DNA of 64,000 bases from Actinoplanes sp. TBRC 11911. Lineage in GTDB: Bacteria; Actinomycetota; Actinomycetes; Mycobacteriales; Micromonosporaceae. Within the stretch, counting starts at the first letter, position 1. Each line of letters opens with the position of its first letter. The notes under the pieces were generated by a model. That model searched no databases. It had not been told where the DNA came from and saw only the letters and a list, made by a program, of their open reading frames with translations. Of this stretch, positions 1 to 64,000 are shown one piece after another. Position numbers and translations under genes: made by a program. The stretch lies in assembly GCF_012933445.1 (NCBI RefSeq), contig NZ_JABBNC010000004.1, positions 62,001 to 126,000 of the forward strand. The letters are read 5' to 3'.

Positions 1-826
1 GGAACGCGATCGCCTGCCGGGCCGCCAGCGGCTTGCCGAACGTGACCCGCTTCTGGGCGTGCTCGACGGCGAGCTCCTGCGCCCGCCGCGCCAGCCCGAC
101 GCAGGTCATCGCCACCGAGATCCGGCTGGGGGTGAGGAAGCCGCCGAGCGCGACCTCCAGGCCCTGGCCGACCTCGCCGAGCCGGTTCGCCACCGGCACC
201 GGGGCGCGGTCGAAGAACATGTGCGCGTGGTCGGTGCCGCGCACGCCCATGGTCTCGGCCATCTCCTCGACCCGGACGCCCGGCGTGTTCCGGTCGACCA
301 TCAGCGCGACCGTGCCGTCCTTGCCGGTGGTGCCGGCGAGGCGAGCGAACAGCAGCCAGTAGTCGCAGTTCACGCCGAAGGTGATCAGGTGCTTCTCGCC
401 GGACAGGTAATAGGTGTCGCCCTCCTGCTCCACACTGCAGCGGAGGTCGGCGCCGGTGCCCGCGGTCGGCTCGGTGAGCGTGAACGCCACTGTCTTGTCC
501 GCGGCGACCTGCGGCAGCACGAACTGCTTGCGCTGCTCGTCGGTCGCGAACTGGTCGATCGCCCGCCAGATGCCGTTGTGCACGTGCACGATCATGCGGA
601 TCGACGCGTGCGACATCGAGAACAGCTCCATCAGCTCGAGGTAGCGCGCGAACGGTATGCCCCGCCCGCCGTACTCCTCGGGGGCGGCGAGCCGAAGGTA
701 GCCGCGGTCACGAAGCTCGGCCTTGAGACCGGACGGCACCTGATGGGTGCGCTCGATCTCCTCGGCATAAGCCTCGCCGGGTCCGCGGACCCACTCCTCG
801 ATCTCCGCCGAAAGCTGTTCCATCAT
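1..826 (-). CDS. Acyl-CoA dehydrogenase (3' part outside window)
   Basis: Flavin-dependent acyl-CoA dehydrogenase that would introduce an alpha,beta double bond into an acyl-CoA. At least 275 residues are visible. The N-terminal helical domain is followed by the middle beta domain with FTLTEPTAGTGADL, the usual FAD-contacting stretch. The C-terminal domain with the catalytic Glu lies beyond base 1. The ATG at 826 overlaps the stop of the upstream gene as ATGA, so the two are translationally coupled. Beside an EPSPS-like/CoA-ligase fusion it could act on a cyclohexene- or cyclohexadiene-carboxyl-CoA (inference). A general fatty-acid role cannot be excluded because the rest of the operon is not in view. 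Confidence 0.85.
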   Translation of the reverse strand, partial: MMEQLSAEIEEWVRGPGEAYAEEIERTHQVPSGLKAELRDRGYLRLAAPEEYGGRGIPFARYLELMELFSMSHASIRMIVHVHNGIWRAIDQFATDEQRKQFVLPQVAADKTVAFTLTEPTAGTGADLRCSVEQEGDTYYLSGEKHLITFGVNCDYWLLFARLAGTTGKDGTVALMVDRNTPGVRVEEMAETMGVRGTDHAHMFFDRAPVPVANRLGEVGQGLEVALGGFLTPSRISVAMTCVGLARRAQELAVEHAQKRVTFGKPLAARQAIAF

Positions 827-3771
827 CCGCGGTCCTCGCTCTCCATGGTCTGGACGATCTGCTGCCTCAGCACGAACTTCTGAATCTTGCCGACGGTGTT
901 GCGGGGCAGGTCGTTCACGACTTCCAGCCGTTCCGGCCAGTACTGCTTGGCTACCTTTCGCTCATCGAGGAAGGCTTGCAAGCCAGCGAGATCAAGATCC
1001 CCGTTGAGGACGACAAAGGCGCAGGCGCGCTCGCCCAGACGCGGGTCCGGCATGGCCACGATGGCCACGTCGCGGACCGCCGGGTGGGTGTGCATGAGCT
1101 GCTCGATCTCGGCCACCGGGACCTTCTCGCCACCGCGGTTGACGACGTCCTTGACCCGGCCGTTGATGTGCACGTACCCGGCCTCGTCGATGACCGCGAG
1201 GTCGCCGGTGCGGAAGTAGCCGTCCGGGGTCAGCGCCTCGGCGGTCCACTCCGGGTGGTCCAGGTACCCGATGAACATGGTCGGGTTGTGGACCTCGTAG
1301 TTGCCCTCCTGGCCGGGCGCGAGCACGTTGCCGTCGTCGTCGGTGATGCGCAGCTTGATGCCGGCCAGCGCGCGGCCGTCGGTGCCCCACATCTTGGCCG
1401 GGTCGTCGCCCGGCGCGGATAGCGAACCCAGGCAGGACTCGGTGGAACCCCAGGCGCCGCAGACCGAGGCGCCGAGCGTGCGGGTGGCGCGCTCGGCCAG
1501 CCCGCGCGGGACGACGGTGCCGGTGGCTACGAAGATGCGCAGGGCGTCCGGCCGCTCGCCGGTCTCGTCCACCGCCTCCACCAGGTCGTTCAGGAACGGC
1601 GTGGCGGCCTGTACGAAGGTGCCACCGTGCCGGCGCAGGGCGGACAACGCTGTCCGGCCGTCCCAGACCGGCTGCACGATCGACGGCACGCCACGCACGA
1701 TGGCGACCCACATCCCGTACAGGAATCCGGTCTGGTGGGCCAAGGGTGAGGGGATGAAGACCCGGTCGGACTCGGTGAGGCCGAGGTGGCGGATCTCCAT
1801 GGCGGCGGCGCGGGTGAGCGCCTCCATCCGGTGCAGCACGCCCTTGGGCTCGCCCGAGGTGCCGGAGGTGAACAGCAGCTGGGCCGCGTCCTCGGTGCGG
1901 ACGGCGGGCGTCTCGGTCAGCGGGTTACGCGCCTGCTCGGCGAAGTCGTGCCAGCGCACACCGCCGCCGGACGGCAGGCTGGACCCGCCGATGACGATGA
2001 CGTGTTCGAGCGAGGTGCTCGTGTCGGAGAGCAGCGCCTGGATCTCGGCGGGGTAGTCGCGGCCCCGGAAACTCGTCGGTACCACCATGACGCGGGCCTT
2101 GGAGCGCTGCAGCATGAAGGCGACCTCGCGCTGCCGGAAGATCGGCATGAGCGGGGTGCTGACCGCGCCGATCCGGGCGATCGCCATCGCGAGGGCCACG
2201 AACTCGGCGCGGTTCGGGAGCTGGTAGGCAACCGGCTCCCCCGGTTGCACGCCCAGCTCCACCAGGTTGGCGGCGATGCGGTCGGCCTCGGCGTCGAGCT
2301 CACGCCAGTTCATGTGACGGTCCGTGCCGACCTCGATGACGGCCGGCTCGGTAGGCTTCTCGAGCGCCCACCGGCGTACGTAATCGGCGATGGGGGTCTG
2401 CGCGGCCTTGGCCGGCGTGATCGCCGGCGGGCCTTCGGCCTTGGCCTGCGGTTGGGTCCGCTTGCCGCCGGGTGCGGTGTGCATGAACAGGCCGACGCCG
2501 TTCATCTCGTCCAGGAAGCGGGGGTAGGAGATGCGGTACGCGTTCGGGTAGGTCAGGCGGGTTTCGCCCTCGGCCCGGGTGCCCGCCACGGCGAGGGCCA
2601 TCAGGACCCGGTGGTCGTTGAAGCTGGACAGGTCGACCCCGGTCAGATCGCCGTCGATGCCGTGGATTTTGAGGTAGTCGTCGCGCTGCTCCAGGTTGGC
2701 GCCCATGCGGTTGAGTTGCAGCATGGCCGAGACCCGGTCGGATTCCTTGAGGCGTACGTGGGCGACGTTGCGCAAAGTTGTCGTGCCGTCGGCAAACGTG
2801 GACAGCACCGACAACACCGGCAGCATGTCGGGTACACGCCGGCAGTCGACGTCGGTGGGCTTGAGCCGGATGCCGTCGTGCTGGACCCGGACCAGGCCGG
2901 TGGCTTCGTCGCGGGTCATGGGCAGGCCCATGTCGCGGACGATGCCGACCAGGTCGGCTTCGGGGTGGTCGATCGAGTCGACGTCTTCGACGTAGGGCAG
3001 GCCGCCGAACAGTACGTTCGCGGGGTGTAGCGCGGAGACGGCGAGGCCGAACGCGGCGGCGCCGATGTCCGGCGGCAGGGTGACGTCGGCCGGGTGCGGG
3101 GTCTGGTTGCCTTCGATTTCGAAGCGGCGGTCCTTCTCGACTTCGGTGACGTGCAGGCCGAAGTCGGCCATCATCCGGATCGTCAGGTCGATGTAGGTGC
3201 GTTCGTTGAGGTCGCCGTCGATGATGACGGTGCTGTTGCCTTCGGCGAACGGGGCGATCAGCAGTAGTGCGGAGATCCACTGGGAGAGGGTGCCGGCGAT
3301 GTGTACCTCGCCGCCGGTGGGCCGTTTCGGGGTGACCGAGATCGGTGGGCAGTCGTCGGGTGATTCCAACTTGACGCCCAGCCCCCGCAACGCGTTGAGC
3401 AGTGGCCCGATCGGGCGGCGCTGGAAGTATTTCTGCCCGACGACCGTCACCGGCTTCTCGGCCAGCGCCATCAGCCCGGTCATGAAGTACAGGGTGGTGC
3501 CGGAGCTGCCGACCGAGATTTCGTCGGCGTTCGGCTTATAGGTGCCGCCGTGCACGACGAAGTCGTCGCCGTCGACGTCGATGCGGACGCCGAGGTGGCG
3601 CAGCGTGGAGATGGTGTGCCGGACGTGGCCGGCGTCGGAGAGTCCGCGGATCCGGCTGGTGCCGGGTGCGAGGGATCCGAGTATGAGTGCGCGATGCGCG
3701 TGGTATTTCGAGTTAGGAATGATCAGCCGACCCTCGACCGGTCCAACCGCCTGCTTGATGAGCAGCCGCAC
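823..3771 (-). CDS. Fusion: EPSP-synthase-like domain + acyl-CoA ligase
   Basis: A 982-residue two-domain protein. Residues 1-425 are an AroA (EPSP synthase) fold with NSKYHAHR (20-27), GSSGTT (88-93), VPD (313-315), LKESDR (341-346) and NDHR (385-388). Residues 430-462 look like a linker. Residues 463-982 are an ANL adenylate-forming ligase with LLFTSGTSGEPKG, a GSTE motif, YFRTGDL and a C-terminal PRNTVGKIQK that supplies the catalytic Lys. By eye against E. coli AroA, the Lys, Asp and Glu of the active site are kept. The PEP-contacting Arg100, Arg124 and Lys411 appear replaced (Tyr95, Tyr115, Ile414). This suggests shikimate dehydration followed by CoA activation, as in cyclohexanecarboxyl-CoA biosynthesis. 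GTG start with AAGGAGG nine bases upstream. The housekeeping AroA should lie elsewhere. Confidence 0.9.
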   Translation of the reverse strand: MRLLIKQAVGPVEGRLIIPNSKYHAHRALILGSLAPGTSRIRGLSDAGHVRHTISTLRHLGVRIDVDGDDFVVHGGTYKPNADEISVGSSGTTLYFMTGLMALAEKPVTVVGQKYFQRRPIGPLLNALRGLGVKLESPDDCPPISVTPKRPTGGEVHIAGTLSQWISALLLIAPFAEGNSTVIIDGDLNERTYIDLTIRMMADFGLHVTEVEKDRRFEIEGNQTPHPADVTLPPDIGAAAFGLAVSALHPANVLFGGLPYVEDVDSIDHPEADLVGIVRDMGLPMTRDEATGLVRVQHDGIRLKPTDVDCRRVPDMLPVLSVLSTFADGTTTLRNVAHVRLKESDRVSAMLQLNRMGANLEQRDDYLKIHGIDGDLTGVDLSSFNDHRVLMALAVAGTRAEGETRLTYPNAYRISYPRFLDEMNGVGLFMHTAPGGKRTQPQAKAEGPPAITPAKAAQTPIADYVRRWALEKPTEPAVIEVGTDRHMNWRELDAEADRIAANLVELGVQPGEPVAYQLPNRAEFVALAMAIARIGAVSTPLMPIFRQREVAFMLQRSKARVMVVPTSFRGRDYPAEIQALLSDTSTSLEHVIVIGGSSLPSGGGVRWHDFAEQARNPLTETPAVRTEDAAQLLFTSGTSGEPKGVLHRMEALTRAAAMEIRHLGLTESDRVFIPSPLAHQTGFLYGMWVAIVRGVPSIVQPVWDGRTALSALRRHGGTFVQAATPFLNDLVEAVDETGERPDALRIFVATGTVVPRGLAERATRTLGASVCGAWGSTESCLGSLSAPGDDPAKMWGTDGRALAGIKLRITDDDGNVLAPGQEGNYEVHNPTMFIGYLDHPEWTAEALTPDGYFRTGDLAVIDEAGYVHINGRVKDVVNRGGEKVPVAEIEQLMHTHPAVRDVAIVAMPDPRLGERACAFVVLNGDLDLAGLQAFLDERKVAKQYWPERLEVVNDLPRNTVGKIQKFVLRQQIVQTMESEDRG

Positions 3772-3795
3772 AGCCGCATTCCTCCTTATGTAGCA

Positions 3796-4394
3796 CCGCC
3801 TGAAGAGGCGGATACGGCCGCGACCGCCTTGGTGCGCGCGGTCCGGCCGTGCCCCGGGCGCCGTTCGTCCGACCGTCGTTGGTCATCGGGAGCGGCGCAT
3901 GCCCCGTCTGCCTCCGGGACTACCGATGGCGAGACTGACTTGCCGCGGACGGAGGACCCGTTTTTCATGTACGGGTGGGAGGGCCCGCGGACGTGCCTCC
4001 GCGAAATCGGCTGAGCTGCCGTAATACCGGACGTTACCGATCATCGGCCGGGATGGAAGCGCCAGCACTCGTGACGTTGCTCTCCGACTCTGCCCAAAAT
4101 CACACCGTGCCAGAGACCGCCATCACATCCACAAATGCGAACATTACCTGACGAACCCTCATCGCCGCCCACCTCCCCACTGCATTCCGTGCACGGTCCA
4201 CTACACACCGTGTCCCCGGTTTGGCGCACCTCACACGCGCCGGGAGTTGCACCAGACGTGAGTAGTTGTTAAGTCGCACCCACGGTAAGCAGCCCCGTGG
4301 TTGCTTCGAGTAGCACCTCTCCACCCGCGCACACGGCCCCCACCGAGCCGCGCGCCCCCTCAGCCCCCGCCCCCACATGGACCACCGCCAATGC
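3796..4394. other. Gene-free region upstream of the fusion gene
   Basis: About 600 bases with no convincing gene. It should hold the promoter of the leftward fusion gene, but I could not fix its -10/-35. A short leftward Cys-rich frame (4041-4229) and a 20-codon frame inside it lack any family resemblance. Base composition around 4080-4160 is less GC-rich than the surroundings. Confidence 0.5.
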
Positions 4395-4760
4395 CCCCGT
4401 GGGGAGCGGGACGTCGTAGAGGTCGCCGCTCCCCACACCGTGGCTCGCCACTCGCGGGTGTGGGGAGTGCCGGCGGTGGGGCGGTCGCCGTTCCCCACAC
4501 CGTGGCTCGGTGCTCGCGGGTGTGGGGAGTGCCGGCGGTGGGGCGGTCGCCGTTCCCCACACCGTGGCTCGGTGCTCGCGGGTGTGGGGAGTGCCGGCGG
4601 TGGGGCGGTCGCTGTTCCCCACGGCGTGGCTCGGCGCTTGGAGGTGTGGGGGGTGCGGGCGGTGGGGCGGTCATTGGTCCCCACGGCGTGGCTTGCGGCT
4701 TGCGGGTGTGGGGAGTGCGGGCGGTGGGGCGGTCGCTGTTCCCCACGGCTGAAGCGAGTG
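4395..4760. repeat. 62-bp tandem repeat, five full copies plus partial ends
   Basis: Five consecutive 62-base units at 4431-4492, 4493-4554, 4555-4616, 4617-4678 and 4679-4740, with a half unit before and a decayed unit after. The first three are nearly identical and the last two have drifted. Each unit has CCCCACAC near its start and GTGTGGGG about 18 bases later, so each can fold into a hairpin. As 62 is not a multiple of three, the array is unlikely to encode a repeated peptide. There is no spacer diversity, so it is not a CRISPR array. Confidence 0.93.
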
Positions 4761-4861
4761 GCTCGGTGTGCGGGGCGCGCGGGCTGGTGCGGGTGGGTGG
4801 GTCGCGCAGTTGCCCACGGAATGTGGTTACCCGGGGGCGTCCACCACCCCGGCTTCACGCA

Positions 4862-4893
4862 GTGCAACTTGCAGACCCACGTGCAAGTTGCAC
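4862..4893. repeat. Perfect 12-bp inverted repeat (TGCAA-N-TTGCA motif)
   Basis: GTGCAACTTGCA (4862-4873) and its exact reverse complement (4882-4893) flank an 8-base loop. Each arm itself contains a smaller palindrome TGCAA-N-TTGCA. The same 11-mer recurs at 46288-46298 in the EAL/TerC intergenic region. It may be a regulator site or a cruciform. Confidence 0.7.
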
Positions 4894-4924
4894 CCAGTGA
4901 GCCCCAGCACCGCCGTCCCCCCAC

Positions 4925-5066
4925 GCGAATCTTGATGAGTTTGGGTGGCGCAACTCGTCAAGATTCCGGGCGGGTGCCAGCCGCCGCGGTGCACGGCCGT
5001 CGCTCCGCGCGAATCTTGATGAGCTCGGGCAGTGACCGCAGCCGCAACTCGTCAAGATTCCGGGCG
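4925..5066. repeat. Two copies of a hairpin with GAATCTTGATGAG arms
   Basis: Copy 1 has GAATCTTGATGAGT (4927-4940) facing ACTCGTCAAGATTC (4953-4966), with one mismatch. Copy 2 has GAATCTTGATGAG (5011-5023) facing CTCGTCAAGATTC (5048-5060). Both end in CCGGGCG. The two hairpins are directly repeated 84 bases apart, with different loop lengths. They look like a REP-type palindromic element and sit in noncoding DNA upstream of the leftward fusion gene and downstream of tRNA-Val. Confidence 0.8.
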
Positions 5067-5227
5067 AGGGGGACACCGCCGCCCACGCCTGCCTGCGGCT
5101 GGCCGCGGTGTTCGGGCAGTTCCCCGACTGTTCGTGGGATGCACGCCCCGTTCACTGGACGCGCGCGCAGCGCCGCGTTCTCTCGCGCAACGAGTTGCAT
5201 CGAGGGCGAGAGAGCCGCACCGTGGGT

Positions 5228-5295
5228 CCCCGGGGCTCGGCCCCGGGGCAGAAATGACGAGCGCCCCGGTCTGCGCATTCCGCAGACAGGGGCGC
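5228..5295 (-). terminator. Tandem hairpins downstream of tRNA-Val
   Basis: Read leftward from the tRNA. The first hairpin pairs 5289-5295 with 5261-5267 and 5281-5287 with 5269-5275, leaving a single mismatch and a 5-base loop. It is followed by a T-rich stretch. A second hairpin with perfect 9-bp arms lies at 5228-5248 (loop TCG). Together they probably end the tRNA transcript. Confidence 0.75.
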
Positions 5296-5305
5296 CCCAA
5301 GCTCG

Positions 5306-5377
5306 TGGGCGATACTGGGATCGAACCAGTGACCTCTCCGGTGTGAACGGAGCGCTCTCCCGCTGAGCTAATCGCCC
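5306..5377 (-). tRNA. tRNA-Val (anticodon CAC)
   Basis: A complete cloverleaf on the reverse strand. The acceptor stem is GGGCGAT/ATCGCCC, the D-stem is GCTC/GAGC and the anticodon stem is CTCCG/CGGAG. The loop TTCACAC gives anticodon CAC for GTG valine codons. The T-stem is ACTGG/CCAGT with loop TTCGATC, and the discriminator base is A. CCA is not encoded. It is followed by a strong hairpin terminator. tRNA ends are frequent attachment sites, but no integrase is nearby. Confidence 0.97.
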
Positions 5378-5514
5378 GCCGCGGTGCGAAAATCCCGCGC
5401 CGCAACGGAGACTGACTGTACTAGACGGGCCATCGGGAGCGCGAACCTGGGGTCAGCGATTCGCCGCGGCGCAGTCAGGTCGCTCAGCGGCGGAGAGCCG
5501 GTCGCGGCGTGGGC

Positions 5515-5916
5515 TCAGCGGTTGCTGAGCCAGTCGCGGCCCTCGGCTATCAGGTCGACGCCGAAGCTCACGCGGACCGACGCCCACACGATCGCGCTGA
5601 CGAAGGCGAGGCCGACCAGGCCCACCAGGAGGCGTACGGGAATGTTTTGCCGTGCGATCCAATGCGTCCAGCTCTGCACGTGCCGCTTGGTGAACTCGAG
5701 CAGGTTTTTCGCCCACGCGAACTCGAGCGCCCAGATCGCCAGGCCGAGAATGACGATCGCCCAGCCGGGGCCGGGGAACGGAATCAGCACGATGCCGATG
5801 GCCACGACCAGGCCACCGAGAGTGCCAATTCCGATCTTGAGGGCCAGCCGGCCTGTCGGAGTGGCGCGGATCTTGTCTAAAACACCCACGGCGGACCGAT
5901 CTTCGTCCGGTTTCAT
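5515..5916 (-). CDS. PGPGW (TIGR02611-like) small membrane protein
   Basis: A 133-residue protein. A hydrophobic segment around residues 25-65 contains the diagnostic PFPGPGWAIV, and a second pair of hydrophobic stretches lies around residues 90-120. PGPGW proteins are small actinobacterial integral membrane proteins of unknown role. The charged N-terminus (MKPDEDRSAVG) is probably cytoplasmic. It is a monocistronic leftward gene divergent from ssgB. The ribosome site (AATAGGG) is weak. Confidence 0.85.
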   Translation of the reverse strand: MKPDEDRSAVGVLDKIRATPTGRLALKIGIGTLGGLVVAIGIVLIPFPGPGWAIVILGLAIWALEFAWAKNLLEFTKRHVQSWTHWIARQNIPVRLLVGLVGLAFVSAIVWASVRVSFGVDLIAEGRDWLSNR

Positions 5917-6198
5917 CCCTATTTCATCCCCAAGTGTCCCGGCTCCCCGTCACTACCCGGGAGGAATGGACGTTACCGGAGTAAGTCAACTGCTGGACCA
6001 CCCGACGCCGGGCGGAACCGAGTACATGGGCATAACAGGACAAGATATCGCTTTACGTCCTGTGCGAAGACGTTTTCGGAACCGTCTTCCCACTACTGGG
6101 TGAGATCAGCGTATGGCGGAGCGTAACGACAGGGATCACCTGAGTATGGGAAACGCGGGGTTCACCAGCCTCGCAGCGGTGCCGGGGGGAGTTCGTCC

Positions 6199-6630
6199 AT
6201 GAGTACCATTCGTCCAACGACCGTCGAGGTCGAGACCTCGCTGCGGCTCGTAGCGCCTGACGCAACGGCCCTGCCCGTGCGCGCCAGTCTGCGGTACGAC
6301 CCAGCGGACCCGTATGCGGTGCACGTGTTGTTTCACGCGGAATCAGCCGGTGGGGAAGCCGTGAGCTGGTCCTTCGCGCGGGAACTGCTCGTGACCGGGC
6401 TCGATGAGCCGGCGGGTATCGGCGACGTCAGGGTGTGGCCGTGGGCCACTCCCCGGGGGGATTTCGTCGCCCTCGCACTGTCGTCTCCGGACGGCAATGC
6501 GTTGTTCGAAGTGCCCCGCAGTGTCCTCGTCCGATTCCTCCGGCGCACCTATGTCGTGGTGCCGCGCGGCCGGGAATCCGAGCATTTGGACGTGGATGCG
6601 GCGGTAAACAGGTTGTTAGCCGGACGTTAG
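6199..6630 (+). CDS. ssgB: SsgA-family sporulation/cell-division protein, probably SsgB
   Basis: A 143-residue SsgA-like protein. In Streptomyces SsgB recruits FtsZ and positions sporulation septa with SsgA. The N-terminal stretch running through LRYDPADPYAVHV, then SWSFARELLV, GDVRVWPW and ALSSPDG, matches the SsgB core. The family usually has 130-145 residues. ATG with GGGGGGAG about seven bases upstream, followed by a strong terminator, so it is monocistronic. It indicates a sporulating or filamentous actinomycete. Assignment to SsgB rather than another SALP rests on the overall pattern only. Confidence 0.9.
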   Translation: MSTIRPTTVEVETSLRLVAPDATALPVRASLRYDPADPYAVHVLFHAESAGGEAVSWSFARELLVTGLDEPAGIGDVRVWPWATPRGDFVALALSSPDGNALFEVPRSVLVRFLRRTYVVVPRGRESEHLDVDAAVNRLLAGR

Positions 6631-6644
6631 TCGAAACGGCCCGG

Positions 6645-6695
6645 AAAAGGGCGACCCGCGCGGACACTGCCGGTCCACGCGGGTCGCCCTTTTTT
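6645..6695 (+). terminator. Rho-independent terminator after ssgB
   Basis: A 16-bp perfect stem (6645-6660 with 6678-6693) and a 17-base loop, followed by a run of T. The left arm starts with AAAA opposite the T tract, so it may work in both directions. Confidence 0.95.
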
Positions 6696-6836
6696 ATCGC
6701 CCTAGAAAACGCAAATTAGGAACACTAGGGTAATAAACGGACATTCACGGTTATTTCTACGGTCTTCGGCATCGAATACTCCAGTCTGTGTTTTCCCAGG
6801 TGCGCGGGTGGGTCTTGGCCGGTTACGGTCGGCCAG

Positions 6837-7769
6837 ATGCCTCTCGCACATACGTCACCGTTGCCACCGCCCGGCTGGGCGGGTGTGGGCACCTGCGCGC
6901 TCGACGTACTCGGTCGTCCGATTCCGTGGCGGCCGTCCTACCACGTGCTCATGCTGGCGACCGGCGGCCACGGCATGGTCGAGGTGGACTTCGTCCGGCA
7001 CACGTGTCGTCCGGGCACGCTCCTCTGGGTCCGGCCCGGCCAGGAGCTGCGCGCGGGCGAGGACGGCCTGGCCGCTTCGGTGATCACCTTCGAGTCGAGG
7101 CTGGCGGAGGTCGTGGCGTACGAAAGCGTGGATCTGATGCCGCCGCCACTGCACCAGATCCCCGATCAATACCTTCCCGGTACGCCTGAGGACCGCGACC
7201 TGAAGGAGTTCGAGTCCACGAGCCGGGCCCGCTGGCAGCTCGAGGGCGAGGACGAGGACGCGGTGATCAGCGAGTTCGCGCAGCTCGCGGTCGACTGTGA
7301 GCGGCACGAAGCGGGCGCGCTCGCCGCCGAGCTGCTGCGCCACGAGCTGACCGTGCTGCTGCTGCGGATCGCCCTGCTGAGCCGGTCCGAGCCGGTCGGG
7401 GCGGAGAGCCGGACCTTCGCGCGCTTCATCCGCCTGCTGGAGACCGGGCATCCGAACAGCCGCCGGGTCGAGGACTACGCCGACGAGCTGACCTGCTCGG
7501 TCCGCACGCTGACCCGGGCCTGCCTGGCCGTCACCGGCCGTACCGCCAAACAGGTCGTCGACGACCGGGTCGCGCTGGAGGCACGCCGGCTGCTCGCCTG
7601 CACCTCGATGTCGGTCGCCGAGGTGGGCCGCAGTTTAGGGTTCCCGGAACCGACGAACTTCGGCCGGTTCTTCCATCGCGAGGTCGGCACCAGCCCCGGC
7701 CAGTTCCGGATGGACACGACGCCCGACGGCTCCGGACGCATCCCGGTTCAGCGACGTCCCCCTGACTGA
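6837..7769 (+). CDS. AraC-family transcriptional regulator
   Basis: A 310-residue protein. Residues 1-150 form a cupin-like sensing domain of the AraC_binding type, with a TCRPGTLLWVRPGQ turn. Residues 205-300 contain two helix-turn-helix units: VEDYADELTCSVRTLTRACL, then a second ending FGRFFHREVGTSPGQFR, the usual AraC C-terminal signature. It likely senses a small ligand and controls a nearby or distant operon. No obvious target gene adjoins it. ATG chosen from domain length. The Shine-Dalgarno is poor. Confidence 0.9.
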   Translation: MPLAHTSPLPPPGWAGVGTCALDVLGRPIPWRPSYHVLMLATGGHGMVEVDFVRHTCRPGTLLWVRPGQELRAGEDGLAASVITFESRLAEVVAYESVDLMPPPLHQIPDQYLPGTPEDRDLKEFESTSRARWQLEGEDEDAVISEFAQLAVDCERHEAGALAAELLRHELTVLLLRIALLSRSEPVGAESRTFARFIRLLETGHPNSRRVEDYADELTCSVRTLTRACLAVTGRTAKQVVDDRVALEARRLLACTSMSVAEVGRSLGFPEPTNFGRFFHREVGTSPGQFRMDTTPDGSGRIPVQRRPPD

Positions 7770-7795
7770 GCGTAATTCCCATAATCCCCTGGGGT

Positions 7796-7810
7796 ATGTG
7801 CGTCGCACAT
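7796..7810. promoter_or_regulatory. Palindromic operator candidate upstream of the Rrf2 gene
   Basis: ATGTGCG-T-CGCACAT is a perfect 7+1+7 palindrome 25 bases before the GTG start of the Rrf2 gene. Rrf2 proteins commonly repress their own promoter through such dyads, so autoregulation is a reasonable inference. Confidence 0.5.
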
Positions 7811-7834
7811 GCACGGAAGGGGCATTATTAGTGA

Positions 7835-8290
7835 GTGCAGATCTCCGCGCGCGGTGACTACGCGGTCCGGGCAGCCTTGAGCTTGGCGCAGGCCTACCCG
7901 TCCCTGATGTCCGCCCAGGCCATCGCCCAAGACCAGACAATGCCCCGGAAGTTCCTCGAGGCCGTGCTCGCCGACCTGCGCCGCGCCGGCGTGGTCCGGG
8001 CCCAGCGTGGCGCCGAGGGCGGCTACACACTGTCACAGTCCCCTCGCGACATCACCATCGGCCAGATCCTGCGCGCGGTCGACGGCCCGCTGGCCGGGGT
8101 GCGCGGTCTGCGTCCGGAGGAGACGAAGTACGAGGGCGCCGCGGAAAACCTGCCGAACCTCTGGGTCGCGGTGCGCGCCGCCGTCCGCGAGGTGGTCGAC
8201 GAGGTCAACCTCGCCGACCTGATCAGCGGCCGGATGCCCGCTCACGTCCGCAAGCTGACCACCCGCCCGGATGCCTGGCAGCCGCGCTGA
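7835..8290 (+). CDS. Rrf2-family transcriptional regulator, no Fe-S cysteines
   Basis: A 151-residue winged-helix regulator beginning MQISARGDYAVRAALSLAQ, with AQRGAEGGYTLSQ (the wing) and ITIGQILRAVDGPLA, all standard Rrf2 signatures. IscR and NsrR bind iron-sulfur clusters through three cysteines. This protein has no cysteine at all, so it cannot be a classical Fe-S sensor. GTG start at 7835, with AAGGGG about 12 bases upstream. The next gene encodes a 59-aa DUF4236 protein. Confidence 0.92.
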   Translation: MQISARGDYAVRAALSLAQAYPSLMSAQAIAQDQTMPRKFLEAVLADLRRAGVVRAQRGAEGGYTLSQSPRDITIGQILRAVDGPLAGVRGLRPEETKYEGAAENLPNLWVAVRAAVREVVDEVNLADLISGRMPAHVRKLTTRPDAWQPR

Positions 8291-8356
8291 GGGTTTGTCA
8301 ATTTCCGCGATCGGGAACGAACCCCCCAGACCGAACGAACCTGGGAGGGATTTCCG

Positions 8357-8536
8357 ATGGGCCTCGTTTTCCGCAGCCGCAAGAAGTTCGGACCGCTGAT
8401 CCTGAATTTCACGGAGAACGGCTTCTCGTCCTGGAGCCTCAAGATCGGCCGCTGGTCCTGGAACTCGCGGACCCGGGCACATCGCGTGGACCTGCCCGGC
8501 CCGCTGTCCTGGAAGCAGGACAAGGCTAGGAGATGA
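8357..8536 (+). CDS. DUF4236-type small protein (59 aa)
   Basis: A short gene with an excellent ribosome site (GGAGGG, eight bases before ATG). The product starts MGLVFRSRKKFGPL and has the repeated strand pattern LNFTENGFSSWSLKIG, then WSWNSRT and LPGPLSW, typical of DUF4236 beta-strand proteins. Function unknown. Its 3' end overlaps the convergent TcmP-like gene by 11 bases. Confidence 0.8.
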   Translation: MGLVFRSRKKFGPLILNFTENGFSSWSLKIGRWSWNSRTRAHRVDLPGPLSWKQDKARR

Positions 8537-9410
8537 CGACGTCGCCGCCGAGCCGGCCCTGGGTCGGGGTTCGGCTGACCGTGCCGGCGTCCACCAGCGA
8601 GTGCAGCACCCGGGTCGCGTCCGCGGCCCGATAGATGGTGTCGGTCAGGGCGAACGTCCGCAGCTCCGTCACGGTCGCCGAGCCGACCCGTTCGAGATGG
8701 GCCAGGAGCTCGCGTTTCAACGGGCCCGGGTGCGGCGTCAACGAGATGTCGATCAGGTGCCGGTCGGGATCGCCGGGGTCGCGGTAACGCACCCCGGCGA
8801 ACTCGTCCACGGCCCACAACGCCTCCTTGAACGACTCCAGGCTCTTGCCCGACGTCGTCCCGAAGGCCAGCAACTGCCCCGGCTCGCCGTTGGTGGCCAG
8901 CTCCACCTCGGTGAACAGCGGCCAGGTGGCCCGATAGCCCGCGGCCGACGCGCCCGGGGCCAGCACCATCAGCACCTCGGCCGGCTTGCCCGCGGTCAGG
9001 GCCGCCACGGTGGCCGGCGCGGGCGGCGACGGCGCGCGGGACGCGTCGAGGAACCCGAGCAGCGGCACCCGGTTGGCCCCGGCCGCCTTCAGCGCGATGG
9101 CGAGCCGCTGGTCGGTGCCCCCGGAGATGGTGTGCACGGCCAGCCCGGGCGCGTCGCCGGCCTCGCTGCGCACGGCCGCGAGCAGCGGCACGACGGTGGA
9201 CAGGTCGTCGCCCACCGCCACCATGGACAGCTCGCGGCCGCGTACGAGATCGGCCTGGTCGGTCAGCACCCGCAGGGCCGCCTCGGCCATGCCCGCCTCG
9301 TCGGCGTAGCCGTGGCAGTAGACCACCCGGCGGGCGCGGTGCAGCGCGGCCGGCACCCACGCCTCCAGGTGACGGACGAGCAGTTCGCGTTTGACGGCGT
9401 CGATGGACAT
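8526..9410 (-). CDS. TcmP-like (three-Cys-motif partner) protein
   Basis: A 294-residue protein resembling the TcmP family. It begins with KRELLVRHLEAWVP, has a central strand LLGFLDASRAP where the family has a FxDPFG-like strand, then AEVLMVLAP, and a late LESFKEALWAVDEFAG motif. The C-terminal 70 residues look like a winged helix. TcmP proteins have a methyltransferase-like core of unproven activity and usually neighbour a phage Gp37/Gp68-type gene, which is absent here. The ATG at 9410 has almost no ribosome site and the transcript may be leaderless. Identification is moderate. Confidence 0.5.
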   Translation of the reverse strand: MSIDAVKRELLVRHLEAWVPAALHRARRVVYCHGYADEAGMAEAALRVLTDQADLVRGRELSMVAVGDDLSTVVPLLAAVRSEAGDAPGLAVHTISGGTDQRLAIALKAAGANRVPLLGFLDASRAPSPPAPATVAALTAGKPAEVLMVLAPGASAAGYRATWPLFTEVELATNGEPGQLLAFGTTSGKSLESFKEALWAVDEFAGVRYRDPGDPDRHLIDISLTPHPGPLKRELLAHLERVGSATVTELRTFALTDTIYRAADATRVLHSLVDAGTVSRTPTQGRLGGDVVIS

Positions 9411-9497
9411 ATAGGTGTTCTACAGTGTCCGGCTTGCGCGGGGGGCACAGACTGTTCGCATGTCCGAACTTGTACCTAGGGTATTCATGCGAGCACT

Positions 9498-11015
9498 ATG
9501 AGACACGTGGGCCCTCCCCAGCTTGCCGAACTCACCGCGCGTGCGCAGAGTCTCACCTCCGCGGGCGACCTCGCGGGCGCCCGGCAGATGCTGGAAAATG
9601 TGCTCGACCCGGTGGCCGCCGAGGATCCGCGACGGGCCGACCCCGACATGGCGCTGGCCGCCGCCCTGCACGCCCGCATCCTGATCGCGCTCGGTGATCC
9701 GCACGGCGCCCGGGTGTGGGCCGCCTTCGCGCACAGCGCCGAGGAGCGGCTGCACGGCCCGCACGACGAACGCACCGTCGCCGCGGCCGCGACCCACGCC
9801 GCCGTGCTGCAGCGGGTCGGGAACCACGGCCGGGCCGCGCAGGTCTACCGCCGGCTGGTGGGCGACCTGTCCGAGATCGACGGAGCCGACTCGGCCCGGG
9901 TGCTGGCCGCCGAGGCCGACCTGGCCACCGCCGAGCACTCGGCCGGTCACTGCACGGCCGCCCGCAGCCGGCTGGTCGACGCCTGGCGCCGCCATCACCG
10001 CACGTACGGCGACGCCGCCCCGGCCGGCATCAAGATGCTGGCCCGCCTCGGCGCGATGGAACGCGAGTGCGGCCGCGACGACGAGTCCCGGCACCACCTG
10101 CGGCAGGCCCAGGCGATGTGCGCGCGCTATCTGCCCGGCGATCACCCGCTGGTCCGGCAGGTGTCCGCCGTCGCCGCCGGCTCGGCCTCCGGCAAGCACC
10201 GGTGCGGCCGGGTCGAGCAGTCGGCCGGCCCGCGGGACGCGCCCGGTGTGCAGACCGCGCCGTTCCCGCGCCGGCCCACCGTGTCGCCGCCGCCGCTCGA
10301 CGTCGCCGAACCAGCGTTCCGGCCGCCGCCCGAGATTCGCGGCACCGAAGCGAACGCCGCCGGCTATCAGCCGCCGGTCTATCTGTCCGACGTGCACCGG
10401 CCGCCGGGCGAGCTGACCGGCCGGCACGCCCGCGCCGGCACGCTGCCGCCGGCGCTGGACAGCCCGATGCCGCCGGCGCCCGCGGCTGCGCTCGCGCTGC
10501 CGCCCACTTCGGAGCGAGTGCGCCCGGCGATCGACGACGAGCCCGAGCCGCCCCGCCGGCGTCAGCCGTTCCTGCTGGCGGCCGTGGTGGTCGCCGCGGT
10601 GGCCGCGGCCGTCGCGGTGGTGGTGCTGACGCTGCCCGATCGGAACAACGGCTCGGTCAGTCCCACCCCGAGCGCCACCGCGGGCATCGCGACCAGCCAG
10701 CAGGCCACCGCGCCCAGCGCGACGGCCACCACGGCGCCGCCCGGCGATCCGGGGGCGCCGCGGGACGTGCGATTGCAGGACAACGGGGACAGCGTCTCGC
10801 TGCGGTGGGCCTATCCGGACGATGCCGAACGCCCGGTCCTGGTGTCCGGCGGGCGGACAGGGCAGAAGCCCCGGGTGTTCCAGCAACTGCCGGCCGGGGC
10901 TTCCGAGTATGTCGTCTACGGGCTCAGCGACACCCAGAACTACTGTTTCACGGTCGCGGTGGCGTACTCCAACAAGAACATCGCTACGTCCTCGCAGGTC
11001 TGCACCGATCGGTGA
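9498..11015 (+). CDS. TPR protein with one membrane segment and a C-terminal FN3-like domain
   Basis: 505 residues. Residues 5-225 contain tetratricopeptide-like helical repeats with many Ala-Ala pairs. A Pro-rich linker (about 240-350) precedes a single transmembrane helix LLAAVVVAAVAAAVAVVVL (about 357-375). Outside follow a Ser/Thr-rich stalk and a fibronectin-III-like domain starting PGAPRDVRLQDNG and ending with a conserved-looking Cys pair (NYCFTV, SSQVC). The layout suggests a membrane-anchored scaffold joining cytoplasmic partners to an external sensing domain. I do not recognise a named family. It is divergent from the TcmP-like gene. Confidence 0.8.
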   Translation: MRHVGPPQLAELTARAQSLTSAGDLAGARQMLENVLDPVAAEDPRRADPDMALAAALHARILIALGDPHGARVWAAFAHSAEERLHGPHDERTVAAAATHAAVLQRVGNHGRAAQVYRRLVGDLSEIDGADSARVLAAEADLATAEHSAGHCTAARSRLVDAWRRHHRTYGDAAPAGIKMLARLGAMERECGRDDESRHHLRQAQAMCARYLPGDHPLVRQVSAVAAGSASGKHRCGRVEQSAGPRDAPGVQTAPFPRRPTVSPPPLDVAEPAFRPPPEIRGTEANAAGYQPPVYLSDVHRPPGELTGRHARAGTLPPALDSPMPPAPAAALALPPTSERVRPAIDDEPEPPRRRQPFLLAAVVVAAVAAAVAVVVLTLPDRNNGSVSPTPSATAGIATSQQATAPSATATTAPPGDPGAPRDVRLQDNGDSVSLRWAYPDDAERPVLVSGGRTGQKPRVFQQLPAGASEYVVYGLSDTQNYCFTVAVAYSNKNIATSSQVCTDR

Positions 11016-11018
11016 CCG

Positions 11019-12047
11019 TCAGGCGGCCCGGGCCGCCCGCGCCGGTGCGCCGACCTCGTGCAGGTGCCGCAGCGCCTGCCGGTACGACTCGATCAACCCG
11101 GTCTGCTCGTACGGCACCCCGATCTCCGCGCAGTACTCCTGCACGATCGGCTGCACCTTGCGCAGGTTCGCGGTCGGCATGCCGGGGAACAGGTGGTGCT
11201 CGATCTGGTAGTTGAGGCCGCCGAGCGCGACGTCGACGAACCATCCACCGCGTACGTTGCGCGAGGTCAGCACCTGCTTGCGCAGGAAGTCCTCGGCGCC
11301 GGTCGGGTGCGGCATGCCCTTGTGGTTGGGCGCGAAGGTCATGCCCAGATACACACCGAACAGGGCCTGGTGCACCACGAAGAAGGCGACCGCCTGCAGC
11401 GGCGACAGCACCAGGAACAACGCGGACAGATAGGCGACCGCGTGGATCACCAGCAGCGCGGCCTCCAGACCGGGGCGCTTGACCGTACCGGCACGCAGCG
11501 CCTTGATGCTGGATATCTTCAGGTCGAGGCCGAGCAGGGTGAGCAGCGGGAAGAAGAGCCCGGCCTGATGCCTGGTGACGAAGGCCTTCAGACCCCGCCG
11601 GCCCAGCGCCGACTCGGTTGCCCAGATCAGCACCTCGGGCGCCACGTCCGGATCGAGGTCGTCGTGGTTGGGGTTGTTGTGGTGGCGGGTGTGCTTGTCC
11701 ATCCACCAGCCGAAGCTCATCCCGACGCCGATGTTGCCGGCCATCCGGCCGAAGATGTCACTGGGCCGCTTCGTGCGGAAGACCTGCCGATGCCCGAGGT
11801 CGTGCCCGACGAGCCCGACCTGGGCGAAGGCCGCCGCGAGGAAGACCGCCACCAGCAGGTTCCACCAGGACGATCCGATGAGGAAGAAGGCCACCCAGCC
11901 GCCGGCCAGCATCGCGCTCACCAGGCTCAGCCGCAAGGCGTAGTAGGCCGGTCGGCGCTCCATCAGGCCCTGCGCGTTCACCCGCCGGTTCAGTTCGGCG
12001 AAATCACTTCCGGTGTTCGCGCGTGGTCTTACTGTCGTCGCGGTCAT
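11019..12047 (-). CDS. Membrane fatty-acid desaturase
   Basis: A 342-residue integral membrane di-iron desaturase. The three histidine boxes are HDLGH, HTRHH and QIEHH, the last typical of front-end/acyl-lipid and actinobacterial DesA3-like enzymes. Hydrophobic pairs lie around residues 35-80 and 190-240. It would introduce a cis double bond into membrane acyl chains. The frame is open upstream to 12323, but residues before MTATTVRPRANTG look noncoding and overlap the divergent promoter, so I use ATG 12047. It is divergent from a histidine kinase/response regulator pair, suggesting cold or fluidity control. Confidence 0.93.
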   Translation of the reverse strand: MTATTVRPRANTGSDFAELNRRVNAQGLMERRPAYYALRLSLVSAMLAGGWVAFFLIGSSWWNLLVAVFLAAAFAQVGLVGHDLGHRQVFRTKRPSDIFGRMAGNIGVGMSFGWWMDKHTRHHNNPNHDDLDPDVAPEVLIWATESALGRRGLKAFVTRHQAGLFFPLLTLLGLDLKISSIKALRAGTVKRPGLEAALLVIHAVAYLSALFLVLSPLQAVAFFVVHQALFGVYLGMTFAPNHKGMPHPTGAEDFLRKQVLTSRNVRGGWFVDVALGGLNYQIEHHLFPGMPTANLRKVQPIVQEYCAEIGVPYEQTGLIESYRQALRHLHEVGAPARAARAA

Positions 12048-12147
12048 GAACCGAGTATTCGGGCCCGCAACGGCCGAGGCAGGAGTGTGAGACCCCAACC
12101 GTCTTGGGGTGCCAGCACCCTTGCGCCGTAGTGGGGGCGGGCGCGGG

Positions 12148-13425
12148 ATGATGGTTCGCATGATGCTGCGGCACCGGCTGCTCACCGGTCTGAGCGCGAC
12201 CGCGGACGGCTTGTTCGCGACCGTCCTCGCGGTGCTCAACGTGCCGGTGCTGGTGTTGTGGGTGGCCTCGCTGGTGCTCAGCCCGGTGCCGCTGCTCGGC
12301 GCGGAGCTGCTCGGCGTGAGCACGACAGTGGTCCGGTGGCGTACCGACCTCGAGCGTCACCTCGGCCGGCGGGCGGGCGTACGGCTGGGTCGTCCTTATC
12401 ATCCGCAACCGGACGACGCGGAGATCGGCAGCCGCCGGTGGCTGCGCTGGATCATCACCGACCCGGCCACCTGGCGCGACGTGGCCTGGCTGCTCCCGGG
12501 CGCGCTGGTCGGGGTGATCCTCGGCCTGGTCACCGTGGCGATTCCCGCGTACGGCCTGGTGGGCACGGTGCTGCTGCCGTTGTGGCTGTTCCTGGGCGAC
12601 GTCTGGTTCGGGTACGCGCTGTTCTGGCCCACCACCAATTTCGCCGAGGCGTGGCTGGCCCTTCCGGTCGGCCTGGCGATCCTGGCCGGGGGACTGGCCG
12701 TGGCGCCGCTGCTGCGAGCGACCGACGTGCGGTTCGCCCGGCTGTTGCTCGCGCCCACCCGGGCCGCCGAACTGCGGCTGCGGGTCGCGCACCTGACCAC
12801 CACCCGGGCCGACGCCATGGACGCGCAGGCCGCCGAGCTGCGCCGCATCGAGCGCGACCTGCACGACGGCGCGCAGGCCCGGATGGTGTCGGTGGGCATG
12901 ACCATCGGGCTCGCCGAGCGACTGGTCCACCGCGACCCCTCGGCCGCCCTGAAACTGCTCGCCGAGGCGCGCGCGGCCAGCACCGCCGCGCTGGTCGACC
13001 TGCGGCACCTGGTCCGCGGCATCCACCCGCCGGTGCTGGCCGAACGCGGGCTGGAGGGGGCCGTGCGCGCCCTCGCGCTGAGCCTGCCGGTCCGCACCGA
13101 GGTGACCTCCGACCTGCCCGGCCGGCTCGACACCCCGGTCGAGTCAGCGGTCTACTTCGCGGTCGCCGAGGCGCTCGCTAACATGGCGCGGCACAGCCGT
13201 GCCCGGTTCGCCTGGGTGACCATGCGTCACCTGGACGGGCTGCTCAGTCTCGAGGTCGGCGACGACGGCGGCGGCGGTGCCGACGCGACGCGGGGGACGG
13301 GGCTCAGCGGCATCGTGCGAAGGTTGGACGCATTCGATGGGACGATGACGGTGTCGTCCCCCAGCGGGGGCCCGACGGTCGTGACCATGGAGGTGCCTTG
13401 CGCGTTGTCATCGCGGAGGACCTGA
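12148..13425 (+). CDS. Sensor histidine kinase (NarL-partner type, HisKA_3)
   Basis: About 425 residues. The N-terminal half has four to five membrane segments. The dimerisation/phosphorylation helix reads RIERDLHDGAQARMVSVG with the phospho-accepting His, and an HATPase_c domain follows with EALANMARHSRA and DDGGGG. The kinase gene overlaps the response regulator start by 28 bases, so the two are co-translated. Divergence from a desaturase gene recalls the B. subtilis des-desKR arrangement, though the same layout can arise by chance. ATG 12148 chosen from the GC-rich site just upstream. 12160 is also possible. Confidence 0.92.
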   Translation: MMVRMMLRHRLLTGLSATADGLFATVLAVLNVPVLVLWVASLVLSPVPLLGAELLGVSTTVVRWRTDLERHLGRRAGVRLGRPYHPQPDDAEIGSRRWLRWIITDPATWRDVAWLLPGALVGVILGLVTVAIPAYGLVGTVLLPLWLFLGDVWFGYALFWPTTNFAEAWLALPVGLAILAGGLAVAPLLRATDVRFARLLLAPTRAAELRLRVAHLTTTRADAMDAQAAELRRIERDLHDGAQARMVSVGMTIGLAERLVHRDPSAALKLLAEARAASTAALVDLRHLVRGIHPPVLAERGLEGAVRALALSLPVRTEVTSDLPGRLDTPVESAVYFAVAEALANMARHSRARFAWVTMRHLDGLLSLEVGDDGGGGADATRGTGLSGIVRRLDAFDGTMTVSSPSGGPTVVTMEVPCALSSRRT

Positions 13426-14033
13426 CGCTCCTCCGAGACGGACTCACCCGGCTCCTCGAGGCGTTCGACTTCGAGGTGGTCGAGGCGGTCGACAACGGTC
13501 CGGCGCTGCTGCCGGCGCTGCTCGGGCACTGTCCGGACGTGTCCATCGTCGATGTCCGGCTGCCACCGACCAACACCGACGAGGGTCTCAAGGCGGCCAT
13601 CGCGGCGCGCGAGGCGATCCCCGGACTCCCGGTCCTGGTGCTTTCCCAGCACGTCGAGCCCCTGTACGCGCGGGAGCTGCTCACCGACAGCAACGGGGGA
13701 GTCGGCTACCTGTTGAAGGAGCGCGTCTCCGACGTCGATCAGTTCGTGCAGGCGGTCCATCAGGTGGCGGCCGGCGGCACCGCGTTCGACCCGGAGGTGG
13801 TCGCGCAACTGCTGGCCCGCCGTAAGCCGCTCGCCGGCCTGACCCCGCGGGAACTCGACGTGCTCCGGCACATCGCCGAGGGCCGCTCCAACGCGGCCAT
13901 CGCCACCCGCCTCTATATCACCGAGAAAGTGGTCAGCAAGTACATCAACAACATCTTCGCCAAGCTCGGGATGCCGCCGTCCGAGGACGACAACCGGCGC
14001 GTGCTGGCGGTCCGGATGTTCCTCGACGCCTGA
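13398..14033 (+). CDS. LuxR/NarL-family response regulator
   Basis: A 211-residue two-domain regulator. Receiver residues 1-120 have the acidic pair (IAEDLTLL), the phosphorylated Asp in VSIVDVRLPP and the conserved Lys in GYLLKERV. The C-terminal LuxR helix-turn-helix reads LTPRELDVLRHIAEGRSN, then VVSKYINNIFAKLG. TTG start with GGAGG five bases upstream, inside the kinase gene. It is the partner of the preceding kinase and a candidate regulator of the divergent desaturase. Confidence 0.93.
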   Translation: MRVVIAEDLTLLRDGLTRLLEAFDFEVVEAVDNGPALLPALLGHCPDVSIVDVRLPPTNTDEGLKAAIAAREAIPGLPVLVLSQHVEPLYARELLTDSNGGVGYLLKERVSDVDQFVQAVHQVAAGGTAFDPEVVAQLLARRKPLAGLTPRELDVLRHIAEGRSNAAIATRLYITEKVVSKYINNIFAKLGMPPSEDDNRRVLAVRMFLDA

Positions 14034-14041
14034 TCCCCCGG

Positions 14042-14725
14042 TCAGGCCACCTCGGGGGCGCCGTCCAGGTCCTGCAGCTGGCGCGCCACGTGGCTGCCCA
14101 GCGCCGTCCGGTAACCGCGGGCCAGCTCCTCCAGCCCGTCGATCTCGTTCAGCAGGGCGGTGCGGCGCTGCGCCAGCCCGTCCATCGCCTCGGCGTGACC
14201 GCGGCGGGCACCGGACTCGATGGCCCCCGCCTCGGCCCGCGCGTCCACGGTGATCCGCTCGGCCTCGGTCTGCGCGTTGGCCATCACGTCGTCCGACTCC
14301 TCGCGCGCGTCGCGCATGTGGTCGTCGGCGGTGCGCTGCGCCATCATCAGCACCCGCACCGAACGGTCGCCGTCGGCGGCCGGAGCGGGGCCGGCGGCCT
14401 GCGCCTCGTCGCGGGCGCGCTCCAGCCGGGCCTGCATGTCGCGGGCGTCCTGCTCGGCCCGCCGGCGGCCCTCCTGCAGGTTTTTCAAGCGCTCGACCAG
14501 GTCGGCGAACTCGCGCTGCTGATCCTGTAACGGTGACGGGCCGGCCGGCCCGGCCGGGCCGTCACCGATGCGGCTGCGGAGGTCGTCGTTCTCCTCGATC
14601 AGCCGGATCAGTTCCTGGCCGGCCTCGTCGAGCAGCGCGTCGACCGACTCCTCGTCATAGCCACGCTTGCCCACCGGGGGCTTCTTGAACGCCATGTTGT
14701 GGATGTCTGCCGGAGTGAGCGGCAT
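14042..14725 (-). CDS. DivIVA/Wag31-domain coiled-coil protein
   Basis: 227 residues. The N-terminal DivIVA lipid-binding domain reads [19 protein letters not shown], then [13 protein letters not shown]. Coiled coils rich in Glu/Arg/Ala occupy about 35-130 and 130-215, split by a short Ala/Pro/Gly linker. The 200-260 residue length fits the smaller DivIVA-like proteins of actinomycetes, which mark curved membrane, poles or septa. It is last in a tight leftward operon. Its ribosome site (AGAGGT) lies in the tail of the DedA gene. It may be an accessory DivIVA rather than the essential Wag31. Confidence 0.88.
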
Positions 14726-14734
14726 CCGGTACCT

Positions 14735-15340
14735 CTATTCTCGCGTGGAGCTCATGCCGTCGGACGGGGACTTCTCGGTGCGGGCACCACGTCGTTTGTT
14801 CCACCAGGACACCACCTGGTTGACGACCAGGATCAGCAGCACCGCGGCGACCACACCCTCCCACGGCTCGGGGAAGATCGAGCCGCCGGCCACCCCGATC
14901 CCGGCGTAGACGCCGGACCACAGGGCGCAGGCCGGGACGTTGGCGACCACAAAGGTACGCCAGGACAGGCCGACGAACGCCGCCGCCAGCAGCACCGGGA
15001 CCCGGCCACCCGGGATCAGGCGGGACACCAGCAGCACCGGCACCTGGCTCTTGTTCAGACGGTCCTTCACCGTGGCCAGGTGCTCCTCGTCGCGCAGCCA
15101 GCGTAGCCGCCGGGCGAGCTGCTCGCCGCCGAGCCGGCACATCCCGTACATGACGAGATCGCCCACGTACGCCCCGGCGGCGCCGAACGCGATCACAAAG
15201 ACGATCGTCACCGGGTGGTGCTCGTGGAACGCCAGCGCCGCCGCACCGCTGACCGCCGCACCGGTCGGCACGATGGGCACGATGGCGCCAAAAGCGACAA
15301 CAAGGAACAACCAGGCCAGCGCACCGAGGGTGGCGGTCAC
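14735..15340 (-). CDS. DedA-family (SNARE-associated) membrane protein
   Basis: 201 residues with four or five hydrophobic segments and the DedA hallmarks: an early re-entrant helix with PIVPTGAAVSGAAAL, GAYVGDLVMYGMCRLGG, and SRLIPGGRVPVLLAAAFVGLSW. DedA proteins move or flip phospholipids such as undecaprenyl phosphate or phosphatidylethanolamine and affect envelope integrity. The GTG start overlaps the upstream stop as GTGA, so translation is coupled to the MBL hydrolase. Confidence 0.9.
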   Translation of the reverse strand: MTATLGALAWLFLVVAFGAIVPIVPTGAAVSGAAALAFHEHHPVTIVFVIAFGAAGAYVGDLVMYGMCRLGGEQLARRLRWLRDEEHLATVKDRLNKSQVPVLLVSRLIPGGRVPVLLAAAFVGLSWRTFVVANVPACALWSGVYAGIGVAGGSIFPEPWEGVVAAVLLILVVNQVVSWWNKRRGARTEKSPSDGMSSTRE

Positions 15341-16113
15341 GCGGGTTTCCCGATCGTCAGCGTCTCGCCGTGGGCGAGCACGCGCACCTGAGTGTCCGGT
15401 GCGGACCGCTCGGCCAGCTCGGCGAACCGGCGGCCGGGCTCGCTGAACATGTGGGTCCGGATCCGGTGCATGCCGATCGGCCAGAACGTGCCGTAATGCA
15501 CCGGCACCGCCCAGGACGCCTTCGCCCGGCGGACCGCCTCGGCGGCGGCCGCCGCGTCCAGGTGACCGTGCGCGCCCAGCGTCGGCCCCCAGCCGCCGAC
15601 CGGGATCAGCGCCAGGTCGATCGGGGCGAGGTCGGTCATCTCGTTGAACAGGCCGGTGTCGCCCGCATACCAGGTGCGGGCCGCGCCCTCCACGACGAAG
15701 CCGATGGCCAGAGCCCGCTCGCGCGACCAGGGGCCGCGGCCGCCGTCGTGCGCGGCCGGGACCGCACGCACCTTGACCGAACCGATCATCACGTCGTCGC
15801 CCGGGGCGAGCTCGACGCAGCGGTCGGCCACCTCCCGGCCCATCGACCGGGCCAGGAAGCTCGCGGCGCCGCGCGGCACCACCAGCCGCGGCGTGCCCGG
15901 CACCGTCCGCAGCGAGCCCACGTGGAAGTGGTCGGCGTGCAGATGGGACAGCAGGATCGCGTCCGGCTCACCGGGCAGCGCCGGGTCGGGGCCGGCCATC
16001 CGGCGCAGATGGGCGATCCGGCCCACCAGGATCGGGTCGGTGAGCAGCGTCGTGCCCGAATCGGCCAGCCACATCGTGCTGTGGCCCCACCAGGTTATCG
16101 ACGTCGTGCTCAC
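15337..16113 (-). CDS. MBL-fold metal-dependent hydrolase (UlaG/NAPE-PLD-like)
   Basis: About 258 residues. The metallo-beta-lactamase motif HLHADH follows ILLS, preceded by the ITWWGHST strand typical of the UlaG and NAPE-phospholipase D-like branch. Later come a VPAAHDGG metal ligand and AGDTG. The open frame runs back to 16248, but the fold starts at the GTG at 16113, which overlaps the upstream stop as GTGA. The substrate is unknown. A lipid-type phosphodiester is plausible beside DedA and DivIVA, as inference only. Confidence 0.9.
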   Translation of the reverse strand: MSTTSITWWGHSTMWLADSGTTLLTDPILVGRIAHLRRMAGPDPALPGEPDAILLSHLHADHFHVGSLRTVPGTPRLVVPRGAASFLARSMGREVADRCVELAPGDDVMIGSVKVRAVPAAHDGGRGPWSRERALAIGFVVEGAARTWYAGDTGLFNEMTDLAPIDLALIPVGGWGPTLGAHGHLDAAAAAEAVRRAKASWAVPVHYGTFWPIGMHRIRTHMFSEPGRRFAELAERSAPDTQVRVLAHGETLTIGKPA

Positions 16114-16601
16114 GACTTCACGGTACAGATCCTTTTCAGCGCGCGTCCGCACAGGCGGGCGTACGACTGCTGGAACATCACCGCGAGGGGTCCGGCGGCC
16201 CGCATCACCGGCCGGGCCGGGCGGCTGTAGGCGAGGACCGTGAACCACACCCGGCCGCCGGCGTCGCGGATCACCCGGAACGCCTCCTCACCGGCGGCGG
16301 GGTGACCGGGCAGCGTCCCGTACCCGAAGCCGTCGCCGTCCGCCCAGACGATCTCACAGGGCGCTTTCAGCGGTCCGAGGCCGATCGTGAGCCGCACACC
16401 CGACTCGGCCCGCGGCGCCGACGTTGTGATCTTGGCGGGTTTCAGCGCCCGGTGCATCGCGAAGGTGACGATCGCGTCGCCGGCCCGCCGGTACAGCTCG
16501 TCGCCGTTGCCCAGCAGCATTCGATACCGGACATAGCGGTACCCGGGCGGAAGCTCGCCTGTCCGGGTCGCGCCGATCGGGGCATAGGTCACATCGCTCA
16601 C
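16110..16601 (-). CDS. DUF1990 family protein
   Basis: About 163 residues matching DUF1990, with TYAPIGATRTGELPPGYRY at the start, a mid WADGDGFGYGTLPGHPAAGEEAF motif and RVWFTVLAYSRPA near the end. It is a SRPBCC-like single domain of unknown function. I use GTG 16601 because the conserved domain begins there. ATG 16634 is possible but has a ribosome site too close to the start. First gene of the leftward operon, with its stop overlapping the next start. Confidence 0.85.
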   Translation of the reverse strand: MSDVTYAPIGATRTGELPPGYRYVRYRMLLGNGDELYRRAGDAIVTFAMHRALKPAKITTSAPRAESGVRLTIGLGPLKAPCEIVWADGDGFGYGTLPGHPAAGEEAFRVIRDAGGRVWFTVLAYSRPARPVMRAAGPLAVMFQQSYARLCGRALKRICTVKS

Positions 16602-16648
16602 CCGGTCAGTGTTCCCGAGTCGCCCTCGCGGCATGCCTCCGGCAGACT

Positions 16649-17626
16649 ATGCGCGTGGCCGGACCCCGCAGTGCCGTCGTGGTGAATCCCGTCAAAGTCC
16701 CCGATATGGAATTTCTCCGCAGCGTCATCGGTGAGGGACTCGCGATGGCCGGGTGGCCGGCGCCGGTCTGGCATGAGACCACCGTCGCCGACCCCGGGCG
16801 AGGCCAGGCCGAGCAGGCCGTACGCGACGGGGCCGAACTGATCTTCGTCTGCGGCGGCGACGGCACCGTGATGTCGGTGGTCACCGCCGTGGCCGGCTCG
16901 GACGTGGCGCTGGCGGTGCTCCCGGCCGGCACCGGCAACCTGCTCGCCGCGAACCTGGGCCTGGGCGACGACCCGGCCACCGGGGTGGTGGTGGCGCTCG
17001 AGGGCGGCCGTAAGCGCATCGACGTCGGGGTGACCGGCGACCGCTGCTTCGCGGTGATGGCCGGCATCGGCTTCGACGCCCGGATGCTGGAGGGCACCTC
17101 GGAGCGGGCGAAGAAGCATCTCGGCTGGCTGGCGTACGTCGGCGGCGGCCTCAAACACCTGCGGGACCGCCCGATGCGCGCGCGGATCGTGCTGGACGGC
17201 GGCGCGCCGAAGCCGCGTCGCGCGCGCACGGTCATCGTCGGCAACGTGGGCCGCCTGCAGGGTGGTCTGCGGCTGCTCAGCAGGGCCGACCCGGCCGACG
17301 GCAAGCTCGACGTGGCCATCCTGAGCCCGAACAACCTGGCGCACTGGGTCCGGCTGGCCTGGGCGGTGATGAGCCGCCGGGAACGGATCCCGCTGATGGA
17401 GACGTTCACCGCCGAGCGTGTGGAGATCTACACCCGCAGGACGCAGCCGCGCCAGCTCGACGGTGACCTCATCGAACCGGGCCGGGCTTTGCGGATCCAC
17501 GTGAAGCCGCAGGCCTTGCTGCTCTGCGTGCCCCGCCCGGACGGCGACCCCGATCTGGCGTACGACGCGGGGGCGGCAGCCGAGGCGGCCAAGGGCTTAC
17601 GTGTGCGAACGGACCCCGCGGGGTAA
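16649..17626 (+). CDS. Diacylglycerol-kinase-family lipid kinase
   Basis: A 325-residue soluble lipid kinase. The nucleotide-binding loop is FVCGGDGTVMSV (GGDGT at 69-73), followed by PAGTGNLLAANLG and GIGFDARM, all DAGK catalytic-domain signatures. It would phosphorylate diacylglycerol or a related lipid with ATP. The C-terminal domain ends LDGDLIEPG. Thirty-three bases separate it from a PAP2 phosphatase gene that could act in the opposite direction, so the operon looks like a lipid phosphorylation/dephosphorylation unit. Confidence 0.92.
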   Translation: MRVAGPRSAVVVNPVKVPDMEFLRSVIGEGLAMAGWPAPVWHETTVADPGRGQAEQAVRDGAELIFVCGGDGTVMSVVTAVAGSDVALAVLPAGTGNLLAANLGLGDDPATGVVVALEGGRKRIDVGVTGDRCFAVMAGIGFDARMLEGTSERAKKHLGWLAYVGGGLKHLRDRPMRARIVLDGGAPKPRRARTVIVGNVGRLQGGLRLLSRADPADGKLDVAILSPNNLAHWVRLAWAVMSRRERIPLMETFTAERVEIYTRRTQPRQLDGDLIEPGRALRIHVKPQALLLCVPRPDGDPDLAYDAGAAAEAAKGLRVRTDPAG

Positions 17627-17659
17627 ATCGGGGGATACCCGCCCCCGAAGGAGCCCGAC

Positions 17660-19306
17660 GTGCCCAACGAGCCCGACGACGTGGTCGTGCCCGACCCCAA
17701 GGGCGTAGCCAGGCCAGACGACCGCAGCGTGGCCAAGCCCGACGACGGCAGCGTGGTCGAACGCGCGGGCTGGGGGCCCGTGCGGCACTTCGCCGAGCGC
17801 AGCGTGCTCGGGCTGCTCGCGATCGTCGTGGCCGGGCTGTGCTTCGGCACGCTGCTGCTGCTCGTGCGCGACCGCTGGGAGCCGCTGCAACACCTCGACC
17901 AGTCCATCGACGACCGGCTGAACGGGCTGATCGCGCCACACCCGGCCGTGGTCAAGGTGCTCAGCACGATCAGTTCGGCCGGCGGCCGCAGCGTGCTGAT
18001 CCCGCTGGTCGTCATCGTGATCGTGATGCTGCTGATCCGCCGTCGGCCGCGGCTGGCTCTGTATCTCGCGGTCACCGGTGTCGGCGCGATGCTGCTCGAC
18101 CCGTCGCTGAAGACCCTGGTCGGCCGGGTGCGGCCGGTGGTGGCCGACCCGATCGCGCGCGGCGCCGGCAACAGCTTTCCGAGCGGGCACACTCTCGGCA
18201 CCACCATCGTCTACGGGATGCTCGCCCTGGTTTTCCTTTCGCTGGCACACGGACAGTGGCGTGGCTGGGTGATCGGGGCCGCGACGACGATCGTGGTCGC
18301 GGTCGGGCTCAGCCGGATCGGGCTGGGCGTGCACTTCCTCTCCGACGTGCTGGCCGGCTGGTTCCTCGGCCTGGCCTGGATCGGCGTCACCGCGTATGCC
18401 TTCCGGGTGTGGCGCCGCGAGGCCGGACACCCCACCCCGCCGCTGACCGAGGGTCTGGAACCGGAGGCCGCCCCCGACCTGGACCCGGCACCTGCCGAGC
18501 GGGCGATGCTGCCGCACCCGTGGGCGAAGGGCGCCGAGATCCTGGTGGGCTGGGTGCTCACCTTCGGCCTGCTGTACGTCCTCGGATACGTCGTGACCAA
18601 CTGGCTGCCGGGCTCGTTCGACGACGCCGTACCGCGCTGGCTGCAGACGCTCCGCACGCCGGCGCTCGACCACGCGAGCCGGTGGTGGAGCAAGGCCGGC
18701 GACACCCACGCGGTCCTGGCCGTCTCGCTCGTGTTCTGCCCGATCGCGCTGGCCCTGTGGCGGCGGTGGCGGCCGGTGCTGTTCCTCGTGCTGGCCATGG
18801 TCGGCGAACTCACTCTCTTCCTGACCAGCGCCGCGGCCACCGACCGCCCGCGCCCGCCGGTCGAGCAGCTGGACGGGGTGTTGCCGACCTCGTCGTTCCC
18901 GAGTGGCCACGTCGCCGCCACCGCCTGCCTGTGGGCCGCGATCGCGATCGTGTCGATGGCCCGGATCCGGCAGTGGTGGCGCTGGCTGTTCCTGGTGGCG
19001 GCGATCGTGATGCCGGCCGGGGTGGCGGCGTCCCGGATGTATCGCGGCATGCACCATCCGACCGACGTGCTCGGCGGGCTTCTGCTCGCCGCGGCGTGGC
19101 TGGCCGTGCTTTGGTGGGTGGTGCGGCCGAACGAGTCGGCGGTGTCAGTCTCCGAGGCGGCCCGGGAGATTCAGCATGACGATGCGGATCATGACGTGGA
19201 ACGTCAAGACCGGCGGGTACGACTGGCACGGCGATCGCCTCACGGCGATCGCGGCGGTGATCGCCCGAGAGCGCCCCGACCTGCTCGCACTCCAGGAGCT
19301 TCGTAA
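17660..19306 (+). CDS. Membrane protein with two PAP2 phosphatase domains
   Basis: 548 residues with two complete PAP2 (type 2 phosphatidic-acid phosphatase) units. Unit 1 has KTLVGRVRP, FPSGHTLG and SRIGLGVHFLSDV. Unit 2 has TDRPRPP, FPSGHVAA and SRMYRGMHHPTDV. Each set spans five or six membrane segments, and a Pro-rich loop (about 255-290) joins them. The likely role is removing phosphate from lipid phosphates or undecaprenyl diphosphate outside the membrane. The last about 45 codons run over the next gene. This tail is Arg/Asp-rich and unlike PAP2 proteins, so the natural end or an unseen frameshift should be checked. Confidence 0.88.
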   Translation: MPNEPDDVVVPDPKGVARPDDRSVAKPDDGSVVERAGWGPVRHFAERSVLGLLAIVVAGLCFGTLLLLVRDRWEPLQHLDQSIDDRLNGLIAPHPAVVKVLSTISSAGGRSVLIPLVVIVIVMLLIRRRPRLALYLAVTGVGAMLLDPSLKTLVGRVRPVVADPIARGAGNSFPSGHTLGTTIVYGMLALVFLSLAHGQWRGWVIGAATTIVVAVGLSRIGLGVHFLSDVLAGWFLGLAWIGVTAYAFRVWRREAGHPTPPLTEGLEPEAAPDLDPAPAERAMLPHPWAKGAEILVGWVLTFGLLYVLGYVVTNWLPGSFDDAVPRWLQTLRTPALDHASRWWSKAGDTHAVLAVSLVFCPIALALWRRWRPVLFLVLAMVGELTLFLTSAAATDRPRPPVEQLDGVLPTSSFPSGHVAATACLWAAIAIVSMARIRQWWRWLFLVAAIVMPAGVAASRMYRGMHHPTDVLGGLLLAAAWLAVLWWVVRPNESAVSVSEAAREIQHDDADHDVERQDRRVRLARRSPHGDRGGDRPRAPRPARTPGAS

Positions 19307-19967
19307 CTTCGGCCGGCACGGTGGCCGCCGGATGACCGCGCTGGCCGACGCCGTCGGCATGACCCCGCGCCTGGCCCGCTCGCCGCTCGGGCAGCCGGTG
19401 GCGATGCTCGTCCGGCCGCCGCTGGAGATCGTGCGCAGCGCGTCGTTCGGCTGGCGGCTGCACCACGCGGCCGCGGCCGTCACCGTCCGCACCCGCGTCG
19501 GCCTGCTCACGATGGTGAGCGCCCACCTCAACCCGTTCTCGCCGCCGCGCCGCCGCCGCGAGGCGATCTGGCTGGCCCACCGATTCAACCCGGGCAAGGG
19601 CGCGGTGCTCATCGCCGGCGACCTCAACGGGCTGGACCCGGGCACCGATCACACGGCGATGCTGGCCGGCCTGCCCGGCACGCACCGGCGGCGGCACGCG
19701 GGCGCGGACGGCGTGGTCGACACCCGCGCGGTCGCCGCGTTCAGCGAGGCCGGCCTCGTCGACCTGTGGCGGGCGGCCGGCCGCGGCGAGCCACTCACCG
19801 TGCCGACCACACGCGGCGGTGGCAAGGAATTCTCCCGGATGCGGCTCGATTACGTCTTCGCCGCGCCACAGCTCGCGTCTCTGGCGACCGACGTCCATGT
19901 CGTGCGAGGCGACGAGACCGAATACGCCTCGGACCATTACCCCCTGCGCGCCGATCTGGCGATCTGA
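19176..19967 (+). CDS. Endonuclease/exonuclease/phosphatase family protein
   Basis: 263 residues with the EEP fold: MTWNVKTGG (metal/Asn), LLALQELR (catalytic Glu), MVSAHLNPF, AGDLNGLD (Asp-Asn pair), RLDYVF and SDHYPL (final Asp-His). Members cleave phosphodiesters in DNA, RNA, sphingomyelin or phosphoinositides. In a lipid kinase/PAP2 operon a phospholipid substrate is attractive but unproven. No signal peptide. The start lies 131 bases inside the PAP2 reading frame. Confidence 0.88.
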   Translation: MTMRIMTWNVKTGGYDWHGDRLTAIAAVIARERPDLLALQELRNFGRHGGRRMTALADAVGMTPRLARSPLGQPVAMLVRPPLEIVRSASFGWRLHHAAAAVTVRTRVGLLTMVSAHLNPFSPPRRRREAIWLAHRFNPGKGAVLIAGDLNGLDPGTDHTAMLAGLPGTHRRRHAGADGVVDTRAVAAFSEAGLVDLWRAAGRGEPLTVPTTRGGGKEFSRMRLDYVFAAPQLASLATDVHVVRGDETEYASDHYPLRADLAI

Positions 19968-19974
19968 ATCGTTC

Positions 19975-20150
19975 ATGCGGTCAAGCTTGGTGCCTTCCCC
20001 GGGAGCAGATGCAACCGTTACCTCTCAGTGCGCCTTAGCGCGCACGTGTTGGTAGTCCTGCCTTGCGGCGGGACGGTCCCGGTCTGACCCGCCGACGCGG
20101 TGCCGGGTTCACGCTTCGCGGCCACCTGCCCGCCGAGGCGGGTCTTACAG
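19975..20150 (-). ncRNA. Candidate omegaRNA at the 3' end of tnpB
   Basis: TnpB nucleases use a guide RNA made from the 3' end of their own gene and the element's right end. Here that would be the last part of tnpB plus the DNA down to about 19975, where TGCCTTCC...GGGAGCA can form a small hairpin. The exact right end and guide start cannot be set without related copies. Confidence 0.3.
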
Positions 20151-21403
20151 TCGGCTCCACGTGCTGCTACCGGGCCACTCCCGGCCGTGTTGAACTCGGC
20201 CGCGAGCGCGGCCAGGTTGAGTGCGGCGTTGCGGTCGCGGTCGCAGACCAGCCCGCACGCCTCACATACGTAGGTCCGCTCGTGCAGGGCGAGTTTGGTT
20301 TTCACCGCGCCGCAGCCCGAGCAGGTTTTCGAGGACGGATACCAGCGATCAGCCACCAGCAGCCGGCCACCATTCCATCCGGTCTTGTAGGCGAGCTGGC
20401 GGCGAATCACCGCAAACGCCGCGTCAGCGATGTGCCGGGCCAGTCGGCGGTTGGCGAGCATCCCGGTGACGTTGAGGTCTTCGACCACGACTGTGCCGTA
20501 CTCGCGGGCGAGTCGGGTGGTGAGCTTGTGCAGGCCGTCCCGGCGCAGGTTCGCCACCCGGGCGTGAGCGCGGCTGAGCCGGGCCGCCGCCCGTTGCCAC
20601 CGTTTCGACGGACGTCGGCAAATGCGCCGGTCGGGGCCGCACTTACGCGACAGGGCGCGTCCGAGCGAGCGCATCCGCTGCTGTGCGGTCACCAGGTGGC
20701 GGGGGTTGGCGATCAGGTCGCCGGTGGACAGCACCGCGAGATACTTGATCCCGAGGTCCACACCCACCACGGCCTGGGGCCGGCCCGGGACGCGTTCGGC
20801 GCGCTCGATCTCGACGGTGAACGACACATGCCAGCGCCCGCCGTCACGACGCACCGTCGCGGACATGATCCGCGCGGTGCCGTTCTCGATACGCCGGGCG
20901 AGTTTGCGGGCGGACTCGTGCAGCTTCAACGAGCCCAGCCGGGGCAGCACGATATGCATCCGGTCGGGCTCGACGCGGATCGGTCCAGTGGTGAACCGTA
21001 TCGATGGTGTGGTGCGGCGGCGGGACTTGAACCTGGGGAATCCGACACGGCGACCCGACCTTTTGCCGGTACGGGAGTCGGCCCAGTTCCTCAACCCGCG
21101 AGCGAGGGCGTCCAGACCGGTGTTGAACGCCTCCTTGGACATCTCGGCCCACCACGGCGCCACATCGGCCTTGACAGCGTTCCATGCCTTGCGCAGACCC
21201 GCGAGCGACCAGGGCATCGACGGCGTCAGCTGCTCGTCCGGCACTCCGTAGGAGCGTTCCGCCGCCCGTTGACCCATGACCGCCTCGACCCGGGCGAGTG
21301 CCCAGTTGTGCGCGAACCTGGCCGCCCCGGCGTGGGCGTACATGTCACGCTCTTGGCCTGGTGTGAGGTCTAGCGCGAACCGGTATGCCTGGATCGTCTT
21401 CAA
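20018..21403 (-). CDS. tnpB: TnpB RNA-guided nuclease (IS200/IS605, IS1341-type)
   Basis: 461 residues from a TTG at 21403 (AAAGGA upstream), starting LKTIQAYRFALDLTPGQE as TnpB proteins usually do. The RuvC catalytic residues are all present: Asp in VVGVDLGIKYLAV (about 216), Glu in VVVEDLNVTGM (about 308), and Asp in CDRDRNAALNL (about 388-390). Two zinc-ribbon pairs (CSGCG, CEACG) lie between the last two. So it should be active. The frame is open to an ATG at 21619, adding 72 unrecognised residues. No tnpA accompanies it. It sits between a host operon and an unrelated gene. Confidence 0.95.
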   Translation of the reverse strand: MKTIQAYRFALDLTPGQERDMYAHAGAARFAHNWALARVEAVMGQRAAERSYGVPDEQLTPSMPWSLAGLRKAWNAVKADVAPWWAEMSKEAFNTGLDALARGLRNWADSRTGKRSGRRVGFPRFKSRRRTTPSIRFTTGPIRVEPDRMHIVLPRLGSLKLHESARKLARRIENGTARIMSATVRRDGGRWHVSFTVEIERAERVPGRPQAVVGVDLGIKYLAVLSTGDLIANPRHLVTAQQRMRSLGRALSRKCGPDRRICRRPSKRWQRAAARLSRAHARVANLRRDGLHKLTTRLAREYGTVVVEDLNVTGMLANRRLARHIADAAFAVIRRQLAYKTGWNGGRLLVADRWYPSSKTCSGCGAVKTKLALHERTYVCEACGLVCDRDRNAALNLAALAAEFNTAGSGPVAARGADCKTRLGGQVAAKREPGTASAGQTGTVPPQGRTTNTCALRRTER

Positions 21404-21635
21404 ACCGGATCCTTTGGTTGCCGCGTCCTCCGCACGGCGTAACCCCGAGTACATCACCGCCTGCCCGGCCGGCCCAGCCGTGGCCCCGGACACCGGTTCA
21501 CCAGCCATAGTCAACCTACCCAGCCGCTCTCCGGGAACAGGCAGCATTCCGGACTCGTCGCGCCGCCGCTCGCTGGCGTACGAGACATCGGTGAATGTCG
21601 CCCATCCCTCCAGGTTCACGACGCCGACCCTAGAC

Positions 21636-21653
21636 GACTAGTAGGCACTAGTC
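21636..21653. repeat. Perfect hairpin near the left end of the TnpB element
   Basis: GACTAGT-AGGC-ACTAGTC: 7-bp arms and a 4-base loop, just outside the upstream end of the tnpB frame. IS200/IS605 elements carry subterminal hairpins recognised by TnpA, so this may mark the left end. It could also be a regulator site for the rightward gene at 21753. Confidence 0.5.
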
Positions 21654-21752
21654 TAGTGGTCATCAATTTCGGCAGCTGTTACCCCGCGCGCACCATCCAA
21701 TGACGACCGTGGATCATTGCGCGGTCGAAATCGATGAGCGGGGAGGCTCGAG

Positions 21753-22385
21753 GTGGCGAACGGGGTGCGGATCCCGGCGGCGTATGTGTCGACCGGATGG
21801 GGGACGCCTACGGTGTGTGTGCGGCACGGGTTACCGGCGGCCGGGCACAAGCCCGCGCGGTTCATCTCGCGGGTGCCCGGATGGGCGTACCCGCTGGTGC
21901 TGGCCGGGGGTGTGGTCTTTCTGATCGTGGTGCGCGCGGTGCAGAAGGAGGTCCGGGCCGCTCGGTGGCCGTTCTGCCCGCGCTGCTCGCGTGACCGGAT
22001 GAGCCGCATGGTGATCGGGATCGTGCTGGCGGTCGCCGGAGTCGCCGGGATCCCGATCGCACTGTCCGCATCGGACGGCAGCGTCGCGGACGGCACCGCC
22101 GGTCCGGGTGTCTCGCTGCTGTTGCTGATCGTGCTGATCATGGTCGGCTACATCGTGGCGGTGCGGGCGACGTGGTCGTCGGTGGCCGGCGGCATCACGA
22201 TCAGCAAGGGGCAGGAGGTCGATTTCCCGCGCGCCCACGAGGCGTTCGTGGCCGAGGCGGTGGCCGCGCGGGAGTCGGCCGCGCGGTATTACGCCGCCCA
22301 GCAGCAGGCCTACGCCGACGTGCCACCCCAGGCGTACGCCGGTGTGCCGCCGCAGGCCTACGCCGGCCTGCCGCCGCAGGCCTGA
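21753..22385 (+). CDS. Membrane protein with Cys-pair motif and PPQAYAG repeats
   Basis: 210 residues from GTG 21753 (GGGGAGG upstream). Hydrophobic segments lie around 45-62, 85-105 and 120-140. Between the first two is FCPRC, and an earlier CVRHG may complete a metal site. The C-terminus carries three near-perfect seven-residue repeats, PPQAYAD/G. I recognise no family. The tail resembles Pro/Tyr-rich actinobacterial protein-protein contact tails. Convergent with the next gene. Confidence 0.7.
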   Translation: MANGVRIPAAYVSTGWGTPTVCVRHGLPAAGHKPARFISRVPGWAYPLVLAGGVVFLIVVRAVQKEVRAARWPFCPRCSRDRMSRMVIGIVLAVAGVAGIPIALSASDGSVADGTAGPGVSLLLLIVLIMVGYIVAVRATWSSVAGGITISKGQEVDFPRAHEAFVAEAVAARESAARYYAAQQQAYADVPPQAYAGVPPQAYAGLPPQA

Positions 22386-22391
22386 CACCAC

Positions 22392-23678
22392 CTACTGCTC
22401 GTGCGTGACCTCGATGATCCGGCGTGACCACGTACGGGCGCGAATCGTGATCGTCACGCCCTCGGTCACGCCGGCGAGCAGCTTGTCCGGCAGGCCCCAC
22501 GCGGTCGTCCGGTCGGTCCGGCCGTCGTCGATCGCCACGTAGTAGAGCCACGGTGGGCCGGGCTCGGTGTCGTCCGGGTGCGTGTTGCGACGCCAGGCCT
22601 CGACCCACTGGACCTGGCCGCTGACCGTCTCCGGCGCGGAGATGTCCAGCAGCGCGCGAACAGCGATGCGCAACCCGAAGAGCGCGACCACGAAGCCGGC
22701 CAGGCACAGCGCGTCGAAGAAGTAAGTTACGCCGATGCTGAACGCGTCGGCGTCCGGCGCGAGGTCGAAGACCCGGGTCAGGAACACGCCGGCGCCGCCG
22801 CCGAGGCCGATCATCAGCGCGGCCATCCACAACAGACGCACACCGCTGATCCCGTACGGGAATTTGTCCGGTGGATAACTGACGTGGATCCGGTGCCAGT
22901 ACCCGCCGTAGGACGACCACAGCGTCCGGCGGTCGGCCTGACTGAACGGGAGCGCGGCGCTCAGTTCCGGCGTCTTTCCCAGCGCCGTGGCGTACGCGGG
23001 ACTGGGGTCAGTGACGGAAAGCCAGCGGGAGGCGGCGGCGAGACCGGCGGGGGTGTCCCGTTCGCCCTCGCGGCGCTCGCCCACGACCAGCGCGAAGCCG
23101 AAGGCCAGCACGAACCCGCCCGCCGCGGCGCCGAGCGAATACCCGAGCAGCGTCACGGCGAACAGCAGCGCGGCGATCGCGGCGGAGCCTCGCATCAACC
23201 GGCGTTCCCGCTTTCCGTAGCGCGGTTGCGAAAGGCCGGCCGCGCGCGCCTCGAAGGTGATCTCGTCGCGGAATCGCTTCCACCAGGCCGCCGAATCGTC
23301 GCTGCCGCGGAACCGCAGGGCTTCCAAGGGCGCGCTCCCGGCCGCGGGCTGCTGCACCGCCGCGAGCCGGTCGAGCACCATCTGCTCGTACGGCCGGAGG
23401 CCGAGGTCGACGCCGGTGCGCAGCGGGTGCGCGGTGCCGTCGTGAATGACCGCGTACTCCTTGGCGGTCAGGTCGACGAGTGTGGCCGCGGCCGCGTCGG
23501 AGGTGACGGTCCAGCCGTTCACCAGCAGGTTCACGACCGCCGGTGTCTCCGGGCCGGACAGTGTCGGTTCCGGGTACGGCTGCGGCTGGTTGGTGCGGGT
23601 GGCGCGGTTGATCGAGGTGGCCACCCAGGCGAAGCCGGCGGCCGCGAGCACGCCGGCGATCAGAACAATGATGATCAA
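22392..23678 (-). CDS. Hypothetical membrane protein (428 aa)
   Basis: The TTG start at 23678 gives an N-terminal anchor MIIIVLIAGVLAAAGFAWVA. A cytoplasmic region follows with WTVTSDAAAATLVDLTAKEY, resembling the winged segment of DUF2207-type membrane proteins. Two more hydrophobic pairs lie around 175-205 and 290-350. The end has a small beta-rich domain with TITIRARTWSRRIIEV. No enzymatic motif seen. It lies 95 bases downstream of the M36 peptidase gene, separated by a strong hairpin, so probably separately transcribed. Confidence 0.7.
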   Translation of the reverse strand: MIIIVLIAGVLAAAGFAWVATSINRATRTNQPQPYPEPTLSGPETPAVVNLLVNGWTVTSDAAAATLVDLTAKEYAVIHDGTAHPLRTGVDLGLRPYEQMVLDRLAAVQQPAAGSAPLEALRFRGSDDSAAWWKRFRDEITFEARAAGLSQPRYGKRERRLMRGSAAIAALLFAVTLLGYSLGAAAGGFVLAFGFALVVGERREGERDTPAGLAAASRWLSVTDPSPAYATALGKTPELSAALPFSQADRRTLWSSYGGYWHRIHVSYPPDKFPYGISGVRLLWMAALMIGLGGGAGVFLTRVFDLAPDADAFSIGVTYFFDALCLAGFVVALFGLRIAVRALLDISAPETVSGQVQWVEAWRRNTHPDDTEPGPPWLYYVAIDDGRTDRTTAWGLPDKLLAGVTEGVTITIRARTWSRRIIEVTHEQ

Positions 23679-23731
23679 GGCCTAAAGATAGATCCGGTCG
23701 ATGTTGCGGCGAGTAACAACCAAGTGAACAT

Positions 23732-23764
23732 CGAGTGGGCGGACCCGATCGGCCCGCCCACTCG
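23732..23764 (-). terminator. Hairpin downstream of the M36 peptidase gene
   Basis: Perfect 11-bp arms (23732-23742 and 23754-23764) around an 11-base loop, nine bases past the peptidase stop. There is no clear T-run, which is common in high-GC terminators. Confidence 0.7.
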
Positions 23765-23773
23765 TCAAATCCA

Positions 23774-26701
23774 TTACTGCGTGTACGCCTCGAACTCCGC
23801 CACCCGCACGTTCAGTGCCTGCGGGCTGCCCGTCGCGCAGTCGCTGACGGCGCGCGGATCGGCGTCCTGCTCACCGGCGTAGTCGGGCGCGCCGGTGCAC
23901 TGGTTCGTCAGCACCTCGAGCCGCAGGTGCGTGGCCGTCGTCGGCTTGATGTCGAACGACTTGACCAGCAGCTCGGGGGCCCGCGGCCGCGGCGCGACCG
24001 ACGGGAACGTGTCCTTGGCACTGGTGAACACCGTGCGGAAGTCGGCCGCCGCGGTACACGTGACGGTGGCCGTCGCGGTACACGCCTGCACCCGGAACTG
24101 CCGCAGCGCGGAGAACCGGCTCTGCGTGCCGGCGTCCACGTCACCGGTGACCGGCGGGCGCAGCATCGCGCTCACCTGGACCCGCTTGACCTTCTGCGCA
24201 CCGCCGGCCAGATCGACGGTCACCTGCTTGCCGGCCACCGGCGAGTTGAGCGAGGCCCAGTTCGTGGCCTCGTCGTCGTCGTTGACCCGGACCAGGTTGA
24301 TGCCGTCGCCGGTAGCCACCGCGCCGGCCGCACCCGACGCCACGTTGTGCGGCATCTTGACGGTCAGCAAATGGTCTCTTGTGGACACGAATCGCGGCTT
24401 CACCCGGGCCAGACCGTAGCCGGGCGCCTGCGCGATGAACGAGTACGTGCCGGGGACCAGGCTGACCGTGTCGGGCAACGTGGTCGCCGGGTCGGTGTCC
24501 GCCACCGCCACCGCGCGGGCCTGGTAGTCACCCACGAACAACTTGGCATTCGGCACCGGACGGCCGTGCTCGTCGACCGGCCGGAACTTCAGGGACGCTT
24601 CCGAGGCGTACGGGGAAATGAAGCTCGGTGTGGGGTTGACGTCGCCGGCACCGACGCTGGCCGCACCATCGCCGAGGCCGCGCTTGGCGAAGGCGTTCCA
24701 CAGCAGCGCCTGGTTCGCCCCGCCGAAGCGGATGACGTCGGCCGCGAGCATCGCGTTGCGCGCGTCGACCATGCTGTTGGCACTGTTGGCCATCAGCAGG
24801 AACGAGTCGAACATCAGCTGGATCCAGCGCCGGTTGCCCGGGCACTTGGTCACCGGCGTCCGCCCGTTGGCGCACGACTTCTGCAGCGACGGCGACCCGT
24901 TGCCATACTTCTTGATCATCGCGGCGCGGATGTCGTAGTTCGTCGCCGTCCACACCTCGCCGGACGCGTGCACCTGCAGCCCGACGAAGTCGTAGTCGAT
25001 GCTGCTGTAGTTCAGCGGGCTGCGCGTCATGTTGTAGTTGCGGATGCCGGCGATCGGGTCGCTCGTGACGTACTGCCCGATCGTGAACCCGCGCACACCC
25101 TCCGGCGCGTAGCCGTTCTCTTGCAGATACTCCATGGCGACCTGGTCGGACCAGCTCTCGCTCATGCCCTGCGGGGTGTTGACGCCCATGTCCGGCCCGG
25201 CGATCATGCGGCCGGTGATGGCGTGCGTGTACTCGTGCCCGATCACGGACATGTCGTAGTCGCCGTCCACGCACGGCGCGTAGAAGCTGCCTGCGATGGG
25301 CTGCCACAGGTACATGTTGGTGATCGGCGCGACGCCGTCCTGCGGGGTGATCTGGTTGGCGTTGTCGCGCGCGGCGAAGTCCGGCGGACCGCCGGAGATG
25401 CCACCGGCCTGCGCGTTGCCCTGCTCCGGGTCGTTGCCGAGGCCACCGGGACGCAGGTTCTCGTCCTGCATGTTCCACGTGTTCTCGGTGAAGCCCAGGT
25501 AGTAGGCGAAGTCGTGCATGCGGTTGTGCATCCCGAACAGGTTGGCCCGGGCGGCGTCGATGTCGTTGCGCTGCGCCGAGGTGAAGACGTCCGGGTTGCA
25601 CGACTCGCGGTACCACTGGTTGGTCCACTTGTAGTCGTACTCGCGATCCGGCCGCGGCGTGGCCTTCTCGGTGCCGACCGTGAACGGGTCGTTGGAGTTC
25701 CAGTTGTGCACCGCGAACGCGTTGTTGCCGGACGTCGTGGTCGTCGACGCCTCGGTGGCCGGGTCGACGTCCCAGGCGAGCGGCGAGGCCGGTCCGCCGA
25801 CCACCTCGTCGCAGCCGCGGGTGGGCTGGAAGCACCAGGTGCGCCGGGTGTCCGCGGAGGAGTAGTCGACGCGCGGTGAGTTCGGGAAGACCTCCCACTC
25901 CGGGGTGTCACGGTCGCTGTCCGAGTCGACGATGTCCTCGCGGACGAGGACGCCACCGGTGCGGGCGTCGACATAGCTCGTGTACGCCGCCGGATCGCTC
26001 CCGGTGAGATCGGCACCGAGCGTGACCTGGTACGCGGCGCGGGCGCCCTGGTCCGCGGTGGGCACCGCGACCAGCCGGGTCGACATGATCGTCGCGTTCG
26101 TGATGCCGGCGTCGGCGGCCGCGAGGCGCTGCGCGTCGGCCGGTGTGAGAGTGGCCGGCTCGGGTGCGGCGGCGTCGCGGGCGAGCGACGAGCTCACATA
26201 CCAGACCTTGCCGTCGCGGACACCCACCGACAGCAGGCCGTCCTGGCCGGCCGGCAGGTCACCGAAGCGCTGCCGGAAGATGACGGCGGCGCCCTCGCCG
26301 ATCGGCGCGGTGGTGAGCAGTTCGAGGGCGTCGGCGCCACGCTGGGTGAGGCCGAGGACGTCGCGGTTGGTGTCCACGTACGCACGGGCGGCGGCGACCG
26401 GGTCGGCGGGCAACCCGGTGGCGAGAGGCTGGCTCTCGGCGGTCAGCGAAGCGGGGGTGCCGAAGTCGTTCCAGCGGGCGTCGGCGCCGGCCGCGGCGGC
26501 TCGCTGAGCCGGGGTCGGGGCGAGGCGGCCTCGTCGGTTGTCTCTGGTCTTGTCGTGGTGGTCGTCGCCTTGCGCGGTCGCGGCTGGAGCCTTCGCCGGG
26601 GTGGCCGGTGCGGCGTTGCCCCCGGTTGCGGCGGTCAGCACGAGCGCGGCGGCGAGGACTCCGGTGGTGGTACCCGCCAACGCACGGGATGGGGTGCGCA
26701 C
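23774..26701 (-). CDS. Secreted M36 (fungalysin-like) metallopeptidase
   Basis: 975 residues from GTG 26701, set by AAGGAGG five bases upstream. The Sec signal peptide is about residues 1-30 (LVLTAATGGNAA). A propeptide with FTP/PepSY-like character spans about 65-270. The zinc site HEYTH is at 489-493 with the third ligand Glu in SESWSD (514-519), and the M36-type NMYLWQP and SPLNYSSIDYDFVG regions surround it. The C-terminal 250 residues form beta domains ending in a galactose-binding-like fold. It would digest extracellular protein. The frame continues 633 bases upstream of GTG, without protein-like sequence. Confidence 0.94.
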   Translation of the reverse strand: MRTPSRALAGTTTGVLAAALVLTAATGGNAAPATPAKAPAATAQGDDHHDKTRDNRRGRLAPTPAQRAAAAGADARWNDFGTPASLTAESQPLATGLPADPVAAARAYVDTNRDVLGLTQRGADALELLTTAPIGEGAAVIFRQRFGDLPAGQDGLLSVGVRDGKVWYVSSSLARDAAAPEPATLTPADAQRLAAADAGITNATIMSTRLVAVPTADQGARAAYQVTLGADLTGSDPAAYTSYVDARTGGVLVREDIVDSDSDRDTPEWEVFPNSPRVDYSSADTRRTWCFQPTRGCDEVVGGPASPLAWDVDPATEASTTTTSGNNAFAVHNWNSNDPFTVGTEKATPRPDREYDYKWTNQWYRESCNPDVFTSAQRNDIDAARANLFGMHNRMHDFAYYLGFTENTWNMQDENLRPGGLGNDPEQGNAQAGGISGGPPDFAARDNANQITPQDGVAPITNMYLWQPIAGSFYAPCVDGDYDMSVIGHEYTHAITGRMIAGPDMGVNTPQGMSESWSDQVAMEYLQENGYAPEGVRGFTIGQYVTSDPIAGIRNYNMTRSPLNYSSIDYDFVGLQVHASGEVWTATNYDIRAAMIKKYGNGSPSLQKSCANGRTPVTKCPGNRRWIQLMFDSFLLMANSANSMVDARNAMLAADVIRFGGANQALLWNAFAKRGLGDGAASVGAGDVNPTPSFISPYASEASLKFRPVDEHGRPVPNAKLFVGDYQARAVAVADTDPATTLPDTVSLVPGTYSFIAQAPGYGLARVKPRFVSTRDHLLTVKMPHNVASGAAGAVATGDGINLVRVNDDDEATNWASLNSPVAGKQVTVDLAGGAQKVKRVQVSAMLRPPVTGDVDAGTQSRFSALRQFRVQACTATATVTCTAAADFRTVFTSAKDTFPSVAPRPRAPELLVKSFDIKPTTATHLRLEVLTNQCTGAPDYAGEQDADPRAVSDCATGSPQALNVRVAEFEAYTQ

Positions 26702-26851
26702 GGTCCCTCCTTTATGGAGCGGTGGTTTACCGGTCCCTGGCATCCGACCGCACCCGGAGGCGCCCGCGACATAGGCTGAACATCTAGAAAGATTTAAAAT
26801 TATCGATTCTGTACGGCGTGATATGCCCATGGAGAGGGATAAATCCGCCGC

Positions 26852-27430
26852 GTGGTGCTGGTGGTTACCCGGGTGCCCGACGTTGCGGATGGCGTGGACG
26901 ATGGCTTCGTGGGGTCGATCAAGACGAGGGTCAGCCAGGTCATTTTCGTTGGATTTGTCGTCGGGGGAGCGTTGGCCGTCACGGAGATGTGGCAGGAGGT
27001 AGCCGACCTGCGGGCCAACGGTGTGCACGCGACGGCCCGGGTCGCGGCGTTGACGACCGAATCTCGCCACCGCCACGAGGCGCTGCTGGTCCTGCCCGGC
27101 GGCGAGGAGCTGACGACCGACGTCGGGTTTCCCGGCGGGCTCCCGAGGGTCGGCGACCACATGGATGTCATCTATGACCCGGCGGATCCGACGATCATGG
27201 ACAAGGGTGACAGTGTCCGCTACGCCGGACCGGTGTTCTTCACGCTGCTGGAGGCGGCGGGAATCCTGTTCGTCATCCGGTGGGCGTACAGCAGGATCAC
27301 CCGTCGCCCGCTCGTCCCGGACGGCCTGGCGCACCGCGGCTTCTGGCCCCGCCGGCCCCTGCCGCCGGTGCCGCCCCGATTCGTGCCGGGCGCGGCCCGG
27401 AAGCGCAAACCCTCGCGTCGTCGCCGCTAG
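26852..27430 (+). CDS. DUF3592-type membrane protein
   Basis: 192 residues from GTG 26852. A membrane helix at about 28-45 and a second near 128-145 flank an external beta domain with the DUF3592 pattern GVHATARVAAL...VGDHMDVIYDPADPT. The C-terminus is very basic (RKRKPSRRRR), probably cytoplasmic. Function unknown. Divergent from the M36 peptidase. The dispersed repeat begins at its stop codon. Confidence 0.75.
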   Translation: MVLVVTRVPDVADGVDDGFVGSIKTRVSQVIFVGFVVGGALAVTEMWQEVADLRANGVHATARVAALTTESRHRHEALLVLPGGEELTTDVGFPGGLPRVGDHMDVIYDPADPTIMDKGDSVRYAGPVFFTLLEAAGILFVIRWAYSRITRRPLVPDGLAHRGFWPRRPLPPVPPRFVPGAARKRKPSRRRR

Positions 27431-28130
27431 AGATCTTTCGCGTTAGAGATGGCGTGGGCACGAACAGCGCGATCGATGTGAAGCCGTCTCTTCACTGATC
27501 GGCTTCTGCTGGCGCCGCCCTGCGAGGCCATAATGTGGGATCCGTGTCCGTTGTGCGGGACCGGCGACCACATCGTGGCAGCGCGTCCACAAGGTGAGAT
27601 CCTCGTCCACAATGGAGCGTCGTTTCTCCGCTTTCGCGCCTTTTGTTCGACCGCTTTTCGGGGCATTTCGTGGATGGAGACTTATGGCTCGCATGTGGGC
27701 GTAGGTCTCCAAGGTCTCGAGAAAGTCCAGAATGTGGCCGGGGTCGCCACATAGTGGGATGGATGGATGAGGTCGCGTCGGCCTGGAGACATGGTGCGGC
27801 TCATCGATCACCTCGGCGGCCGATACCGGTGGTGGGCTGCCCGTGGTGGGCTGCCGCGGGTCGCCGATTGCGGGTTGCCCGTCTCCGGTTACCCGGTTAC
27901 CCATTGCCGGTTGTGGGCCGCGCCGTGCCGGTTGCGGTTGTGGGCTGCGCCGTGCCGGTTGCGGATGGGGGCTGCGCCGTGCCGGTTGCGGATGGGGGCT
28001 GCGCCGTGCCGGTTGTGGGTGGTGGTTGCGCCGCGCCGGTTGCGGGTTGCGCGGGGTCTGTTGCCCGACAGCGGAGCATCGACGCGCACGGAATCGAGCT
28101 CCACCACGACCGGCCCGGCAACGACGCGGA
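27428..28130. repeat. Dispersed repeat, copy 1
   Basis: This sequence is shared with 51388-52080 in the same orientation. It begins at the stop codon (CTAGAGATCTTTCGCG here, CTAGAGATTTTCGCG in copy 2). The best-conserved blocks are 27533-27617 (with 51611-51695) and 27685-27825 (with 51769-51905). A weaker match follows at 28077-28105. Both copies lie in convergent intergenic DNA. Many ATGTGG and CCACAT words occur in both orientations. The region also holds its own tandem repeat. No transposase or terminal repeat was found. The 740 gene-free bases here are almost entirely this element. Confidence 0.85.
27907..28050. repeat. 27-bp tandem repeat inside dispersed repeat copy 1
   Basis: Units at 27928, 27955, 27982 and 28009 (each 27 bases, CCGGTTGCGG...GCGCCGTG), preceded by a 21-base short unit at 27907 and followed by a partial one. 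Copy 2 of the dispersed element has a hexamer array at the equivalent place. Confidence 0.9.
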
Positions 28131-28170
28131 TTCGGACCCCGACCCGGAAAGGATGTCTCTGGCGCCCGGT

Positions 28171-30954
28171 TCACCTGCCGATCAGCGTCATCACCGCCGT
28201 CGCCGTCTCGGGATAGGCGCTGAGCAGGGTGGCAGCCGCCTCGCGGTCCCCGCCGGCCAAGGCCGCCGCGTCGGCTGCCGGCCGCGCTGGTGCCGTGGTC
28301 CACTCGCCGGTGTGGCCCAGCAAGGCCGCGACCGCGTTCGTGGCCGCCGGGTGCGCGGCCAGGAACGCCGTCACCGCGGGGCGCGGCGCCGCGGCCGCCA
28401 CCGCCTCGGAAGCCGCGGGCGGTTTGGCCTCCCACGGCGGGGTCCAGCCGTCCAGGCCGGCCAGGGTCGCCGGGAACGTGCGGCCCGCCTCGCGGGTCAG
28501 CAGCGGCACCAGCTCGCCGGCCTGGTCGCGCAACGTGGTGATCAGGGTGGGGAGCCACGGGAGCAAGACGCGGTCGGGGAGGCGGGCGAACGCCTTGGAC
28601 AGCGTCTCGACCACGAACGGGGCCAACCGGGGCACCGGTTCCAGGGCCTGGACGAAGCCGCTCACGTACTGCGGGAACGCCGGCACCACCAGCGGGTTGC
28701 CGAGCAGGTCGTCGAGGCGTACGCGCAAGTCGGACAGTGGCAGGGCGCCGAGCTGGTGCCGTGCCGCCCAGAGCAGGGCGATCTTCGCCGGCGCCTCCGG
28801 ATGGGACTGGCGGATCGCCAGGTCGAGCTGGGTGCGGTCGCAGCCCAGCGACAGTGCCAAACTCTCCATGCCGAACAGGAAGCCCAGCATCGCGCCCACC
28901 TGGCGGACCCCGGTCTCCTCCTCGACGAACGCGGTCGGCAGCAGCGTGCAGTAATGCGCGTAGCCCGCCACGACGAACCGCTCGCACCACGCCGGCAGCA
29001 CCGGCGCCGACGAGCGGTAATACGACAGAAGACGGCGGATGCGGCGCAGCACCAGCGGCGCGTCGTCCACGGTGCGCTCCGCGGCGAGCAGCTCGACCGC
29101 GCGGGCGCCCAGCTCCTCGGTCAGGCGCGGACTCTGCAGGAAGAGCAGCGAATGCTCCACCGCGGTGAGCGCCTTGGCCGCGCTCGCGTCGGGGGCCCAG
29201 GCGTCGCGGCGCAACCGTTGCTCCAGCACCTGTTCGACGGTGACGCCCTCGTAGCCCAGCTCGATCAGCGCACGCTGGTTGCGCCCGAGGTCGAGGTCCC
29301 AGCTTTCCTGGATGTGCTTCTCGCCCAGCCGGCGCGACCCCATGATCGGGCGGACCGTCTGGTCGGGCAGCAGGTAACGCAGCATCCACAGCAGCTGGGA
29401 GCAGGCGGCCAGCTCGGGCTGGGCGGCGAGGTCGAGCAGCGCGCGCTTCATCGTGCGCTGTTCGAGGTTGAGGCCGAGCGGGGCGAGCCGGTCGTACACG
29501 TCGCGGGCCAGCGGCGGCAGCGCGTCGTATCCCACCTGGCCGATCCGGTCGCCGCCGAGCAGGATCTCGCAGAGCCGCCGCACGTCGCGCCGGCCGGGCA
29601 CGGCGTCCTTCTCGATGCAGGTCACCGCGGCGTCCTGGAAGTCGTACGGCGTGGGCCGTGCCCGCCCCCGCATCCCCGCCAGCAGCACCGACGTCTCGAA
29701 GACCGCGATCGCGTCGGCGGTGCTGGCCAGGTATCCGTTGCGGCGGGCCAGCCGGACGATGTCGACGCACCAGCCGCGCAGCTCCTCCTCGTCCAGCCCG
29801 TGCAGCGTGACCGGCCCGGACAGGTAGCCGGAGAGACGGTCGTCCACCGTGGCCGTCGAGCCGGGCGCCGGCACCGGGAGTTTCGCCGGCTTGCCGCCCA
29901 GCCGGAACGGGACGAGCCGCATGCTGGTGAGCGACTTCTGCCAGGTGGCCGTCGCGATCGACACCGAGCCCTGGGCCAGCCCGAACTGGGCCTCGATCGC
30001 CGAGTTGCTGGACGGGATCAGCCCGTACAACCACTTCGTAGCCGTCCGGGGCGTGATGGCGAAGTCCGGCGCGGACGGATCGGAACCGGCCTCGGCCACC
30101 CGGCTCGCGGCGTGGAAGGCCCCGCAGATGTAGAGGCAGTCGGCCCGGTCGGTGCCGGTGGCCGCGAGGTGGGCCCGGATGCGGGTCCACATGTATCGCT
30201 CGCGGTCCTCGTCCGTCGCGTACCGTTCGCTGTCGTGCGGGGCGAGCCGCCGGAACAGGCTCCCGACCAGCACCATGACCTGCCGGTAGGTGTCGTAGTC
30301 GGCCCCGGCGAGCGGCTGCTCGACGTACTGGTCCCACCACTCGGACCAGTGCCGCACCCGGCCGTGGTGCAGCAGGTGCTCCTCCAGCTCGGCGAAGCGG
30401 GGGCGCAGGTCGCCGATCTCCACCCCGACCGCGTCGCCGTGCAGGTCGTCGTCCTCCTCGGGGGCATGTGCCGGGGGAGGGGACAACGGCTGCCACTGGA
30501 ACACGTGGTCGGTGGACCGGTCGACCAGCACCAGCTCGACCCCGGGAGTCCGCAGGGCGTACGCGATGGCCTGGTATTCCGCCGATGCCTCGGTGATCGG
30601 CGCGATGACACTCAGTGGCGCCGACTCCGGTGGGAAGCCGTCCAGCTCGGACGCGAACGCCTGCAACGCCACCGGCAACCGGCAGTTGTGCAGTTCGGCC
30701 AGCAGCGGCGCCATGTCCTCGCAGAGTTCCAGGTAGATCACCTTTGGCTGCTTCTCGCGCAGCCGCCGGGCCATCGCCAGCGCGGACGCCGGCGAGTGGT
30801 GGCAGACCGGGAAGATCTCCAGAGGCTCGCGCAGCGCGTGACCGACGTCGTCGACGATCCCGGCCAGGATCTCGGGCAGCACCGCCGGACCGGAGGCCAG
30901 CGACGAGGCCGCGGAGAGCAGTTGCGCGCGCAGCGCGTCGAACGGTCCGCTCAT
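28171..30954 (-). CDS. DUF5682 family protein (YehM-like)
   Basis: 927 residues. The N-terminal third has IFPVCHHSPASALAMARRL and VIYLELCEDM, then ADCLYICGAFHAASRVAE, which together mark DUF5682, a TraB/erythromycin-esterase-like pocket rich in His and Glu. The rest is helical. E. coli YehM belongs to this family. It is the last gene of a five-gene operon with a VWA protein, a MoxR ATPase and a SWIM-type protein. Its ATG overlaps the MoxR stop (ATGA). The catalytic role is unknown. The MoxR/VWA pair would be expected to remodel or load it. Confidence 0.85.
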   Translation of the reverse strand: MSGPFDALRAQLLSAASSLASGPAVLPEILAGIVDDVGHALREPLEIFPVCHHSPASALAMARRLREKQPKVIYLELCEDMAPLLAELHNCRLPVALQAFASELDGFPPESAPLSVIAPITEASAEYQAIAYALRTPGVELVLVDRSTDHVFQWQPLSPPPAHAPEEDDDLHGDAVGVEIGDLRPRFAELEEHLLHHGRVRHWSEWWDQYVEQPLAGADYDTYRQVMVLVGSLFRRLAPHDSERYATDEDRERYMWTRIRAHLAATGTDRADCLYICGAFHAASRVAEAGSDPSAPDFAITPRTATKWLYGLIPSSNSAIEAQFGLAQGSVSIATATWQKSLTSMRLVPFRLGGKPAKLPVPAPGSTATVDDRLSGYLSGPVTLHGLDEEELRGWCVDIVRLARRNGYLASTADAIAVFETSVLLAGMRGRARPTPYDFQDAAVTCIEKDAVPGRRDVRRLCEILLGGDRIGQVGYDALPPLARDVYDRLAPLGLNLEQRTMKRALLDLAAQPELAACSQLLWMLRYLLPDQTVRPIMGSRRLGEKHIQESWDLDLGRNQRALIELGYEGVTVEQVLEQRLRRDAWAPDASAAKALTAVEHSLLFLQSPRLTEELGARAVELLAAERTVDDAPLVLRRIRRLLSYYRSSAPVLPAWCERFVVAGYAHYCTLLPTAFVEEETGVRQVGAMLGFLFGMESLALSLGCDRTQLDLAIRQSHPEAPAKIALLWAARHQLGALPLSDLRVRLDDLLGNPLVVPAFPQYVSGFVQALEPVPRLAPFVVETLSKAFARLPDRVLLPWLPTLITTLRDQAGELVPLLTREAGRTFPATLAGLDGWTPPWEAKPPAASEAVAAAAPRPAVTAFLAAHPAATNAVAALLGHTGEWTTAPARPAADAAALAGGDREAAATLLSAYPETATAVMTLIGR

Positions 30955-32063
30955 GAGAGGGTCGCGATCGCTTCACGGCCGCCGGTCAGGAAGCCGTCCC
31001 ACTCGCCGCCCTGGTCCTTGCTGCGCGGCTCGACCACGCCGTGCCAATACTTGTTGAGGATCGCGAGGTCTTCCGGGCTGCGCCGGGCCAGCGACCCCAC
31101 CAGCGAGCCGGCCAGCGTCTCGGCCGTCAAGGCCGAGGCACCGAAGAAGTTGCTGTGCAGGATGGCGTCCTCCAGCACCCCGATCTGCTCGGCCGTGGAC
31201 AGCGCCGACTCCAGCTTCTCGTCGTCGCTGGTCGCGGACGCGGCGGCGGCCCGGAGGTCGGCGAAGCTCTGCAACAGCACGTCGAGCAGCGTCGGCGGCA
31301 CATCGAGCTCGATGTTGTGCCGGCGCAGCAGCTCCTCGGTGCGGAACCGGACGATCTCCGCCTCGCTCTTCTTGTTGGTCACCACCGGGATGCGGACGAA
31401 GTTGAAGCGGCGCTTGAGCGCCGACGACAGGTCGTTGACGCCCCGGTCGCGGCTGTTCGCCGTCGCGATGATGGAGAAGCCGGGCTTCGCGAACACGATG
31501 TTGTCGTCGTCGAGCTCGGGGATGGACACGTACTTCTCGGAGAGGATCGAGATCAGCGCGTCCTGCACGTCGCTGGTGGAGCGGGTCAGCTCCTCGAAGC
31601 GGCCGATCACGCCGCCCTCCATCGCGGTCATGATCGGCGACGGGATCATCGACTGCCGGGACTGGCCCTTGGCGATGACCATCGAGACGTTCCACGAGTA
31701 TTTGATGTGGTCCTCGGTGGTGCCGGCGGTGCCCTGCACGACCAGCGTCGAGTTGCGGCTGATCGCGGCCGCGAGCAGCTCGGCCAGCCAGCTCTTGCCG
31801 GTGCCCGGGTCGCCGATCAGCAGCAGGCCGCGGTCCGAGGCGAGCGTGACGATGGCCCGCTCGACGAAGCCGCGGTCGCCGAACCACTTCTGCGGGATCT
31901 CGCGGTCGAGGCCGTCGGTGCGCTCGGAGCCGAGCACGAACAGGCGGACCATGCGTGGGCTGAGCCGCCAGGAGAAGGGTTTCGGGCCGTCGTCGATGGA
32001 CTCCAGCCAGTCCAGCTCGTCGGCGTACTTGACCTCGGCGGGGGCACGCAGCATGTCAGTCAT
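30951..32063 (-). CDS. MoxR-family AAA+ ATPase (YehL-like)
   Basis: 370 residues. Walker A GDPGTGKS (84-91), a sensor-1 region IIATANSRDRGVNDLSSALKRRFNFV with the arginine finger, and the MoxR helical insert IKYSWNVSMVIAKGQ. The frame runs to 32231, but translation should start at ATG 32063, with GGAGAA seven bases upstream. MoxR ATPases act as chaperones with VWA-domain partners. The VWA gene lies directly upstream (16-base gap) and the DUF5682 gene overlaps downstream, matching yehL-P-M gene sets. Confidence 0.93.
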   Translation of the reverse strand: MTDMLRAPAEVKYADELDWLESIDDGPKPFSWRLSPRMVRLFVLGSERTDGLDREIPQKWFGDRGFVERAIVTLASDRGLLLIGDPGTGKSWLAELLAAAISRNSTLVVQGTAGTTEDHIKYSWNVSMVIAKGQSRQSMIPSPIMTAMEGGVIGRFEELTRSTSDVQDALISILSEKYVSIPELDDDNIVFAKPGFSIIATANSRDRGVNDLSSALKRRFNFVRIPVVTNKKSEAEIVRFRTEELLRRHNIELDVPPTLLDVLLQSFADLRAAAASATSDDEKLESALSTAEQIGVLEDAILHSNFFGASALTAETLAGSLVGSLARRSPEDLAILNKYWHGVVEPRSKDQGGEWDGFLTGGREAIATLS

Positions 32064-32079
32064 GGGAAAAGTTCTCCGA

Positions 32080-33369
32080 TCAGGCGAGGAAGTTCTTGAG
32101 CTCGACGACGAGCTTCTGGATGCGGCCGGAGAGCACCGGGGTGCCCAGGTCCTTGAATTTCTGGCGGAACCACGGCTCGACGCTCTGCGTGCCCGAGCTG
32201 TTGACCGAGCCGACCGGGATGAAGCGCACACCGGACCGGTGCACCGCCTCGATCCCCTCGAACAGCGGTTTCGACGCGCCGAACTCGTAGAAGTCGGAGA
32301 TCCACACCAGCACCGTGTTCTTCGGATCGGTGATCTTGGGGCGGGCCATGGCCATCGCGACCGGACCGTTGTTGCCGCCGCCGAGATTCGTGCGCAGCAG
32401 CACCTCGAACGGGTCGTGGACCCACGGCGTCAGATCAACGGCCCTGGTGTCGTACGCGATGAGGTGCACATCAACCTTCGGCAGCCCGGCGAAGATGGAC
32501 GCCAGAATCGTGCAGTTCACCATCGAGTCGACCATCGAACCGGACTGGTCGACCACGACGATCAGCCGCGCGGGCGTGGTCCGCTTCGCGGTCTGCCGGT
32601 AATAGAGCCGGTCGACGTAGAGGCGTTCGTCGTCCGGGTTCCAGTTCGGCAGGTTCTTCCAGATCGTCCGGTCGAGGTCGAGATTGCGGTAGACGCGTTT
32701 CGGCGGGATGGACCGGTCGACGGTGCCGGCGCTCGCCTGCACGACCTGGGTGCGCAGCACCTCGGCCACCTCGTCGACGAACCGGCGGATCAGCGACTTG
32801 GCGTTGGCCAGCGCCACCCCGTCCAGGTTGTTCTTGTCGCGCAGCAACTGCTCGATCAGCGACATGCTGGGTGTGAGCCGGCTGGCAAGCTTGGGATCGG
32901 CGAGGACCTCGCGCAGGTGCATCCGCTTGACGAGGTCGCCCTCGATGCCGGACAGCACCGGGCCGAGCCCGGACCGCTCGCGCCGCACCTCGCCGGGCGC
33001 CCGGCCGAGCGCGCGCTCGAACCACCCGGCGTCGGCCTGCCAGCGCGCGAGCTGCCCCGCGGTGACGCTGCCCGAGCCGGTGCCGAAGACGTTCAGCATC
33101 AGCTTCGACACCAGCGCCGCGCGGCGCACCTCGCCCTCCCGGTCGTCGCCGGCGTGCTCGATGAGCCCGTCGAACTCGGACTCGAGATGCGGGAAGCGCT
33201 GCACCACGTTGTCGACCGAGACGCCGGGATCGAGCAGCGCGGCGGGCAGGCCGAGATCGTCCACGATCGCCACGCTCGCGGACTCCAGCGCGGCCTGCTC
33301 CTCCGGGTCGAACAGCCGGGCCAGCAACCGCCAGTAGAGGACCTGCCGCCGGTTTTCCTCGTCGCTCAT
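32080..33369 (-). CDS. VWA-domain protein, MoxR partner (YehP-like)
   Basis: 429 residues. Residues 1-255 are helical (DEENRRQVLYWRLLARLF at the start). Residues 269-429 are a von Willebrand A domain with an intact MIDAS, VVVDQSGSMVDS (DxSxS at about 274-278), the later Thr in LLRTNLGGG and Asp in WISDFYEF. Such proteins bind a metal and dock onto MoxR rings. ATG 33369 overlaps the upstream stop as ATGA. No signal peptide or membrane helix, so the complex is cytoplasmic. Confidence 0.93.
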   Translation of the reverse strand: MSDEENRRQVLYWRLLARLFDPEEQAALESASVAIVDDLGLPAALLDPGVSVDNVVQRFPHLESEFDGLIEHAGDDREGEVRRAALVSKLMLNVFGTGSGSVTAGQLARWQADAGWFERALGRAPGEVRRERSGLGPVLSGIEGDLVKRMHLREVLADPKLASRLTPSMSLIEQLLRDKNNLDGVALANAKSLIRRFVDEVAEVLRTQVVQASAGTVDRSIPPKRVYRNLDLDRTIWKNLPNWNPDDERLYVDRLYYRQTAKRTTPARLIVVVDQSGSMVDSMVNCTILASIFAGLPKVDVHLIAYDTRAVDLTPWVHDPFEVLLRTNLGGGNNGPVAMAMARPKITDPKNTVLVWISDFYEFGASKPLFEGIEAVHRSGVRFIPVGSVNSSGTQSVEPWFRQKFKDLGTPVLSGRIQKLVVELKNFLA

Positions 33370-34733
33370 TTGCGCAGCAACCTTCCGGCCCGTTCGCGCA
33401 GGATGTCGACGGCCGCGCCCGCGGCCGCCTCGGCCTTCGCCTCTTTCGCGTCGGTGGGCCCGAGCGCCCAGTCGGCGGTGTGCGCGGTGACCGGTTTCTT
33501 GCGCACCACGGCCTGGACGGCGAGCGGCTGCACCGCCCACCGGCCGGCGTCCCAGCGCAGCAGCCCGAGACACGCGGTGGACGCGGCGACCAGCGCGGGC
33601 GTGAGCGGCCCGGCCGCGGGCAGCCGGTCGAGATCGACCGCCAGCGAGACGCCGCCCAGGTCGAACGACGCGTCGCCGGCCGTGTAGCCCTCGAGGAGCA
33701 CCGGCTCGGCGATGGCGGCGGGGTGCCGGTCGAGCGCGGCCGCCGCCGGTGCGGTCACGCGGCCGAGCGACACGCGCGCGGTCGTGAACGGATCGGCCGG
33801 CTCGCCCGCCGCCGCGTGCGACTCGTCCCAGAGCAGGTCACCGGCCGGGGTAAGCAGCATGCCGGACAACTCGACGGCCCGCCGCTGCGCGAGCACCGTG
33901 CGCAGGACCGGGAACGACGCGAGCATCCGCCACGCGGACGGGCCGCTGATCGTGTCGACCTTCGGCGCGGCCACCGCGGCCCGCACCAGGCCGGTCCACC
34001 CGTCCGGGGTCTCCAGCAGGCCGTGCACCTGCACCTGGAAGACCGTGGGGTGTTCGTGCAGGTCGGCGCCGAGGATCAGCAGCCGGCCGTGGACCGGCTC
34101 GGTCGGCACCGTGGCGAACCCGTCCTGGGCGAGCAGCACGCCACGGGTCCAGAGGTCGGCCCAGCGACGCACCGGAACGCGTTCCAGCGTGGCGCCCGGC
34201 GCGCTGGCCCGCAGCTCGGCCGCGAACCCGTCGAGCAGGACCGCGAGCCGGCGCGACGACGGGTCGGCCCACAGCGCCTGGATGGCCTGCGAACCGGCGG
34301 CGGCCAGCTCGTGATCGACGCCGCGCCACCCGGCGATCGCCAGCTCGCGCAGCCAGGACCGCGCCCCGGCGAGCAAGCGGCCCGCCTGCGGTGGCGCGGC
34401 CGGGGCGGACCATCCCTCGCGGTCGCGGCCGGTCGCGGCGTCCACACCGGACAGCAGGGCGTCGTGGGCCGCGCCGAGCAGCGCGGTGCGCACGCCGGCC
34501 AGCACCGCGACGTGCTCGTCGGTCACCGTGCCCGCGATGATCTTGCCGATGGCGTCGGCGGCGGGACCGGCCAGCGGCGTTCCGCCGGCCGCCGTCGCCA
34601 GCGCGGACAGCGCGGCGGCGCCGGCCTCACCGATCCGGGCGAGCCCGTCGACGAGCACGTCGTCCAGGCCGTCCACCAGGGCCAGCGCGGCGTCCAGGCC
34701 GGCCGGGCGGGCGCGCAGGGCGTCGGCGAGCAT
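33366..34733 (-). CDS. Hypothetical partner of the MoxR/VWA system (DUF5691-like?)
   Basis: 455 residues, Ala/Leu-rich and mostly helical, with beta-rich stretches at HGRLLILGADLHEHPTVF and WRMLASFPVLRTVLAQRRA. It has no catalytic motif I can recognise. Position between a small SWIM-like gene and the VWA gene suggests the C-terminal part of a YehQ-type protein encoded as a separate gene. The DUF5691 name is a guess from context. Its ATG shares one base with the upstream stop (TGATG), and its own stop overlaps the VWA start, so production is coupled. Confidence 0.75.
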   Translation of the reverse strand: MLADALRARPAGLDAALALVDGLDDVLVDGLARIGEAGAAALSALATAAGGTPLAGPAADAIGKIIAGTVTDEHVAVLAGVRTALLGAAHDALLSGVDAATGRDREGWSAPAAPPQAGRLLAGARSWLRELAIAGWRGVDHELAAAGSQAIQALWADPSSRRLAVLLDGFAAELRASAPGATLERVPVRRWADLWTRGVLLAQDGFATVPTEPVHGRLLILGADLHEHPTVFQVQVHGLLETPDGWTGLVRAAVAAPKVDTISGPSAWRMLASFPVLRTVLAQRRAVELSGMLLTPAGDLLWDESHAAAGEPADPFTTARVSLGRVTAPAAAALDRHPAAIAEPVLLEGYTAGDASFDLGGVSLAVDLDRLPAAGPLTPALVAASTACLGLLRWDAGRWAVQPLAVQAVVRKKPVTAHTADWALGPTDAKEAKAEAAAGAAVDILRERAGRLLRK

Positions 34734-35230
34734 CAGCGCACCAGCCCGGCGGCGGGGAACCACTGCAGCTCGGGCATCGCCTCGGTGCTCGGCGGGAGCT
34801 CCAGATAGGTCAGGTGGCGCAGGAAGCCGGCGAACACATCGGCGGCCCGTGGCTCGGCGGAGGACGGCCGGATGCCGGCCCAGAGATCGTCGGCGCCGGG
34901 CGCGACGTCGGCCTTCAGATAGCGGGCGACGCGGTCGATGCCGTACTGCGTGACGGCGGCGTCGGCCAGCGCCCGCAGGTGATTGCAGGGATGGCTGCCG
35001 CCGAAACCGCCGCACGGGCGGTTGTTGTTGGTGCGGCAGCTCAGGCCGTGGTCGCCCGCGTTGATCGACGAGACGTAGACCCGGGCGGGATCGGACCCGC
35101 TCGACACCACGCCCGCCAAGCGGCCCTCGGTGAGCTCCACGAACGGCACCTTGGCCAGCTTGCGCGGCCGCACCGGCGCGATCACCGGTGCGGCACTGCG
35201 CCGTTCATACGTGACGCCCTCAACAGTCAC
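34733..35230 (-). CDS. SWIM-like zinc-finger protein (YehQ-like N-terminal part)
   Basis: 165 residues, first gene of the MoxR/VWA operon. It has LSCRTNNNRPCGGFGGSHPC followed by NHLRAL. The final C-x-H plus two preceding Cys resemble the CxC...CxH SWIM zinc finger, although the first pair is spaced C-x7-C rather than C-x-C. SWIM fingers bind DNA or proteins. E. coli YehQ carries one in a similar gene set. Upstream is about 70 bases of relatively AT-rich DNA that should contain the operon promoter. Confidence 0.75.
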   Translation of the reverse strand: MTVEGVTYERRSAAPVIAPVRPRKLAKVPFVELTEGRLAGVVSSGSDPARVYVSSINAGDHGLSCRTNNNRPCGGFGGSHPCNHLRALADAAVTQYGIDRVARYLKADVAPGADDLWAGIRPSSAEPRAADVFAGFLRHLTYLELPPSTEAMPELQWFPAAGLVR

Positions 35231-35299
35231 AACCAGACCCTCTTCTCCGAACCGGACCGACGAGTGGCCAAAGTTTTATCGGAGGGGTCTGACAAAAAA

Positions 35300-35605
35300 C
35301 TAACTGTCGAGGTCAGCGACCGGATAGACCGCGGAATCGTGGGCCGTGCGCGCGCCGATCCGCACGGTGTTCGCCTCGCCGCCCTCGGGACCGGGCCACC
35401 ACGCCGTCCACCAGCCGCCGGCCGCGCTGGTGTGCACCGTCCGGCCACCAGGCAGCAGGACGTCGATCGCGGTCACCTGAGGGCCGGCGAAGCCGACGAT
35501 GTGCGAGTACTGGCTCGCGCCGTCCCCCACCGAGCTCCGGGTCTCGACCGACACGATCCCGTTGGCCGGGGCGATCGGCGCCGCCGGCAGCAGCCGAAGG
35601 CCCGT
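35300..35605 (-). pseudogene. C-terminal remnant of a sigma-factor-associated protein
   Basis: About 100 codons open on the left strand, ending at 35300. The sequence RLLPAAPIAPANGIV...SQYSHIVGFAGPQVTAID, then GWWTAWWPGPEGG, looks like the end of the extracellular domain of the membrane protein often encoded beside ECF sigma factors. No start, membrane segment or N-terminal half remains. It joins directly to the broken sigma gene in another frame. Confidence 0.6.
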
Positions 35606-35916
35606 TCAAGATCGACTCGTGCGGCGGCACCCGCGGCGCCGTCCGGCACCACCGCCGGGTCCTGACCGGCCAGCCGCACGTCCAGGGCGCGACGTCGCAG
35701 CCAGGAACGGGACTGGTTGGCCATGGTCCGGCGGGCCACCGCGAACAGCCATGGCCGCGCGTCGTCGGGCACGTCGTCGAGCCGGCGCCACGCGGTCAGG
35801 AACACGGTCGAGACCACGTCCTCGGCCTCGCTCGGCGGAACCCGCCGCTCGACGAACCGAAGAAGATCGGCGTAGTTGTCGGCATGCAGCGACCGCAGCC
35901 TCTGCTCTCTTGTCAT
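35473..35916 (-). pseudogene. ECF sigma factor truncated after region 2
   Basis: The ATG at 35916 begins MTREQRLRSLHADNYADLLRF. Region 2 is intact (ERRVPPSEAEDVVSTVFLTAW, then DDARPWLFAVARRTMANQSR). After VDLERAFG the frame becomes nonsense (Arg/Ser/Pro-rich), and region 4, needed for -35 recognition, is absent. From about 35605 another frame continues as the tail of a different protein. A deletion between a sigma gene and its downstream partner explains both halves. A truncated region-2 protein might still be made and compete for RNA polymerase, but a pseudogene is the simpler view. Confidence 0.75.
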
Positions 35917-36032
35917 GCCCCGTACCTGTCCGGCACCCGGGCGGCTGTCACACCCGATTCACATCAGTCATGACCGGCAAACGCAGCGGTGCCCGCGACA
36001 TTCACAAACGGGCGCCCGGTAGGGTCCGGCAC

Positions 36033-36785
36033 ATGTGGATCATGGAGACCGTCGCCGGACGCCCGGCGTGGCGGCACACGCCGTCGGGAGTCGAGTTCCG
36101 GGCGGTCCCGGCCGGCACGTTCCGGATGGGCTTCTCGGACGACGAGCTGGACGCGGTACGCGCGATCGAGAAGAGTGGCGAGGCCGAGGACGATCTCACC
36201 CCGTTCTTCGAGGGGGCCGAGGAGGCGCGGCCGGTACGCGACGTCCGGGTCGACGCGTTCCTGATCGCCCGCTACCCGTTGACCGTCGCCCAGGTGCGTC
36301 ACTGGCTGCCCGGCTATCGCGACGAGTTCGCCCGCTCGGACACGAACGTGGCCCGCGTCACCGACGAGGGCCGGTTGCTCGACCTGCTGCCGTTCCGGCT
36401 GCCCACCGAGGCCGAATGGGAGTACGCGGCGCGCGGCGGCACCACCACGCTGACCTTCCGCGGCGACGCCAAGCCGGGCGCGGACCAGCTCATCGACGAC
36501 TTCGGCGACGAGGCCCGGACCGCCTACGCGGAGAACCCGTTCGGCCTGGCCGGCATGGGCTCGGCCGGCGAGTTGTGCGCCGACACCTGGATCCCCGGGT
36601 ACGCGGACGCTCCGGCGGACGCGCGTCCCCGCCTCGGCGCCGGACCACGGGTGACCCGGGGCGGTGCCGCCGATGTCTGGCCCTGGCAGCAGGCCGACGA
36701 GTGGCTGCTGCTGCTCGCGGCCTGCCGCTACGAGCAGGTCGAGCACTCCGCGATCCGCCCGGTGGCGCCGATCCCGCGGCTCTAG
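36033..36785 (+). CDS. Formylglycine-generating-enzyme (SUMF1)-fold protein
   Basis: 250 residues with the FGE/SUMF1 fold: VEFRAVPAGTFRMGFSDDE, FLIARYPLTVAQVRHWL, FRLPTEAEWEYAARGG and GPRVTRGGAADVWPW. True FGEs need a Cys pair near the C-terminus to bind copper and oxidise sulfatase Cys. Here the C-terminal half is divergent, with single Cys in GELCADTW and AACRYEQ, so activity is uncertain. No sulfatase is nearby. Its TAG stop shares CTAG with the convergent MFS gene stop. Confidence 0.82.
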   Translation: MWIMETVAGRPAWRHTPSGVEFRAVPAGTFRMGFSDDELDAVRAIEKSGEAEDDLTPFFEGAEEARPVRDVRVDAFLIARYPLTVAQVRHWLPGYRDEFARSDTNVARVTDEGRLLDLLPFRLPTEAEWEYAARGGTTTLTFRGDAKPGADQLIDDFGDEARTAYAENPFGLAGMGSAGELCADTWIPGYADAPADARPRLGAGPRVTRGGAADVWPWQQADEWLLLLAACRYEQVEHSAIRPVAPIPRL

Positions 36786-38224
36786 CGCGACGTGGCGACC
36801 GGCTGCTGCGGTGCCGCCGGGGTCACGGCCGGCTGCCGGCGATTGATCCGCAGGGCCAGCGCGGCGGCGGCCAGCACGCAGATCAGGGCCAGGTAGGCGA
36901 AGTCCCGGGTGCTGCTCGCGTACGCCGCGAGGCTCGTGCGCGACCCGAGGAAGGTGAAGAAGAGGGACCCGAAAATCGCCACCCCGGCCGCGTTGGCGAA
37001 CTGCTGTGTGGTGGTCAGCACCCCGGACGCCGCCCCCGCCTGGGTGGGCGACACGTTCGCCAGCACCGAGCCGATCAGGGCGAGGAACGCGAACCCGTTG
37101 CCGATCCCGACCAGCCCGGTCGCGGGCAGCAGCCAGGCGACCGTGATGTCGCCGCCCTTCACCTGCAACTCGACGATCATGAGGATCAGACCGGCCGCGA
37201 CCACCAGACCGCCGGCCGTGATGGCCTTCGGTCCCATCCGGGCCACCAGGTTGCGGCCGAGGACCGACACCACCGCGAAGAGGACGCCGAGCGGGAGGAA
37301 CGCGAGTCCGGCCTGCAACGCGGACAGGTGCAGGCCGCTCTGCCAGAGCAGCGTCAGCACCAGCGAGAAGCTGCCGAAGTAGCCCAGCCACAGCGCGTTG
37401 GCGGGCAGGCCGACCGCGAACGCCCGGCTGCGGAACAGATTCAGGTCCAGCACCGGCTCCGGGAAGCGGCGCTCCCACCACAGCGTGAAGACGAACAGCG
37501 GGATCGCGGCCGCCATGATGAGGAAGAACCAGAACGGCCAACCCTCGTCGCGACCGAGGATCAGCGGCGCCAGCACGAGCCCGAGCGAGCCCGCGATGCC
37601 GATGGCGCCGACCGCGTCGAAGCGGTGCCGGGCGGAGCGCTCGTGCTGCGGCAGCAGACGGGTCGCGGCGATGAACGCGATGATGCTGACCGGCACGTTG
37701 ACCAGGAAGATCGGACGCCAGTTCCACCCGAACAGGTTGGCCTGGATGAGGATGCCGCCGAGGATCTGACCGGCGACGCCGCCCAGCGCCAGGGTCATGC
37801 CGAACCAGGACATCGCCTTGGGCCGCTCGTGCGCCGGGAACGACCGCGTGATCAGCGCCAGCACCTGCGGCACCATCACCGCGCCGGTCAGGCCCTGCAG
37901 CAGCCGGGCGGCGATCAGCTGACCGGGCGACTGGGCGATGCCGCACAGCAGCGAGGCGAGGCCGAAGGAGAGGAGGCCGATGAGGAACATCCGCCGGTGG
38001 CCGATCTGGTCGCCGAGGCGCCCGCCGATCACCATGCCGCTGGCGTAGGTGAACGCGTATCCGCCGACCACGAGTTCGAGGGCGGCGGATCCCGCGTTCA
38101 GATCGTGTTGTAAGGACGGCGCGGCCACGTTGACCACGTTGAAGTCGAACAAAGTCATGAACGACGCGGTCAGTACGGCGGGCAGCATGGCCCAGCGACG
38201 TGGAAACGTCTGATCATTCGTCAC
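36782..38224 (-). CDS. MFS drug exporter, DHA2 (EmrB/QacA) family, copy 1
   Basis: 480 residues with 14 predicted membrane helices. Motifs are LFDFNVVNVAAPSLQHDL in helix 1 (the DHA2 D1 site), GGRLGDQIGHRRMF (motif A) and GLTGAVMVPQVLALI (motif B/C region). It should exchange protons for hydrophobic drugs or metabolites. It is very similar to the next gene over its whole length, so they are tandem duplicates, 78 bases apart and co-oriented behind the XRE regulator gene. Confidence 0.93.
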   Translation of the reverse strand: MTNDQTFPRRWAMLPAVLTASFMTLFDFNVVNVAAPSLQHDLNAGSAALELVVGGYAFTYASGMVIGGRLGDQIGHRRMFLIGLLSFGLASLLCGIAQSPGQLIAARLLQGLTGAVMVPQVLALITRSFPAHERPKAMSWFGMTLALGGVAGQILGGILIQANLFGWNWRPIFLVNVPVSIIAFIAATRLLPQHERSARHRFDAVGAIGIAGSLGLVLAPLILGRDEGWPFWFFLIMAAAIPLFVFTLWWERRFPEPVLDLNLFRSRAFAVGLPANALWLGYFGSFSLVLTLLWQSGLHLSALQAGLAFLPLGVLFAVVSVLGRNLVARMGPKAITAGGLVVAAGLILMIVELQVKGGDITVAWLLPATGLVGIGNGFAFLALIGSVLANVSPTQAGAASGVLTTTQQFANAAGVAIFGSLFFTFLGSRTSLAAYASSTRDFAYLALICVLAAAALALRINRRQPAVTPAAPQQPVATSR

Positions 38225-38302
38225 CCGACCGACGCTATGTCGCGCCCGGCCTTACCTGCGCTGCTCAGCGGCCGTTAGGAGGCCGATCACAGGCGACTCC
38301 GA

Positions 38303-39736
38303 TCACACTCGCTGCGCCTCCGGCTCGCGGATCGGCGCCACCGGCTGCCGCCGGCGGATCAGGGCCGCCAGCACCGCCGTCGCCAGCACACAGATCAGGG
38401 CGAGGTAGAAGTAGCGTTCGGTGCTTTGCGCGTACGCGGTGAGGTCGCTCCGATCGCCGAGGAAGGCGAAGAAGATCGACCCGAGGATCGCGACGCCGGC
38501 CGCGCTGGCGAACTGCTGTGTCGTGGTCAGCACCCCGGCCGCCGCACCGGCCTGGGTGGGCGCCACGTTGGCCAGCACCGAGCCGATCAGCGAGAGGAAG
38601 GCCATCCCGGAGCCGGCCCCCATGACGGCGGTGGGCACCAGCAGCCAGACCACCGAGATGTCACCGCCCTTCACGTGCAGCTCGACGATGATCGCGACCA
38701 GGCAGAGCGCGATCAGCAGCGCGCCGACGCTCACCGCCCAGGCACCCAGCCGGGTCACCACCGGGCGGCCGAAGACCGAGGTCAGGCCGAACACCACGCC
38801 CAGCGGCAGGAACGCCAGGCCGCCCTGCAGCGCGGACAGGTGCAGTCCGGCCTGGTACAGCAGCGTGAGGACGAAGAAGACGCTGCCGAAGTACGCCATG
38901 AACGCCGCGTTGGCGGGCAGCCCGACCGCGAACGCCCGGCTGCGGAACAGGCCGACGTCCAGCACCGGCTCCGGGAAGCGGCGCTCCCACCAGAGCGTGG
39001 CCACGAAGACCGGGATCGCGGCCACCATCATGACGAAGAGCCACGCGGGCCAGCCCTGCTCGCGGCCGAGGATCAGCGGGAACAGCACGAGCCCGAGCGA
39101 TCCGGCGAGGCCGATCGCGCCGAGTACGTCGAAGCGGTGCCGGGCGGGCGCCTCGTGGTGCGGCAGCAGTCGCACGGCGGCGATGAACGCGACGATGCTG
39201 ACCGGCACGTTGACCAGGAAGATGGTCCGCCAGTCGAGCCCGAACAGGTCGGCCTGGATCAGCACGCCGCCGAGGACCTGGCCGGCGATCGAGCCCAGCG
39301 CGAGGGTCACCCCGAACCACGACATCGCCTTGGGCCGCTCGTGCGCCGGGAACGTCCTGGTGATCAGTGCCAGCACCTGCGGCGCCATCACCGCGCCGGT
39401 CAGGCCCTGCAGCAGCCGCGCGGCGACCAGCTGGCCGGGCGACTGGGCGATGCCGCACAGCAGCGAGGCGATCGCGAAGGTGGTGATGCCGATGAGGAAC
39501 ATGCGCCGGTGGCCCAGCTGGTCGCCGAGGCGTCCGCCGGTCACCATGCCGGCGGCGTAGGTGAACGCGTAACCCCCGACGACCAGCTCGAGGGAGGCGG
39601 GACCGGCGTGCAGGTCGTGCTGTAGCGAGGGGGCTGCCACATTGACGACGTTGAAGTCGAACAGCGTCATGAAAGATGCGGTCAGCACCGCCGGCAGCAT
39701 GGCCCAGCGGCGCGGATAGCTCTGGTCGATCGTCAC
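38303..39736 (-). CDS. MFS drug exporter, DHA2 family, copy 2
   Basis: 477 residues, a paralogue of the downstream exporter: long stretches such as the first 35 residues and GIAQSPGQL...AARLLQGLTGAVM are shared almost unchanged, while the C-terminal tails differ. It has the same DHA2 motifs and 14 helices. It is the nearer of the two to the XRE regulator gene (61 bases), suggesting a regulator-exporter-exporter transcript. Substrates may have diverged. Confidence 0.93.
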   Translation of the reverse strand: MTIDQSYPRRWAMLPAVLTASFMTLFDFNVVNVAAPSLQHDLHAGPASLELVVGGYAFTYAAGMVTGGRLGDQLGHRRMFLIGITTFAIASLLCGIAQSPGQLVAARLLQGLTGAVMAPQVLALITRTFPAHERPKAMSWFGVTLALGSIAGQVLGGVLIQADLFGLDWRTIFLVNVPVSIVAFIAAVRLLPHHEAPARHRFDVLGAIGLAGSLGLVLFPLILGREQGWPAWLFVMMVAAIPVFVATLWWERRFPEPVLDVGLFRSRAFAVGLPANAAFMAYFGSVFFVLTLLYQAGLHLSALQGGLAFLPLGVVFGLTSVFGRPVVTRLGAWAVSVGALLIALCLVAIIVELHVKGGDISVVWLLVPTAVMGAGSGMAFLSLIGSVLANVAPTQAGAAAGVLTTTQQFASAAGVAILGSIFFAFLGDRSDLTAYAQSTERYFYLALICVLATAVLAALIRRRQPVAPIREPEAQRV

Positions 39737-39797
39737 CCGGGCGACGCTACGAGTCTCGCGGGACAGTTACCTGGCTCAGCGATGGCCAGGATCCCGG

Positions 39798-40628
39798 TCA
39801 CACCGGCCGGGACATCTCCTCGTGCCAGGCGCGCTCGTCGGCGGAACCCGGCTCCGGCGTGAACACCACCAGCAGCTGGCCATCGGCGTGCTGGACCTCC
39901 AGGCTCTCCACGCCGAACTCCAGCAGCCCGGCCCGCGGGTGCCGGAGCCGCTTACGGCGCCGGTCGGCCAGCGAGACCGTCTGATCCTGCCAGACCCGGC
40001 TGAAGAGCTCGCTCGAGGCGCTCAGCTCGTCGATCAGGGTGCCGACACTGCCACCCGGCTGCTGCCTCCCGCTGCGCAGCCGCGTCTTGCCGATCATCTC
40101 GGACGCGACCGCTGTCCAGTCGTCGCCGTGCAGCTCACGTGCCCGCGGATCGGTCATCATCCACCGCAGACCATTTCCCCCGTACGCGTTGAGCCCGTCA
40201 TACAACCGCAGGGCGGCGTCGTTGATGGCGAGCACGTCCATGCCGGTGCGCATCAGAACGGCCGGCATGTCGCCCAGTGCCCGCATCAGGTGACGGGTCT
40301 CCGGGCGTACGACCGCCGGGGTCTCGATCTTGGGTTTGACCGGCGCGGCAAGACGGTGCAGGTACGCCCGGTCGGCCTCGGGCAGGCACAGCGCGCGGGC
40401 GAGCGCGTCCAGCACGCCGGGTGAGGCGCTGGCGTGCCGGCCCTGTTCCAGGCGCGTGTAGTAGTCGACGCTCACGCCGGCCAGCTCGGCCAGCTCCTCG
40501 CGGCGCAGGCCCTGGACGCGGCGGCGGCGCGCGCTGACGACACCGGCCTTGTGCGGGTCGAGCCGCGCGCGACGGGATCGGAGGAAATCGCCCAGCTCGA
40601 CGTTCGGCCGGACCGCGGTGGCTTGCAT
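39798..40628 (-). CDS. XRE-family regulator with MmyB-like ligand domain
   Basis: 276 residues. The helix-turn-helix has LRREELAELAGVSVDYYTRLEQGRH, followed by ASPGVLDALARALCL, the standard actinobacterial MmyB-type start. The C-terminal half (MPAVLMRTGMDVLAIND, then a PAS-like domain) binds fatty acids or similar ligands in relatives. The frame is open to 40709, but ATG 40628 fits the family. Probably controls the two downstream MFS exporters and perhaps the divergent SDR cassette. Confidence 0.9.
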   Translation of the reverse strand: MQATAVRPNVELGDFLRSRRARLDPHKAGVVSARRRRVQGLRREELAELAGVSVDYYTRLEQGRHASASPGVLDALARALCLPEADRAYLHRLAAPVKPKIETPAVVRPETRHLMRALGDMPAVLMRTGMDVLAINDAALRLYDGLNAYGGNGLRWMMTDPRARELHGDDWTAVASEMIGKTRLRSGRQQPGGSVGTLIDELSASSELFSRVWQDQTVSLADRRRKRLRHPRAGLLEFGVESLEVQHADGQLLVVFTPEPGSADERAWHEEMSRPV

Positions 40629-40677
40629 GCCCGCAAGCCTACGTTTGTGCGCCGTGCCACTAACCGTTGGCGAATAG

Positions 40678-40692
40678 TAGACCGTTCGTCTA
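40678..40692. promoter_or_regulatory. Operator candidate in the SDR promoter
   Basis: TAGAC-CGTTC-GTCTA is a perfect dyad 41 bases before the SDR start. A related half-site (CGGTCGTCTA on the reverse strand) lies just upstream of the TetR gene at 41812-41826, suggesting one regulator for both. Confidence 0.5.
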
Positions 40693-40733
40693 GTTTCGTC
40701 GGCAGGCACAAACTTCCAGGTAGGGGACTTGGC

Positions 40734-41444
40734 ATGAGCAACGAATACGGACCCAAGGTGGCCCTCATCACCGGCGCTTCGCAGGGCATCGGGGCGGGAC
40801 TCGTCGAGGCGTACCGCAAGCTGGGTTTTGCCGTGGTGGCGAACTCGCGGAACATCGCGCCGTCGCCGGACCCGCTGGTGCTGGCGGTGCCCGGTGACGT
40901 GGCCGACCCGGCCGTCGGGCGCCGGATCGTCGAGCTGGCGTTAGAGCGGTTCGGGCGCATAGACACGGTCGTCAACAACGCGGGCATCTTCATCGCGAAG
41001 CCGTTCACCGAGTACACGGCCGAGGACTACGCGCGGACCATCGCGACCAACGTCAACGGGTTCTTCAACGTGACGCAGCCGGCGATCGCGGCGATGACCG
41101 AGGGCGGCCACGTGGTGAGCATCACGACGACCCTCGCGGAGAACGTCGACCAGAACGTCCCGTCGGTGCTCGCCGCGCTGACCAAGGGCGGGCTGAACGC
41201 GGCGACCAAGTCGCTCGCGGTCGAGTACGCGAAGAAGGGCATCCGGGTCAACGCGGTCTCGCCCGGCTTCATCAAGACGCCGCTGAACCCGCCGGAGATC
41301 CGCGACTTCCTGTCCGGACTCGTCCCGACCGGTGCGATGGGTGAGATCGCGGACATCGCCGAGGCGGTGACCTACCTGGAGAACGCCGGCTACGTGACCG
41401 GCGAGATCCTGCACGTCGACGGCGGCCAGGTGGCGGGTCACTGA
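40734..41444 (+). CDS. SDR-family oxidoreductase lacking the usual catalytic Tyr
   Basis: 236 residues with the Rossmann fold: LITGASQGIGAGL (NAD(P) binding), VVNNAGIF and GIRVNAVSPGFIKT. The normal YxxxK active site appears as AALTK in SVLAALTKGG, so the Lys is kept but the catalytic Tyr is Ala. Ser of the triad is present (SITTTL). Related SDRs with L-T-K in this position exist, so this may be a natural variant with other chemistry. ATG 40734 with AGGGGA upstream. One base separates its stop from the next start. Confidence 0.9.
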   Translation: MSNEYGPKVALITGASQGIGAGLVEAYRKLGFAVVANSRNIAPSPDPLVLAVPGDVADPAVGRRIVELALERFGRIDTVVNNAGIFIAKPFTEYTAEDYARTIATNVNGFFNVTQPAIAAMTEGGHVVSITTTLAENVDQNVPSVLAALTKGGLNAATKSLAVEYAKKGIRVNAVSPGFIKTPLNPPEIRDFLSGLVPTGAMGEIADIAEAVTYLENAGYVTGEILHVDGGQVAGH

Positions 41445-41445
41445 C

Positions 41446-41814
41446 ATGAACGACGAGGAGAAGGTGCTGACCGACGTCCTCGACCGGTGGGCGGCCGAGG
41501 TCGACGCCCACCAGCCGGAACGGGTCGCGATGCTGTTCACCGAGGACGCGATCTTCCAGGGACTGCATCCGTATTCGGTGGGCCGGGCCGGGGTCGCGGC
41601 GTACTACGACAGCCAGCCGCTCGGCATGGTCGCCCGGTATCGGCTGCTGGAGACGCGGCGGCCGGCCGACGGCGTCATCCTCGGGTACGCCTACGTGGAG
41701 TTCTTCTTCACCGACCGGGAGCCGGTCCGGGTCAACCTGACCGTGCTGCTGCGCCACGACGGTGACGACTGGAAGGTGGCGCACTACCAGGTGAGCCGCG
41801 CCACGGGGCAATAG
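41446..41814 (+). CDS. SnoaL/SgcJ-like NTF2-fold protein
   Basis: 122 residues with an NTF2-like alpha+beta cone: WAAEVDAHQPERVAMLFTED, AIFQGLHPYSVGRAGVAAYY and WKVAHYQVSRATG. Proteins of this group (SgcJ/EcaC) are small-molecule isomerases, cyclases or binding proteins. Co-translated with the SDR, so the pair likely handles one substrate, possibly under the TetR regulator that follows. Confidence 0.85.
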   Translation: MNDEEKVLTDVLDRWAAEVDAHQPERVAMLFTEDAIFQGLHPYSVGRAGVAAYYDSQPLGMVARYRLLETRRPADGVILGYAYVEFFFTDREPVRVNLTVLLRHDGDDWKVAHYQVSRATGQ

Positions 41815-41826
41815 ACGACCGACTAG
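41812..41826. promoter_or_regulatory. Operator candidate upstream of the TetR gene
   Basis: TAGACGACCGACTAG is an imperfect dyad (reverse strand CTAGTCGGTCGTCTA) sharing CGxTCGTCTA with the SDR promoter dyad at 40678. It sits 14 bases before the TetR start and spans the end of the SnoaL gene. Confidence 0.45.
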
Positions 41827-41840
41827 CTAGAGTGGATGCC

Positions 41841-42443
41841 ATGGGACGCACGAGTGACGCGCGGCAGAAGATCATCGAAGCCGCGTCCCGCCTGATCGAG
41901 CAGAAGGGCTACACCTCGCTGGGGGTGGCCGAGATCTGCACGGCGGCGGGCGTCCCGAAGGGCAGCTTCTACTACTTCTTCGAGTCGAAGGAGGCCCTGG
42001 CCCATGCCGTCATCGACGAGCAGTGGGCCGCCCAGCGCCGCGAGTGGGAGGGGATCCTCACCAGCGGCGACGACCCGTTGATGCGGTTGCGGCGGCTGTT
42101 CGAGTCGACCGTGCACTTCCAGCAGACCGGCCAGGCGAACTGCGGGACGGTGACCGGCTGCATGTTCGGCAACCTCACGCTGGAGCTCAGCAACCAGACC
42201 GAATCCATTCGGCTTCGCCTGCAGGACATCTTCGACCAGCAGGTCCAGATGGTCCGCAAGGTGGTCGGCGAGGCCCAGGAACGCGGCGAGGCGACGGTGG
42301 CCGACAGCGAGGAAGCCGCTCGCGCCCTGGTCGCCCAGCTCGAGGGCCAGGTCATGTTCGCCAAGCTGTACAACAACACGGGGCGGCTGGGCGCGATGTT
42401 CGCGAACTGGCTGGCCCTGATCGGAGCCTCCGTCCCCGCATAA
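41841..42443 (+). CDS. TetR-family regulator
   Basis: 200 residues. The helix-turn-helix reads KIIEAASRLIEQKGYTSLGV, then AEICTAAGVPKGSFYYFFES. The ligand domain is of the type with TVTGCMFGNLTLELSNQTE, which matches TetR proteins that respond to electrophiles or quinones through a Cys. Start at ATG 41841 (GTG 41832 also possible). It follows the SDR and SnoaL genes by 26 bases and probably represses them and itself. Confidence 0.92.
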   Translation: MGRTSDARQKIIEAASRLIEQKGYTSLGVAEICTAAGVPKGSFYYFFESKEALAHAVIDEQWAAQRREWEGILTSGDDPLMRLRRLFESTVHFQQTGQANCGTVTGCMFGNLTLELSNQTESIRLRLQDIFDQQVQMVRKVVGEAQERGEATVADSEEAARALVAQLEGQVMFAKLYNNTGRLGAMFANWLALIGASVPA

Positions 42444-42464
42444 GGCGTGCTGTAATCGACTCCC

Positions 42465-43898
42465 ATGAGATCCCCCGTACGAGTCGCGCTCGCCGCCCCC
42501 GAGGCGACGGCGGTCGAGGTGGGCCGTTCCCTGGTGTCCCGTGGCGGAAACGCCCTGGACGCGGCGCTCGCCACGGCCGCCGCGCTTTCGGTGGTCTACC
42601 CGCATCAGTGCACGATCGGCGGCGACCTCGTCGCGATGGTGCGTACGCCGGACGGTGAGGTCCGCGCGATCCTGTCGATCGGCGCGGCCGCCGCGGGCTT
42701 CGACGCCACCGGGCTCGACCGCATGCCGGCCGCCGGACCACTGTCCGTGACGGTTCCGGGAGTGGTCGCCGGGTGGGCGGCGATCGCGGGCCTCGGCGCT
42801 CGGCTGGGCTGGGACGCCTGGCTGGCACCCGCTATCGCGCTCGCCCGCGAGGGCATCGAGTACCCGGCCGGTCTGGCCCGCACGATCCGCGACGAGGCCG
42901 CCCTGGTGACCGCCGATCCGGGGCTGGCCGAGGTGTTCGGCCGCGACCGGCTGGTGCAGCCCGCACTGGCCGGCACGCTCGACGAGATCGCCGGTGACTG
43001 GCCGAGCTTCTACCGCGGCGGGCTGGGCGAACGGCTGGCTCAGGGACTGGCGAAGCTCGGCAGCCCGCTCACCGCCGACGACCTCGCGGACCATCACGCC
43101 GAGCTTGCCGAACCGCTGACGACCAGCGCGTACGGGGCGTCGTGGTTCGCGGCTCCGCCGCCCAGCCAGGGCGCGACGTTCATGGCGGTGCTCGGCTCGG
43201 CGGATCTGCTGCGGGACGCCTTGGACGCCCGGCTGGCCCGCGAGGCGCTGCTGGGGGATCCGCGGACGGCACCGGTCGACATGGACGGACTGCTGTTGCG
43301 CGGGCCGGCTTTGCCGGGCCGGTCGGCTTTGCCGGGGCCGCCGGCTACCGGTGACACCGTGGCGGTGACCGCCGTCGACTCGGACGGCATGGCGGTCACC
43401 TTGATCCAGAGCATCTTCGGCGAGTTCGGTGCCGGGCTGCTCGACCCCGGCACCGGCATCGTGCTGCACAATCGCGGCTCGCTGTTCCACCTCGACCCGG
43501 CCCATCCGGCCCGGCTCAAACCGGGCTCCCGGCCGCCGCACACGCTCTGCCCGGCTATCGCCGTACGCGACGACACCGTGCTCGCCCTCGGCAGCCAGGG
43601 CGGTCGCTCCCAGCCGTGGATCCTCGCCCAGGTGGCGCACGACGCACTCGACGCCGCCGACCCGCACGCCACCGTCGCGCGGCCGCGCTGGATCCTCGGC
43701 GAGACCGACCTGATCCTGGAGCCCGGCGTGCCGGACGCGGACCGCCTCGCCGCCGAAGCGGCCACCCTGGGTCTGGGCACCACCACCGTGCCGGCACCGC
43801 ACGACCGCGCCGGTCACGTCCAGATGGCCCGGCTGCGCGGCACCACCCTGGACGCGGCGAGCGACCCTCGCGCGGACGGCGCGGTAGCCGTCGGCTGA
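42465..43898 (+). CDS. Gamma-glutamyltransferase family protein
   Basis: 477 residues with the Ntn-hydrolase GGT fold: SRGGNALDAALATAAALSVV, HQCTIGGDLVAMV (glutathione-binding region), and the processing site ATGDTVAVTAVDSDGMAV, where a Thr would become the nucleophile. The small subunit continues with GEFGAGLLDPGTGIVLHNRG and the GSQGGRSQPWI loop. GGTs normally have 530-580 residues, so this is a short variant. The Thr-Thr of standard enzymes reads D-T. No signal peptide visible, suggesting a cytoplasmic amidase/transferase. Starts 21 bases after the TetR stop. Confidence 0.88.
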   Translation: MRSPVRVALAAPEATAVEVGRSLVSRGGNALDAALATAAALSVVYPHQCTIGGDLVAMVRTPDGEVRAILSIGAAAAGFDATGLDRMPAAGPLSVTVPGVVAGWAAIAGLGARLGWDAWLAPAIALAREGIEYPAGLARTIRDEAALVTADPGLAEVFGRDRLVQPALAGTLDEIAGDWPSFYRGGLGERLAQGLAKLGSPLTADDLADHHAELAEPLTTSAYGASWFAAPPPSQGATFMAVLGSADLLRDALDARLAREALLGDPRTAPVDMDGLLLRGPALPGRSALPGPPATGDTVAVTAVDSDGMAVTLIQSIFGEFGAGLLDPGTGIVLHNRGSLFHLDPAHPARLKPGSRPPHTLCPAIAVRDDTVLALGSQGGRSQPWILAQVAHDALDAADPHATVARPRWILGETDLILEPGVPDADRLAAEAATLGLGTTTVPAPHDRAGHVQMARLRGTTLDAASDPRADGAVAVG

Positions 43899-43913
43899 CA
43901 AATTGCAATGCGG

Positions 43914-43930
43914 ATCACCGTACGGGTGAT
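43914..43930. promoter_or_regulatory. Perfect dyad between the GGT and DUF554 genes
   Basis: ATCACC-GTACG-GGTGAT, 6-bp arms with a 5-base centre, about 70 bases before the DUF554 start. An operator is more likely than a terminator because no T-run follows. Confidence 0.4.
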
Positions 43931-44000
43931 GGTTCAACCACAGCGCTGAACGTGGAACACACGTTTCACTCTCTCCTGCTGCTATCGCGGGCTGGGAGGG

Positions 44001-44753
44001 GTGGGTGTGTTTCCGGGGGTCGGGACGCTGATCGACGCGGCGGCTATCGCCGGCGGGGCGAGCGTGGGGAGTCTGGCGGGTCATCGGATGCCACAGCGCG
44101 TCCGGGACGCGCTGACCGACGCGCTCGCCATCGTGATCGCGGTCCTGGGCGGCCTCAACGTCGTATCCCTCACCAACCCCGACCTCAAGCGCGCGGTCGG
44201 CGCCGGCGGAGCCACCCTGGTCCTGACCGGCGCGCTCGTCGTCGGCACGGTGATCGGCGCCGGGCTGCACATCGAGGGCCGCCTCGAGGTGCTCGGCGCG
44301 TGGATGCAGAAAAAGCTGACCCGCGACGAGGCCCCGGGTGCCCGGGCGTCGTTCATCGAAGGCTTCGTCAGCACGTCGCTGGTCGTCGGCATCGGCCCGC
44401 TGGCGATTCTCGGCCCGCTGTCCGAGGGTTTGGGCCAGGGCATGGAACAGCTGGTGGTCAAGGGTGCCATCGACGGCTGCCTGTGCGTGGCGTTCGCGGC
44501 GTCGCTCGGCTGGGGCGTGGCCGCCGCGGCCCTGACGGTCCTCGTCGTGCAGGAGTCGATCACGGCGATCGGCGCGACCGTGGGGTCGTTCCTGTCCGGC
44601 GCCGAGATCGCGGCCATCACCGCGGTCGGCGGCATCCTGCTGCTGGGCATCGCCCTGCGCCTGCTGTCCATCAAACACGTCGCGGTCGGGAACATGCTGC
44701 CCGCCGTGGTCTTCGGCCCGCTGATCGTCTGGATCGTGACCCTGTTCCGGTGA
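44001..44753 (+). CDS. DUF554 membrane protein
   Basis: 250 residues with six or seven hydrophobic segments. DUF554 features include GTLIDAAAIAGGASVGSLAGHRMP at the start, LSEGLGQGMEQLVVKGAIDG and LSIKHVAVGNMLPAVVFGPL at the end. A putative transporter of unknown substrate. GTG 44001 used, and GTG 44007 is an alternative. Its stop lies four bases from the convergent EAL gene stop. Confidence 0.88.
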   Translation: MGVFPGVGTLIDAAAIAGGASVGSLAGHRMPQRVRDALTDALAIVIAVLGGLNVVSLTNPDLKRAVGAGGATLVLTGALVVGTVIGAGLHIEGRLEVLGAWMQKKLTRDEAPGARASFIEGFVSTSLVVGIGPLAILGPLSEGLGQGMEQLVVKGAIDGCLCVAFAASLGWGVAAAALTVLVVQESITAIGATVGSFLSGAEIAAITAVGGILLLGIALRLLSIKHVAVGNMLPAVVFGPLIVWIVTLFR

Positions 44754-44757
44754 CGGC

Positions 44758-46188
44758 TCACGCACTCCGGCGCAGGGCCGGCAATCCGGTCGCGCGCTGC
44801 TCCGCGTCGCCCCGCACCCGGGCGGCGATGTCCTCGCGCACGTCGGCCTTCAACTCGTGCAGCGACGGCGCTCCCTGCTGGGCGAGGTAACCCTGCACGT
44901 GCCGGATCGGCACGGCGTAGATCTGCTTCAGCGTGATCGGGGACAGGTCGTCGACGCCCTCGACCACCACGGTCCGGGCCGCGCGGTCCCGGCGGTGGCG
45001 CGCGATCTCCTCGACGAACCGCAGCTCGGCCAGCGCCGTCGGATGATGCAGCACCCGGCGGTCGACCTTGATCTGGGTCAGCGGCAGCTCGGCCATCCGG
45101 CTCACCGACGCGTAGTCCGAGCCGAAGTCGTCGACCGCGAAGGCCACGCCGGTCTCGCGAGCGAGGTGCTGGAGGCGCTCGTGGAAGTAGGCGTGCGGTT
45201 CCGCGTCCCAGATCTCGTCGCGGCGCGGCCGGATCGGATCCTGCTCGGAGATCTCCAGGGTGACCTGCCGCAGACCCGTGCTGGCCAAGGCCTCCCGCAA
45301 CGAGCCCAGGTACGCGTCGCTGAGCAGCGACCGGACCGATACGTTGACCGAGACCGGCTTCGGGATGTCCCACGGCCCGGACCGGTGTGCCGAGGCGTAC
45401 GCGGAAAGGGCTTTGGCCACGATGATCTCGTCGCGTTCCACCACGAGGTCGTCGCCCCACACGTGCGCCGCGTTCAGCAGGCCGACCGGGGCGCCGGCGT
45501 CGAGCGGGGCCCGGCGGGCGAGCGCCTCGAAGCTGTGGACGCCGACGTGGCCCGCGATCTTGCCGAGGCTGACGATGGGCTGGAAGACGATGCTGAGCGA
45601 CTCGATGGCCGCGCGCTGCAGCCGGCGGTAGCGCTCGTACAGGCGTACCGGCAATCGGAAATCGCGCCGCAGGTCGGTCAGGACCTGGATCTCGATGTCG
45701 TCGTGCGGCTCACCGCGGGTCCGCCAGAGGGTCTGCAGGATCCGCGCGAGCGGCTCGCCCATGCCGGATGCCGGATTTCGCACGGCCAGCAGGACGACCT
45801 TGCCGGGCTCGCGGTGCAGGGGCACGGACAACAGCGATCGACGGGCGTCCCAGGCGTGGTGGCCGGTCCAGAGCCGGTCGAGACAGTCGCGGGCGCCGAG
45901 CAGATCCCGGGAGGGCTCGCTGTCGAAACCCGGTGTCGCGTCGATCGTGGTAAATCCCGACGGGGTGCGCTCGAGAATGGCCACCGCCTCGGCGCTCAGC
46001 GCGGCGCGGAGGTGGGCGGCGTCCGGCCGGGTGACGCGGGCGAGGCGTTCGATCAGCGGCCCGAAACGTTCGAGTGGATTCTCCAGCGCCGCGAAGCTGA
46101 CCCCGGCGTGCCGGAGCGCGGGCGGACCAGTGTCCTCCGCCCTCGCGATCAATGCATGACGCTCCTCTGTCACCCAACGTCTCCGCAC
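44758..46188 (-). CDS. EAL-domain cyclic-di-GMP phosphodiesterase
   Basis: 476 residues. Residues 1-200 look GAF-like and probably sense a signal. Residues 205-445 are an EAL domain with the key residues in place: HSFEALARR (EAL), SVNVSVRSL (Asn), TLEISEQ (Glu), AVDDFGSDYAS (Asp pair), QIKVDRR (Lys), VVEGVDD (Glu) and HVQGYLAQ (Gln). So it should hydrolyse c-di-GMP to pGpG. No membrane segment. In sporulating actinomycetes c-di-GMP holds back development through BldD. GTG 46188 is the first start. No ribosome site is evident. Confidence 0.9.
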   Translation of the reverse strand: MRRRWVTEERHALIARAEDTGPPALRHAGVSFAALENPLERFGPLIERLARVTRPDAAHLRAALSAEAVAILERTPSGFTTIDATPGFDSEPSRDLLGARDCLDRLWTGHHAWDARRSLLSVPLHREPGKVVLLAVRNPASGMGEPLARILQTLWRTRGEPHDDIEIQVLTDLRRDFRLPVRLYERYRRLQRAAIESLSIVFQPIVSLGKIAGHVGVHSFEALARRAPLDAGAPVGLLNAAHVWGDDLVVERDEIIVAKALSAYASAHRSGPWDIPKPVSVNVSVRSLLSDAYLGSLREALASTGLRQVTLEISEQDPIRPRRDEIWDAEPHAYFHERLQHLARETGVAFAVDDFGSDYASVSRMAELPLTQIKVDRRVLHHPTALAELRFVEEIARHRRDRAARTVVVEGVDDLSPITLKQIYAVPIRHVQGYLAQQGAPSLHELKADVREDIAARVRGDAEQRATGLPALRRSA

Positions 46189-46287
46189 ATCTGCGCTCTA
46201 GGAATGCGGTGTGCGGAGATAGTAGGCACACGCCCCGGGTGACCATGAGGGTTCGAGTCCAATGTCGATTATGCGTCTTGTTCAACC

Positions 46288-46298
46288 TGCAAGTTGCA
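46288..46298. promoter_or_regulatory. TGCAAGTTGCA palindrome in the EAL/TerC intergenic region
   Basis: The same 11-base TGCAA-N-TTGCA dyad occurs twice at 4863-4892. Here it lies just before a possible -10 (TAGGCT at 46313) of the TerC transcript, so a repressor there could block TerC or the divergent EAL gene. Confidence 0.4.
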
Positions 46299-46319
46299 CA
46301 AAACCGACAGGGTAGGCTG

Positions 46320-46494
46320 CGCGCAGAGGGGAGTACCTCCGCAACGGAGCGTGGCGGTCATCACGGACATGTCGATCATGTCCCCGTGCGCTCGCCGGCC
46401 GGGGCCCGCAGGCATGCATCGGGCAGGCATGCATCGGGCAGGCTCGCTCGGCTCGGTGAGGGAGACCTCGGACGGTCAGGCGCGTCCGAGGAGG
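46320..46494 (+). promoter_or_regulatory. yybP-ykoY (Mn2+-sensing) riboswitch upstream of TerC
   Basis: The leader of the TerC gene has the two signature loops of this class: GGGGAGTA at 46328-46335 and GAGGGAGACC ending at 46467. Between them are stems CTCCG/CGGAG and CACGG...CCGTG (46362-46388), plus two direct copies of GGCATGCATCGGGCA. A 9-bp stem (46466-46474 with 46483-46491) includes the CC of the GAGACC loop on one side and part of the ribosome site GAGGAGG (46488-46494) on the other. Metal binding to the loops would therefore free the ribosome site. Confidence 0.82.
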
Positions 46495-46501
46495 CCCGTT
46501 C

Positions 46502-47479
46502 GTGTTACACAGCATCGCCTCACCCCAGCTCTGGGTGATCACCGTGGCCGCGTTGGTCGCGCTTCTCGCCGCCGACTTCGTGGTCACGCATCGGCCGCAC
46601 GACGTGCCGATGCGCGAGGCGATCGGCTGGTCGGTCTTCTATCTCACGCTGCCGGCGCTGTTCGGGCTGGTGGTCTGGCACGCGTACGGGAGTGAGCCGG
46701 CCGTCGAGTTCTACACGGGATTCGTCGTCGAGAAGTCGCTGTCGGTCGACAACCTGTTCGTCTTCATGCTGCTGCTGGCCGCCTTCGCGGTGCCGCCCGC
46801 GCTGGCGCAACGCGTTTTGCTGTACGGGATCGCGGGCGCCCTCGTGCTCCGCGGCATCTTCATCGCGGCCGGTGCCGCCGTGCTGGAAACCGGGACGTGG
46901 GCGTTCCTGCTGTTCGGAGCGGTGCTCCTGGCGACCGCTTGCAAAGTCGTCCGAGACGCCGTACGCCACCAGGAGTACCACGTCGACATCGACAAGATGC
47001 GCAGCGTACGACTCATCCGGCGGGTGTTCCCGGTGACCGCCCAGTATCACGGCGGACGCCTCACGGTCCGCCAGGGGATGCGGCGCGCGCTCACCCCGCT
47101 GGCCGTCGTGGTGATCGCGGTGTTCATGACCGACATCGTCTTCGCGTTCGACTCGGTGCCCGCCGTGTACGGGGTGACCGAGGACCCGTACCTGGTGTTC
47201 GCCACCAACGCGTTCGCCCTGCTCGGCCTGCGTGCCCTCTACTTCGTGCTGCGCAACGTGCTGGACCGGGTGCGGCACCTCGACTACGGGCTCGGCGTGA
47301 TCCTCGCGTTCATCGGCGTCAAGCTCGTGCTGCACTGGGCGCACGGGCTCTGGCCGTCGCTGCCCGAGCTGCCGACCACGTTGTCGCTGGCGGTCATCGC
47401 CGTGACGCTGGCGGCGGTGACCGCGACGAGCATGGTGGCGAACCGGCGGGAGGCGGCGTCTTATACCCCCCAGGGGTAG
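46502..47479 (+). CDS. TerC-family membrane protein, probable Mn2+ exporter
   Basis: 325 residues and about nine membrane helices. TerC signatures are FVVEKSLSVDNLFVFMLLLA (acidic metal site) and FMTDIVFAFDSVPAVYGVTEDP, plus FATNAFALLGLRALYFVL. Members behind yybP-ykoY riboswitches export manganese or load it into secreted enzymes. GTG 46502 is seven bases from GAGGAGG. The last codons overlap a CsoR-like palindrome for the next operon. Confidence 0.93.
   Translation: MLHSIASPQLWVITVAALVALLAADFVVTHRPHDVPMREAIGWSVFYLTLPALFGLVVWHAYGSEPAVEFYTGFVVEKSLSVDNLFVFMLLLAAFAVPPALAQRVLLYGIAGALVLRGIFIAAGAAVLETGTWAFLLFGAVLLATACKVVRDAVRHQEYHVDIDKMRSVRLIRRVFPVTAQYHGGRLTVRQGMRRALTPLAVVVIAVFMTDIVFAFDSVPAVYGVTEDPYLVFATNAFALLGLRALYFVLRNVLDRVRHLDYGLGVILAFIGVKLVLHWAHGLWPSLPELPTTLSLAVIAVTLAAVTATSMVANRREAASYTPQG
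47464..47478. promoter_or_regulatory. CsoR-like copper operator, distal
   Basis: TACCCC-CCA-GGGGTA, a perfect dyad of the C-rich/G-rich type bound by the Cu(I) sensor CsoR. It overlaps the TerC stop and lies 70 bases before copZ. Confidence 0.65.
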
Positions 47480-47507
47480 CTGTGGCATGGGTCACGTTCG
47501 TGCCACC

Positions 47508-47532
47508 GGGGTAGGTACCCCTACGGGGTACC
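47508..47532. promoter_or_regulatory. CsoR-like copper operator, proximal (two interlocked dyads)
   Basis: GGTACCCC-TAC-GGGGTACC (47514-47532) is perfect, and GGGGTA-GG-TACCCC (47508-47521) overlaps it. CsoR tetramers bind such dyads and release them with Cu(I). The site is 16 bases upstream of the copZ ATG, within the likely promoter. Confidence 0.75.
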
Positions 47533-47547
47533 CGTAGAGTGTCGGTC

Positions 47548-47772
47548 ATGCAGACCATTACGTATGCCGTCGAGGGCATGACCTGTGCACATTGCGCGAG
47601 CGCGGTGACCGGTGAGGTCGGTCAGATCTCCGGGATCTCCGACGTACGCGTCGACGTCGGCCGCGGCACCGTGACCGTGATCAGCGAGAACGTTCCGGCG
47701 GACGGGGTGATCCGGGCCGCGGTCGAGGAGGCCGGGTACGAGCTGACGGGGACGGTCGCGGGGACCGTATGA
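47548..47772 (+). CDS. copZ: CopZ-like copper chaperone
   Basis: 74 residues forming one heavy-metal-associated domain. The Cu(I) site GMTCAHC is followed by SAVTGEVGQISGISDVRVDV, with the usual beta-alpha-beta-beta-alpha-beta order ending AAVEEAGYEL. It passes Cu(I) to CopA, two genes downstream. ATG 47548 fits the domain (GTG 47539 would add three residues). The stop overlaps the next start as ATGA. Confidence 0.93.
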   Translation: MQTITYAVEGMTCAHCASAVTGEVGQISGISDVRVDVGRGTVTVISENVPADGVIRAAVEEAGYELTGTVAGTV

Positions 47773-48614
47773 ACGCCGGTGTGAAGCTCGGGGCGTACGG
47801 GATCGGGCTGGTTCTGATCTTCGGGGTCGCCGCGGGAGCCGGAAAGGTGGTGGGGCCGGACAACAAGCCGGCCCCGGCCGCCGTCGGTCACGACACGATG
47901 GCTGCGGAGGGTGAGCACATGCCGGGCGGGTTGCAGATCGCCGAGGACGGTTACCGGTTGCAGCCGGTGACCTCGTCGCTGGCCGTCGGGGCGCCCCGGC
48001 CGTTCGCATTCCGCGTGCTCGGGCCCACGGGAACCCCGCTGACCTCGTACGCCACGACGCACGACCGGGACCTGCACCTGATCGTGGTGCGGCGTGACCT
48101 CAGCGGCTTCCAGCACGTGCACCCCACGCTCGGTGGTGACGGCACCTGGAACGTTCCGTTGTCGGTCGCCGCGCCCGGGCAGTACCGCGTGTTCGCCGAC
48201 TTCCAGCCGGCCGGCCGGTCGGCGGGCCTGACGCTCGGCGCCGACGTCGCGGCCCCGGGTGACTATCGGCCACTGCCGCTTCCGGCGCCGTCGCCGACCG
48301 CGACGGTGGACGATTACCAGGTGACGCTCGACGGGCAACTCCATCCGGGCGCCGCGTCGACGCTCACGCTCACCGTGCGCAAGGACGGCGTACCGGTCAC
48401 CGATCTTCAGCCGTACCTCGGCGCGTACGGGCATCTGGTCGCGCTGCGCGACGGCGACCTGGCCTTCCTGCACGTCCACCCGCTTTCGACCGCCGGAGCG
48501 GCCGTCACGTTCTCGGCCGAGGTGCCGTCGCCCGGCGCGTACCGGCTGTTCCTCGACTTCCGGCACGGCGGCGTGGTGCGTACCGCCGCCTTCACCGCGG
48601 AGGCCTTGCAGTGA
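47769..48614 (+). CDS. Secreted or membrane-anchored His-rich protein of the copper operon
   Basis: 281 residues. An N-terminal hydrophobic segment ([18 protein letters not shown]) acts as signal or anchor. A Met/His patch ([15 protein letters not shown]) follows, then two similar beta domains, each with a His pair motif: [20 protein letters not shown] and [19 protein letters not shown]. Repeated HVHP suggests extracytoplasmic copper binding. Proteins like this are common between copZ and copA in actinomycetes but have no settled name. Overlaps both neighbours by 4 bases. Confidence 0.85.
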
Positions 48615-51391
48615 ACACGTCCCTGGGCCGCATCGAGCTGGAGATCGGCGGCATGACCTGCGCGTCCTGCGCCGCCCGGGTCGAGAAGAAGCTGAACCGG
48701 ATGGACGGGGTCAGCGCGACCGTCAACTACGCCACCGAGAAGGCGACGGTCACCGTGGACCCGTCGGTGACCGCGGCGGACCTGATCGCCACGGTGGAGA
48801 AGACCGGTTACACGGCGCAGCTGCCGCAGCCCGCCGTCGCCGTCGCCGCGCCGTCGCCGGCCGACACGCTCCGCACCCGGCTGTGGGTGTCGATCGTGCT
48901 CAGCGTGCCCGTCGTGGTTCTCGCGATGGTGCCCGCCTGGCAGTTCAACTACTGGCAGTGGCTGTCGTTGACGCTGGCCGCGCCGGTCGTCGTCTACGGC
49001 GGGTTCCCGTTCCACCGGGCCGCGTGGATCAACCTGCGGCACGGCGCCGCCACCATGGACACCCTGGTGTCGCTGGGCACGCTGGCCGCGTTCGGCTGGT
49101 CGGTGTGGGCGCTCTTCTTCGGCACGGCCGGGATGCCCGGCATGGTGCATCCATTCAGCTTTGCCGTCGTACGCGGTGACGGCGCGGACAACATCTACCT
49201 GGAGGCCGCCGCCGGGGTGACGACGTTCCTCCTCGCCGGACGCTACTTCGAGGCCCGTGCCAAGCGCCGCGCCGGGGATGCGCTGCGCGCGTTGCTCGAA
49301 CTGGGCGCCAAGGAGGTGGCGGTGCTGCGCGGCGCCGCCGAGGTGCGGGTCCCGGTGGCCGAGCTGACCGTGGGGGACCGCTTCGTCGTCCGCCCCGGCG
49401 AGAAGATCGCCACCGACGGCGTGATCGACGACGGCTCGTCCGCGGTGGACCGCAGCATGCTGACCGGCGAGAGCATCCCGGTCGAGGTCGGCCCCGGCGA
49501 CGCCGTGGTCGGCGCGACGGTCAACGCCGGCGGCCGGCTGATCGTGCGTGCCACCCGCGTCGGTTCGGACACGCAGCTGGCCCAGATGGCCCGGCTCGTC
49601 GAGGACGCGCAGACCGGTAAGGCCGCCGTGCAGCGCCTGGCCGACCGCATCTCCGGCGTTTTCGTCCCCGTCGTGATCGCGCTGGCCGTCGGGACGCTCG
49701 GCTGGTGGTTCGGCACCGGCGCGGGTTGGACGGAGGCTTTCACGGCGGCGGTGGCCGTGCTGATCATCGCGTGCCCGTGCGCGCTGGGCTTGGCGACCCC
49801 GACGGCGTTGCTGGTCGGGACGGGCCGGGGAGCGCAGCTGGGCATCCTCATCAAGGGCCCCGAGGTTTTGGAGTCCACCCGCCGCGTCGACACGGTCCTG
49901 CTGGACAAAACGGGCACGGTGACGAGCGGCAAGATGACCCTGGTGTCGGTGGTCGCGGCGCCGGCTGAGACCGCGGTCTTCCCGGCTCCGGGTGAGGGCT
50001 CTGCGCTTCCGGCGCCGGACCAGGTTACCGACGACCTGCTGCGCCTGGCCGCGGCGGTCGAGGCGGCGTCGGAGCACCCGATTGCCCGCGCGATCACGGA
50101 AGGCTGGCAGAGGGCCCAGGCTTCGGGCGCGCTAGAGGCAGGCGTCGCCACCGACATCCACCGCACCGACATCCACCGCACCTCCACCGCGGCCTCCACT
50201 CACCGCACCTCCGCCTCCACCAACCGCACCTCCGCCTCCGCCAACCGCACCTCCGCCTCCGCCTCCACCTCCGCCAACCGCACCTCCACCTCAGCCTCCG
50301 CCTCCGCCAACCGCACCTCCACCTCCACCTCCGCCTCCACCTCCACCTCCGCCTCCACCTCCACCTCCACCTCCGCCTCCGCCTCCACCTCCGCCAACCG
50401 CACATCCACCCATAGCCCCTCCATGCTGCCGGACATTTCCGATTTTTCGAATATCGAGGGCTTTGGGGTGCAGGCGAAGGTCGACGGGCGCACGGTCGTC
50501 ATCGGGCGACTGTCGCTGCTGCGGGAGCAGGGTTTCGAGGTGCCCGAGTCGATCGAAGCCGCCGTGGCGAGCGCCCAGGCGGCCGGCCAAACCGCGGTCG
50601 TCGTCGGGTGGGCCGGCACGGATGGCCTGGTCGCGGGCGGGGCGACTGGCGGCTCGGCCGTGGGTGGGGTGACTGGCGGCTCGGCCGTGGGTGGGGTGAC
50701 TGGCGGCTCGGCCGTGGGTGGGGTGACTGGCGGCTCGGCCGTGGGTGGGGTGACTGGCGGCTCGGCCGTGGGTGGCGCGACTGTCGGGCCGGCCGTGGCC
50801 GGCGCTGCTGTCGGGCAAGCCCGTGCGGTATTGGCCGTGTCTGATGTGGTCAAGCCGACCAGCGCGGAAGCCGTCGCCGCACTGCGGGGGCTTGGGCTTA
50901 CGCCGGTCCTGCTCACCGGGGACAACGCCGCCGTGGCGAGGGCGGTCGCGGACGAGGTCGGGATCGATGCGGTGATCGCGGACGTGCTGCCCGCGGACAA
51001 GGTTGACGCGGTCAAGCGCCTCCAACGCGACGGCAAGGTCGTGGCCATGGTCGGCGACGGCGTGAACGACGCGGCCGCGCTGGCTCAGGCCGACCTCGGG
51101 CTCGCGATGGGCACCGGGACCGACGTCGCGATTGAGGCATCGGACCTGACGCTCGTGCGCGGTGACCTGATGGCCGCGGTCGACGCGATCCGGCTGTCGC
51201 GGCGCACGCTGCGGATCATCAAGAGCAACCTGTTCTGGGCCTTCGCATACAACGTGGCCGCGCTGCCGCTGGCCGTCGCGGGGCTGCTCAACCCGATGAT
51301 CGCGGGGGCGGCGATGGCGTTCTCCAGTGTGTTCGTGGTGGCGAACAGCCTGCGCCTGCGCCGGTTCACCTCGGTGGTCGCGCATCGCTAG
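48611..51391 (+). CDS. copA: Copper-exporting P1B-type ATPase with repeat-expanded ATP-binding region
   Basis: 926 residues, about 180 more than usual. The N-terminal metal domain has [16 protein letters not shown] (CASC 17-20). Other motifs are TGES (285-288), the transport CPC (389-391), DKTGT (432-436), SEHP (488-490), GFGV (627-630) and GDGVND (815-820). All catalytic parts are intact. Two insertions are odd: residues about 517-603 are Ser/Thr/Ala with NRTS and HRTS repeats, between the HP loop and the GxG loop, and residues 679-723 are five copies of TGGSAVGGV just after [10 protein letters not shown]. Both are in the cytoplasmic ATP-binding domain. Frame is preserved, so expression is likely. 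Confidence 0.94.
50155..50412 (+). repeat. Hexanucleotide-type repeat (CCTCCG/CCACCT) inside copA
   Basis: About 260 bases of degenerate 6-base repeats mixing CCTCCG and CCACCT, interrupted by GCCAACCGCACC units that encode AlaAsnArgThr. It encodes a Ser/Thr/Ala-rich low-complexity segment. In-frame, because every unit is a multiple of three. Confidence 0.95.
50645..50779 (+). repeat. 27-bp minisatellite inside copA, five copies
   Basis: Exact units starting at 50645, 50672, 50699, 50726 and 50753, each encoding nine residues (TGGSAVGGV). Identity between units is complete or nearly so, implying recent expansion. Confidence 0.97.
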
Positions 51392-52080
51392 AGATTTTCG
51401 CGTTTGAGGTCTCGGTGCTGTCGACTTGCTACCCGCGCTGTCGGCCTTGCTGCTCGGCTCATCTGGTCGGGTCGGGCTCTGCCAATGGCAGCCTGGTTCG
51501 TTTCGTAGCCCGGCGGCCGCGACCCGTGACGCGGCGGCTCGGGACGGGCATTCCGCGCGCCCGTCGACCGGGCGGCTCCAAGCAGCGTCAGGCAGCGCCG
51601 TCCGTGCCCATGATGTGGGATCCGTGTCCGTTGTACGGGACCGACGCCCACATCGTGGCAGCGCGTCCACAATGCGAGATATATGTCCACCATGGACACA
51701 TCTTTTATCCGCGTTCATACCCTTTGCTCCGGTGCTTTCCGCCGTGTTTGGTAGACCTTGGAGAGTCCGGGCTCACATATGGGCGCAACTCTCCAAGGTC
51801 TCAAGAAGGTCCAGGATGTGGTCGGGATCGCCACATAGTGGGATAGGCGGACGAGGCGCGCGTCGACCTGGACACCTGTGCGGCTCGTGGTCACCTCGGC
51901 TGCCGATGCCGATGCCGATGCCGATGCCGATGCCGATGCCGATGCCGATGCCGATGGCGATGGCACGCCGATGGCGATAGCGGGCTGAGAGCCCCGGACT
52001 GCTGCGGGCCGCTGATTACGGGTCGCCGGTTGCTCGACACGCACGGCGTCGAGATCCGCCGCCGCCTCGCGTAAGCGGCA
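51388..52080. repeat. Dispersed repeat, copy 2
   Basis: Second copy of the element at 27428-28130, same orientation, starting at the copA stop codon and lying between copA and a convergent TetR gene. It has about 100 extra bases near its left end and a hexamer array where copy 1 has a 27-bp array. Shared blocks include ATGTGGGATCCGTGTCCGTT (51614) and GCCACATAGTGGGAT (51830). The stretch of about 800 bases from 51392 to 52202 holds no gene I can support. 52080-52202 has no feature I recognise. Confidence 0.85.
51901..51954. repeat. Hexamer array (TGCCGA), nine copies
   Basis: Nine perfect head-to-tail copies within dispersed repeat copy 2, followed by degenerate units. Perfect identity suggests recent slippage. 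Confidence 0.97.
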
Positions 52081-52202
52081 GGTCGACCGGAGCGAAGCCG
52101 GCGCGCCGACGCTTGAGAACGGCAACGATGACCCCAACGCGGATCTGGGCGAGTGGCCGGGCCCGGCGCCGCCACGGCGAGCGGCTGGCCGGGCCGGCCG
52201 GG

Positions 52203-52820
52203 TCACTTACGGAGCAGCGCGTCGCTTGCCGCTCGGGCGAGCCAGCGCTCGGCCCGGTCGTACGTCCAGTGGTTGTCGTCGACCAGCGTGAACAGTGACG
52301 CGTAGCCGAAGTAATACCAGAGCACGTCGGCCGCCTCGTCCGCGTCCACATCGGTGGCCAGCGCGCCCAGATCGGCCAGACGCCGCGCGACCAGCCCCAC
52401 CCCGTCGCGATACCGCTTCGTCCCGAGGGCGAAATCGGCGGCCACGGCCTGGTCGTGCGGGGCGGTGGCCAGCGCGAGGCGCATCACGTCGCCCCAGTCC
52501 TGGCGCATCGTGCGCGTCATGAACGACAGCGTCCGGAGTATCTCGGCCGGGTCCTCGAGCCGGGCGAACCTCTCCTCGTACTCGGCGATGATCGGCGCCC
52601 GCGTCCATTCGTCGATCAGCGTGCCCATCAGCCCCTGTTTGCCGCCGGACACTGCGTAGACGGTCGCGGGAGACACCCGTGCCTCGGCCGCGATCTCGTC
52701 CACCCGGGTGGCGAAGAAGCCGCGCTCTGCGAACAACCGGCGGGCCGCGTCCACGATCGCCCGCCGGGTGAGCTCCGCATACTCCGCGCGTCGGCTCGGC
52801 GGCTTCGAGGCCTGGTTCAT
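52203..52820 (-). CDS. TetR-family regulator
   Basis: 205 residues from ATG 52820. The helix-turn-helix reads RAIVDAARRLFAERGFFATR, then VDEIAAEARVSPATVYAVSGG. The ligand domain is all-helical. The frame is open to 53297, but that part overlaps the divergent gene. It is divergent from an FAD oxidoreductase, with about 70 bases between the starts containing CGACA...TGTCG and GACAC...GTGTC half-sites. It probably represses that gene. Confidence 0.92.
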   Translation of the reverse strand: MNQASKPPSRRAEYAELTRRAIVDAARRLFAERGFFATRVDEIAAEARVSPATVYAVSGGKQGLMGTLIDEWTRAPIIAEYEERFARLEDPAEILRTLSFMTRTMRQDWGDVMRLALATAPHDQAVAADFALGTKRYRDGVGLVARRLADLGALATDVDADEAADVLWYYFGYASLFTLVDDNHWTYDRAERWLARAASDALLRK

Positions 52821-52890
52821 CAGACGACCGTAACAGACGTACGACACACTTCCTTGTCGCTGGAGTGTCACTCTGATTAGCGTAGCCGCT

Positions 52891-54171
52891 ATGCAGACAG
52901 CAGAGAGTGACCACATCAAGCTCTGGAACCGCGAGGTCGACGTCAAGCCGGCGCGCGTCGTCGCACCGACCGGGCCCGACGAGGTGAGCGCCGCACTCCG
53001 GCAACGCGACGGCCTGCCGGTCTCGGTGCTCGGCGGCGGCCACGACTGGGCGGGCCGGTCGGTCCGCCGCGACGGCCTGGTCATCGATCTGAGCCGGATG
53101 CGGCGCGTCGTGGTCGACCCGGTCGCCCGGATCGCGGTGCTCGGCGGAGGGGCCACCGCGGCCGACGTCATCGCGGAGGCCGGCAAGTACGGCCTGGTGG
53201 CCGCCACCGGCACCGTGGGCGATGTCGGGTTGACCGGCCTCACCCTGGGCGGCGGGTACGGGCTGCTGGCCGGCAAGCACGGCATGGCGGTGGACAACGT
53301 GGTCGCCGCCGACGTGGTGCTGGCCGACGGAAGCTACCTGCACACCGACGCGACCAACGACCCCGACCTGTTCTGGGCGCTGCGCGGCGGGGGCGGCAAC
53401 TTCGGCGTGGTCACCGCTCTGGAGGTTCGCCTGCACGAGCTCGATCAGGTGCTGGCCGGCTTCATCATGTTCGGGTTCGAGCAGGCCGCGCGGGTCTGGG
53501 CCGGCCTTCGGGAGGTGCTCGCCGAGGCGCCCGGCGAACTCACCGTGCAGTCCGGGATCTTCTCCGGCCCGGACGGATCCACCGCACTGCTGCTGATCCC
53601 CTGCTGGTCCGGGGCGAGCACCGAGGGCGAGGCGTGGATCAACCGCCTCCAGCGCCTGGGCACTCCCGTGTTTTCCCAGGTAACCCCTATGCCGTACGGG
53701 ACCCTGCTGCGTCTTTACGGCGAACAGATAGCCGACGGGAACCATTACGCGATCCGCACCCGAACCGTGCGAGCATACGCCCCCGAGGTCATCGAAGCGC
53801 TGGTGGAGGCCGGTCGGACCCGCACGTCGCGATGGTCCGGCATCCCGATCCACCACGCCCACGGCGCCACCACCCGGATCCCGGCCGACGCGACCGCCTT
53901 CCCGCATCGCGACCCGCACCACGTCGTCGAGATCGTCGCCGGCTGGCGCCCCGGGGATCCGGAACCCGCGCGCCACATCGCCTGGGCCGAATCGGTGTCC
54001 CGCTCGCTGGCCCCAATCGCCGAGCCGGGCGGGTACGTCAACCTGCTCGGCCCCGAGGCGACGGATCAGATCGACGAGGCGTACGGGCAAAACACCGCCC
54101 GCCTGCTGAGCATCAAACGCCGGTACGACCCGGACAACGTCTTCGCCGCGACGGGACTGCCGCGGCGATAG
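52891..54171 (+). CDS. FAD-linked oxidoreductase (berberine-bridge/VAO type)
   Basis: 426 residues. The PP-loop LPVSVLGGGHDWAG carries the His that binds FAD covalently. GTVGDVGLTGLTLGGGYGLL is the second FAD loop, where bicovalent enzymes have Cys but this protein has none, so single attachment is expected. The C-terminus reads YGQNTARLLSIKRRYDPDNVF, the BBE substrate-domain tail. It would oxidise an alcohol, sugar or aromatic substrate with O2. A possible -10 (TAGCGT) is ten bases before ATG, so the mRNA may be leaderless. TetR-controlled. Confidence 0.93.
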   Translation: MQTAESDHIKLWNREVDVKPARVVAPTGPDEVSAALRQRDGLPVSVLGGGHDWAGRSVRRDGLVIDLSRMRRVVVDPVARIAVLGGGATAADVIAEAGKYGLVAATGTVGDVGLTGLTLGGGYGLLAGKHGMAVDNVVAADVVLADGSYLHTDATNDPDLFWALRGGGGNFGVVTALEVRLHELDQVLAGFIMFGFEQAARVWAGLREVLAEAPGELTVQSGIFSGPDGSTALLLIPCWSGASTEGEAWINRLQRLGTPVFSQVTPMPYGTLLRLYGEQIADGNHYAIRTRTVRAYAPEVIEALVEAGRTRTSRWSGIPIHHAHGATTRIPADATAFPHRDPHHVVEIVAGWRPGDPEPARHIAWAESVSRSLAPIAEPGGYVNLLGPEATDQIDEAYGQNTARLLSIKRRYDPDNVFAATGLPRR

Positions 54172-54180
54172 GAGCCGTGG

Positions 54181-54206
54181 CGGCGGCCATGGGGGGATGG
54201 CCGCCG
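54181..54206. terminator. Bidirectional hairpin between the FAD oxidoreductase and thrS
   Basis: 10-bp perfect arms (54181-54190 and 54197-54206) with a GGGGGG loop in the gap between two convergent stops. No T-run, but position and strength suit a shared terminator. Confidence 0.65.
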
Positions 54207-54225
54207 TCGCGCACTCCGATGTCCG

Positions 54226-56226
54226 TCAGGCCGCGGACGGCCCCGTGTTCACCCGGGAACGCACGACCTCCACCACGTGCGCCACGGCCTCCTCGATCGG
54301 GACGCCGTTGCGCTGCGAGCCGTCGCGGTACCGGAAGGAGACCGTCCCGCCGGCCACGTCGTCGTCGCCGGCGATCGCCATGAACGGGATCTTCTGCTGC
54401 TGCGCCGTGCGGATCTTCTTCTGCATCCGGTCGTCCGAATAGTCCACCTCGGCGCGGATGCCCTGCTTGCGCAGCAGCGAGACAAATTCCGAAAGGTACG
54501 CGGCGTGCTCGTCGCGGATCGGGATGCCGACCACCTGCACCGGCGCGAGCCAGGCCGGGAACGCGCCCGCGTAGTGCTCGACCAGCAGGCCGAAGAACCG
54601 CTCGATCGAGCCGAACTTCGCCGAGTGGATCATCACCGGTTCCTGCCGGGTGCCGTCCGCCGCCTGGTATTCCAGTCCGAACCGGGCCGGCTGGTTGAAG
54701 TCGTACTGAATGGTGGACATCTGCCACGTGCGGCCGATCGCGTCCCGCGCCTGCACCGAGATCTTCGGGCCGTAGAAGGCCGCGCCGCCCGGGTCCGGTA
54801 CCAGCTCGAGCCCGGACTCCACGGCCACGTCCTCGAGCACCTTCGTCGCCACGGCCCACTGCTCGTCCGTACCGATGAATTTGTCGCTCTTGGGGTCCCG
54901 GGTGGAGATCTCCAGGTAGAAGTCGTCCAAGCCGAAGTCGCGTAGCAGCGACAGCACGAAGTTCAGCAGGTGCTTGATCTCGCCGGGGGCCTGCTCGGGC
55001 GACACGTACGAGTGCGAGTCGTCCTGGGTCAGCCCGCGCACCCGGGTGAGGCCGTGCACCACGCCCGACTTCTCGTAGCGGTACACCGAGCCGAACTCGA
55101 AGAACCGCAGCGGCAGCTCACGGTAGGAACGCCCGCGCGCCTTGAAGATCAAGTTGTGCATCGGGCAGTTCATGGCCTTGAGGTAGTAGTCCGCCCCCTC
55201 CAGCTCCATCGGGGGGAACATCGTGTCCTTGTAGTACGGCAGGTGCCCGGAGGTGTGGAACAGCCCCTCCTTGGTGATGTGCGGCGTGCCGACGTACTGG
55301 AAGCCCTCCTCGATGTGCCGCAGCCGGACGTAGTCCTCCATCTCCCGCTTGATCACCCCACCCTTCGGGTGGAAGACCGCGAGACCCGAGCCGATCTCGT
55401 CGGGGAAGGAGAAGAGGTCCAGCTCGGCGCCCAGCTTGCGGTGGTCGCGACGCTCGGCCTCGGCAAGACGATTGAGGTACGCCTTGAGTTCGTCCCGGGA
55501 CGGCCACGCCGTGCCGTAGATGCGCTGCAGCTGCGGGTTCTTCTCACTGCCGCGCCAGTACGCGGCGGCGGACCGCATCAGCTTGAACGCCGGGATCAAG
55601 CGGGTGGTGGGCAGGTGCGGGCCGCGGCACAGGTCACCCCAGACGCGCTTGCCGTCCTTGTCGATGTTGTCGTAGTGGGTCAGCTCGCCGTGGCCGACCT
55701 CCATCACCTCGTTGGCGTCCACGTCACCCTTGAGGTCGACCAGCTCGAGCTTGTACGGCTCGTCGATCAGCTCCAGCTTCGCCTCGTCGAGCGACCTGTA
55801 CTCCCGGCGGCGGAACGTCTGCCCGGCCTTGATGATCTCCTGCATGCGCTTTTCCAGCTTGGAAAGGTCCTCCGGCTGGAACGGCTTGGGCACGTCGAAG
55901 TCGTAGTAGAAGCCGTTCTCGATCGGCGGGCCGATGCCCAGCTTCGCCTCCGGGAACGTGTCCTGCACGGCCTGCGCCAGCACGTGCGCGGTCGAGTGGC
56001 GCAGCACGTTGAGGCCGTCCGGCGAGTCGATCGCGACCGGGGTCACGTCGGTGTCGAGCTCGGGCGCCCAGTCCAGGTCGCGGAGCCGGCCGGCGGCGTC
56101 GCGGACCACCACGACCGCCTTCGGCCCGGTCGTCGGCAGGCCGGCCGCGGCCACCGCGTCGGCGGCCGTAGTCCCGGCCGGGACGACAAGTGGGTCGGCC
56201 ACAGCGGGGGTACGGGGTGCGGACAC
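54226..56226 (-). CDS. thrS: Threonyl-tRNA synthetase
   Basis: 666 residues, a full-length ThrRS that charges tRNA-Thr. A TGS domain (residues 1-60) precedes the editing domain with [12 protein letters not shown] and YYDFDVP. Class II catalytic motifs follow, including [35 protein letters not shown] and TQDDSHSY. The C-terminal anticodon domain has [22 protein letters not shown] 56226 with GGAGAA six bases upstream. Divergent from corA. No T-box leader was recognised. Confidence 0.97.
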
Positions 56227-56403
56227 GGTGTTCTCCTTCGTCACGGTTCGCCATCCGGGGATTTCCGGACCGTTGACGATGCTATCCGGGCCGCCCGGGC
56301 AGGCCCGCCCCGGAGCCGCCCGCCGCCCATACCCGACATTTCGGTTTTGTGTCGCCGAGGTGGTGCGTCCCGCCACCGCTCATCGTCGGCGCTCATTTTC
56401 TTG

Positions 56404-57417
56404 ATGCATAGTGTGCTCGTGACTGCACCATTCTGTGCGACCGAGACGCGGCTCTACGAGCACGGCACCGTCATCGCCGAGGGCTTCGCGTCCGACCAGT
56501 CGCAGGCCCTGCTGCACGAGCACCCCGAAGCGGTGCTCTGGCTCGACCTCTACCGGCCGGACGCGGCCGACCTCGAGGCGATCGGCAGCGAGTTCCGGCT
56601 GCACCCGCTCGCGATCGAGGACGCGGCCCAGCCGCACGAGCGGCCCAAGCTCGACCGTTACGCCGGGCACGCCTTCCTCAACGTCTACGCGGTCGATATC
56701 ACCCTCGACAACGGCACCTCGACCGTGACCAAGACCGAGATCAGCGCCTTCATCACCGAGCGGGCGCTGATCACCGTACGGAAATCGCCGAGCAACACCG
56801 CCCGGCTGACCGAGCGCTGGGACGCGGACGCGAAGCTCACCGACGCCGCGGGTGTCGGTTTCCTGGTGTACGGCCTGCTGGACGAGGTCGTCGACGGTCA
56901 CTACGCGGCCGGCATGCGGCTCGACCAGGCGATGGACTCGGTCGAGGACACGCTGCTGGAGGAGGGTGGCGCTCCCCGCGCGGTGCGGATGCGCGGCATC
57001 GAGATCCGCAAGATCGTGGCGCAGCTGCGCCGGGTGGTCGCGCCGATGCCGGAGCTCGTCGGCGCCGCGATGCGCAGCGACCTCGACCTGGTCGACGACC
57101 GGCTGCGGCCGTACTACCGCGACGTCGAGGACCACGCCGAGCACACCGTCGACACGGTCGAGCACCTGCGCGACCGGATCGAGGGCCTGTTGCAGGCCGA
57201 CCTGGCCGAGCAGGGCAACGTGCTCAACGACGTCACCCGCAAGCTCGCCGCCTGGGCCGCCATCATCGCGGTGCCGACCGCGATCACCGGCTACTTCGGC
57301 CAGAACCTGCCGTTCCCGGGGTTCGAGAAATGGTGGGGTGTCCTGCTCAGCTTCGGCCTGATCGTCATCTCGGCCGGGAGCCTCTACCTCTTCGCCAAGA
57401 AGCGCGGCTGGCTGTAG
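56404..57417 (+). CDS. corA: CorA-family Mg2+ channel with GQN signature
   Basis: 337 residues. An N-terminal alpha/beta domain and long helices precede two C-terminal membrane helices, and the tail ends KKRGWL as in CorA. The selectivity loop, normally YGMN, reads YFGQNLPFPG, a variant seen in actinobacterial CorA proteins. It would conduct Mg2+ or Co2+. ATG 56404 gives the full domain. GTG 56419 is possible. Divergent from thrS. Confidence 0.93.
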   Translation: MHSVLVTAPFCATETRLYEHGTVIAEGFASDQSQALLHEHPEAVLWLDLYRPDAADLEAIGSEFRLHPLAIEDAAQPHERPKLDRYAGHAFLNVYAVDITLDNGTSTVTKTEISAFITERALITVRKSPSNTARLTERWDADAKLTDAAGVGFLVYGLLDEVVDGHYAAGMRLDQAMDSVEDTLLEEGGAPRAVRMRGIEIRKIVAQLRRVVAPMPELVGAAMRSDLDLVDDRLRPYYRDVEDHAEHTVDTVEHLRDRIEGLLQADLAEQGNVLNDVTRKLAAWAAIIAVPTAITGYFGQNLPFPGFEKWWGVLLSFGLIVISAGSLYLFAKKRGWL

Positions 57418-57419
57418 GC

Positions 57420-57477
57420 AATATTTCGCAAATAGTAAATATTCACCGGCCCCCCTGAATGCGTTACATGGCGTAAC
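57420..57477. promoter_or_regulatory. AT-rich inverted repeat and operator-like dyad before the ABC operon
   Basis: AATATTT (57420-57426) and AAATATT (57437-57443) form a perfect inverted repeat just after corA. GTTAC-ATGGC-GTAAC (57463-57477) is a perfect dyad 28 bases before the first permease gene. The second is a likely operator. The first may end corA or hold the promoter. Confidence 0.5.
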
Positions 57478-57504
57478 CTGCCGTGTGATCTTCGGGAGGG
57501 ATGA

Positions 57505-60504
57505 ATGTTCGCGCTGATCTGGGGTGCGGTGCGGACCCGTCGGGCGCAGGTGCTGACGGTGCTGATCCTGACCGCCCTGGCCGCCGCGGTGGCTGCCGCC
57601 GGGCCCTGGTACGCGGTCGCCAGCAGCAACCGGGCCGCCGCCGCGGACGTCGCGGCCGCTCCCGCCGAGCAGCGCACCATCTCGGTCCGCCAGATCGCCG
57701 ACACCCAGGGCCAGCCCCGCACGGTGCTGCAACAGTTCGCGGCGAAGGCACAGGGCCTGCTGCCGCTGCCCGCCACGGCGCCGGTCGGCGGCATGGTGAT
57801 GCCGATGACGGTGGCGAACGGCAACAGCACATCGCAGATCGGTGTCGCCTACCGCGACGATTTCTGTGCCCACGTACGCCTCGACGGCGACTGCCCGTCA
57901 CGCTCCAACGAGATCGCCATCAGTGCGAAGGCCGCCCAGCAACTCGGCGTCGGCATCGGCGGCACGACCAGTCTGCGCGCCTCGCCGACCACCGAACCGA
58001 TCCGGCTGAAGGTCGTCGGGTTCTACCTGCCGGCCGACCCGACCGGCCTGTACTGGAGCAACTCGCTCTACCGTGCCGAGGGCACCGCGCTCGACCCGGT
58101 ATTCACTCCGCTGCAGACATTCGAGCTCAGAGAGCTCTGGGAACCGACGGTCAGCTTCGACGTGCAGGTGCCGGACGCGCTGATCCGCGGCGGCGGCGAC
58201 CTGGCGACCGCGCTGCGGGCGGCCGACGTCCGGATGGGAGCGGCCGAGCTGCGCCTGGTCAACCCCATCGGCGTGCTGCTCGCCGTGATCGCCCGGGACC
58301 GCGCGGAGATCCGCACCGGCGTGCTGGTCGCGATGATTCAGATCCTGGTGCTGGCCTGGTTCGCGATCGGGCTCGCGGGCCGCTACACCGGACGCGATCG
58401 GCGCGGCGACGCCGCCCTGCTCAAGCTGCGCGGCAGCGCCCGCGGCGGGATGCTGCGGCTGGCCTGGGGACAGCACGTGGTTCCGCTGCTGGCCGGCGCG
58501 GTCGTCGGCCTGCCGCTGGGCTGGCTGGTGGCCCGGCTGCTGGCCGGCCCGCTCACCGACGGCCGCGGCACCGCTCTGCTGCTCTCCGTCGTCGCGGTGG
58601 CCGCCGTCCTGGTGGGCGGCCTGCTCGTGCTCGCCGTGGTCGAGGGTCTGGTGCTGCGCCAGCCGGTGGCCGTGCTGCTGCGTCAGGTCGGCACCGCCCG
58701 CGGCGACTGGCGTTCCGGCGTCGTCGACCTGCTGCTGCTCGCCGTCGCCGTGGCCGCCGTCTACCAGGCCCGGTCCAGCGCGGCCGGCAGCGGCCTCGCG
58801 CTGGCCGCACCCGCCCTCGTCGGGCTCGCCGTGGCGCTGCTGCTCGCCCGGCTGCTGGGCCGCCTCGCCGACCGGGGCGGCGGCGCGGCCGTCCGCACCG
58901 GGCACCTGCGGGCCGGCCTCACCGCCGTGCAGGTGTCCCGGCAGCCCGGCAGCGACCGTGTGTTCGCGCTGGTCGTGGTCGCGGTCGCGATGTTCGCCAC
59001 GGCGGTCGGCGGCTGGTACGGCGAGGACACCGCGCGCACCGACCGCAGCACCGCCGAACTGGGCGCGGACCGCGTCCTGACCGTGCAGGTGGCCAACCGC
59101 ACCGGTCTGGTGGACGCCGTCCGCACCGCCGACCCGGGCGGCACGCAGGCGATGGCCGTCGTGGTGGACCGCGCCGCGAACCCGCCGGTTCTCGCCGTGG
59201 ACAGCGCCCGCCTCGCCGCCGTGGCCCGCTGGCGTCCCGAGTACGGACCGCTCGGCGCGCTCCCGTCCGGCGACCTCGGACCGGCCCCGCTCCCGGCGGT
59301 CACCGGCGACCGGCTCGGCGTGCGACTCACCCACGACGGGAAGAAGGCCGCGGTGCTCAACGTGGTGCTGCTGAACGAGAAGAGCGGCGCACCGGTCAAG
59401 GTCCGCTTCGGCCGGCTCGGCCCGGGCGACCAGACGCTGACCGCGCCGGTGCCCGGCTGCGCCGACGGCTGCCGGATCCTGCGCTGGGAGGTGACGTCGC
59501 CGCCCACCGCCGAGGGTCTGGCCTTCCCGGCACCGGACGGCACCGCGGTGACGATCCGCGCGCTCACCCAGCAGAACCCGTCCGCCGAGATCCTGGGCGG
59601 CGCGGCGCTGGGCGACATCACCCGCTGGCGCTCCGGCACCGAGGGCGCGGCGATGGACGTGGACGCCCGCGACGGCGTCCTGCGCATGAACGTGGACGCG
59701 AACCTCACCGCGCAGCCGATGGTCGGCAGTGCGGTGTGGGCGGTCGACACCGCGCTGCCGCTGCCCGTGGTCCTGTCCGGCCCGAAGGCGTCGGCCTGGC
59801 AGTTCGGCGAGTCGAACGTGAGCTCGTTCGGCGGCTCGCCGATCCCGGTCCGGGTCGCCGGGACCGCCGCCGCGCTGCCGGTGCTCGGCCGCGCCGGTGT
59901 GCTGGTCGACCTGGAGGCCACCCGGCGGATCATCGGCGACGCCAACCCGCCCGCGGAATACCAGGTGTGGCTCGCACCCGGAGCCGGGCGTGCGGTGGTG
60001 GACCGGCTCGTCGCGGCCGGACTGCGGGTCAGCGGCGACGAGAGCGTCTCCTCCCGGTCGGCTCAGCTGGCCGAGCAGGCGCCCGCCACGGTCATCCGGT
60101 TCTCGCTGGTCTGCGGCGTGGTGGGACTGCTGCTCGCGGCGGCGGCCATCGGGGTCGCCGGGGCGGTCGACCGGCGCACCCGGCTGGGCCAGCTGACGGC
60201 GCTGCGGGTCCAGGGTCTGCCCGTCCGGACGACGGTGGCCACGGCGTACGCGGGACCGGCGGCCCTGATCGGTACCGGGCTGATCGGCGGCCTGCTGGCC
60301 GCGGCGGTCGCCGGTCCGCTGGCCCGCGTCTCGATCCCGGACTTCACCGACGGCTGGAACGTGCTGGCCGCGCCGGGCGCCCTCGGCCGCAACCCGTTCC
60401 TGTTCGCCGGACTGGCCGCCCTCGTCGTGCTCGGACTGGTCGGCTGGCTCTCGGTGCTGCCGCTGGTACGCCGGCTGCGTCGCGCGGGGAAGGCCGGCCG
60501 ATGA
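57505..60504 (+). CDS. ABC exporter permease, FtsX-like, 999 aa
   Basis: The first membrane helix follows the start (VLTVLILTALAAAVAAAGPW). A large extracytoplasmic domain (about 40-240) is followed by three helices with the FtsX-type loop LLKLRGSARGGMLRLAWGQH (about 310-330). The pattern is repeated by more helices, a second outer domain (about 510-840) and a last FtsX block with RTRLGQLTALRVQGLP. Two FtsX units in one chain fit MacB/SalY-type exporters without RND partners. ATG with GGGAGG seven bases upstream. First of a three-gene transporter operon. Confidence 0.9.
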   Translation: MFALIWGAVRTRRAQVLTVLILTALAAAVAAAGPWYAVASSNRAAAADVAAAPAEQRTISVRQIADTQGQPRTVLQQFAAKAQGLLPLPATAPVGGMVMPMTVANGNSTSQIGVAYRDDFCAHVRLDGDCPSRSNEIAISAKAAQQLGVGIGGTTSLRASPTTEPIRLKVVGFYLPADPTGLYWSNSLYRAEGTALDPVFTPLQTFELRELWEPTVSFDVQVPDALIRGGGDLATALRAADVRMGAAELRLVNPIGVLLAVIARDRAEIRTGVLVAMIQILVLAWFAIGLAGRYTGRDRRGDAALLKLRGSARGGMLRLAWGQHVVPLLAGAVVGLPLGWLVARLLAGPLTDGRGTALLLSVVAVAAVLVGGLLVLAVVEGLVLRQPVAVLLRQVGTARGDWRSGVVDLLLLAVAVAAVYQARSSAAGSGLALAAPALVGLAVALLLARLLGRLADRGGGAAVRTGHLRAGLTAVQVSRQPGSDRVFALVVVAVAMFATAVGGWYGEDTARTDRSTAELGADRVLTVQVANRTGLVDAVRTADPGGTQAMAVVVDRAANPPVLAVDSARLAAVARWRPEYGPLGALPSGDLGPAPLPAVTGDRLGVRLTHDGKKAAVLNVVLLNEKSGAPVKVRFGRLGPGDQTLTAPVPGCADGCRILRWEVTSPPTAEGLAFPAPDGTAVTIRALTQQNPSAEILGGAALGDITRWRSGTEGAAMDVDARDGVLRMNVDANLTAQPMVGSAVWAVDTALPLPVVLSGPKASAWQFGESNVSSFGGSPIPVRVAGTAAALPVLGRAGVLVDLEATRRIIGDANPPAEYQVWLAPGAGRAVVDRLVAAGLRVSGDESVSSRSAQLAEQAPATVIRFSLVCGVVGLLLAAAAIGVAGAVDRRTRLGQLTALRVQGLPVRTTVATAYAGPAALIGTGLIGGLLAAAVAGPLARVSIPDFTDGWNVLAAPGALGRNPFLFAGLAALVVLGLVGWLSVLPLVRRLRRAGKAGR

Positions 60505-63500
60505 TCCAGCTCGTTCTCGCGATGGTCTGGACCAGGCGCGGCCAGGCCGTCACGCTGGCGCTGCTCGCCCTGTTCGCGGTGGCGTCCGCAGTGGCCTCGC
60601 CGGCCTACCTGATCGCGGCCGACCGGGCCGTCGCGGCCGGTCAGATCAGCACCGCGGTGCCCGGCGAACTGGGCCTGGTCATCAGCTCGACGCGCGACGA
60701 CCGGGTCGGTGTCGGCGGTCCGGACTTCACCAACATCAGCGACGCGCTGATCAACCTGCCCGGCTTCTCCTTCGTGTACGCCTCGCAATTCCCCACGATG
60801 GGCATCGAGCCCGGCGTCAAGACCGCTTCCCAGCTGGTCTTCCGTCAGGACAGCTGCGCCCACGTCCGGATCGTCACCGGGCGCTGCCTGATCGGCACCG
60901 GCGACGTCATCATCGGGGCCGCGACCGCGGCGCGGCTGCACCTGGCCGCCGGCGACCCGATCACGATGCGGTCGGCGAAGTTCTCCGACGACCCGGTGCG
61001 TCCGGCGTGGCTGCCGGACGGGCTGCCGCAGCGGCTGACCGTCGTCGGGACCTACCAGGTACGCGACCGTGCCGAGGCGTACTGGGGAACGCATGGGTAT
61101 TTCGACTCCGGCCGTGAGCCCGTGTTCACCGGGCAGTCCACCTTCACCACGATGGACCACGGCGCCACCGAGCTGACGATCGACGGCACCGCCGGACCGC
61201 GGGCGCTGAACATCGACCGGCTGCCCGCGCTGCGCAACGGTCTCGCCGGGCTCAGCGTGGTCAACGAGAAGCTGGGCTCGTCCCTGCAGATCAACACCGA
61301 CATGCCCGCGTTGCTCGACCGGATCGACGCCGGACGCTCGGCCAGCCGTCTCATCGTCCCGGTGCTGGCGGTCCCGCTGGTGCTGCTGGCCTGCTTCAGC
61401 ATCTTCCTCGCGGTCAGCTACGGCAGCCAGGGCCGCCAACCCGAGCTCGCGGTGGTCGCCCTGCGCGGCAGCCGCTGGTGGATGCGGTGGTGGCTGGCGA
61501 TCGGCGAGAGCCTGGTCGCGGTGCTGCTCGGTGCGCTGGCCGGGTGCCTCGCCGGACAGCTGCTGGTCAACGCGGTGGCGGCGGCCCGGTTCCCCGGCGT
61601 CGGCGCCGCCCCGGACTGGTCGTCGCTGCGCTACGCGCCGTTCGCCGCGCTCGCCGCGCTGGCCGCCGTGGTTCTCGCGCAGCGGCGGCAACTGCTCAGC
61701 CCGGTCGCGGTGCTGTTGCGGCGCAACCCGGTGGTGGCGAACGGCCCGCGCGCCCTCGCCGTGGAACTGTTGATCGTGCTGCTCGCCGTGGTCAGCGCGG
61801 TCCAGCTCGCCATCTCCGGGGGCACGCTCAAGGGCATCGGCACGCTCGCACCGGCGTTCCTCATGCTGGCGCTGTCGTTGATCGCCGCCCGCGCCCTGCT
61901 GCCCGTGGTGACCCGTTTCGCCTCGCGCGCGCTGGCCGGCGGTCGTCTCGGCCTCGCGCTGGCCGGGTTCCAGCTCTCCCGGCGGCCCGGCGCGCAGCGG
62001 CTGTTCGCACTGCTCATCGCCACCGTGGCGGTGGCCGGGTACGCCAGCGCGGCGGTCGACGTCGCGGCCCAGGGCCGGGGCGTCGAGTCCCAATTGGGCA
62101 TCGGCGCCGACCGGGTGCTCGACATCCGCCCGGTGCATCGGACCACGCTGCTGCGAGCGGTCCGCGCGGTGGACCCGGACGGGCGGTACGCGATGGCGGT
62201 GTCCCGGCTGCCCAACAGCACCGCGAACGAACCGCTCGGCCTGGCCGTCGACTCGTCCCGGCTGGCCGCGGTGGCGACCTGGCCGTCCGGCGGGCCCACC
62301 GCGGCGACGGTGGCCCGGCGGCTGCATCCCGGGCAACCGCCGGCCCCGATTCAGCTCGACGGGCAGGACATCACGATCGACGCCGCGGTGAGCGGGATCG
62401 CCTTCGGCAAGGAGCTCAGCCTGGCCGTCGCGGTGTCCTCGCTGACCGGACTGGGGGACACCGTGGCCGGCCTCGGCGTGCTGCGCGACGGCACCGACCG
62501 GTACAGCATCCGGGTACCGATCTGCCGGGAAGGCTGCCGCCTCAACGGGATCCAGCTGTCCGGCGCCATCACCGCGGTCGGCTTCACCGGCCGCGTCGTG
62601 ATCAACGACATCGGCACGACGAGCCCGACCCGGATGGTGCCGGCGGCGCGGCTCAGCGACCTGTCCGGCTGGCGGATGCCGCGCTACGGCCGGCTCTCCG
62701 CGGCCGGCGGCGGGCTGCGCATCGACGTGGACGGGCCGGGCGGCCTGGCCGGCGGCGCGTGGGTGCAGCCGGTCGACACACCGTTCCCGATGCCCGTCGC
62801 GTACGCCGGTACCCCGCCCGTGGACGGCACGGTGACCGGCATCGACGGCAACCGGCTCCCGGTGCGCGATGTGGCCGAGGTCTCCGCCGTGCCCCGGCTC
62901 GGCGTGCACGCCACCCTGGTCGACCTGGACTACGCGGACCGGCTCGGCGTCGACGGCATGCCCGCGCTGCAGCCGCAGGTGTGGCTGAACGACCGGGCTC
63001 CCGCCGACGTGCTGGAGCGGCTGGCCGCCCAGGGCCTCACCGTCACCGCGGACACCCGGTCGGCGCAGCTGCGACGCCAGCTCGACGAACAAGGACCGGC
63101 CCTGGCGCTCTGGTTCTACGTGCTGGCCGGCGGCCTGTCCGTGCTGCTGGGCGCCGGCGCGCTGGTGCTGGCGGCCGCCGTCGACCGGTCCCGCCGGGTG
63201 GAAGACCTGTCGGCGTTGCGCGCGCAGGGCATGAGCCGTCCCGCCGTGGGCCGGGCGACCTTGTGGACCTACCCGGTGCTGGTCGCGATCGCCGCGGTCG
63301 TGGGTGCGGTGACCGCCGCGGCGACCTGGGCGCTGACCGGCTGGGCACTGCCGCTCGCGGGTCTGCATCCGCCGAGCCTGCCGCTGCCGTCGTGGCCGCA
63401 CCTGGTGGTGGTCCCGCTGGCCACGCTCACCGTGCTGGCGCTGCTGGCGGTGGTGGCGGCGCTGACCGGACGCGACCTGCGCGGCCGCATCGACCGCCGG

Positions 63501-63512
63501 GACGCCGCGTAG
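60501..63512 (+). CDS. ABC exporter permease, FtsX-like, 1003 aa
   Basis: A paralogue of the preceding permease: N-terminal helix (LALLALFAVASAVASPAYL), outer domain with paired cysteines (DSCAHVRIVTGRC), FtsX block with QPELAVVALRGSRWWMRWW, second outer domain (with CREGCRL) and a final FtsX block RRVEDLSALRAQGMSR. Its ATG overlaps the previous stop (ATGA). The two permeases should form a heterodimer with the ATPase downstream. The ligand is unknown. Confidence 0.9.
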   Translation: MIQLVLAMVWTRRGQAVTLALLALFAVASAVASPAYLIAADRAVAAGQISTAVPGELGLVISSTRDDRVGVGGPDFTNISDALINLPGFSFVYASQFPTMGIEPGVKTASQLVFRQDSCAHVRIVTGRCLIGTGDVIIGAATAARLHLAAGDPITMRSAKFSDDPVRPAWLPDGLPQRLTVVGTYQVRDRAEAYWGTHGYFDSGREPVFTGQSTFTTMDHGATELTIDGTAGPRALNIDRLPALRNGLAGLSVVNEKLGSSLQINTDMPALLDRIDAGRSASRLIVPVLAVPLVLLACFSIFLAVSYGSQGRQPELAVVALRGSRWWMRWWLAIGESLVAVLLGALAGCLAGQLLVNAVAAARFPGVGAAPDWSSLRYAPFAALAALAAVVLAQRRQLLSPVAVLLRRNPVVANGPRALAVELLIVLLAVVSAVQLAISGGTLKGIGTLAPAFLMLALSLIAARALLPVVTRFASRALAGGRLGLALAGFQLSRRPGAQRLFALLIATVAVAGYASAAVDVAAQGRGVESQLGIGADRVLDIRPVHRTTLLRAVRAVDPDGRYAMAVSRLPNSTANEPLGLAVDSSRLAAVATWPSGGPTAATVARRLHPGQPPAPIQLDGQDITIDAAVSGIAFGKELSLAVAVSSLTGLGDTVAGLGVLRDGTDRYSIRVPICREGCRLNGIQLSGAITAVGFTGRVVINDIGTTSPTRMVPAARLSDLSGWRMPRYGRLSAAGGGLRIDVDGPGGLAGGAWVQPVDTPFPMPVAYAGTPPVDGTVTGIDGNRLPVRDVAEVSAVPRLGVHATLVDLDYADRLGVDGMPALQPQVWLNDRAPADVLERLAAQGLTVTADTRSAQLRRQLDEQGPALALWFYVLAGGLSVLLGAGALVLAAAVDRSRRVEDLSALRAQGMSRPAVGRATLWTYPVLVAIAAVVGAVTAAATWALTGWALPLAGLHPPSLPLPSWPHLVVVPLATLTVLALLAVVAALTGRDLRGRIDRRDAA

Positions 63513-63561
63513 TTGCACCGGTCCGGCAGGATCATCGTTATCGATCGAAGGAGACAACGGG

Positions 63562-64000
63562 GTGAAGACACTTACCGTCGAGGCGGCCGACATCGCGTGG
63601 GGAAACGACGCGCCCGTGCTGCGAGGCGTCACCGTGGACGCGCGTCCCGGCGAGATCCTCGCGATCACCGGCACGTCCGGCGCCGGCAAGACCACGCTGC
63701 TGAGCGCGATGGCCGGCCTGCTCGCGCCGGTCGCGGGCAAGGTGCTCGTGGACGGTGAGCCACTCGCCGACCGCGACCACGCGGTGTCGCTGAACGTCGT
63801 GCTGATCCCGCAGGACAACGGCCTGGCCGCGATCCTGACGGCGGCCGAGAACATCTCGGTGGCGGTCATCGCCACCGGCGGCACGCCCGCCGAGGCCCGC
63901 CGCCGCACCGCCGAGGCGCTCGACCCGCTGGGCCTGTCCGGGCAGGCCAATCAGCTGATCGAGGAGCTCTCCGGCGGTCAGCAGCAGCGCACCGCGATCG
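63562..64000 (+). CDS. ABC transporter ATP-binding protein (3' part outside window)
   Basis: The first 146 residues are visible from GTG 63562 (GAAGGAGA upstream). Walker A is TGTSGAGKTTLL, the Q-loop is LIPQDNGL and the signature is LSGGQQQR. Walker B lies past base 64000. It is of the LolD/MacB subfamily that powers FtsX-type permeases, and belongs to the two permease genes just upstream (49-base gap). Confidence 0.95.
   Translation, partial: MKTLTVEAADIAWGNDAPVLRGVTVDARPGEILAITGTSGAGKTTLLSAMAGLLAPVAGKVLVDGEPLADRDHAVSLNVVLIPQDNGLAAILTAAENISVAVIATGGTPAEARRRTAEALDPLGLSGQANQLIEELSGGQQQRTAI

Follow-up and report, generated by a model that had tools for sequence, protein, structure and literature searches.

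We analysed a 64,000-nucleotide stretch of the Actinoplanes sp. TBRC 11911 genome (the window), at whose left end an EPSP-synthase (EPSPS)-like domain and an acyl-CoA ligase share one reading frame. The features there are:

3781..3787, minus strand: AAGGAGG ribosome-binding-like sequence, 9 bases ahead of the fusion's GTG start
823..3771, minus strand: EPSPS-like/acyl-CoA ligase fusion (PlmJK/AnsJK type), 982 aa, GTG start, single open frame
2503..3750, minus strand: EPSPS-like domain, residues 8-423 (Pfam EPSP_synthase PF00275, 280.7 bits, spanning the domain's full length)
1261..2376, minus strand: AMP-binding domain of the ANL acyl-CoA ligase, residues 466-837 (Pfam AMP-binding, 233.1 bits)
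886..1110, minus strand: ANL C-terminal domain, residues 888-962 (Pfam AMP-binding_C), with a GKIQK lysine motif
1..826, minus strand: acyl-CoA dehydrogenase (ACAD, PlmL-like), 372 aa, overlapping the fusion by 4 bp and continuing past the window's left end (whole gene L005:17708-18826)

A preliminary description of this DNA had proposed that a single frame joins an AroA fold to an ANL ligase, and the Pfam domains bear this out. A congener carries a fusion with 54% identity (530/974 aligned positions), so the window fusion is no assembly artefact. The fold of the EPSPS-like domain is clear from its sequence, and the fusion scores 311.7 bits against the NCBIfam aroA cut-off of 287.25, that is, above it. 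The ligase part comprises residues 466-962; its top NCBIfam model is TIGR03208 (cyclohexanecarboxylate-CoA ligase), and its score of 475.3 bits, well under the cut-off of 792.3, places the ligase half in another subfamily. The fusion is not the sole AroA of the organism, since a separate, intact AroA is encoded elsewhere in the genome (C12).

Residues were compared, in E. coli numbering, in an alignment with 12 AroA-type references, among them the AroA of E. coli K-12 and the intact one of this genome. The shikimate-side and catalytic residues previously described as kept (K22, R27, D313, E341, R344, and R386) are indeed retained, together with G96, S170, Q171, Y200, K340, and H385. The accompanying claim that all three basic PEP contacts are replaced stands for two of them. 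R100, which we take to be a basic PEP-side residue of EPSPS, is Tyr in the window domain and in 82/82 family members, and K411 is Ile (across the 82 members, Ile in 79, Gly in 2, and a gap in 1). R124 is retained, as Arg119 of the window protein and in all 82 members, and its presence counts in part against that claim on the description's own terms. Three further changes, missed in that description, fall on Ser23, Ser169, and Ser197, presumably the 3-phosphate site of shikimate-3-phosphate (S3P) in EPSPS: S23Y, a one-residue deletion at S169, and S197E each occur in 82/82 members, and the three serines are intact in 12/12 references. None of the 12 references has the signature S23Y/R100Y/S169 deleted/S197E/K411I. 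The changes at this presumed phosphate site are the stronger argument for unphosphorylated shikimate as the substrate. A PEP-side role of R124 and K411 in EPSPS is described in an excerpt of PMC3411725.

The gene order is fusion, ACAD, ChcA-like SDR, the adjacency of the ACAD being as the preliminary description had it. These two neighbours show EGTNEI and YX6K motifs, which we take to mark catalysis in ACAD and ChcA-type SDR proteins; YX6K is also present in 61 of the 67 proteins of that SDR's cluster. For comparison we used loci from 80 of 162 confirmed relatives, with flanks of at most 10 kb (28 of the 80 span less than 21 kb) and no Alicyclobacillus record among them. Genes in these loci were called by a simple script, some at contig ends being cut, and the motif regular expressions missed some fused ligases and ACADs. 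The EPSPS-like and ligase parts are fused in 68/80 loci. Among 82 gene sets, the flanking partners include an ACAD family member in 70, an SDR in 60, and an FMN oxidoreductase in 60, so the PlmM-type FMN oxidoreductase is common, not universal, in the flanks examined (60/82). Operon carriers include Arthrobacter citreus, A. koreensis, Cellulomonas, and Sinomonas. The operon stands among ribosomal-protein genes in some Arthrobacter and Sinomonas, and two FabH genes lie immediately upstream of it in a Kitasatospora (L098). On a rapidly built LG+G4 tree with 82 rows (context groups defined by us, 31 rows ungrouped), the window protein has a long branch and its nearest neighbour by path is that of Kutzneria L026; one row kept in the alignment, L101, seems to be broken by a frame shift.

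The window genome also encodes a ketosynthase (KS), FabF2, on another contig than the operon (C3:2543-3769). FabF2 shares 73% identity with the FabF that adjoins the operon at locus L025, and the same comparison found no KS above 48% identity among 22 relatives. The gene that follows it is a ligase (ANL2), 64-67% identical to the post-FabF2 gene in 7 Streptomyces operons. Among the 80 loci, the operon-adjacent KS is of the FabF2 type in 17 and of a second type, seen in Eremiobacterota and Gammaproteobacteria MAGs, in 15; the adjacent KS genes of L028 and L104 were rejected as FabF2, being at most 47% identical to any other KS compared. When 18 operon genomes drawn from the 48 loci without an adjacent KS of type A or B were searched, an unlinked FabF2 was found in nine and was absent from nine. 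Within one Arthrobacter genus, FabF2 occurs in 20/20 operon carriers and 1/9 non-carriers (Fisher p 2.1e-6, phylogeny ignored). Across related genomes, FabF2 is a frequent but not constant companion of the operon.

We consider it somewhat better than an even prospect that the PlmJK-type fusion starts a shikimate-to-CHC-CoA pathway whose CoA ester most likely primes type II fatty acid synthesis via FabF2. In this scheme the EPSPS-like domain would bind unphosphorylated shikimate rather than S3P and PEP, and its retained acid/base residues would eliminate water from it. The fused ligase, judging by its family, would turn the resulting ring acid into a CoA thioester, and the ACAD and the YX6K-type ChcA-like SDR would carry out the ring redox steps. 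FabF2, as a dedicated ketosynthase, would then extend the chains begun on this probable CoA-ester primer to omega-cyclohexyl (or partly reduced) fatty acids. We infer that the product is fatty acids with a cyclohexane end and not an antibiotic. As a criterion for such an omega-cyclohexyl fatty acid system, we propose that a fatty-acid ketosynthase of its own occurs alongside the operon.

Several observations weigh against the lipid reading. The nearest tree neighbour, Kutzneria L026, is PKS-linked and has no FabF2; at the near neighbours L027 and L030 no partner gene lies in the vicinity; half of the 18 operon genomes lack FabF2, and that of the window lies on a separate contig; and one genome (G070) has FabF2 and no fusion. 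Published lipid data on Herbiconiux point both ways: excerpts of PMC10011130 state that cyclohexyl-C17:0 'may be present', which favours the lipid reading, and list predominant fatty acids of H. oxytropis that are not cyclohexyl. The H. oxytropis locus (L080), whose pattern also weighs against the lipid reading, has no FabF2 and neither SDR nor FMN oxidoreductase in its flank. In H. solani (L099) the EPSPS, ligase, ACAD, SDR, and FMN oxidoreductase genes are all present, a point in favour.

A variant compatible with the lipid reading is that the operon yields another ring acyl-CoA, one that is unsaturated or hydroxylated, which we regard as possible but doubtful. The grounds for it are the lack of PlmM and a YXXXK-type SDR (SDR2) in fourth place, 9 bp after the ChcA-like gene. 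The genome contains no PlmM homologue (best match 43 bits, partial), which leaves complete reduction to CHC-CoA uncertain and also counts against the main scheme; against the variant, other Actinomycetota operons, e.g. L036, L040, and L046, also have no PlmM beside them, and another reductase could substitute. SDR2 itself was rejected as a pathway gene, its best matches across the 80 loci being 30-35% identical.

It is unlikely, in our estimate, that the EPSPS-like domain takes S3P and removes phosphate, not water, by 1,4-elimination. Chorismate synthase performs a 1,4-elimination of phosphate, phosphate is the better leaving group, and R27, R124, K340, and S170 are retained. S169, however, is deleted and S197 is Glu in every family member, and the acidic side chain at this presumed binding site for phosphate would repel it.

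To the left of the window lie the ChcA-like SDR, SDR2, and membrane and wax-ester-synthase-like genes, followed by a hopanoid cluster whose genes are ~7-15 kb downstream of the ACAD gene. Neither an EamA-like protein (30% to one gene at L083) nor a PAP2-wax-ester-synthase fusion has a good counterpart near other operons, and both were rejected as pathway genes; the PAP2 fusion was not found in 22 relatives at E <= 1e-60. We think it quite improbable that the hopanoid cluster and the operon form a single membrane-stress module, although A. acidocaldarius produces both hopanoids and omega-cyclohexyl lipids according to an excerpt of PMC3035248. A divergent PucR-type regulator parts the two gene groups, and no hopanoid gene was matched (E <= 1e-10) in the 80 loci, a weak test given the short flanks and loci, since the 10-kb flank limit is about the distance of the first hopanoid gene at the window locus.

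The preliminary description had placed the cluster fed by the fusion to the left of the window and suggested looking there for a ChcA-type reductase and a PKS. The ChcA-like reductase is there; the PKS is not, with none among the annotated genes of C34:44001-62000, and searches of the entire genome, scored 100% complete, for KS and AT domains gave no type I PKS either. The AT search returned one PF00698 match (59.7 bits), a FabD-type acyltransferase adjoining FabH and FabF. Of the KS matches, three are strong and belong to single KS genes (161-194 bits), and four are weak and cover PF00109 in part (24-30 bits). Supply of a CHC-CoA starter to a modular PKS antibiotic cluster is therefore largely refuted for the current assembly and very unlikely, the left flank holding lipid and hopanoid genes instead.

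The case for such supply comes from relatives. An orthologous fusion in a congener (G006; 55% identity in the EPSPS domain) directly follows a type I PKS gene, a KS-AT-carrier PKS gene comes straight after the operon in Kutzneria L026, the L092 fusion is beside PKS genes, and AHBA-type genes accompany the CHC operon in Streptomyces L045, L058, L060, L068, and L078 (in L060 an AHBA phosphatase family member, TIGR01454, scores above cut-off). Of the frames of >1200 aa near the loci, those annotated encode a PKS in L026, in L092, and in G006 (where part of one frame out of two was analysed), and an NRPS in L104; those of L063, L067, L072, L080, L090, L093, and L100 have no PKS/NRPS domain at E <= 1e-10. 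A single nested clade of PKS-linked members was rejected, Kutzneria L026 being PKS-linked as well, and an AU test rejected grouping the eight PKS/AHBA rows in one clade (p 1.2e-95). That the fusion is a working second EPSP synthase, joined to a ligase by chance, has almost no probability: it passes the aroA cut-off, but R100 and K411 are lost, the presumed phosphate site is altered, and an intact AroA is present.

More broadly, and tentatively, at somewhat short of even confidence, the CHC-CoA operon may be at root a membrane-lipid system rather than an antibiotic accessory, with omega-cyclohexyl lipids unnoticed in many soil bacteria. Its shikimate dehydratase would be an EPSP synthase that has lost the sites for PEP and phosphate, is joined to a ligase, and is accompanied by a matched fatty-acid-synthesis (FAS) ketosynthase (FabF2 or the second KS type), and polyketide clusters would have recruited the operon at least twice. 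The second, separate PKS link is an observation against this broader reading. Our literature search recognised no link of FabF2 to CHC operons and no description of the EPSPS-like step, and excerpts of PMC6351551, PMC8000086, and PMC10295569 contain nothing on CHC biosynthetic genes. What is new here is that the genome has no type I PKS and no PlmM, yet carries a FabF so similar to one beside another CHC operon. Because of the residue pattern shared across the family, the opening step of CHC-CoA formation can be tested directly, with shikimate or S3P and with or without PEP. Moreover, the association with an unlinked FAS ketosynthase suggests a fatty-acid setting outside antibiotic clusters and allows a prediction of which bacteria make omega-cyclohexyl lipids, among them common Arthrobacter species and uncultured Eremiobacterota, and the gene set is on offer for producing cyclohexyl starter units.

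Among known systems, the phoslactomycin-lactomycin CHC-CoA genes are listed in an excerpt of PMC5852498 as plmJK, plmL, chcA, and plmM, with PlmJK as one protein; PlmJK/PnP1/LmP1 there show the same order of a JK ligase-type protein, an ACAD-type PlmL, and the ChcA reductase. This gene match agrees with the CHC-CoA-type pathway acting on shikimate that was first suggested for the locus, as does the presence of the fusion near AHBA and PKS genes elsewhere, and it means that the fusion itself is probably already known, as PlmJK. PlmJK is probably the same two-domain protein, judging by the name JK and the fused relatives in PKS/AHBA loci rather than by sequence comparison. Unlike that pathway, the window genome has neither plmM nor a PKS, and its FabF2 and ANL2 lie on another contig. 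The five AHBA-linked Streptomyces clusters, which we name ansatrienin-type by inference, have the fused EPSPS-ligase, ACAD, and SDR in the window order with an FMN oxidoreductase next, whereas the window protein lies elsewhere on the tree with no AHBA/PKS genes nearby. Relative to AroA, the EPSPS-like domain is of the same family and keeps most shikimate-ring and acid/base residues, but it has lost the presumed 3-phosphate site and two of the three basic residues on the PEP side and is fused to a ligase, for which TIGR03208 is the best model despite the score well under its cut-off. Alicyclobacillus makes omega-cyclohexyl fatty acids from shikimate, and the system predicted for the window organism would share with it the proposed primer and product, the co-occurrence of a FAS ketosynthase, and hopanoid genes. 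Omega-cyclohexyl acids are the main fatty acids of Alicyclobacillus (excerpt of PMC3035248).

The EPSPS-like domain and the ANL acyl-CoA ligase share a single frame whose GTG start is preceded, 9 bases ahead, by AAGGAGG. The first half passes the NCBIfam aroA cut-off (311.7 versus 287.25 bits), and the best NCBIfam model for the second half, cyclohexanecarboxylate-CoA ligase, scores 475.3 bits, below its cut-off of 792.3. The genes listed after the fusion follow leftward, that is downstream, on contig C34, and lie on its strand (minus) unless marked; L005 is a stretch of C34 that covers these genes.

Window 823-3771, minus: EPSPS-like/ligase fusion, 982 aa, GTG start; Pfam EPSP_synthase (residues 8-423), AMP-binding (466-837) and AMP-binding_C (888-962)
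1, overlapping the fusion by 4 bp, minus: acyl-CoA dehydrogenase (ACAD), 372 aa, EGTNEI motif
2, minus: SDR, FabL type, 262 aa, YX6K
3, minus: second SDR, 249 aa, YXXXK
4, minus: EamA-like protein
5, minus: 227-aa protein without Pfam match
6, L005:12363-14393 (C34:56363-58393), minus: PAP2-wax-ester-synthase fusion, 676 aa
7, divergent: PucR-type regulator
8: two squalene/phytoene-synthase-type genes, HpnC-like (by eye) and HpnD
9: HpnE, then polyprenyl synthase, then squalene-hopene cyclase
10, L005:3692-5101: HpnG-IspH-like fusion, 469 aa, one frame, within the hopanoid cluster
11: HpnH, then DXS

In the 676-aa frame, a PAP2 phosphatase domain is fused to one of the wax-ester-synthase/DGAT kind; this protein has no counterpart at E <= 1e-60 among 22 relatives. 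In the HpnG-IspH-like frame, a weak HpnG-like segment (32.7 bits) is joined to IspH (LytB). An SsgA-family sporulation/cell division protein is encoded near the operon (window 6199-6630, plus).

The genome (9.66 Mb, 97 contigs, completeness score 100%) contains four PF00275 genes, namely AroA (C12), two that read by eye as MurA-like (C27 and C3) and the fusion. The window domain was aligned, together with 81 relatives from the 80 loci and the congener G006, against 12 AroA-type references, comprising E. coli K-12, the organism's own AroA and ten matches in other genomes. In E. coli numbering, K22, R27, G96, R124, S170, Q171, Y200, D313, K340, E341 and R344 are present in all 82 family members; H385 and R386 are found in 81, the remaining member being gapped there. 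All 82 replace S23 by Tyr, S25 by Ala, N26 by His, R100 by Tyr and S197 by Glu, and delete S169; position 411 is Ile in 79, Gly in two and a gap in one. S23, R100, R124, S169, S197 and K411 are invariant across the references. S23, S169 and S197 are, we presume from the 1g6s structure, on the side binding the substrate carboxylate and 3-phosphate. An invariant Glu where a phosphate-binding Ser sits argues that the substrate is non-phosphorylated. The preliminary description had the PEP contacts Arg100, Arg124 and Lys411 all replaced, which is borne out for the first and last of these but not for Arg124, retained throughout. Excerpts of PMC3411725 describe the glyphosate/PEP site as dominated by Lys22, Arg124 and Lys411.

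Scanning GTDB species genomes with both EPSPS domains of the genus yielded 162 relatives, of which the best 80 were kept as loci L025-L104. Domain and ligase share one frame in 68 of these 80. The other twelve are eight loci (four of Herbiconiux type, four from Gammaproteobacteria) that carry the ligase as a separate gene or fragment, Gammaproteobacteria L095 without a ligase match, the broken L101, and Streptomyces L027 and L030. These two encode stand-alone EPSPS-like proteins (L027:10001-11356 and L030:10124-11356; 65-67% identical) without a match to ligase, ACAD, SDR or FMN oxidoreductase in 10 kb, perhaps another use of the domain. Counting the 80 loci, the window organism and G006 as 82 gene sets, ACAD occurs in 70, SDR in 60 and FMN oxidoreductase in 60. 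Among the best 80, five Streptomyces loci have AHBA-type genes next to the operon; L060 has an AHBA phosphatase family member above cut-off beside a class II DAHP-synthase-like gene, a content we take to be as expected of ansatrienin-type clusters. The operon has PKS genes as neighbours in L092, G006 and Kutzneria L026. In L026 the neighbour, immediately downstream, is a type I PKS gene with KS, AT and carrier domains (L026:16915-21264). Lentzea L104 has an NRPS gene ~3 kb upstream. G006 also carries, near its PKS gene and fusion, an HMG-CoA reductase domain fused to an APH-family phosphotransferase (L023:6083-8407). In nine Arthrobacter and Sinomonas loci (L033, L034, L050, L067, L084, L090, L094, L100 and L103), ribosomal-protein genes lie near the operon, with an EF-Tu-like gene on its opposite side in all except L033, as named by eye; the seven Arthrobacter loci among them show no ChcA-like SDR.

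The only PF00698 acyltransferase in the window organism's genome is of FabD type and adjoins FabH and FabF on C3. The genome also has three strong ketosynthases; another four PF00109 matches are weak and partial. These searches thus place no modular PKS in the assembly. One ketosynthase, FabF2 (C3:2543-3769), shares 73% identity with the FabF encoded after the L025 operon, whereas nothing in any of 22 relatives passes 48%. Among the best 80 of 162 relatives, FabF2 adjoins the operon in 17 loci and a second ketosynthase type (~37% to FabF2) in 15, from Eremiobacterota, Gammaproteobacteria and one other bacterial MAG; in L035, L044, L053, L056 and 11 more, this second type is directly upstream of the EPSPS-like gene. 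When FabF2 was sought in 18 operon genomes without either type adjacent, nine had it elsewhere (61-76% identity) and nine had nothing >48% identical (Kutzneria, two Sinomonas, Lentzea, an Actinomycetota MAG, Herbiconiux oxytropis, S. sioyaensis, Paractinoplanes and Kitasatospora mediocidica). K. mediocidica L098 has two FabH genes immediately upstream of the operon. Within the genus of Arthrobacter pullicola (29 genomes), FabF2 is present in 20/20 fusion-family carriers, on a separate contig or distant on the same one, versus 1/9 non-carriers (Fisher p 2.1e-6, genome kinship ignored). The exception, G070, has FabF2 and no fusion; loss, an assembly gap or another substrate are possible explanations. 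The ligase after FabF2 in the window organism is 64-67% identical to the gene in that place in seven Streptomyces operons. Because the pair on C3 matches those operons, the cyclohexanecarboxyl (CHC) system looks divided between two contigs.

In a quick midpoint-rooted tree, seven labelled PKS/AHBA-linked rows and the unlabelled L097 form one supported group nested among FabF2-linked Streptomyces. PKS-linked L026 falls in the window protein's starred group (L025, L026, L027, L028, L030 and the window) and is its nearest relative by tree path. A topology test rejected all eight PKS/AHBA rows as one clade, and under parsimony the labels must switch 2 times between PKS and FabF2. Judged from this tree, PKS linkage was thus gained or retained on two or more occasions; with midpoint rooting, the tree does not give the direction of change.

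Most likely, the operon would convert shikimate to a cyclohexanecarboxyl-type CoA ester that would prime fatty acids in this genome without a PKS. For the formation of Alicyclobacillus omega-alicyclic fatty acids from shikimate, PMC3035248 has De Rosa 1972 among its references. Herbiconiux L099 has the full operon gene set. In excerpted accounts, Alicyclobacillus fatty acids are chiefly omega-alicyclic (PMC3035248, PMC10562698), and cyclohexyl-C17:0 may occur in Herbiconiux (PMC10011130). Several observations count against the fatty-acid reading: the nearest tree neighbour is PKS-linked and lacks FabF2; H. oxytropis lacks FabF2, has no SDR or FMN oxidoreductase in the flank, and its listed predominant fatty acids are not cyclohexyl; and a genome search found no PlmM (the NADH:FMN oxidoreductase of the CHC-CoA pathway), so the CoA ester's ring may not be fully reduced.

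Compared with the phoslactomycin-type plm genes, whose order reads plmJK, plmL, chcA, plmM in the excerpted source (PMC5852498), the window operon lacks plmM, whereas its fusion/ACAD/SDR order is like plmJK, plmL, chcA. Given this gene list and the AHBA- and PKS-linked relatives, the fusion and its operon are already of known kind.
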